Positions 1 to 27,872 of a stretch of DNA of 27,872 nt are shown here, in pieces. Positions within the stretch are counted from its first letter, which is position 1; every line of letters begins with the position of its first letter. A program made the position numbers and the translations under genes. The notes under the pieces were generated by a model, which searched no databases, was not told where the DNA came from, and saw only the letters and a program-made list of their open reading frames with translations. Source of the DNA: a virus; the IMG/VR virus record IMGVR_UViG_3300024353_000057, positions 1 through 27,872 of that record, one strand, 5' to 3'.

Positions 1-1
1 C

Positions 2-775
2 TGTAAAGACTACACGCCACTGCTTAGCGTTGATGAAGCTAGGAAATTATTGAGAACAACAACGAAACCGCTAGCAATGAATTTTTCTAAAGATGTTGTT
101 GACGAGATAACTGACGATGACCTTAAGCGGTATGTTAAAAACGTTGAAAATTCATTATTTTACATGGAGATAGATACAAAAACTACAGCGAGCTCTATGT
201 TATTTGAGCGTTTAATTCGTATTTTAGCTAATTCTAATGATGTCTCTCATCGTACTGAGGCTGCTAAAAATGTAGCTGAGGCTGATGAAGATACGACGGT
301 TGAAATGACGCATACGCTGGCAAGCGATACAAGTCCTGATGTTAGACTAGCTGTCGCTCAGACCATAAAGCGATACGTAGAGTCTGGGATGTATGTCGAT
401 TTTGTGCCGATTTTAATGAAGCTTTGCGATGATGATGATGAAAAAGTTGCTGCTGCTGCACGACCATCAATCGATAAGAGCATGCTTAAGAAAATGCCTA
501 ACTCAGGGTATTACATAACTGCTTCAAAAATTGAAAATGATACAGATACATCATTAAATCCATACTACATTAGAGATATCACACGTGCATTGTCACTAAG
601 TAAGAACGATACCCATGATTATCCAATCATCGCTGCGAAAGCATTTAGATTAAGTGAGTTTGTTTTTGTCAGGCACAAGAATGATGTTGCAAAAGTTTAT
701 ATTGCAACTGAACCTCGTCACAACGCTTTTGAAATATTGAATGCTATTCAATCTGGTGAGATTCCAACAATCTGA
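2..775 (+). CDS. HEAT-repeat-like protein, C-terminal part (5' truncated by window edge)
   Basis: The reading frame is open from base 2 to the TGA at 773-775, with no stop before the window edge, so the gene probably starts upstream. If it starts inside the window, the candidates are TTG at 50 and ATG at 77, and neither has a convincing ribosome binding site. The middle of the protein (about codons 75-150) shows helical repeats of HEAT/armadillo type, with a run such as SPDVRLAVAQTIKRY followed by an acidic turn and DEKVAAAARPSID. Such repeats usually serve protein-protein interaction. No catalytic motif is visible. It sits 34 bp upstream of the portal gene and runs in the same direction, so it may belong to the same late operon, but I cannot assign a function. 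Confidence 0.7.
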   Translation, partial: CKDYTPLLSVDEARKLLRTTTKPLAMNFSKDVVDEITDDDLKRYVKNVENSLFYMEIDTKTTASSMLFERLIRILANSNDVSHRTEAAKNVAEADEDTTVEMTHTLASDTSPDVRLAVAQTIKRYVESGMYVDFVPILMKLCDDDDEKVAAAARPSIDKSMLKKMPNSGYYITASKIENDTDTSLNPYYIRDITRALSLSKNDTHDYPIIAAKAFRLSEFVFVRHKNDVAKVYIATEPRHNAFEILNAIQSGEIPTI

Positions 776-809
776 ACGCTTTGACAGTGAAATGATACAA
801 TGAGGCGAT

Positions 810-3800
810 ATGGCTGATAAGAAGAACGACGGACGCACCGAGCTATTCAAGAGGCTGACACAGCTCTTCCGTGGTGGCCCAAGCATAAAGAGAAAGGTCA
901 GAGCGTTCAGAACGCCTGTTGCATCGAGTGCAGCAGAAGTGTTCAAGAAGAGCTACTCACAGGTGTATAGCAATGCATTGAACGCTTATGGGCAATACGA
1001 TCGTATGAGCAGATATGCGGATTTCTCGGAGGCAGAGTACACTCCTGAAATCGCTTGTATCACTGGAGACATGATAATCAATACTCCTATGGGAGATTTT
1101 ACAGCATTAGAGCTTCTTGAAAAGTTTCCTGGTGATGAAATATTTCCCGTGTATTGTTTTGATGAGACAAAACAAACACTGACAATTGGTAATGCTCATC
1201 ATGTTCGAAAGACAAAGACTGCTCAAATTTATAAGGTATCTCTAGATTCAGGAGATGCTATTCGATGTACTGGAGACCATCTATTTTTGACGAGAGATAG
1301 TAGATGGGTTGAAGCTCAAAACTTGAAATGTGGTGATAGACTGATGCCATTCTATCGCAAGAACAGTAAGCAAAAACAAGGGTATAATTCAATTTATACA
1401 ATTTCAGATGGGTGGAGACAAGAACATCAGTTTGTTGCTGAGTGGATGTTAGGACGTTCTCTTGAAGGATATCCTAATGAAGTTGTTCATCATAAAAATC
1501 TTAACAAGTGTGATAATTCGCCCGATAACTTATTAGTCTGTTCTGCAGAAGAGCATAATGCTATTCATGGTAGGGAGTGGAGTGGATATCCTACAAATGA
1601 ACGTCTGAAGCAAATTGCTGAAAAAATATCTATAGCGAATAAAGGACGTAAGTCTCCATTTAAGGGAGTTCCTGGTCAGAAGCACACGGAAGAAGCTAAA
1701 GAAAAAATTTCGATAACGATGACTGAAAGACATGCAACTGATGCTGATTATAAATCTCGTGCTACAACTGGCATGATTGATTTTATGAAATCAGATGAAG
1801 GACGAGCAATAGCATGTGAAAAATTTACTGACATGAATCGTCAAAAATGGGATTCTGATGAAGAATATCAGAAGAAGATGATAGAGATATTCTCAAATCG
1901 TGCCAAAGAAGCTCATAAGGATGAGAACTTTAAGCAAAAGTGGAGGGATGGACAGAAAGCATATTTCGCTTCTTTGTCTCCGAAAGAACGATCGTTAATG
2001 TTTAATCGTTCTCCTGAGAATGTAGCTAGAATTGAATCGATTATTATCGAGACCGCGAAGATATCATCAACATATGAGAAGTTTATTGATTTACTTGATG
2101 TTGGTTGGACATTCAAATCAAAGGGAACAAAGTGCTCATATTTGAGGAACTATGCTCGACGCAAGGGATTTAAGAATGGTCGTGAGCTATACAATTTCTA
2201 CTATCAGAATCATTCTGTTGTTTCTGTTGAGCTCGATGGCATCGAAGACGTTTATGATTTGACGACAGATGTATATCATAATTTTGCTTGTAACGGTGTC
2301 ATTATTCATAATTCGGCCCTCGACGTATACTCAGAGGAAGCCTCAGCCGCCGACGACCAGAACAACGTTCTTCATGTTTACTCAAACAACCCGAAGATTC
2401 AATCGATTCTTAATGAGCTGTACCACGACATCTTGAACGTTGAGTTCAACATCACACCGTGGACACGAAACCTCGTCAAGTTTGGAGACCTGTTCCTTTT
2501 CATCGATGTGCACCCTGAACAGGGCGTTCTCAATGTCATGTCGATGCCAGTAAATGAGGTTGAACGTGAAGAGGGTTGGGACCCTAACGACCCATTCGCC
2601 GTCAGGTTCAGATGGACGACACAGGGCAATAAGATTCTAGAGTCATGGCAGGTCGCACACTTCAGGTTGATGGGAAATGATGCATTCCTTCCGTACGGTT
2701 CATCTGTGCTTGAGAGCGCCAGAAGAATCTGGCGACAGTTGATTCTTATCGAGGATGCGATGCTTGTGTATCGCGTCGTTCGTTCTCCTGAGCGTCGTGT
2801 GTTCTATATCGATGTTGGAACCGTCGCCGCCGAAGAGATTCCAAACTACATGGAGGCAGCGCAGACGAAGCTGAAGCGGTCGCCCGTCATCGACAAGTCC
2901 TCAGGGCGCGTCGACTTGCGATATAACCCCTTGCCAGTTTGGTCTCAAAGCAGAATTCCGTTGCTTGATGGTAGAACAATCACAATTCAGCAGCTGGCCG
3001 AAGAATTTGATGAAGGAAAAGAAAACTGGGTCTATTCAGTGCAGGATAAAACGCATAAAGTCGTACCAGGAAAAGTCGTTTGGTGTGGAAAGAACTACAC
3101 TGCAGAGCGTCTTGTGAAGGTGTGGCTTGATGATGATACATGGGTGATGACTGCACCCGAGCATCCATTTTTGATGAGGGATGGAACAAAGAAAAGAGCT
3201 GATGAGCTAGCTGTTGGTGATAGCTTGATGCCTTTGTATAGGAAATTGAGTGATAGAGGAACCATGATTGGTTATCCTATGGTTTTTGACCCATCATTGA
3301 ATAAACTTGTTTATACACATCGTATAGTTGCAGAAGATGTTTTTAGTAAAGAAAAAAAATCATTTGTTGTTGACCATGATGACACATCAACAAGTTTAGT
3401 CGTGCATCATAAAAACTTTAATCGTTTAGACGCAACACCATCTAATTTAGAGTGGATGACAAATAAAGAACATATTGAGTATCATGCATCATTAGGTAGA
3501 GAAAACTTTATTCGCTATAATAAATCAGATGAAAAAAGAGTTAGAACAAGCCATTTGAATCGTGTTTATCAGAAAGCAGAAAGAATGGGCGCGCTATATA
3601 ATGGAACAGAGCTACACAAGAGTCATAATTTAGTTCGCTCCAAAGCTTTAACTAATTTTTGGGCTGATAATAAAAACAAAGAACGAACGTCAAAAAATAT
3701 GTCGTGGAATATTTCTCACGGCTATCTTTCATTATTGTTTGATTTTATTAAGTCAAATCCAAATATTAAGAAAACAGATTGTCAGAAATTTATATCTACA

Positions 3801-5525
3801 AATGAGTCATTTTTAAATGAATTATCATTAGCGAATAGTTCATTAAAAAGACACCCTTCAAAATTTCATATTAGCACAGTTATATCAAAATATAAGCCCA
3901 CGAAATGTATTGACTGGGACTCGTTTAAGCATGCAGTTATAACAGGTGATATTTGTGTTAATCATTCAGTCGTTAGAGTTGAATTTGTTGAACAACGTGA
4001 CGACGTTCATTGTATGACTGTTGTCGGACCGAATAACGAAGATGATAGGCATAACTTTGGTATATGTTCAATGTACAAAGACACAGAACGAGGATATAGT
4101 GATAATGGGGTTATAGTAGTCAACAGTGTCGACGAGGACTATTTTATACCCGTTCGTGGCTCTGAGTCAGGTACTAAAATTGACACTCTGGCTGGCGGCC
4201 AGCATGTTTCAGACATCGCTGACGTCGAGTACATTCAGAAGAAACTGTTCGCGGCCCTAAAGGTTCCAAGGGCATACTTGGGATATGATGAAAGTCTTAG
4301 TTCCAAGTCTACTCTTGCTCAGGAAGACATTCGTTTCAGCCGTTCTATCGCACGCATCCAGCGTGTGTTGGTGTCTGAGCTACAGAAGATTGGCATCATC
4401 CACCTCTTTGCACATGGATTTGAGGGTGATGACCTCGCTGACTTTTCAATCCATCTATCAAATCCTTCAACCGTTGCACAGATGCAGAAGCTTGAGCTAT
4501 GGAGAATGAAGTTTGAGATTGCTGGCACCGTTCCAGAGGGCCTGACTGACCGCGACTTCATTCGTAGAGAGATTTTCAAGCTCACTGACGAACAGATTGA
4601 CTCAATCAAGGAAGGACGCATCTCTGATAGGATTGAGGACATGGAGCTTGAGCAGACCGAGATTGAGAGTGATGGAGGAGGCTCTGGCGGTGGTGGTGGA
4701 GGCGCCGGTGGCTTGGGCGGTCTCCCAGGTGGTGGCGGTGGAGAACCAGCATTTGATTCGGGTGGTGCAGATGAAGAGCCTGAGGGTGGTTCATCTGAGA
4801 CATCATCTGGCACCGGTGGTGGAGATGAATCAGGTGGAGAGGAGGACCTCTTCGCGGGAGACGTTCCTGACGGTCAGCAGCTTCTTACATCTGCAGATGA
4901 TGACGAAGATGATGCTGTTGGCATAGAGTCTGACGCCGGTGATGATGACGTCAGCACACATGTAGAGCCACGTGGTCCATCACTTGCAAGGGCACTCAAT
5001 GACATCGGAAAGGCATCTGCATCGAGGTCTGGTAGGAAGGGTCCTGTTGGTACGACACCGTTGTCAAAGGCGCTCTATGACAGGGGGCGCCGTAGGCATC
5101 ACGGTGCTAGCACGACACACATGCCCGATTTTAGAAGCTCACTCGTATCGCCTCTCGTCTCAGGTGATGATAGCCCAATAGACACGAGGTTCTTTAACGC
5201 AAATCCGTTCAAGATGGGTGAGAATCGTTCATTGGGAGACATCATCGAGCCAGTTGCCCAACGTGAGAAGCAGAGGTTGTCGGCCGACGTACGCTCAATG
5301 ATAGAGATGTTTCGACGCAGCAAACAGTACCAACGGAGCATACATAAGAATGTGATGTCGCAGCAGACTGTGATGACAGAGGGTGAAATCGACCTGATGA
5401 TTGAGGATGACGGCATCCTCGATATCACGCCTCCAAACGATGAATTGATTGAGAGTCTTTTGGTTGATGAAGGAATCTCAGATGAACCCAAGTCAGATGT
5501 AATACTTGAGGGTGATGAAGAATGA
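810..5525 (+). CDS. Portal protein (T4 gp20-like) precursor with two inteins
   Basis: The precursor is 1571 residues. Removing inteins at residues 83-501 and 709-1105 leaves an extein of about 755 residues. The extein pieces read as a T4-family portal: EYTPEIA joined to SALDVYSEEA, then NEVEREEGW, VYRVVRSPERRVFYIDVG, RYNPL joined to SVDEDYFIPVRG, DTLAGGQ and LKVPRAYLGYDE. The portal dodecamer forms the special head vertex, starts prohead assembly and is the DNA channel. T4 gp20 has 524 residues. The extra length is a C-terminal tail with a Gly-rich stretch (about residues 1288-1320), an acidic low-complexity stretch and a final helical/acidic segment. The start is ATG at 810 with GAGG at 802-805. 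The stop overlaps the next start (ATGA). Extein and intein differ in composition, the inteins being clearly more AT-rich. Confidence 0.95.
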   Translation: MADKKNDGRTELFKRLTQLFRGGPSIKRKVRAFRTPVASSAAEVFKKSYSQVYSNALNAYGQYDRMSRYADFSEAEYTPEIACITGDMIINTPMGDFTALELLEKFPGDEIFPVYCFDETKQTLTIGNAHHVRKTKTAQIYKVSLDSGDAIRCTGDHLFLTRDSRWVEAQNLKCGDRLMPFYRKNSKQKQGYNSIYTISDGWRQEHQFVAEWMLGRSLEGYPNEVVHHKNLNKCDNSPDNLLVCSAEEHNAIHGREWSGYPTNERLKQIAEKISIANKGRKSPFKGVPGQKHTEEAKEKISITMTERHATDADYKSRATTGMIDFMKSDEGRAIACEKFTDMNRQKWDSDEEYQKKMIEIFSNRAKEAHKDENFKQKWRDGQKAYFASLSPKERSLMFNRSPENVARIESIIIETAKISSTYEKFIDLLDVGWTFKSKGTKCSYLRNYARRKGFKNGRELYNFYYQNHSVVSVELDGIEDVYDLTTDVYHNFACNGVIIHNSALDVYSEEASAADDQNNVLHVYSNNPKIQSILNELYHDILNVEFNITPWTRNLVKFGDLFLFIDVHPEQGVLNVMSMPVNEVEREEGWDPNDPFAVRFRWTTQGNKILESWQVAHFRLMGNDAFLPYGSSVLESARRIWRQLILIEDAMLVYRVVRSPERRVFYIDVGTVAAEEIPNYMEAAQTKLKRSPVIDKSSGRVDLRYNPLPVWSQSRIPLLDGRTITIQQLAEEFDEGKENWVYSVQDKTHKVVPGKVVWCGKNYTAERLVKVWLDDDTWVMTAPEHPFLMRDGTKKRADELAVGDSLMPLYRKLSDRGTMIGYPMVFDPSLNKLVYTHRIVAEDVFSKEKKSFVVDHDDTSTSLVVHHKNFNRLDATPSNLEWMTNKEHIEYHASLGRENFIRYNKSDEKRVRTSHLNRVYQKAERMGALYNGTELHKSHNLVRSKALTNFWADNKNKERTSKNMSWNISHGYLSLLFDFIKSNPNIKKTDCQKFISTNESFLNELSLANSSLKRHPSKFHISTVISKYKPTKCIDWDSFKHAVITGDICVNHSVVRVEFVEQRDDVHCMTVVGPNNEDDRHNFGICSMYKDTERGYSDNGVIVVNSVDEDYFIPVRGSESGTKIDTLAGGQHVSDIADVEYIQKKLFAALKVPRAYLGYDESLSSKSTLAQEDIRFSRSIARIQRVLVSELQKIGIIHLFAHGFEGDDLADFSIHLSNPSTVAQMQKLELWRMKFEIAGTVPEGLTDRDFIRREIFKLTDEQIDSIKEGRISDRIEDMELEQTEIESDGGGSGGGGGGAGGLGGLPGGGGGEPAFDSGGADEEPEGGSSETSSGTGGGDESGGEEDLFAGDVPDGQQLLTSADDDEDDAVGIESDAGDDDVSTHVEPRGPSLARALNDIGKASASRSGRKGPVGTTPLSKALYDRGRRRHHGASTTHMPDFRSSLVSPLVSGDDSPIDTRFFNANPFKMGENRSLGDIIEPVAQREKQRLSADVRSMIEMFRRSKQYQRSIHKNVMSQQTVMTEGEIDLMIEDDGILDITPPNDELIESLLVDEGISDEPKSDVILEGDEE
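1056..2312 (+). mobile_element. Intein 1 in the portal gene, canonical, with HNH homing endonuclease
   Basis: A 419-residue in-frame insertion occupies residues 83-501 of the portal precursor. The N-terminus is the block A pattern CITGDMIINTPMG with Cys1. Block B is CTGDHLFLT, with the TxxH-type histidine. Block F is VYDLTTDVYHNF, and block G is NGVIIHN followed by Ser, giving a canonical His-Asn end and a Ser +1 nucleophile. An HNH nuclease lies at precursor residues 225-256 (VVHHKNLNKCDN...PDNLL). It is followed by helical NUMOD3-like DNA-binding repeats (NKGRKSPFKGVPG...SEEAK-type, KISITMTERH). Splicing joins PEIA to SALDVY, which restores the conserved portal motif. All splicing residues are intact, so it should be active, and the HNH could drive homing into intein-less portal alleles. 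Confidence 0.93.
2934..4124 (+). mobile_element. Intein 2 in the portal gene, atypical splicing motifs, with HNH homing endonuclease
   Basis: A 397-residue in-frame insertion occupies precursor residues 709-1105. It lies between RYNPL and SVDEDYFIPVRG, which read as continuous portal sequence when joined. The best N-terminal residue is Pro709 (PVWSQSRIPLLDG), so the usual Cys or Ser nucleophile is missing. Block B is present (MTAPEHPFLM). In block F the sequence DVHCMTVVGP puts Cys1068 where intein 1 has Asp, which is the position of the essential block F nucleophile in class 3 inteins. The Trp and Thr expected in class 3 are not seen. The C-terminus is NGVIVVN then Ser, with Val in place of the penultimate His. 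An HNH motif lies at residues 864-893 (VVHHKNFNRLDATPSNLEW). The DNA is AT-rich compared with the flanks. Confidence 0.88.
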
Positions 5526-6364
5526 AGCCGGCGAAACATAACAAGAAAAGAAATGCAGGGCTGTTGTATGAGTTCCTTGCTCGACATGCCGCGCGTGGGT
5601 TTGTTGAGAAGGATGATGTTCGTGTTAAGCGAAGCATCAAGTTGATGAAGAAGTTTTTCAAAGAGGGCACTGAGTTGCATCGTGAGTTTAGGCTCTTTAG
5701 GGCTCTTTTCAACACGACAGTCAATGACCGCTCAACTGCGCAAAGAATCATTGAAAGCGCCCGAGCAGCCTCTCGCCAGCATGACTTTAAGCAGCTTGAC
5801 CACGAAAAGTCGCTCCTCATCAGAAGCATCAATCATACTCTCGGTGATGAGTCATTCTTCGACCAGCGAGTTGATGAGTATCGTCGTTTCGCAACAATCC
5901 AGCTGTTGTTAAATGAGTGGCGAGCCCAAGAGGTCTCAGATGTTGTAAGGGTTGCGATACTTGAGGAGGAGCTCGTTGAGCAGCTTCTTCTTCAAAAACA
6001 GAACAACGTTCTTGAAGAGACAAGGGATGATGTTGATGATTTGATTGTGAAGCTAATGATGAAAAATGTTTCATCAAGGTATGAGGGTGTTCTGAACAAA
6101 GAACAAACAGCAATCATGGACGCATATGTATGTTCCATGTCAGATGACGATGATGGTCGATTGCTAGCGATGCTTGAGTCGCTTCGTAATGATGTTCTGA
6201 CGATGGTTGATTCGTATGCATTGAAGCACGTGAATGAACAACCCGTGCTTGAAAAGCTTATGTCAATCAAAGAGCTTCTTGCTGAGAGCGTCGTCAGCGT
6301 TGATGATGCTACAGTCGCACGCTATCTTAGGATTGCTCGTCTCAAGCAGGAGATGGATGTATGA
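5522..6364 (+). CDS. Unknown protein between portal and prohead protease, possible prohead core component
   Basis: The 280-residue protein starts with a basic segment (MKPAKHNKKRNAGLLYEFLARH) and is then almost wholly helical and highly charged, with no membrane segment or catalytic motif. The ATG lies inside the portal stop (ATGA) and its own stop overlaps the gp21 start in the same way, so the three genes should be translationally coupled. In T4 the corresponding slot between genes 20 and 21 is filled by the small prohead core proteins gp67 and gp68. A role in the assembly core is therefore a positional inference. I do not recognise sequence similarity strong enough to name it. Confidence 0.8.
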   Translation: MKPAKHNKKRNAGLLYEFLARHAARGFVEKDDVRVKRSIKLMKKFFKEGTELHREFRLFRALFNTTVNDRSTAQRIIESARAASRQHDFKQLDHEKSLLIRSINHTLGDESFFDQRVDEYRRFATIQLLLNEWRAQEVSDVVRVAILEEELVEQLLLQKQNNVLEETRDDVDDLIVKLMMKNVSSRYEGVLNKEQTAIMDAYVCSMSDDDDGRLLAMLESLRNDVLTMVDSYALKHVNEQPVLEKLMSIKELLAESVVSVDDATVARYLRIARLKQEMDV

Positions 6365-7002
6365 CGCTTAAGCTATTACAAGAGTGGTGTCCTCTTGATT
6401 ACACACAAGAGACAATCAATGAGGTCAAGAGAACGAACGGTAAGATTCTTTTACGAGGAATCCTACAGAAGGCTGACACGCTGAACCAGAACGGCAGGAT
6501 TTATCCTCGTGCAGTCCTCGAGCGCGAAGTCTCCAACTATCAGAAGTTCATCAAAGAGCGTCGCTCAGTCGGTGAGCTTGACCATCCAAGCACAAGCGTC
6601 GTTGAGCTTAAGAACGGCTCGCACATCATCACTGATGCTCATCTTGAGGGTGATGTTGTGTATGGTACCATAGAGGTGCTTGATAAACTGCCGATGGGTA
6701 AGATACTCGCTGGATACATTGAGCATGGTATCAAAATAGGAATTTCATCCCGCGGCGTTGGTTCTACAACCAATGAGGGCGGTCACACCAGGGTGAACGA
6801 CGATTTTCAGCTCATCTGTTGGGACGTCGTAAGCGAGCCCTCAACGCCTAATGCATTCATGATGAATGAAGGTAGGGTCATTCTTAATGAGCATGGTGGT
6901 GTCATAGGCAATCCAAGCCCGAGTGAATTCAAGAGCATCCTAGATAGGCACAAGCGCATCCTGGGTCTTATCGATGATATAATCAATGTTGAGGGTAAAT
7001 AA
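6361..7002 (+). CDS. Prohead core maturation protease (T4 gp21-like)
   Basis: At 213 residues it matches the size of T4 gp21. The early motif ADTLNQNGRIYPRAVLERE is typical of this serine protease family (Peptidase S80/U9). A candidate catalytic His75 lies in GELDHPS and a candidate Ser129/130 in GIKIGISSRGVGS. A conserved block follows (WDVVSEPSTPNAFM). In T4-type phages this enzyme sits in the prohead core and, once assembly is complete, cleaves scaffold and capsid proteins after L/I-x-E before digesting itself. It overlaps the upstream gene by ATGA. Its normal downstream partner, the scaffold, is displaced by about 3.6 kb by an endonuclease gene and several small proteins. Confidence 0.93.
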   Translation: MTLKLLQEWCPLDYTQETINEVKRTNGKILLRGILQKADTLNQNGRIYPRAVLEREVSNYQKFIKERRSVGELDHPSTSVVELKNGSHIITDAHLEGDVVYGTIEVLDKLPMGKILAGYIEHGIKIGISSRGVGSTTNEGGHTRVNDDFQLICWDVVSEPSTPNAFMMNEGRVILNEHGGVIGNPSPSEFKSILDRHKRILGLIDDIINVEGK

Positions 7003-7007
7003 CCGAC

Positions 7008-7841
7008 ATGACAATATTGTGTATAAAGTCTTTTAGCGTTAATCTTGATAAGCCGAAAGCATCGAAGAAAACAAAGCGCGTCATTCAGATGAAGTGCGAT
7101 GTTTGTGGTGTTGAGTTTGAAAAAAAATATCAACGGAATAATCTTCGAGATGATATCACGTGCAGTCAAGTCTGTGCAGCAAAAAGACGTGAAGCAAGAT
7201 TGTCTCCAGAAAAAAAAGAAGCTCGTCGTAATAAAAAATCGATAATTCAAACCCAAAAAAATATCCAATATTGGGCATCATTATCAGATACTGAGCGCTC
7301 TAATTTAAAGAAAAGAATCGCAAAGGGCACAGTTGAGGGCATGGCAAATATGTCTGAAGAAGATAAAGCCAAGCTTAACATGGCAATCTCTGCTGGTTCA
7401 AAAAAGAACTGGGCGTTGAACCATGACTCAATAGTTGAGAAGTGGCGTAAAACGATGTCAAAAAGAGGCACACATCCCGTCTCTAAACCCGAACGTCTTC
7501 TAAAAGAAAAGCTTATTAGATTACTTGGGGATGATGATATCGAGACACAGAAAATCGTCAATGGTCATCGAATCGATATTTTCATCAAGTCTCTTAACAC
7601 GTACATCCAGGTTGACGGTACATATTGGCATGGCTATGGGACAACTGTAGAAAAACTTCTTTCGACTGGATTACGTAGAGATAAACGACGAGCAAATGCA
7701 ATCATTTTTGATGAAAGACAAACAAGCTGGTTTAAGCTTAATGGTTTCAGGCTTCTGCGCGTCAGTGATGCATGGGTGCTTAATGCAACAGATGATGATA
7801 TCATGAGTGTCGTTCTACTTAAGCATAGGGCGCTCATATGA
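7008..7841 (+). CDS. Free-standing homing endonuclease, Vsr-like/PD-(D/E)XK type
   Basis: The 277-residue protein starts with a zinc-ribbon-like cluster (Cys30, Cys33, Cys52, Cys56). Lysine-rich helical repeats resembling homing-endonuclease DNA-binding modules (about residues 65-155) follow. The C-terminal nuclease domain has SKPERLLKEKL (Glu162), GHRIDIFI (Asp190) and YIQVDGTYWHG (Asp203, His208), the layout seen in Vsr-like (EDxHD) homing endonucleases. No intron or intein surrounds it. Base and codon use (AAA, GAA, AT-rich) differ from the flanking structural genes, which supports horizontal insertion. ATG at 7008 follows GAGG at 6992-6995. An ATG at 7089 that keeps the zinc cluster is an alternative start. 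The stop overlaps the next start, and that gene's Shine-Dalgarno lies inside this one. Confidence 0.85.
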   Translation: MTILCIKSFSVNLDKPKASKKTKRVIQMKCDVCGVEFEKKYQRNNLRDDITCSQVCAAKRREARLSPEKKEARRNKKSIIQTQKNIQYWASLSDTERSNLKKRIAKGTVEGMANMSEEDKAKLNMAISAGSKKNWALNHDSIVEKWRKTMSKRGTHPVSKPERLLKEKLIRLLGDDDIETQKIVNGHRIDIFIKSLNTYIQVDGTYWHGYGTTVEKLLSTGLRRDKRRANAIIFDERQTSWFKLNGFRLLRVSDAWVLNATDDDIMSVVLLKHRALI

Positions 7842-8263
7842 GTAACCAATGGCCTGGTTCGGGTTGGAATGATGTCGGTGCGTATGCGCTTCCCGGTATA
7901 CCTTGGGTGTCTGGTTCAACGCTTCCAGCGGCGACGATAGTTCAGCTAACGTTTCCAGCAGCAACAACATTTTTCACTGTGCGAAACACTGCTGCGGCCG
8001 GAAACACAATGACAGTTGGGTTTTCGTTGAACGGTATGGGTCTGACAACGTTGAGGCACAATTTCACTCTCACTGGGGGTCAGGAGCAGAAGCTTGAGCT
8101 TCGTACCACACAGTTGTTTTTGAGTGCAACACAGGGCGCTCCAACGTGGGAGGTCGTCGCCGGCCTTTCAACCGTCATGTATAGCAAGTTCCCAATCATG
8201 ACGGGTTCATATTCTGGAAGCACAGGCAATGCAACGCTCCCGATATTTTCAGGCATAGGGTGA
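7838..8263 (+). CDS. Small beta-rich protein, probable virion or head protein
   Basis: The 141-residue protein is rich in Gly, Thr, Ser and Ala, with alternating hydrophobic stretches (TIVQLTFPAATTFFTVRN, QKLELRTTQLFLSA) that suggest a beta-sandwich. It has no signal peptide or catalytic motif. It lies between the protease and scaffold genes, so a capsid decoration or other structural role is plausible, but this rests on context and composition only. The start overlaps the endonuclease stop (ATGA), with AGGG at 7827-7830 at good spacing. Codon use is like the structural genes, not like the endonuclease. Confidence 0.8.
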   Translation: MSNQWPGSGWNDVGAYALPGIPWVSGSTLPAATIVQLTFPAATTFFTVRNTAAAGNTMTVGFSLNGMGLTTLRHNFTLTGGQEQKLELRTTQLFLSATQGAPTWEVVAGLSTVMYSKFPIMTGSYSGSTGNATLPIFSGIG

Positions 8264-8267
8264 TTAA

Positions 8268-9005
8268 ATGAAAAAGAGTGAATTTAAGGCAATCGTCAAG
8301 GAATGTGTTCGTGAATGCATTCGTGAAATAATGCAAGAGCAGATTAATCCTGTCGGATTGCATGAAATGTTTGGAAATCATGCTCCGCAGCCCGTAAAGC
8401 AGCAAAGACAGCAACAGCCTCTTGGGCTAATCAATCCGATGGATGATGATGGTATGCGTATGCGTCAAGAGCTCATCAACCAAAGGCAGATGATGCAGTC
8501 GCAGCTACAGAGACAATCGATGCAGGGTAATGTGATGCAAAGAGAGCTCGCGCCGTTTGGGGACCTTGCGGGTCTGGGTGGCCAGCAACATGATGAAAAG
8601 AATTATGCACGTCGATTGAGCACCGGCGAGGGCTACACGAATCCACTCGACCGCATCAAGCAGGCAGCGGCGACACAGCCTCCCGTTAGATTCAATCCTC
8701 AGCTTGATGTTCCTGTCGCCGGCGGTGCTCCAAGGCATGCACAGCAGCGTCAGATGAATAATGACGTCAGCTACGCGAGACATGACATGATGGGACAGCC
8801 AGACATCAACCTGATGAAGCCACCAAGCCCAGAGGTGCTTCGTGAGATTTATGCAGACACAATGAGGTCAGAGTCATTTGCTGAGCAATTGAACGCTGAG
8901 CTTCAACCGCCTCCTGCAGATAGGTTCGCCGCGGCTGTGGCTTCAGCAAACCCTGATGAGCTATTCAACGGTTCACAGAATTGGGCAGCGTTAGCATTTC
9001 AATAA
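8268..9005 (+). CDS. Unknown Gln/Met-rich protein of the head module
   Basis: The 245-residue protein has a short amphipathic N-terminal helix (MKKSEFKAIVKECVRECIRE). A low-complexity, Gln- and Met-rich middle follows (about residues 45-105, with runs such as RQQQPLGL and RQMMQSQLQRQSMQ). The C-terminal part is Pro-rich with a few predicted helices (SPEVLREIYADTMRSESFAEQL). No enzymatic motif is visible. The N-terminal helix followed by a disordered body resembles other small proteins encoded next to prohead protease and scaffold genes in large T4-like phages. A core or internal head role is inferred, not shown. The ATG lies 4 bp after the previous stop, with AGGG upstream at 8257-8260. Confidence 0.8.
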   Translation: MKKSEFKAIVKECVRECIREIMQEQINPVGLHEMFGNHAPQPVKQQRQQQPLGLINPMDDDGMRMRQELINQRQMMQSQLQRQSMQGNVMQRELAPFGDLAGLGGQQHDEKNYARRLSTGEGYTNPLDRIKQAAATQPPVRFNPQLDVPVAGGAPRHAQQRQMNNDVSYARHDMMGQPDINLMKPPSPEVLREIYADTMRSESFAEQLNAELQPPPADRFAAAVASANPDELFNGSQNWAALAFQ

Positions 9006-9056
9006 GAAATATTTCAGGATTGAGCATATCTATGAACAGCCTGAGGAGAGAATAAG

Positions 9057-9365
9057 ATGTCGAAAGTGTATAAGTTATCAATCAACAGCCTGAAGAAGCT
9101 CATTGCCGAAGAGAAGGATGCGCTTCTTAAGGAGATGGGTAAGGTTAAGTCTGGGTTCGGTCCAGTCGGTGATGTCTCTAAGAAGTCAAAGGAGACTAAG
9201 GAGGTCGGTGCTGATGAGCATGGCACTGACAAGGTCCACGAAAAGGACATCGACCAGCTGAAGGCTCAAAAGATTAAGGAAGCTCGTGTCCATGAAGCGA
9301 GGCTTCTGATGCAGTTGAAGAAGGTCCGTGAGTCAATCAGGGCCAATTCACGTAAGGACAAGTGA
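9057..9365 (+). CDS. Small Lys/Glu-rich coiled-coil protein, unknown function
   Basis: The 102-residue protein is very rich in Lys and Glu. It starts with a helix (KLSINSLKKLIAEEKDALL), has a Gly/Lys linker, and ends with a long charged helix (LKAQKIKEARVHEARLLMQL) likely to form a coiled coil. A strong ribosome binding site, GAGGAGA, lies at 9043-9049 before the ATG. The 51-bp gap upstream carries only this site. The charged helical make-up and the position before the scaffold gene would suit a small prohead core protein, but I cannot name it. Confidence 0.75.
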   Translation: MSKVYKLSINSLKKLIAEEKDALLKEMGKVKSGFGPVGDVSKKSKETKEVGADEHGTDKVHEKDIDQLKAQKIKEARVHEARLLMQLKKVRESIRANSRKDK

Positions 9366-9373
9366 GTTGAATT

Positions 9374-9835
9374 ATGTCGATGGTCGAGTTTCGAAATACA
9401 CTTCCTGGTGATAAGGGACGTTCAGATACGCAGACCATCCAGGCTGCGTTTCCATCAACACCCGCGCTCACTGGATATGATGATTCAGTCGTGTCGATAA
9501 AGGTTACGTCATTGCATGATGGTGCAGTCGTTGGGAATCCTGATTTTCCAAACCAGAGCCTCGACTACGTCGATGCACCAACGGGTGCAGACCCGAATAA
9601 GGTTGGAAAGCCTGGGGGCGAACCCTGGACTGATTGGGCACCTAACGTGGCTAGCCCAGGGACGTCAGGGATGAATGCAAATGATATTCCTCCTCCTCCC
9701 CCGGGAACTCCGAGAGATTCTCATGCAGGTTCAATTAAGCTTCCAGGTCAGACATCTCCCCAGATAGCCGACCAAAGAAAGGCAGCCCGAGCTCCTGGCA
9801 ATCTCATTAAGGGAAAGTCTGGCGCGACTCCGTAA
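9374..9835 (+). CDS. Proline-rich small protein, unknown function
   Basis: The 153-residue protein is mostly low-complexity and probably disordered. It has many Pro, Gly, Asp and Asn residues, a run IPPPPPGTPRD near residue 110, and a basic C-terminus (KAARAPGNLIKGKSG). The only part that may fold is a short beta-like segment (DDSVVSIKVTSLHDGAVVG, residues 37-55). It starts 9 bp after the previous stop and has structural-gene-like codon use. It belongs to the run of small genes between protease and scaffold, and its function is unknown. Confidence 0.72.
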   Translation: MSMVEFRNTLPGDKGRSDTQTIQAAFPSTPALTGYDDSVVSIKVTSLHDGAVVGNPDFPNQSLDYVDAPTGADPNKVGKPGGEPWTDWAPNVASPGTSGMNANDIPPPPPGTPRDSHAGSIKLPGQTSPQIADQRKAARAPGNLIKGKSGATP

Positions 9836-9838
9836 GAA

Positions 9839-10543
9839 ATGCCAAAGACATTCACCCGCTTGATTGGGGTGCGAAATGCATCCAACAATGCCTCAGCGGG
9901 TGATGGTCGAACGGGTGCTGGGTATGCAACACTCAAACCCAAGGGTTTGGGCTCAGACACAAATGCACAAACATCATGGCCGTATACGTCTTTAACTGAC
10001 ATCGAAGATGATGTCATCGATGATGATGACGACGCTGATGATGATAGCAGGGTCGCGATTCATAAAAAGAATAGGACGCCGTTGGCTGTTGATAGGTTGC
10101 AGCAATTGAACTATAAGACCGGCGCATTCGTCAATGGTTCAACAAGAGGACTGACTGGGATAATGTCTGGCGTCGACCCAATCGATGTCATCGAGTCGTT
10201 CGTTAGAGAAGTTGTTCGTCGTCCAAGGCTTCCAAGAGAATTGAACAAACCGATTGGTTATGGTGGCATTGACCCGACAACATCGTCAAACGACATCACG
10301 ACTCGCACACGTCCTGGGATGACGCTTGGTTCAAAGCAGGGTTGGTTTGGGCCTCCTCCTCCGAAAGAGTCAGACCCATCGACATCTGAGAGATACCTCG
10401 ACATCAAGGACATCGTTGATTCAGAAGAAGATGAGCCCGTGAGACATGCGACAATGATTAAAAGAAGAAGTCAGAGCAAAGGTGTCAGACAAGAGACTCG
10501 TTTTGCTGTGCTCACAGCATACATAGAGATGTTAGCTGAATGA
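9839..10543 (+). CDS. Unknown protein of the head module with poly-Asp segment
   Basis: The 234-residue protein has a Gly/Asn-rich N-terminus and a highly acidic stretch at about residues 57-71 (IEDDVIDDDDDADDDS). A possible folded middle follows (VDPIDVIESFVREVVRRPRLP), then a Pro-rich turn (GWFGPPPPKES), and it ends with a basic helix (RSQSKGVRQETRFAVLTAYIEMLAE). No family was recognised. It starts 4 bp after the preceding stop. The 78-bp gap after it (10544-10621) holds the scaffold's GGGGA ribosome binding site at 10612-10616 and an AT-rich TATTTATT stretch but no clear promoter. Confidence 0.75.
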   Translation: MPKTFTRLIGVRNASNNASAGDGRTGAGYATLKPKGLGSDTNAQTSWPYTSLTDIEDDVIDDDDDADDDSRVAIHKKNRTPLAVDRLQQLNYKTGAFVNGSTRGLTGIMSGVDPIDVIESFVREVVRRPRLPRELNKPIGYGGIDPTTSSNDITTRTRPGMTLGSKQGWFGPPPPKESDPSTSERYLDIKDIVDSEEDEPVRHATMIKRRSQSKGVRQETRFAVLTAYIEMLAE

Positions 10544-10621
10544 TGCTTGTGTCTCGTTGGTGTTTAAATGAACTTTTCACTTCCACGAAGTATTTATTGG
10601 GAGAGCTAAACGGGGATTTAC

Positions 10622-12703
10622 ATGGGTGATATCTACGATGATGCTATAGCAGACAGAAAAAGGCTGCTTGATGTCGCAGAAAAAAATGCGAAGAATAAGA
10701 TTGTTGATGCTATAACTCCTCGAATCAAAGAGCTTGTTGAGAACGCCGTATTGGGCAAGCTGAATGAAGAGCTCGGAGATGATGATGATATTTTGCTTGA
10801 TGTTGATGTCGGCATTGATGATGTATCGGGTGGCCTACCACAGCATGATGCACAGAGCATCGTCCCAGGTCCGGGTTCGATAGAACAATCTGTTGAAATT
10901 CCTCCGCTAGCCGTTCCACCAGCCGCTGCATCATCTGTCCCGTCGACAGGAATCGATGTTTCAGCCGGTGAAAATGCGGGTCTCTCACTTCCTGGTCCTG
11001 ATGGGAAGGTTGTGTTAGACATCGATGCATTCATGTCGTCGGGTGATAATCCTGATGAACAGTTTCAACTAACGCCAGAGTCTATTAGAGCACTTGGTGG
11101 TCTTGTCGGTTCAACTGTCATCGACCTAAATGAAGTCGATCAGCGAATCCTTGGGCTTGAAAGCATCATTCGAAGCATCGATTCATCGAAGAATCCCTCG
11201 ACGAAAGAGCGTGAAACGGCGCGTCAGGTCAGGTTAGAGTGCCAAAACATCTACGATAGCATCCAGTCAGTCAGGGACGTTCTAGATGAGATGCATCTTG
11301 CTTCAGTTGAATCGAAGCTTGAGTCCATGTATGGACACATCATGGAGCGGTACACAAACGCAGGGCACATTCGCACAGTCGTCAATGAGATGATGACAAT
11401 CAATAGAGCAGCAGCGAAGCTCAACAAAATCACTGAATCAGCTGACAAATCGAATGATGTCGTCAAGGAGCTCACGCAGATGATGCGCGAAGTCGTTGAC
11501 CTACATTCAATCGTCGGAAAGCTGTATGAAACGTTAGATAAAGATGACAGCGTCGATGGAGAGACGCTACAGGGAGTGGGAGCTAATCTATCCACCCTTT
11601 ATATGGAGATGAAGAACATGGTAACCAAGAAAGGAAAGCGAATCAATGAGGCTGATGAGCTCGAGCTCGGCGCAGACGTTGCTGGCGATGAAGCCGCAGC
11701 CGGCGTTGATGCTGACGAGGTGCTTGTTCAGCTTAAACTACCGTCGTCACTCAAGGACATCGGTCCAGGTCAGGAGATTGAGGTTGTTGGTGTTGAGCCA
11801 GCAGAGTCTGATGACATGGGCGATGTTGATGAGCTGGGTGCTGAAGCCGACATGGACGACATGGGCGTCGAAATGGGCGGTGATGAAGTCCCAGAGATGG
11901 AAGACGACCTAGAGATTGAGGGTGAGATGATGGATGAGACGGAGATGTCTGAATCACGTCTCAATGACGACGATATCATTGAGATTGATGAGGCTGCTCT
12001 TGTCGCAGAGATGCGAAAGATGAAGAAGCTTCGTGAAAAGAAGTCAGCTGGTAAGGGTCCGAATGGAACGCAGGGTGGTCATGGTGCCGCCCACTTCGAT
12101 GCTTTCGGTGGCGGAAAGGACGAGGGTGAATCATTCGTCGATGGCGAAGACCTCAATGCAAATGACCCAATCGGCAGCGATGGGTATCTAGATGAGAATG
12201 CTTCACTTTTTGAGGCAGATGAAGACGAGCTTTGTGAGGACGAGGGTGTCTCTGGTTCTAAGAAGCAGAAAGAGCGTCAGAAGAAAGAGATGGGCGAGAC
12301 CCATCAGAGGGTTGCTTCGAATAAGCAGCCGAGCGAAAAGAGTTTGTCGGAGAGCCTGAAGAAGGCCCGCGTAGAGTTGGCAGAACAAAAGCTGTTCAAC
12401 ACCAAGCTTGTTGCTCTTAATAGGGTCCTACAGATTCCTGGTCTTACCAAGAATCAGAAGTCAAGCGTCGTTGAGACGCTCGATAGCGCAAGGTCCGTCG
12501 AAGAGGTTGGCAAGTTATATTCTAAGATTGTTGAGACCCTAAAGTCAAAGGGTAAGGCAATCCATGAATCAACACAGGTCAGCCGTGGGTCAAGCTCACG
12601 TCCGACCACATCAGCGGCTCCGTCCAACGACAGCGATTCGCATCCTCTCCTTGAGAGATGGAACAAGATTGCGTTCGGTGGTTCAGAGCCCATCAACGGG
12701 TGA
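10622..12703 (+). CDS. Prohead core scaffolding protein (T4 gp22-like), oversized and acidic
   Basis: The gene lies directly upstream of the major capsid gene, the position of gene 22 in T4. The 693-residue product begins with a charged helix. Its middle is a long acidic, largely disordered and coiled region, including an acidic block at about residues 395-455 rich in Asp, Glu, Met and Gly. The C-terminal helical module at about residues 575-645 (LAEQKLFNTKLVALNRVLQ, TKNQKSSVVETLDSARSVEE) is the conserved part of gp22-type scaffolds. Such proteins form the inner core on which the capsid assembles and are degraded by gp21. T4 gp22 is only 269 residues, so the N-terminal and central parts are much expanded. 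Confidence 0.85.
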   Translation: MGDIYDDAIADRKRLLDVAEKNAKNKIVDAITPRIKELVENAVLGKLNEELGDDDDILLDVDVGIDDVSGGLPQHDAQSIVPGPGSIEQSVEIPPLAVPPAAASSVPSTGIDVSAGENAGLSLPGPDGKVVLDIDAFMSSGDNPDEQFQLTPESIRALGGLVGSTVIDLNEVDQRILGLESIIRSIDSSKNPSTKERETARQVRLECQNIYDSIQSVRDVLDEMHLASVESKLESMYGHIMERYTNAGHIRTVVNEMMTINRAAAKLNKITESADKSNDVVKELTQMMREVVDLHSIVGKLYETLDKDDSVDGETLQGVGANLSTLYMEMKNMVTKKGKRINEADELELGADVAGDEAAAGVDADEVLVQLKLPSSLKDIGPGQEIEVVGVEPAESDDMGDVDELGAEADMDDMGVEMGGDEVPEMEDDLEIEGEMMDETEMSESRLNDDDIIEIDEAALVAEMRKMKKLREKKSAGKGPNGTQGGHGAAHFDAFGGGKDEGESFVDGEDLNANDPIGSDGYLDENASLFEADEDELCEDEGVSGSKKQKERQKKEMGETHQRVASNKQPSEKSLSESLKKARVELAEQKLFNTKLVALNRVLQIPGLTKNQKSSVVETLDSARSVEEVGKLYSKIVETLKSKGKAIHESTQVSRGSSSRPTTSAAPSNDSDSHPLLERWNKIAFGGSEPING

Positions 12704-12750
12704 TTGCAGCGTATTACGTTGCATGAATAGCAGATTTTAGGAGATACGAG

Positions 12751-14697
12751 ATGAGCAAGACCTTTTCGCTGGAATATCTTACAGAGGGCATCCAGCAACG
12801 CGACATGAGCGCGGTGGCCCTTAAGCTTTGTGGAAAGTGGGACCGTACTGGCCTACTTCGCGGGCTTGGCGGAGTAAAGAAAGAGAACATGGCACGGCTG
12901 CTTGAGAACCAGGCCGCTGAGGTGCTTAAGGAAGTCAACAGCCTTTCAACTGGCGCTGGTGCCCTTGCGGCGTCAGGCGACATTCGCGGATTCAGCAACA
13001 TTGCGTTTCCGATTGTTCGTCGCGTGTTCGGCGGCCTGATTGCGAATGAGTTGGTGTCAATCCAGCCGATGAGCTTGCCCTCGGGTCTGCTCTTCTACCT
13101 TGATTACACATACGGCTCGCATGTCGGTGGTGATACAACCTCAGCGGGTGTTGCTGGTTCTGCGAACGCGCAGACATACACTGCTGGTCGTTCTATCTAC
13201 AACCAGCCGACTGGTCGTGGAGTCAGGTCTGGTTCGCTTGCGACGGGTGGTCAGTATGACCTCGTCGGAACGTCATTCACGAAGGTGCATAAGACGTTCA
13301 CTGTTGCGTCAAACGAACTTTGTCTGTTGGCGTCAGGCGCTTACCAGGGCACGGGTAACCTTGTCAATGCTGGTTTGATGCATGCGACGGGAACAGATGC
13401 GCAGTTGACGATGTTCGACCCACAGGTCGGAACGTTGATTGAGAACGATGTTGCTAACGGGGCCTTCGACAGCACCGGCCGCTTCCAGTTCCTCATCTTC
13501 AACGTCAACCAGTTCCCAGCCACTGTCGACCTAACGAACGTTGATTCGATTGTTCTTCACTCTGTTGGTCTCTCTTCCCTTGGACTTGCGGTCATTCCGC
13601 AGACAATCCAGGGTCAGGGCGCCAACAACCTGAACATCCGTCGTCTCAATCAGCTCGGAACGTGGTCAGGCGGCGTGTTCACACCGAACGCGTTGGTTGG
13701 ACGTTCTGATACGGGTGCTGCGTTGTTGACTGTTGTCTCTGGTGTGTATGCACCCACTGGCATCGCCAATAACTCAACAACCACACAGGCGTTCGGTCTG
13801 ACTGGTTCCTACGCGGTCGCCGATTCACTCGATGTTGATAGCTCAGACGCCTCTGCGCTGACCATCCCTTCGTTTGAGTCTGACTTTGGAATCAATCCTC
13901 CGACACCAATCATCCCTGAGATTGACATTAAGATTGAATCAATCTCTGTGACAGCGACGACCCGCAAGCTACGTGCTCGTTGGTCGCCTGAGCTGGCCCA
14001 GGACCTGAACGCTTACCACAGCCTCGACGCTGAGGTTGAGCTTACGCAGATTCTGTCAGAGCAGGTTGCTCTTGAGATTGACCGTGAGATTCTGTCGGAC
14101 ATGCTCCGCCAGGCGAACGGTGCGAACATGTACTGGAGCCGTGCTCCTGGTAAGTTCGTTAACAAGTTGACGGGTAGAGAGATTACTCTGACGAGCTCAT
14201 TGGCCCCGGGCCCATCGTTCCAGGGTACGGTTCGTGAGTGGTATGAGACCCTCATCGAGACAGTCATCGATGTGGCGAACACAATCCACAGGAAGACGTT
14301 GCGCGGAGCAGCCAACTTCATCGTCACGAGCCCAGACGTTTGCACAATCCTTGAGGCTTCGGTCGCATGGCGTCCGTTGATTAGCATTGATGCGCAGGGT
14401 CAGGTCTCCAATCCGTTCACATTGGGTGCTGAGCCGGTGGGTACATTGAACAACAGGTTCACGGTCTACAAGGACCCGTACTTCCCGCAGAACAAGGTGT
14501 TGGTTGGATATAAGGGCAAGAATTATTTGGAAACGGGTTATGTATACGCTCCGTATGTCCCTCTCATTGTCACTCCGACGATTTTCGCTCCTGAGGATTT
14601 CACTCCTCGCAAGGGCGTTATGACACGGTACGGCAAGAAGATGGTTCGTTCGGACTTCTACGGCACCGTTACAGTAATGGACCTCAACGTTATCTAA
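12751..14697 (+). CDS. Major capsid protein (T4 gp23-like)
   Basis: The 648-residue protein carries the gp23 signature block NIAFPIVRRVFGGLIANEL followed by SIQPMSLPSGLLFYLDY. Its typical C-terminal region includes GTLNNRFTVYKDPYFPQNK, VGYKGKNYLETG, YAPYVPLIVTP and TRYGKKMVRSDFYG. It forms the hexameric capsid shell. The N-terminal 60 residues look like the propeptide removed by the gp21 protease, with candidate L-x-E sites at Glu12, Glu52 and Glu61. T4 gp23 has 521 residues. The extra length is a Gly/Thr/Asn-rich insertion at about residues 125-390. A strong AGGAG at 12739-12743 precedes the ATG, and two tandem stops (TAATAA) are followed by a strong terminator. Confidence 0.96.
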   Translation: MSKTFSLEYLTEGIQQRDMSAVALKLCGKWDRTGLLRGLGGVKKENMARLLENQAAEVLKEVNSLSTGAGALAASGDIRGFSNIAFPIVRRVFGGLIANELVSIQPMSLPSGLLFYLDYTYGSHVGGDTTSAGVAGSANAQTYTAGRSIYNQPTGRGVRSGSLATGGQYDLVGTSFTKVHKTFTVASNELCLLASGAYQGTGNLVNAGLMHATGTDAQLTMFDPQVGTLIENDVANGAFDSTGRFQFLIFNVNQFPATVDLTNVDSIVLHSVGLSSLGLAVIPQTIQGQGANNLNIRRLNQLGTWSGGVFTPNALVGRSDTGAALLTVVSGVYAPTGIANNSTTTQAFGLTGSYAVADSLDVDSSDASALTIPSFESDFGINPPTPIIPEIDIKIESISVTATTRKLRARWSPELAQDLNAYHSLDAEVELTQILSEQVALEIDREILSDMLRQANGANMYWSRAPGKFVNKLTGREITLTSSLAPGPSFQGTVREWYETLIETVIDVANTIHRKTLRGAANFIVTSPDVCTILEASVAWRPLISIDAQGQVSNPFTLGAEPVGTLNNRFTVYKDPYFPQNKVLVGYKGKNYLETGYVYAPYVPLIVTPTIFAPEDFTPRKGVMTRYGKKMVRSDFYGTVTVMDLNVI

Positions 14698-14710
14698 TAA
14701 TAACAATGAC

Positions 14711-14726
14711 TTAGACTAACGTCTAA
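14711..14726. repeat. Short inverted repeat just after the capsid gene
   Basis: TTAGAC and GTCTAA are perfect 6-bp arms around a TAAC spacer. The right half, AACGTCTAA (14718-14726), recurs as a direct repeat at 14791-14799. It could be an operator or a minor RNA hairpin before the terminator. Confidence 0.45.
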
Positions 14727-14730
14727 CTAG

Positions 14731-14760
14731 ACGGGAGGGATTTCGGTTCCTCCCGTTTTT
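14731..14760 (+). terminator. Strong rho-independent terminator after the major capsid gene
   Basis: ACGGGAGG pairs with CCTCCCGT, and two more inner pairs (one G-U) close a short TTTCGG loop. A run of five T follows. This GC-rich stem with a U tract is the clearest intrinsic terminator in the window. It should end transcription of the head operon and isolate it from the accessory genes that follow. Confidence 0.92.
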
Positions 14761-14776
14761 AGTTTCTAGTTAAGAC

Positions 14777-14896
14777 TTTACACCTTAAACAACGTCTAAA
14801 GTATTAAATCACAAGAATATTCATATTAACGTAGTGTACAAGTTAGCATCTCACGCATTATTAATTTTACACCTTAGATGACTTTAGGTGTAAAAT
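14777..14896. repeat. Repeat-rich non-coding stretch between capsid terminator and nuclease gene
   Basis: The 11-mer TTTACACCTTA occurs at 14777-14787 and again at 14866-14876. The second copy overlaps a perfect 11-bp inverted repeat (14864-14874 with 14886-14896, ATTTTACACCT and AGGTGTAAAAT) with an 11-nt loop. The stretch is AT-rich and has no reading frame of note. It could be a regulatory region for the downstream nuclease gene, or sequence brought in or left behind when that gene was inserted. No promoter with both good boxes was found. Confidence 0.6.
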
Positions 14897-14923
14897 GACT
14901 GTATTGTATTACTATTGTCATCT

Positions 14924-15901
14924 ATGATATTATTGTTTGTGCAGTGTAAAGAATGTAGTAAGAGCTTTATTCGAATTGTTAACCATGTCATAAAAACACA
15001 TAAGATGTCATATCGTGATTATGTTATTAAGCATGAATATGCAGGCATCGCTCCGCTATGTGGTTGCGGATGTGGCCAAATTCCGACATTTCGAAAAGGA
15101 AAATTCAAGCGTTATGTTCATTGCCATGTATCAAATGACCCAGTTCTTCGTCAAGAAATGATTAATGCTGGTAAAGCGGCCGCCGCAGACCCAGAGAAAC
15201 GAAAAAAGAATTCTGAAGCTGTTAAACGTCGATGGCAAGATTCTGATTATCGTGAGATGATGGCAAATCCTGAATTTCATGCTCGACGTGCTATAGAGTC
15301 TCGAAAATCAACAACGACACCTGAATTTAGTGAGAAGATGCGTCAAATAAAGCTTCAACTTTGGAAGGATGAAGAATGGGCAGAAAAACAGCGAGAAAAG
15401 TTTTCAAGTGAAGAGTTTAGTGAGCTAGTATCGAAAGCAACGACAGAAGCATTATCTGGAACTGAGATTCGTGAAAAGATGAGCTCAATTGCTAAAAAGG
15501 GATTTGCTGATGGCAAACGTACTCCAAAATCGAATTGGTCAAACATCAATGCTGGCTGGCACATCGACCCTCATACCAAAATTTTAACATGGTTTGACAG
15601 CGGCTGGGAGTTTGAGTTTGCTGAACTGTGTCATAAGCATGGTGTCGTCGCAATTAGAAAGAACGACCTCATACTTCCTTATACGTTCGACGGTGTTGTT
15701 TCGAATTACTTTCCAGACTTCGTTCTTCCAGAGCATAAGCTCATCATTGAGATTAAGGGTCAAGAGTCAGAAAGAGATTTGGCAAAATATGAAGCTGGTG
15801 AAAAGTATGCTGTAGAAAATGGGATGGGATACATCGTTATTAGGTTATTCAACGAACGTCGCTTTAACGTTTTCTTACAGTTGTTAAAGGAAGCTGCATA
15901 G
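14924..15901 (+). CDS. Zinc-finger PD-(D/E)XK nuclease, probable free-standing homing endonuclease
   Basis: With ATG at 14924 the protein has 325 residues. Frame continuation to TTG 14915 is possible, and no Shine-Dalgarno is visible. The N-terminal module has Cys8, Cys11, His21, His26, then YVIKHEYAGIAPL and a CGCGCG cluster (Cys46, 48, 50). Residues 70-205 are basic helical repeats with several Trp and KR pairs, probably DNA-contacting. The C-terminal domain is a PD-(D/E)XK nuclease: Glu229 in SGWEFEFAEL, Pro264-Asp265 in NYFPDFVLPE, and Glu276-x-Lys278 in LIIEIKG, all intact. Base use is AT-rich like the inteins. It is placed right after the capsid gene, a frequent site for mobile endonucleases. 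The next gene is a methyltransferase with the same zinc module. Confidence 0.85.
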   Translation: MILLFVQCKECSKSFIRIVNHVIKTHKMSYRDYVIKHEYAGIAPLCGCGCGQIPTFRKGKFKRYVHCHVSNDPVLRQEMINAGKAAAADPEKRKKNSEAVKRRWQDSDYREMMANPEFHARRAIESRKSTTTPEFSEKMRQIKLQLWKDEEWAEKQREKFSSEEFSELVSKATTEALSGTEIREKMSSIAKKGFADGKRTPKSNWSNINAGWHIDPHTKILTWFDSGWEFEFAELCHKHGVVAIRKNDLILPYTFDGVVSNYFPDFVLPEHKLIIEIKGQESERDLAKYEAGEKYAVENGMGYIVIRLFNERRFNVFLQLLKEAA

Positions 15902-15925
15902 CAAGTCATCAGATGCTATTCGGCA

Positions 15926-15955
15926 TTGAATGTGCTTCATGTTCTAAGGTATAAT
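15926..15955 (+). promoter_or_regulatory. Candidate sigma70-like promoter before the methyltransferase gene
   Basis: TTGAAT at 15926-15931 and a perfect TATAAT at 15950-15955 are spaced by 18 bp. The -10 box ends only 5 bp before the ATG, so a transcript from it would be leaderless or nearly so. An in-frame stop just upstream (15952-15954) rules out an earlier start codon. Confidence 0.4.
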
Positions 15956-15960
15956 ATCAC

Positions 15961-17463
15961 ATGGTTTCACCCTTAACAGAGAAGCGCTCATTTGACTTCA
16001 CTGACCACGCATGTCTTGAATGTGGGCGCAAGTGCTCTGGACGTCGTTCTATTGGCAACCACATCAACCGTGCACACGACATTGACCTGATGTCTTACAC
16101 GCTCAAGCACATGTTCGGTGGTATCAGACCCAAGTGTCTCTGCGGATGTGATGAGCCTGCTCCATGGCATGAAACACAATACAGGTTCTGCGATTTTATC
16201 AATGGCCACAATCGTCGTGTTTTTGCAAAAAACACCGTAGATGATAGCGTCGAACAATCGAAGCCAACATCATTGGCAGACGTGCTTGTTTCTCGTGTCA
16301 AGGATGCAACTGCGGGGCTTCTAGCACATCGCTCCAACGCATTCAAATTTAAGGATGATGATGACCCAATCATATCACGTGAAGAGCTCATTCGTATAAA
16401 TGAGACTACGATATTTCCTGATGCTCCGGGCCGTGATTTTACACGTGATGTGCTGAAACCTCTCCTTCATCAGTTTTATCAGGCGTACGTCGCACATCAT
16501 GGGTGGTTCTACCCAGAGACAGACATGTCTGTGAGTGCTGCAATCGATAGGGTCAAGAACCACAGCATCGATTATCAAAGCGATATCATCTCATCGCTTG
16601 GTAATGCAGGTAGCCCGTATCTTAAGGCGATGTTCAAATCATACTGGGACGTTGATGATGGGCCTGTGCGCTCTTTTGATGATTTTAAGAAACGAGACTC
16701 AGTGTTGAGATATCGTTTGGGTCTGAACACATCAAAGCCATACACGTATGAGCTGTCTGACGGCATGATTGTGACGTGTCATGAAACGTTTGATATCAAC
16801 ATCAAGAACATACGATACGGGTTCATCGTTCAACGTGCGGCAGTGTCATGGTTTAAGCCCACTGCTGCGTTTGAGATATACAGACGATTTCTTAAGAGCG
16901 TCGATACACCTGTAGTCTGGGACCCATCATGTGGATTTGGAGCACGCTTGCTTGGGTTTGTTGCATCGCATCCAAATGGCACATACATCGGCACGGAACC
17001 AGCGTCGAAGACATACGCTGACCTGTGTAGATTAAAAAAGTCATTGAACAGCGTTGCACAGAACGTGAAGATTGATATTAGACAGCACGGAAGTGAGGTT
17101 GTTCTTGACGGCGTAGCTGATGGTAGCGTCGATTTTGTTTTTACTAGCCCGCCGTATTTTGACAGAGAGTGCTATTTCAATGAACCAGGACAGTGTTGGC
17201 TTGACCATCCCAACGAAAGTGCATGGGTGTCTGGATATTTGATTCCCACATTCACTGAGGCACATCGAATTCTTAAGAATGGTAGCCACATTGTGATAAA
17301 CATCGATGAACAGAACAGGGACCTCATCATTCATGCTGCCCTTGGCGTCGGCTTCATTCAGGAAAACGGGCTCAGATTATCAATTGGACGAGACCATTTC
17401 AGTAAGAAGACGGGAAACAGCGGTCAAAAGACAGAGCCGATTCTTGTGTTTAGGAAACCGTGA
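15961..17463 (+). CDS. DNA methyltransferase (N4-C or N6-A type) with N-terminal zinc-finger module
   Basis: The 500-residue protein starts with a zinc-binding module (Cys18, Cys21, His34, His39, then YTLKHMFGGIRPK and Cys59, 61, 63) that aligns with the N-terminus of the preceding nuclease. The catalytic part has a SAM-binding motif, DPSCGFGARLLG, from residue 321 and a catalytic motif, TSPPYF, from residue 395. The order is that of gamma-type amino-methyltransferases, with a region such as SDGMIVTCHETFDINIKNIRYG before the SAM motif. It should methylate an exocyclic amino group in DNA, but the base and site cannot be read from sequence. Codon use is like the structural genes. It could protect phage DNA from host enzymes or from the neighbouring nuclease. 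Confidence 0.88.
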   Translation: MVSPLTEKRSFDFTDHACLECGRKCSGRRSIGNHINRAHDIDLMSYTLKHMFGGIRPKCLCGCDEPAPWHETQYRFCDFINGHNRRVFAKNTVDDSVEQSKPTSLADVLVSRVKDATAGLLAHRSNAFKFKDDDDPIISREELIRINETTIFPDAPGRDFTRDVLKPLLHQFYQAYVAHHGWFYPETDMSVSAAIDRVKNHSIDYQSDIISSLGNAGSPYLKAMFKSYWDVDDGPVRSFDDFKKRDSVLRYRLGLNTSKPYTYELSDGMIVTCHETFDINIKNIRYGFIVQRAAVSWFKPTAAFEIYRRFLKSVDTPVVWDPSCGFGARLLGFVASHPNGTYIGTEPASKTYADLCRLKKSLNSVAQNVKIDIRQHGSEVVLDGVADGSVDFVFTSPPYFDRECYFNEPGQCWLDHPNESAWVSGYLIPTFTEAHRILKNGSHIVINIDEQNRDLIIHAALGVGFIQENGLRLSIGRDHFSKKTGNSGQKTEPILVFRKP

Positions 17464-17466
17464 TTC

Positions 17467-17784
17467 ATGACGAGCGTCGTTAATCTTTACAAGGAACAGT
17501 ACGACGTATACATCGGTCGCCCGGGCAAAGGCCGTGATGGATACTTCGGAAATCCCATCAGGGTGGATGAAGTATGTGATGTCTGTGGTGATGTGCATCA
17601 TTCATCTGGCGAAACACTGCATTGCTTTGAGGCATACTTCAATGATAGGATTATGAATGATGATGCATTCAAGCTGCGTGTCATTGAGCTCAGGGGAAAG
17701 AGATTGGGTTGTTTTTGTAAGCCGAAGAAGTGTCATGGTGATATCATCGTGCGTTATCTAGACACAGAGAATCATAACGACTAG
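17467..17784 (+). CDS. DUF4326-type small protein
   Basis: The 105-residue protein matches what I know of the DUF4326 family. It starts VVNLYKEQYDVYIGRPGKG, has GYFGNP near residue 30, and ends in LRGKRLGCFCKPKKCHGD near residues 76-93. A Cys pair (CDVCGDVHH) and the CFCKP..CHG motif could bind metal. The family is common in phages and bacteria, and its biochemical role is not established to my knowledge. It starts 4 bp after the methyltransferase stop, so it is probably co-transcribed with it. Confidence 0.85.
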   Translation: MTSVVNLYKEQYDVYIGRPGKGRDGYFGNPIRVDEVCDVCGDVHHSSGETLHCFEAYFNDRIMNDDAFKLRVIELRGKRLGCFCKPKKCHGDIIVRYLDTENHND

Positions 17785-17842
17785 GTACTGTCACATGACG
17801 ATATTCACGCACACGAACGCACTTATAACGAATATTAGTGCT

Positions 17843-18113
17843 ATGACAACGACTAACGTCGATAATCGTCACTTTCATGTCGGTGATGTTGTCATGGCAA
17901 AAAAAGTCCTTCGTCTTTTTTCAAATGACAATCAACACCCATAACATCGTCGACGCTGTGACAGGAGATATCTTTCTTGTAGTTAGCGCTCGTTATGATT
18001 TCAATGAATTTAACAACACACAATTGATTGTTCTTTTTAAAGAACAGCTGTTCTTTATGAAATTTGCAAGCTATCATGTTGATGATTACCTTGACGTTAT
18101 TTCAAGGGCATGA
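17843..18113 (+). pseudogene. Small gene apparently split by a +1 frameshift
   Basis: Two overlapping frames look like two parts of one protein. From ATG 17843 the first frame gives MTTTNVDNRHFHVGDVVMAK and then VLRLFSNDNQHP, before stopping at 17942. The second frame continues from about 17940 with HNIVDAVTGDIFLVVSARYD and goes on for about 40 more residues to the stop at 18111-18113. Joined, they make a natural small protein of about 90 residues, starting with a VGDVV-type beta strand. The second frame alone has an ATG at 17877 and 78 codons, but its first 20 residues are unconvincing. The overlap holds A7 (17899-17905) and T6 runs, where an indel or sequencing error is likely. Function unknown. 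The surrounding 380 bp (17785-18164) has no other gene. Confidence 0.5.
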
Positions 18114-18164
18114 GTTAGTTTAGCAATGAAACATAGCATAGCTGTGTGATACCATGCTTAGTAT

Positions 18165-18428
18165 ATGGCACAACAGCCTGATTTTGATGACATGTCTTTT
18201 GAAGAGGTCAGTCGCCTCTTTGATAGGGTCTATGATGCATATCATGAGAAGCTATCGGAGCTTCCATCATTCGAACAAGAGAGGATGAGGTCTGAAGAAG
18301 ACGCATCTAATGCATCTGCTGGTGAGAGGCATCTTGCTAGACGCTTGGATGTGCTTACAGCGACAACGACAAATGTTGTTCGACTCTTGACAGAGATTCG
18401 TGACCTGATGAAGGGAAAGACCAACTGA
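18165..18428 (+). CDS. Small helical protein upstream of clpP, unknown
   Basis: The 87-residue protein is acidic at the N-terminus ([20 protein letters not shown]) and ends in a long helix ([30 protein letters not shown]) with a heptad-like hydrophobic pattern. The TGA overlaps the ClpP start (TGATG), so the two should be translationally coupled. It could be an adaptor or partner of the protease, but this is only positional inference. TAGTAT sits directly before the ATG, and no Shine-Dalgarno is visible. Confidence 0.72.
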
Positions 18429-19012
18429 TGAAAAACATGATTCCCACCGTCATCGAGATGACGAACAACGGTGAGCGAGCATATGATATTTGGTCTCGCT
18501 TGATGAAGGATAGAATCCTTTTTCTTGGTTCTGAGATTGATGACCACGTTGCAAACATCCTCGTTGCTCAGTTGCTTTTTCTTCATAGCGAAGACCCTGA
18601 GAAGAAAATCGACCTCTACATCAATAGTCCTGGAGGGTCTGTGACGGCTGGCCTTGCAATCTATGACACGATGCAATTCATCAGATGTCCTGTTGCGACG
18701 ACATGTGTCGGCATGGCAGCGTCGATGGGTGCAGTCCTTCTCTGCGCAGGAGAACCTGGAATGCGGCGCGCGCTCCCAAATTCTCAGGTGATGATACATC
18801 AACCTCTCGGTGGTGCATTCGGACAGGCATCTGACATTGAGATTCGGTCGCGTGAGATTGTGAAGACGAAAAACAAGCTGTCAAAAATCATCGCTAGTCA
18901 TAGCGGTCAGACAATTGAAAAGGTCATCTTAGATTGTGACCGTGATTGCTATCTAACGCCTGAGGAGGCGCTAGCGTATGGTATAGTTGATAGCGTCGTT
19001 GGGAGTAAATGA
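18428..19012 (+). CDS. clpP: ClpP-like ATP-dependent Clp protease proteolytic subunit
   Basis: The 194-residue protein is full length for ClpP without a propeptide. It has the oligomerisation and substrate-groove motif [19 protein letters not shown]. The catalytic triad is Ser99 in GMAASMG, His124 in [10 protein letters not shown], and Asp173 in [18 protein letters not shown]. ClpP forms double heptamer rings that degrade proteins fed by a Clp unfoldase. No unfoldase gene is in the window, so it would use a host ClpX or ClpA, work with phage proteins, or act on phage head proteins. It overlaps the upstream small gene, and its stop overlaps the next one. Phage-encoded ClpP is known, but its purpose is not settled. 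Confidence 0.95.
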
Positions 19013-19350
19013 TGAGTAAACTGATTGATAAGTCTCTTGTGTGGATTCCGTTTCCAGGTCTAAACCGAGAGACAATCCTTAATGACCTGACGTCTGATGC
19101 GCTTGCCCATCGTGATTGCGGAGACCACGTCTGGGTTGCATCAATGGACCACAACGGCACGCTCTTATACTGCTACGCAGTTAGAGTCGCACCATATCAG
19201 CACGGAGATAAAGAGATATCTGTTTGGTACGTTAAGAGAATTCCTGAGTCAGTGGGTCCTGATGTTTATGATTGTCCTGTTGATATCATGGAGATGTGTC
19301 GATTGACGAATGCAGACTGGCGACAACAGGTGATGTCGCGCAGCCATTGA
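19012..19350 (+). CDS. Unknown small protein downstream of clpP
   Basis: The product has 112 residues from ATG 19012, or 113 from ATG 19009. GGGAG at 19001-19005 has better spacing to 19012. The sequence looks like a compact alpha/beta fold with many aromatic residues (SLVWIPFPGLNRETI, CGDHVWVASMDHNGTLLYCY, EISVWYVKRIPESV). No family was recognised. The start overlaps the clpP stop, and the next gene follows 1 bp after its stop, so it sits in a tight operon. Confidence 0.75.
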   Translation: MSKLIDKSLVWIPFPGLNRETILNDLTSDALAHRDCGDHVWVASMDHNGTLLYCYAVRVAPYQHGDKEISVWYVKRIPESVGPDVYDCPVDIMEMCRLTNADWRQQVMSRSH

Positions 19351-19351
19351 T

Positions 19352-19876
19352 ATGGACAGGGTTGCTCTTATAGATGTTTGTGATGTCGTCGCCGACCTTT
19401 GCGGTGAAACGCTAAGACGACTCGATATCAAGCTTCCGAATGAGATAGTTGATTGGGATATATTCAACAACGTCTCAAAAGAAGACGGAGCTCGTATCAA
19501 AGAGCTCTATAACATGCAGTCATTTTGGAAAGAGCTTCCCGTCATTCCAAATGCCCAACAGGGCGTCAATGCATTACGTGAGCTTGGTTATCGAATACAC
19601 TGGATTACGTCGCCGTGGTATAGCTGTGATAACTGGGAGAACATCAGGCGTGATTGGCTAACGAGGAATTTTGGTACGGGCCCGCTTGATATGACATCGA
19701 CCGCAGAGAAGTATCGGTTTGACGGTGATATCTTCATTGATGATAGACCGAAACATGTGATGCAGTGGCAGCAGCATCATCCAAACTCACATGCATGGCT
19801 TTTCGGTTCACGCCTCAACGGTTATTTTAAGTGGCCCAGAAAGTGTGTGTGGGGTGCAGAAGGCATTATGCCGTGA
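19352..19876 (+). CDS. HAD-family 5'(3')-deoxyribonucleotidase-like protein with altered motif I
   Basis: The 174-residue protein fits the NT5C-type HAD phosphatases. Motif I is ALIDVCDVVADL, motif II is HWITSPW (Thr86), a motif III lysine candidate is Lys120, and motif IV is IFIDDRPKHV (Asp130, Asp131). These enzymes remove phosphate from deoxyribonucleoside monophosphates, and in phages they would adjust nucleotide pools. In the usual DxDG motif the second Asp is the general acid/base. Here the order is Asp8-Val-Cys10-Asp11, so that position is Cys. Activity may be reduced or altered, or Asp11 may stand in. The ATG lies 1 bp after the previous stop. Confidence 0.82.
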   Translation: MDRVALIDVCDVVADLCGETLRRLDIKLPNEIVDWDIFNNVSKEDGARIKELYNMQSFWKELPVIPNAQQGVNALRELGYRIHWITSPWYSCDNWENIRRDWLTRNFGTGPLDMTSTAEKYRFDGDIFIDDRPKHVMQWQQHHPNSHAWLFGSRLNGYFKWPRKCVWGAEGIMP

Positions 19877-19917
19877 ATATCTGTTGATTGTTGTGATACG
19901 ATTGATAATATCATGGA

Positions 19918-20544
19918 ATGCTTCGTATGAAAGAAAGAAGCCTCATCTGCAAGGAGTGTGAAAAACATGTCGCTAACACTCGTAATGTTCTGTCTAGGCA
20001 CATTCGTTCTGTTCATGGGATTGAGTGGCCAGATTATTATGTTAAGCATGAGATGGCAGGCGTTTGGCCAACCTGTGCGTGTGGTTGTGGCTCACGGCTT
20101 GAGTGGCACAAGGGTGGGTTTGGAAAATACATCACTGGACATGATGTTCGTGCACAGACGAGTGTCGTTCGTGAGCATCTGAGGCCAGGGTGGATTACTA
20201 ATCCATTCACGGGTCGTGAAGAGAACATCATGTCTGATGCTGCAATTGCATTCATGGAGCATTGCATCGATAAAAATGACCCAGTGACGTCTGACCACGG
20301 GTTCCGTGTCGGATGGGAAGACTCAAAGGGTTCTGTGAAGTTTTTGATACCGACATTCAAGCACATAAAAAAGAAATTGATTCTCATAATTGATGAATGC
20401 GTCGATTTAGATTTTAATCGTCGTGTGATTGGTCTCAAGCAGTGGTGTGATATGCATCAACACTCGATGCTTGTCATCAAGCCCACGAAGGGTGGCTTTG
20501 ATGTCGTCAGTGGTTATCGTCCGAAGGGTATTACCGATGCGTAA
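19918..20544 (+). CDS. Zinc-finger protein with degenerate PD-(D/E)XK-like domain
   Basis: The 208-residue protein has the same N-terminal module as the two genes at 14924 and 15961: Cys11, Cys14, His28, His33, then YYVKHEMAGVWP and a CACGCG cluster (Cys53, 55, 57), and a KYITGHD turn. The C-terminal half aligns with the nuclease domain of the 14924 protein, but each catalytic position is lost: Glu229 becomes Ala109, Asp265 becomes Thr146 (LIPTFKHI), Glu276 becomes Ile157 and Lys278 becomes Asp159 (KLILIIDE). The basic repeat region between the two domains is missing. It may therefore bind DNA without cutting. The start is ATG 19918, or ATG 19927 three codons later. No Shine-Dalgarno is visible, but GATAAT ends 8 bp before the start. 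Confidence 0.8.
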   Translation: MLRMKERSLICKECEKHVANTRNVLSRHIRSVHGIEWPDYYVKHEMAGVWPTCACGCGSRLEWHKGGFGKYITGHDVRAQTSVVREHLRPGWITNPFTGREENIMSDAAIAFMEHCIDKNDPVTSDHGFRVGWEDSKGSVKFLIPTFKHIKKKLILIIDECVDLDFNRRVIGLKQWCDMHQHSMLVIKPTKGGFDVVSGYRPKGITDA

Positions 20545-20809
20545 TACAAAAAAAGTAAGTGAAATGAAGCACTTCATACGTCGTGCAAAAGAGCGCTTCG
20601 GGCTTGAGTTGCGGACGTGTGATGTCAACGACATCATATCGAAGATACGGTCGGGCACTGCAATGTTCATAGAAAAGCAATCGCTACGATGCTCATTGTT
20701 CTGTGTCGTCATTAATGATGTAGAGATGTTCATTGTGTATGATAAGCATCGAAAGATGATTGTGACATGCATGACTCGTGAGATGATTGAAGAAAACTCT
20801 TTACAATGA
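20537..20809 (+). CDS. Small unknown protein overlapping the zinc-finger gene
   Basis: The frame is open further upstream (to 20429) but lies inside the zinc-finger gene there. ATG 20537 overlaps that gene's stop by 8 bp, and ATG 20564 is an alternative. From 20537 the product has 90 residues: a basic helix (EMKHFIRRAKERFGLEL) followed by beta strands (SLFCVVINDVEMFIVYD, KMIVTCMTREMI). The RRAKERFG start with a final YDxxxxxIVT strand is a pattern seen in small phage proteins of unknown function. The fold is reminiscent of RelE/BrnT-like small proteins, but I would not claim toxin activity. Confidence 0.7.
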   Translation: MRNTKKVSEMKHFIRRAKERFGLELRTCDVNDIISKIRSGTAMFIEKQSLRCSLFCVVINDVEMFIVYDKHRKMIVTCMTREMIEENSLQ

Positions 20810-21030
20810 CGACGATGCAAAATAACTGGATAAATGCACGTGACCTTAAAGAGGGTGATATCGTTTTAAGAGCATGTAAAAAGGATGGTCATCGACCACA
20901 CATGTGGATTGTGCTAAAGACACAGCACGGCACCATAGACCATCAGCATTTTGCAGGCATTGATTTTATCACGTGTTGTGGTGAGCTAAATCATAACGTA
21001 TTTGAAGACATCTACCAGTTTGCTATATAA
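20806..21030 (+). CDS. Small unknown protein
   Basis: The 74-residue protein starts at an ATG overlapping the preceding stop (ATGA). It has a compact beta-rich pattern (DLKEGDIVLRACKKDG, HMWIVLKTQHGTI) and several His and Cys residues (DHQHFAG, ITCCGELNHN) that could bind metal. No family was recognised. The gene ends 7 bp before the next likely start. Confidence 0.65.
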   Translation: MTTMQNNWINARDLKEGDIVLRACKKDGHRPHMWIVLKTQHGTIDHQHFAGIDFITCCGELNHNVFEDIYQFAI

Positions 21031-21031
21031 T
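21002..21031 (+). promoter_or_regulatory. Candidate sigma70-like promoter with -10 close to the start codon
   Basis: TTGAAG at 21002-21007 and TATAAT at 21026-21031 (within TATATAAT) are spaced by 18 bp. The -10 box ends 6 bp before ATG 21038, so the transcript would start at or near the start codon. There is no Shine-Dalgarno for this gene. Confidence 0.4.
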
Positions 21032-21037
21032 CCATTA

Positions 21038-21478
21038 ATGGACATACAGCAATTAATGCCGGCGCGCCCCAAAAAGCCCGCACTTCCTAAGAAGCCCAAG
21101 CAGTTTGTTAAAAAGACTGTGACAGTGTGGTCGTCTAATGATGGAACAACAACGTTAGCAGACATACTTCATCTCATTCCAGATGATGTGCCCGCTGAAA
21201 ACATAAACATCAGCATCACACAGTCGACGGGAAATAGCACAGCAATCGTTCAGGCGTCGTACAGTAACGATGTCATCAACGTAATGTATGATGAGCAGCT
21301 TGTTGCTTATGAACAGAGACTCAAGCAATATGAGAAAGAGCTTGTCGATTGGACAACGCTAGATGAAGAATGGTTACGTCAAAAAGAGCATCTTGAGACA
21401 CATGTTTTGAACTTTCAGCGTGAGATTGTGGCAGCACTGGACGTGCTACATGCTGATTACCTGATACTTAATCATTGA
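21038..21478 (+). CDS. Unknown protein with basic N-terminus and coiled-coil C-terminus
   Basis: The start is placed at ATG 21038, because the upstream in-frame TTG at 21002 overlaps the previous gene and gives an unlikely leader. The 146-residue protein has a Lys/Pro-rich N-terminus (ARPKKPALPKKPKQFVKK). A small folded part follows (TTTLADILHLIPDDVPAENI, then a beta strand ISITQSTGNSTAIVQASY). It ends with a charged helix (YEQRLKQYEKELVDWTTLDE) likely to form a coiled coil. No family was recognised. Its stop overlaps the next start (ATGA). Confidence 0.72.
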   Translation: MDIQQLMPARPKKPALPKKPKQFVKKTVTVWSSNDGTTTLADILHLIPDDVPAENINISITQSTGNSTAIVQASYSNDVINVMYDEQLVAYEQRLKQYEKELVDWTTLDEEWLRQKEHLETHVLNFQREIVAALDVLHADYLILNH

Positions 21479-22203
21479 TGAAGAAGGAAATTCGCCTAAA
21501 AGAAAAGCTGTCATACAACGGGTGGCTTCCCATGGATGATGAGGTCGATGATACACCGGCTGATGCAGCTAGATTGCACCTCGAAGCTCTTGAAGCAATC
21601 AGGTTCATGGTAAGGTCTGAGGTGGATGGCCAACATGGTAATGGGCTCAGTGATGTTCTGGGTGCATTGCATGCATTATCGATATGCTATAAGACGGCGC
21701 ATTGGCTATCAAATGGCGAAAATTTTTATGGCGACCATCTTCTATTTCAGCGCCTGTATGAGGATATCTCTGATGAGATAGACTCTGTTGCAGAGCGTAT
21801 GGTCGGCGTGATGGGAGATGGAGCAACATCTTTGATGGAGCCTTTGAAGCTACTCACTGTCGCATCAACAATCATCAGCTCATACCCACGCCACGGCGCA
21901 GATGTGTCGCTTCTTGACGCAGAAAAAATGTTTCAAGCGACCGTCATTGCTACGTTAAAGAATGCATCATCACCTGGGTTAGAGAACCTGCTACAAGGGA
22001 TTGCAGATAAACACGACGAACATCTTTATCTGCTTCAACAACGCGAAAAGCGCACCAGCATAGAGGCAGCTTGCATGCAGCCCGATATCGGCGAGGCAAA
22101 GAAGAAAAAGCTTCGTGCTCCAAAGACATGGAACATCGGAGGGCCGATATCAACAGACCCTGGGCTCCAAGCGTATGGTTCAAGTAGCACCGCCGGCCAA
22201 TGA
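21475..22203 (+). CDS. Dps/ferritin-like protein
   Basis: The 242-residue protein contains the Dps-type ferritin motif at about residues 64-112: ALHALSICYKTAHWLSNGEN followed by FYGDHLLFQRLYEDISDEID and SVAERMVGVMG. Candidate ferroxidase ligands are His76, His88, Asp103 and Glu107. The position usually held by Asp or Glu next to His88 is Gln92, so metal chemistry may be altered. Dps proteins form 12-mers that oxidise and store iron and can protect DNA. The protein is longer than typical Dps (about 160-190 residues), with an N-terminal extension and a basic C-terminal tail (GEAKKKKLRAPKTW) that might bind DNA. It lies just before the neck genes, so a virion-associated role is also possible. 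Confidence 0.8.
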   Translation: MMKKEIRLKEKLSYNGWLPMDDEVDDTPADAARLHLEALEAIRFMVRSEVDGQHGNGLSDVLGALHALSICYKTAHWLSNGENFYGDHLLFQRLYEDISDEIDSVAERMVGVMGDGATSLMEPLKLLTVASTIISSYPRHGADVSLLDAEKMFQATVIATLKNASSPGLENLLQGIADKHDEHLYLLQQREKRTSIEAACMQPDIGEAKKKKLRAPKTWNIGGPISTDPGLQAYGSSSTAGQ

Positions 22204-22206
22204 TGA

Positions 22207-22743
22207 ATGCTTAAGCAGTATTTCACAGACATCCTTAAGAAAGGGATGACATCATCACGAACGAGCCTTGCACCTCAATCGTTTGATTACGTTCTTAGGC
22301 TTCTCATGAAGCATGCATCAGAGTCGCCAATATGCGTTGGTGCAGGTATGCCTGTCCTAGCATTTTCATACGATAGGGCTCTAGCGCTTCCTGAGTCTAT
22401 GAGACCCTATGCATTTCGTGAGCTTGGTGATGTTGCGCTTTTTATTGCTGGGTTTTTTGTCGGATACGTCGAGCTAACAGGGGGTCTAACGTATTACATC
22501 GACATGGGAGGAAATGCATACCAATACGCAGGCGACATGCTTTGTAACCCAGTCATGCATGAACTATCATCAAAGTTCAAGCCAATCGTTGGAGCGTTGA
22601 ACGACTCAATGCTTTTGACAGACATAGGCCAACGTCAGACGATAGAGCGACTCTATGACATCCATTCGATACATGGGTCAAGCTCTGCGGCCGTCGCGCT
22701 TATTAGGTCAGGGTATGTGCCAATCATCAACAAAATTGATTAA
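22207..22743 (+). CDS. Unknown protein with a LGDxALFIxGFF motif
   Basis: The 178-residue protein is mainly helical with a conspicuous core, RPYAFRELGDVALFIAGFFV, then GGLTYYIDMGGNAYQYAGD. I recall similar (R..GD.aLF..Gff....YY..mG..AY) blocks in uncharacterised bacterial proteins, so it may be a host-derived family, but I cannot name it or a function. The hydrophobic stretch ALFIAGFFVGYV is short and interrupted, so a membrane segment is uncertain. It starts 4 bp after the Dps-like gene and is likely in the same operon. Confidence 0.75.
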   Translation: MLKQYFTDILKKGMTSSRTSLAPQSFDYVLRLLMKHASESPICVGAGMPVLAFSYDRALALPESMRPYAFRELGDVALFIAGFFVGYVELTGGLTYYIDMGGNAYQYAGDMLCNPVMHELSSKFKPIVGALNDSMLLTDIGQRQTIERLYDIHSIHGSSSAAVALIRSGYVPIINKID

Positions 22744-22751
22744 AATGTCAT

Positions 22752-23099
22752 ATGTCGATTGAACTGAGACTCACTAATGAGCAGAGATTTTTGGTTTTAT
22801 CAATTTTCGATGCACAATCATTGAAGATAGAAGATTATGTCGGCGTGTTAGTGTGGCATGCAGTGTATACTAGTATCATGGATGATTGGATGTGGAGAGA
22901 AATTGATGTAGCAGGTCTTTCTAACCTCCGTAATCCGTATGAAACTATCACAATCACGCTGTCAAATGAACATGCAACTGTTCTAACATCTCAGCTTCTC
23001 TTTGCGCTTCGTTCTGGATTGACAGGCGTGTATGTCAAGGGCGTCATTGATGTCATTGAAAAGATTCGAGCCCTTATTCCTGATGTAGTCAAAATTTAA
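22752..23099 (+). CDS. Small unknown protein before the neck genes
   Basis: The 115-residue protein is predominantly helical, with a Trp-rich middle (LVWHAVYTSIMDDWMWREID) and a C-terminal helix (GVYVKGVIDVIEKIRALIPD). It starts 9 bp after the previous stop without a clear ribosome binding site. No family was recognised. It is the last gene of the accessory island. Confidence 0.7.
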   Translation: MSIELRLTNEQRFLVLSIFDAQSLKIEDYVGVLVWHAVYTSIMDDWMWREIDVAGLSNLRNPYETITITLSNEHATVLTSQLLFALRSGLTGVYVKGVIDVIEKIRALIPDVVKI

Positions 23100-23130
23100 A
23101 CCTACTTATCACTAGGTGTTTTTGCATCTA

Positions 23131-23142
23131 GGAGTATAAGTG
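23131..23142 (+). promoter_or_regulatory. Ribosome binding site that supports a GTG start for the gp13-like gene
   Basis: GGAG at 23131-23134 (within CTAGGAG) is 5 bp before GTG at 23140-23142. There is no ATG in this frame near the N-terminus, so the GTG start is the best choice. Confidence 0.75.
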
Positions 23143-24318
23143 CCTAATTTTGTTCAAACAATAGCGCCCACCGCATTTGGTTTTTTTGACGCTGACACAG
23201 CATTTCAGACTGAAGCAGACGCCGTCGTTGTTTTTGTTAAAAGAGTTCTTGGAGACGATGTTCTTAGCGTTGAATTAACGAAAAAGCAAATATGGACGTG
23301 CTTTGAGCAGTCTGTATTAGAGTTTGGGTTTCTAATCAACCAGTATCAGGCAGTATCACAGATACAGAGTTTTTTGGGTGCTTCAACAGGAAGCATGTCT
23401 GGCTCTGAACAGAAGTATCCACGAGAAAATCTTGAATTTTTGATGCGTCAAGCAGAGCCGTATGCGATGTATGCTGGTCTCGGCGGCGCATATAATTCTA
23501 TATCTGGGTCGATAACGCTTCGACCTGGTGTCCAAGACTACAATTTATACACTGAGCTTTTAAATGATACGACGGGCCTTACGTTGGCATCAACATTTGC
23601 GTCTGGCTCCAGGATGCGGATAGGAGAGGTCTTTCATTTTAGCCCATCGTCAGCATTTCGTTTTTTTGACTCAACGTCAGCGATAAATTATCTCAATAAT
23701 GAGTTTGGGTTTGAGTCATTCACACCAGAGACGATATTCTACGTTCTACCAGTTTTTGAGGATATCCTTCGAGCGGGTCAGATGGATATCTCACAACGTG
23801 TTCGACGCTCAAACTATAGCTACAAGATAGTTGGAACTCAAATTCGAATATTTCCTGCGCCGCAGACAAACCTAACTGGGGGTGCGATGAAGCTTTGGAT
23901 TAGAGTGTATCGAATTCCAGATGCTTTACATCCCGATGTACCAGATACGACGATATCAGGTGTATCGAACATTTCAAACATTCCATTCGGACGTTTGACA
24001 TACTCAACAATCAATCCAGGAATAGCCCATCAGTGGATTCGTCAGATGACGTTGGCGCTATGCAAAGAGGTTCTTGGTAGGGTTCGTAGCAAGTTTCAGA
24101 CAATTCCAATTCCAGGCACAACGTTGAGCCTAGATGGTGATAAGCTGATTGCTGAGGGTCGCGAGGACCAGACACGATTAAGAGACCAGTTCAAAGAGAT
24201 GCTTGAAAATCTCACATACGCAAAAATCATTGAGCGTGAGGCCGACAAGGCAGAGAATATGCTTCGCCAGCTTCGATTGATACCACCTCCAAATGGTTGG
24301 TCAATCATGATGGGTTGA
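23140..24318 (+). CDS. Neck / head-completion protein (T4 gp13-like)
   Basis: The 392-residue protein shows the gp13 pattern. The N-terminal half has VELTKKQIWTCFEQSVLEFG-type helices and YNLYTELLND. The C-terminal half has IRQMTLALCKEVLGRVRSKF, then LSLDGDKLIAEGREDQ and a final helical stretch. In T4, gp13 (309 residues) closes the packaged head together with gp14 and provides the surface for tail joining. Here it is longer, with extra sequence in the middle. The gp14-, gp15- and gp18-like genes follow in the order expected for a neck-to-tail module, which supports the call. It starts at GTG with a good ribosome binding site. Confidence 0.82.
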   Translation: MPNFVQTIAPTAFGFFDADTAFQTEADAVVVFVKRVLGDDVLSVELTKKQIWTCFEQSVLEFGFLINQYQAVSQIQSFLGASTGSMSGSEQKYPRENLEFLMRQAEPYAMYAGLGGAYNSISGSITLRPGVQDYNLYTELLNDTTGLTLASTFASGSRMRIGEVFHFSPSSAFRFFDSTSAINYLNNEFGFESFTPETIFYVLPVFEDILRAGQMDISQRVRRSNYSYKIVGTQIRIFPAPQTNLTGGAMKLWIRVYRIPDALHPDVPDTTISGVSNISNIPFGRLTYSTINPGIAHQWIRQMTLALCKEVLGRVRSKFQTIPIPGTTLSLDGDKLIAEGREDQTRLRDQFKEMLENLTYAKIIEREADKAENMLRQLRLIPPPNGWSIMMG

Positions 24319-24333
24319 GATGGTTATACACAC

Positions 24334-24376
24334 ATGGTCGGCACTGACCATAGTCAGTCATTTGCTGTGTAGCAAA
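24334..24376. repeat. Two small inverted repeats between the gp13- and gp14-like genes
   Basis: ATGGTC and GACCAT (24334-24351) flank a 6-nt GGCACT spacer. TTTGCT and AGCAAA (24361-24376) flank a GTGT tetraloop. They fill most of an 81-bp gap. No U tract follows, so they are not typical terminators. They may be RNA processing or regulatory hairpins. Confidence 0.45.
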
Positions 24377-24399
24377 CATATTTTGATTGAGGATAAAGC

Positions 24400-25065
24400 A
24401 TGTCGCGATTGTTTTTAACATCTCGAGAAATCGATTTAGTCAGCGATTGGACGAAAGAGGTCATCAGCGACGTCATCGGCCAGAAGGTGTTTTATTACTC
24501 AATCTCTGACGCAAAAACAAAGGTACATGACGTATATCTTGAGGCTCCAGACAAAATGTTTGAAAATCCTCTTGAGCTTGATGCATTGGTTGAGTGGCAT
24601 CCATCGAAACAGCGAACGAATGAATTTGGTATAGAGGACACTGCAGACATAAAAATTTGGGTGCATGCTCGTTCGTTGCTTGATAAGGCGATAAAGCTGT
24701 CTATTGGAGATTTTTTCAGCTTTGGTGATACATTCTTTGAGATAATTCAGTTCATCGCATCTGAGGTCATCCATGGCCAGGTTGAGCACAAGACTGGGTT
24801 TGAGATAATCGGTAAGCAGGCACGTCAAACGCAATTCGTTAGTAAAGTGTTTGGACCGACAGACGAAAAGTATAACGATGCAGATGCTGTTCAAGAGACG
24901 TTCATTCAGCAACGCGGCTTACCGAACAACCGTCTCGGCCCAACGGGTGATGTTCGAGAGCTTCAACGCAAGAATGTCATAGAGCAAACGACTGAGGGCC
25001 CACGTGAAGTTTCTAACAGTGGTGCAGACGATAGACCCGGTTCTGCATTCTATGATGAGAGCTAA
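24400..25065 (+). CDS. Probable neck protein (T4 gp14-like)
   Basis: The 221-residue protein follows the gp13-like gene and precedes the gp15-like gene, as gene 14 does in T4. It starts with a helical segment, then a beta-rich core (GQKVFYYSISDAKTKVHDVY, ADIKIWVHARSLLD, GDFFSFGDTFFEIIQFI). It ends in a disordered, charged tail (NNRLGPTGDVREL to SAFYDES). The block LSIGDFFSFGDTFFEI resembles the gp14 block that reads GDLIYFPMDNSLFEI in T4, but overall similarity is weak, so the assignment is mainly by context. A strong GAGGA at 24389-24393 precedes the ATG. Confidence 0.7.
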   Translation: MSRLFLTSREIDLVSDWTKEVISDVIGQKVFYYSISDAKTKVHDVYLEAPDKMFENPLELDALVEWHPSKQRTNEFGIEDTADIKIWVHARSLLDKAIKLSIGDFFSFGDTFFEIIQFIASEVIHGQVEHKTGFEIIGKQARQTQFVSKVFGPTDEKYNDADAVQETFIQQRGLPNNRLGPTGDVRELQRKNVIEQTTEGPREVSNSGADDRPGSAFYDES

Positions 25066-25068
25066 TAG

Positions 25069-26304
25069 ATGGTAAAAAAACGCGACATGCCTCCGAAGAG
25101 CGTTCAGGAGATGAAGGACCGTGAAAACCGGTTGCCGACAGGTGTTGAGGGCTCTAACGTTCCTGACGATTTTTCAATTCCCGCGTCTGCGATTGAAGAT
25201 GTTGATAGGGCACTCTTTAATCTATTTGAAAAGCGCTTAAGGCTAACTGTTAACGTTGGACAGCAACAGCTGAACGTGCCGACAATCTTCGCTGGCGGTG
25301 AAAGGGTTTTCATGTTGAAAGGAAATCATCCTCCTCATGATAAGGCGGGTGCATTCATCTTACCGATTGTGTCGATTAAACGAACTGGAATCGACCAATC
25401 TCGGCCAGGTCTGATATCTGGTAGAGGAATGGGACAAAGCACTGGCGACCTCGTTATTCGAAAAAGACTGTCTAGCCGCGACCCTAGATACCAATCGATG
25501 CTTAACCCGCTCAACATACAAAATCAGGACAACGTTGCTTCTCCAAAAAACGTGTCATCTGACATTGAGCCCGTTGGGTCGATAGCGGGTCGTGTGGCTA
25601 GCAGGCGTGGTGCACATCCAACGTTCAACACGTGGACTGGTGAGCTATTGGCACCAAGCCTTGGAAATAACATTTTTGAGATAATCACGATGCCATTTCC
25701 ACATTTCTATACGGCGATATATGAGATTACATTCTGGACGCAATACGTTCAGCACATGAACTCAATCCTTGAGAGGTTCATGACGTCATATGATGCGCAG
25801 GGTAATCAGTTCAGGCTTGATACAGACAAGGGCTATTGGTATGTTGCATATGTTGATGACAGCATCAGCTCTGCAGATAACTTCAATGACTACACGGATG
25901 ACGAAAGATTTGTTAGATACCGTATGACATGTCGTGTGCCTGCATATCTTCATGGTGCAGAGCGCCACGGTTCAGGAAATCCGTTTAGAAGCTTTCTTTC
26001 TGCACCGCAGATATCGTTTCAGATAGTCGCTGGTGGCCCACCGATTCCAAATAACGCTGCATCTCCTGGTGGCTCAGGAGATATTGATAAGTTTACATTA
26101 CGTGATGTTGATTTGCTTGATAAGCGCGGTGACCACATTGATGATGAACGGACGACGACAGAGCGTGTGCCACAAATAGTTCATGACCCTTTCGGTGACA
26201 ACAGTAGAACACGATACGTTCGTGTGCTGTCAAGAAATCAACGAAAGGGAGAAACAGTCATGAGTTCTCGTATTTTAGATGTAATTGACGATGTTGAGTT
26301 CTAG
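25069..26304 (+). CDS. Probable tail completion / sheath terminator protein (T4 gp15-like)
   Basis: The 411-residue protein starts 3 bp after the gp14-like gene. The core at about residues 205-300 (FPHFYTAIYEITFWTQYVQH then MNSILERFMTSYD, YVDDSISSADNFNDYTDDER, MTCRVPAYL) matches the pattern of gp15. In T4 this 272-residue protein caps the tail tube and sheath as a hexamer and docks the tail to the head. Here an N-terminal region of about 90 residues is added, along with a Gly/Pro-rich and charged C-terminal tail. The following gene is the sheath, which fits. The 68-bp gap after it (26305-26372) carries GGGAG at 26358-26362 and no clear promoter. Confidence 0.75.
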   Translation: MVKKRDMPPKSVQEMKDRENRLPTGVEGSNVPDDFSIPASAIEDVDRALFNLFEKRLRLTVNVGQQQLNVPTIFAGGERVFMLKGNHPPHDKAGAFILPIVSIKRTGIDQSRPGLISGRGMGQSTGDLVIRKRLSSRDPRYQSMLNPLNIQNQDNVASPKNVSSDIEPVGSIAGRVASRRGAHPTFNTWTGELLAPSLGNNIFEIITMPFPHFYTAIYEITFWTQYVQHMNSILERFMTSYDAQGNQFRLDTDKGYWYVAYVDDSISSADNFNDYTDDERFVRYRMTCRVPAYLHGAERHGSGNPFRSFLSAPQISFQIVAGGPPIPNNAASPGGSGDIDKFTLRDVDLLDKRGDHIDDERTTTERVPQIVHDPFGDNSRTRYVRVLSRNQRKGETVMSSRILDVIDDVEF

Positions 26305-26372
26305 GTTTCAGTTTTTTGATGTCTCGCACGTAATTATCAGTGTCGTGAAGACCTCACGGGAGTTTTCGTAGT

Positions 26373-27872
26373 ATGGCAAACGAACAAATTTTTAAGTTTC
26401 CTGGATTTTTCGAACGAGAAATTGACCTTTCACAGAGGGTGCAATCACCCGTTGGAACGCCAGCTGGAATCATCGGCACAGCAGAAAAGGGCCCAGCGTT
26501 CGTTCCAATCACCGTTGGGTCGATGGCTGACTTTAAATCAAAGTTCGGCGGTCTTGATTCAAAGATGTTCGGACCGTATGCTGTCAATGAGTTTTTGAAG
26601 CATCGCACTGCTGCGACATACATGCGTGTTCTTGGCGCTGGCTCAAATGACACGACCGTCAATATATCAACGACACGCCTGCAGGGAACTGTCGTAAACG
26701 CCGGATTTAGTGTCGCTGGCCAGGCTGCGACGTCAGTTGCGACTGGCTCAAGGAACACCGGTGGAGTTGTGTTTATTGCTGCTCGACACACACTCAGGGG
26801 CGGAGAGGCTGCTGGATTTCCGATATTCACGGACAACAACAGCTTCGGGGCAACGAACGTCGACATAATCAGAGGTATGATTATGATGGCGTCTGGCACG
26901 AGGCTTGTCATCGCCAACGGTGCATCAAATATCTCTGCTGGTTTCCAAGATAACGCTGATGATGCGACGCTGGGCTCAACTGGAGCAATGGCAAATAAGT
27001 TCAAGCTTATCATATCTTCAAGCGCAACAGGATATGGAACTGCAGATTCGCTCCAGGGCGTTAGAATCTTAACGTGTTCATTGAATCCTAACAGCAATGA
27101 TTACCTTGCGAAGGTCTTGAACACAAATCCAGAGAAATTTAACACAGAAGAGCATCTTCTATACGCAGAGTTTCCAGTTGAGGATGAGATTGCATCTGTT
27201 TCAACAGCAACGGGTGCAGTGATGGTTCTGTCTGGGTCTGGTCTGACGTCTGCAACATCTGGTGATACATCACAGACGTTTGCAAATGCATTCGGACGAT
27301 TCGATACGAGATTCACGACACCGACAACGACATGGTTCATTTCACAACCGTTCGGAACAAAGGAATTTAATCTCTTCAGGTTTGAAACAATCTCTGATGG
27401 GAAGTGGGCGAATGAGCGTTTGAAGGTCTCAATCTCTAATATTAGGAAGTCGACAGACCCGACGAACCCATACGGCACTTTTGCCGTACAGGTAAGGGAT
27501 TTCAATGATAACGACTTTGCGCCCAAGGTGATTGAGCAGTTTCCAAACTGCGACCTCAATCCGTCTAGCCCAAATTACATTGGAAAAGTCATCGGCGACA
27601 CGAAGGTCTTTTATATGTTCGACGCTGACCTCGAGTCAGAGCGTCGTCTCGTCATCAAGGGTCGTTTCCCGAACAAGTCAAATCTCATCAGAGTAATCAT
27701 TGATGATGCAGTTGAGAATCGCATATCTCCGAAAGATGCAGTGCCGTTCGGATTCAGGGGAATTCCTGTCATCAATACGTCTGATGCGTTGGGAGACTCT
27801 GGTCAGTCGATAACGACTGCAGTCGCGTCACGTCGGCTTCAGGCATACTCAACGACAGGTCTAAGCATTCCA
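26373..27872 (+). CDS. Tail sheath protein (T4 gp18-like), 3' truncated by window edge
   Basis: From ATG 26373 the frame is open for exactly 500 codons to the window end, with no stop. The N-terminus, KFPGFFEREIDLSQRVQSP, then GTPAGIIGTAEKGPAFVPIT and ATYMRVLGAG, is the classic sheath signature. The later blocks RFETISDGKWANERLKVSIS and TFAVQVRDFND belong to the same fold. Sheath subunits form the contractile helix around the tail tube. T4 gp18 has 659 residues, so roughly the last quarter is probably missing. GGGAG at 26358-26362 is 10 bp upstream of the start. Two long frames on the opposite strand are shadows of this gene. Confidence 0.95.
   Translation, partial: MANEQIFKFPGFFEREIDLSQRVQSPVGTPAGIIGTAEKGPAFVPITVGSMADFKSKFGGLDSKMFGPYAVNEFLKHRTAATYMRVLGAGSNDTTVNISTTRLQGTVVNAGFSVAGQAATSVATGSRNTGGVVFIAARHTLRGGEAAGFPIFTDNNSFGATNVDIIRGMIMMASGTRLVIANGASNISAGFQDNADDATLGSTGAMANKFKLIISSSATGYGTADSLQGVRILTCSLNPNSNDYLAKVLNTNPEKFNTEEHLLYAEFPVEDEIASVSTATGAVMVLSGSGLTSATSGDTSQTFANAFGRFDTRFTTPTTTWFISQPFGTKEFNLFRFETISDGKWANERLKVSISNIRKSTDPTNPYGTFAVQVRDFNDNDFAPKVIEQFPNCDLNPSSPNYIGKVIGDTKVFYMFDADLESERRLVIKGRFPNKSNLIRVIIDDAVENRISPKDAVPFGFRGIPVINTSDALGDSGQSITTAVASRRLQAYSTTGLSIP

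Follow-up and report, generated by a model that had tools for sequence, protein, structure and literature searches.

Behind the major capsid gene of a T4-like phage, a nuclease gene is followed by a methyltransferase gene, and both encoded proteins begin with the same zinc-finger module. This arrangement raises the question of whether the two enzymes operate as one system and, if so, whether that system resembles a restriction-modification (R-M) enzyme, a homing gene or a combination of both. The window analysed here is a virus fragment of 27.9 kb (27,872 nucleotides) in which T4-like head genes were identified by Pfam and PHROG searches. The features under discussion are collected in Table 1. 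Loci from other viral genomes are denoted by L numbers.

Table 1. Coordinates of the features discussed, in positions of the window (ZnF, zinc finger; MTase, methyltransferase; AF2, AlphaFold2).
Feature	Positions	Strand	Basis or remark
Major capsid protein gene, gp23 family	12751..14697	+	Pfam Gp23, E=1e-75; PHROG 138 major head protein; 5' landmark of the element
Rho-independent terminator of the capsid gene	14729..14758	+	Terminator scan; empty/occupied comparison of relatives
ZnF + PD-(D/E)XK nuclease, TnsA/DUF559-like fold, 325 aa	14924..15901	+	Pfam, PHROG, AF2 model
Nuclease zinc-finger module, C8 to H68	14945..15127	+	Module alignment, profile match
Nuclease PD...ExK active-site stretch, P264 D265 ... 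E276 I K278	15713..15757	+	Alignment with relatives
Sigma-70-like promoter, TTGAAT-18-TATAAT, just 5' of the MTase start	15926..15955	+	Promoter scan; not evidence of function
ZnF + amino-methyltransferase (MTase), 500 aa	15961..17463	+	Pfam N6_N4_Mtase; AF2 pLDDT 89
MTase zinc-finger module, C18 to H83	16012..16209	+	Module alignment, profile match
MTase 32-residue linker, residues 100-131; L273 has 222 residues there, including an EDxHD/Vsr-like nuclease	16258..16353	+	BLASTP against L273
MTase motif I, DPSCGFG (residues 321-327)	16921..16941	+	
MTase motif IV, TSPPY (residues 395-399)	17143..17157	+	
Third module copy: ZnF + PD-(D/E)XK-like domain, degenerate active site	19918..20544	+	Alignment with relatives

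The nuclease, the methyltransferase and their shared module

Both reading frames of the pair described by the sequence-only reading are present, lie 59 bp apart and retain complete sets of catalytic residues. The nuclease gene starts at an ATG, in a frame that is open from a TTG at position 14915. The contrast in composition was reproduced, with a GC content of 0.399 (GC3 of 0.329) for the nuclease gene against 0.465 (0.466) for the MTase gene and 0.456 for the window. The two genes are separate, and each possibly has its own start signals. A promoter scan of the element region returned three sigma-70-like promoters against 3.4 expected by chance, with no excess over shuffled sequences.

Several other features of the window were recorded. 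The portal gene (gp20 family, positions 810-5525) is an ORF of 1571 residues that contains two inteins with an HNH_3 homing domain in each. An AT-rich nuclease gene (7008-7841, GC3 of 0.35) with a Vsr-like C-terminus lies directly 3' of the prohead protease gene and weakly matches homing endonuclease PHROG 3339. A ClpP protease homolog (18428-19012; Pfam CLP_protease, E=1e-78) is found amid the head genes.

The window nuclease matches Pfam DUF559 with 25.4 bits (cut-off 20.6) and PHROG 22215 over almost its full length. A Foldseek search with the whole AF2 model gave zero matches at E<=0.001; a second aligner placed the model near TnsA (Z 8.0), I-Bth0305I (Z 7.8) and Vsr (Z 7.7). The conserved PD...ExK residues and the TnsA/I-Bth0305I/Vsr-like fold assign the catalytic core to a known homing endonuclease class. 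None of the curated R-M enzyme models reached its cut-off, the NCBIfam model restr_BPTD_3080 giving 38.3 bits against a cut-off of 800. The same type of nuclease was found in L192, L257 and L265 and is absent from other relatives of the window capsid gene. It is the only occupant of the capsid site in L257 and L265, and therefore it need not always be paired with a modifying enzyme such as the MTase.

The MTase was identified as an amino-DNA methyltransferase by its motifs I and IV, by a match to Pfam N6_N4_Mtase (28.6 bits, cut-off 26.7) and by matches to PHROG DNA methyltransferase families. DNA is its putative substrate: the genomic context is one of DNA nucleases, and the closest solved folds among the matches listed are tRNA MTases. 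No target-recognition domain was identified in the window MTase.

The N-terminal modules of the two proteins align as the sequence-only reading had claimed, through a CxxC pair, an H-x4-H pair, a Y..KH...G..P block, a CxCGC cluster and a distal histidine. The BLASTP match between the two proteins (E=4e-8) is confined to the module, and the profile-profile comparison of nuclease-type and MTase-type modules gave a probability of 99.7% with E=2e-26 over 72 columns. The modules were compared through sequence profiles and through the order of secondary-structure elements in AF2 models, in which confidence is low for the CxCGC cluster of the nuclease. The score for Pfam ROS_MUCR is 14.7 bits in the window nuclease, below the cut-off of 25.4, and 34.9 bits, above it, in the fused relative L092. 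When the module alone was searched against named phages using tblastn, LR756508 was the only match. A common zinc-finger module hints, at the level of sequence, that the nuclease and the MTase may share a DNA recognition sequence.

A third copy of the module, missed by the sequence-only reading, is encoded downstream of the pair (Table 1). The C-terminal half of this product resembles the nucleases of relatives (31% identity over 99 residues with L265, E=7e-14), and its active site is lost, the PDF being changed to PTF with loss of the catalytic aspartate and the ExK to DEC. The product is thus probably catalytically dead. A homolog in L270 (7621-8307) keeps the PDF and lacks the ExK. These zinc-finger proteins without ExK, found in two phages downstream of the pair, may possibly be dead nucleases retained as DNA-binding antagonists or regulators.

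Relatives that join a nuclease to the same methyltransferase

Single-sequence scans of IMG/VR with the window nuclease or the window MTase gave no matches, and alignment queries were required. More than 580 relatives of the MTase were obtained from IMG/VR, most of which are stand-alone genes of ~350 residues, and bacterial genomes provided one distant match only (24% identity). A subset of the family carries the zinc-finger module. All of the first four module-bearing MTases found also hold an EDxHD/Vsr-like nuclease between the module and the MTase, and all four of these ORFs lie directly behind a gp23-type capsid gene. At L045, L052, L057-L060, L062 and L065, two members of the MTase family are encoded in tandem with overlapping ends (~540 + 386 aa); no nuclease was noticed with these pairs.

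The MTase family is fused in one ORF to EDxHD/Vsr-like, PD-(D/E)XK (L281), LAGLIDADG or HNH nucleases. The fusion of a zinc finger, an EDxHD-like nuclease and the MTase was found at 16-17 IMG/VR loci (L092-L108, of which L108 is truncated, L106 is decayed and several contigs were already in the first set), in the 484-kb phage LR756508 and in L176. Wherever the context is intact, a gp23-type capsid gene immediately precedes this ORF, except in LR756508, where another ZnF nuclease ORF stands between the two. The nuclease domain of these fusions matches the catalytic domain of I-Bth0305I (3r3p) with E=1.8e-4. Nearly all members retain the putative catalytic residues (D, E-x-D-G, H, D), the exceptions being L176, with D for E at the second position, and L104, with Q for the upstream E. 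The MTase motif I is conserved and motif IV is TSIPY in most. In L106 (1560-6785), the capsid-site element is split into several frames and the capsid ORF is broken as well, through either decay or sequencing error.

The relatives nearest to the window were found by scanning for the MTases closest to that of the window, and co-occurrence of the two genes outside the window was confirmed among them. The sequence-only reading would have been refuted had the pair been confined to the window, and it passes this check. A ZnF-PD-(D/E)XK nuclease stands behind the capsid gene in L270, and ~2.2 kb past it is an MTase with 57% identity to the window enzyme and without the module; the homolog of the third zinc-finger ORF follows downstream. 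L272 encodes a ZnF-PD-(D/E)XK nuclease, a ZnF remnant and an MTase with a truncated nuclease, and in L273/L274 the ZnF-PD-(D/E)XK nuclease overlaps a ZnF-nuclease-MTase fusion. In L281, where a ZnF-nuclease-Mom gene stands before it, a single ORF encodes a ZnF-PD-(D/E)XK nuclease-MTase that joins exactly those two domains that the window keeps separate (nuclease part, 24% identity, E=2e-15; MTase part, 33% identity, E=4e-25). A Vsr-like nuclease is fused to the MTase in L271, in which the module was not detected. In L012 and L275, the MTase is fused to, or followed by, a NUMOD4-HNH gene; a conserved protein of ~230 residues (L012 4092-4781 and L275 4047-4748), perhaps a small capsid protein of a tailless phage, precedes these elements. 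The LAGLIDADG-MTase fusions were found at six loci (L005 (LR745208), L276, L280, L287, L293 and L308), in every case immediately downstream of an HK97-type major head gene (PHROG 2522). Two of them, of 826 and 787 residues, stand in tandem behind one capsid gene in L276 (769-5603). The gp23-type and LAGLIDADG fusions therefore adjoin the major capsid genes of two unrelated capsid lineages. Nuclease and MTase are thus encoded together as in R-M systems, adjacent in the window and fused in L281, L273, L092 and others.

The window MTase and L273 share 46% identity by BLASTP, with residues 1-99 (module) and 132-499 (MTase) kept and 32 residues between them in the window against 222 in L273. The simplest reading of this alignment is that the window lineage lost the internal nuclease from its MTase protein. 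Among 39 catalytic domains placed in a tree, the window MTase falls in a clade of 13 with support of 95/99, all nuclease-linked except L270. The LAGLIDADG fusions lie outside this clade, and thus the joining of nuclease and MTase happened more than once. The tree labels were assigned from domain content, so that L272 is scored as EDxHD despite its truncated nuclease and L275 has an adjacent rather than fused HNH; the long branches of L281 and one L276 copy make their placement unsure. The suggestion of the sequence-only reading that the nuclease was inserted next to a resident MTase is not favoured, since the order of nuclease then MTase recurs in L270, L272 and L273, and since the window MTase groups with the nuclease-linked clade and looks like a fusion without its internal nuclease.

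Two comparisons address selection in the fused relatives. For the close pair L097/L099, dN/dS values of ~0.18 for the nuclease and ~0.15 for the MTase establish that both halves are under purifying selection. For L092/L095, dN values of 0.16 for the MTase, 0.95 for the zinc finger and 0.68 for the nuclease establish that the ZnF-nuclease half was exchanged against a near-constant MTase half. This swap is expected if the front end sets the specificity of both activities, and free shuffling is compatible with it as well.

Occupants of the capsid-3' site

The DNA of L034, which carries a fusion, and of L133, in which the site is empty, matches to 53 bp past the capsid stop codon and then again from the next gene. 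The insert of ~2.1 kb in L034 lies immediately after the capsid terminator, and in L132 a GIY-YIG gene is found at the same spot. The flanks of L034, L133 and L132 are 77-81% identical. The same picture of an insertion at an occupied site was obtained for L095/L157 and for L105/L125. The fused relatives thus show the presence and absence at one conserved site, with matching flanks, that is expected of free-standing homing endonuclease genes. An exact empty allele of the window phage was not found; its nuclease is likewise the next gene after the capsid terminator. In L034, L105 and L132, sigma-70-like promoters end a few bases 5' of the start codon in the inserted gene, a position suggestive of leaderless transcripts, and the placement of the promoter before the window MTase resembles this pattern.

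Capsid genes were also scanned without regard to the element, which gave 127 distinct capsid-3' sites (68 + 59). A homing-type gene is held by ~20% of these sites. The 68 sites include 10 with GIY-YIG genes, 3 with ZnF-nuclease-Mom-type genes and 1 with a fusion. Among the 59 relatives of the window capsid gene, 6 hold ZnF-nuclease-Mom-type genes and 6 hold ZnF-PD-(D/E)XK-type genes, although L202 and L262 of the latter show the zinc-finger part only or are cut off. The ZnF genes of 460-510 residues at the capsid site match homing endonuclease PHROG 3339 (E 1e-65 to 1e-109). A Mom domain is present in several of them, with Pfam Mom above the cut-off in L281 and below it in L239 and L189; the latter two also give Mom-like matches to PHROG 1384.

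Since the site in relatives is empty or holds a GIY-YIG or ZnF nuclease-Mom gene, it is a hotspot for mobile genes, and mobile insertion at a fixed capsid-3' site is well supported for these relatives. Nucleases are thus joined repeatedly to modifiers of DNA that use two different chemistries (MTase and Mom), which supports a functional link. The placement of homing-endonuclease parts behind the capsid gene and the partnership of nuclease and MTase, both proposed from the window alone, are borne out by the recurrent fusion and co-location in relatives.

A proposed self-marking element and its alternatives

The explanation regarded as moderately probable is that the window pair is the split form of a "homing nuclease plus self-modification" mobile element at a capsid-3' hotspot of T4-like phages. 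The element is best read as domain-shuffled and self-marking, resembling R-M systems in its working and homing genes in its movement. The zinc-finger module would bring the nuclease and the MTase to DNA and choose the site. Co-infecting phages without the element would be cut by the nuclease in their capsid-gene region and, through repair, would receive a copy of the element together with neighbouring capsid DNA. The MTase would mark the DNA of the carrier, which would then not be cut. In most relatives, the two activities reside in one polypeptide; in the window, the MTase has probably lost its internal nuclease and is preceded by a separate ZnF-PD-(D/E)XK nuclease. A homing gene of the intron type disrupts its own target when it inserts. 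By contrast, an insert next to an essential capsid gene would leave a target inside that gene intact, and the methyl mark would fill this gap in protection. We infer that the two enzymes share a target site, that methylation protects it from the cognate nuclease and that the element homes. The single-protein fusions that enter the same spot in relatives suggest a selfish gene that brings its own self-protection. Several findings count against this reading: a nuclease alone occupies the site in L257 and L265, most of the MTase family stands alone, no target-recognition domain was identified in the MTase, the closest listed folds to the MTase are tRNA N2-guanine MTases, no empty allele of this exact phage was found, and the two window genes are separate and differ in base composition, the nuclease gene being AT-rich.

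An unlikely alternative is an ordinary free-standing homing endonuclease whose insertion is its own protection, with the MTase as anti-restriction cargo that became fused through a common hotspot. It would account for the nuclease-only occupants of the capsid site and for the large stand-alone MTase family, and phage orphan MTases are known as anti-restriction genes. In cryoconite phages, no gene types vary more than MTases and homing genes (PMC7468147). However, the same MTase family is joined to four nuclease classes, an unrelated modifier (Mom) is found attached to this type of nuclease at the capsid site, and both activities appear to be kept under purifying selection in one chain.

It is distinctly unlikely that the window pair is a decaying relic whose remaining parts no longer function together. 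Decay is the usual fate of homing genes, the window MTase protein is without its nuclease segment, the third module copy is degenerate and broken copies occur in L106 and L272. Both window ORFs are nevertheless intact with all catalytic motifs, and the order of nuclease and MTase is also retained in L270, L272 and L273.

A true phage-borne R-M enzyme, which would recognise a short motif at many sites and degrade host or rival genomes in the manner of chloroviruses, with the capsid position incidental, is highly doubtful. The layout of a nuclease and an MTase in one chain resembles that of Type IIG enzymes, and the jumbo-phage Mom-REase fusions are predicted to act in this way (PMC7824862). Against this, the nearest relatives of the nucleases are homing endonucleases (I-Bth0305I 3r3p, PHROG 3339), the alleles swap with GIY-YIG genes at one exact site and the curated restriction-enzyme models are all below cut-off.

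An MTase that acts on RNA like Trm11/Trm14, unrelated to DNA protection, is very improbable: among the matches listed, the closest solved folds to the MTase model are tRNA N2-guanine MTases (Z ~19), but the Pfam and PHROG matches point to DNA methylation and the family is fused to DNA nucleases and zinc fingers. Mobile phage genes often carry zinc-finger modules, yet a chance neighbourhood of two such genes was rejected on the recurrent fusions, the repeated location and the module homology.

The window pair is best classified as the split form of a composite element whose components are of known kinds. I-Bth0305I (EDxHD, PDB 3R3P) is likewise a free-standing phage gene; the nuclease domain of the fused relatives matches it and the window nuclease has the same general fold, but with PD...ExK in place of the EDxHD residues. 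The review of that family describes no methyltransferase (PMC3943268). The T4 seg/mob genes are also intergenic and adjoin conserved genes, segD being located between genes 23 and 24, beside a capsid gene (PMC2988022), but they are GIY-YIG or HNH enzymes without an attached modification enzyme. Clustering of homing genes near capsid genes has been described (PMC10448857), and a phage homing endonuclease encoded in an intron is reported to aid competition when phages co-infect (PMC11620839).

Type IIG R-M enzymes combine a nuclease and an amino-MTase in one polypeptide, as the fused relatives do. In the present elements, unlike Type IIG enzymes, zinc fingers replace a recognisable target-recognition domain, the nuclease is of the homing type, the gene is phage-borne and mobile at one site, and the window version is split. 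R-M in chloroviruses is a subject of PMC7248222. Chloroviruses encode nucleases with matching MTases, and these pairs are separate short-site enzymes of algal viruses rather than homing elements. In a literature search that covered mainly open-access papers, no report of MTase-homing-endonuclease fusions was found, the nearest precedent being the jumbo-phage Mom-REase fusions of Iyer et al. (2021). In these fusions, too, a single chain carries a nuclease and a modifier of DNA; the modifier is predicted to shield the phage genome and the nuclease to attack rivals. Matching ZnF-nuclease-Mom genes occur at the capsid site here. Their modifier is a Mom-type acyltransferase (GNAT) rather than a SAM methyltransferase, and mobility at a capsid site is absent from the available part of the description (PMC7824862).

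More tentatively, and with slightly less than even confidence, self-marking homing elements may constitute a class in which unrelated homing nucleases repeatedly captured modifiers (the MTase family or Mom). An exchangeable DNA-binding front end, common to both activities, would direct the cutting of rivals and the marking of self to one capsid-linked site, so that immunity would come from methylation instead of target disruption. The association is seen with four classes of nuclease and downstream of capsid genes of two unrelated types, and is therefore testable in many systems. Self-protection usually comes from disruption of the target in homing genes and from methylation in restriction enzymes. 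If the proposal is true, elements that combine both protections would bridge these two classic kinds of selfish gene, and the tolerance of an insert beside, rather than inside, an essential capsid gene would be explained. The fusions would then be natural single-chain enzymes in which cutting and methylation may both be guided by zinc fingers.
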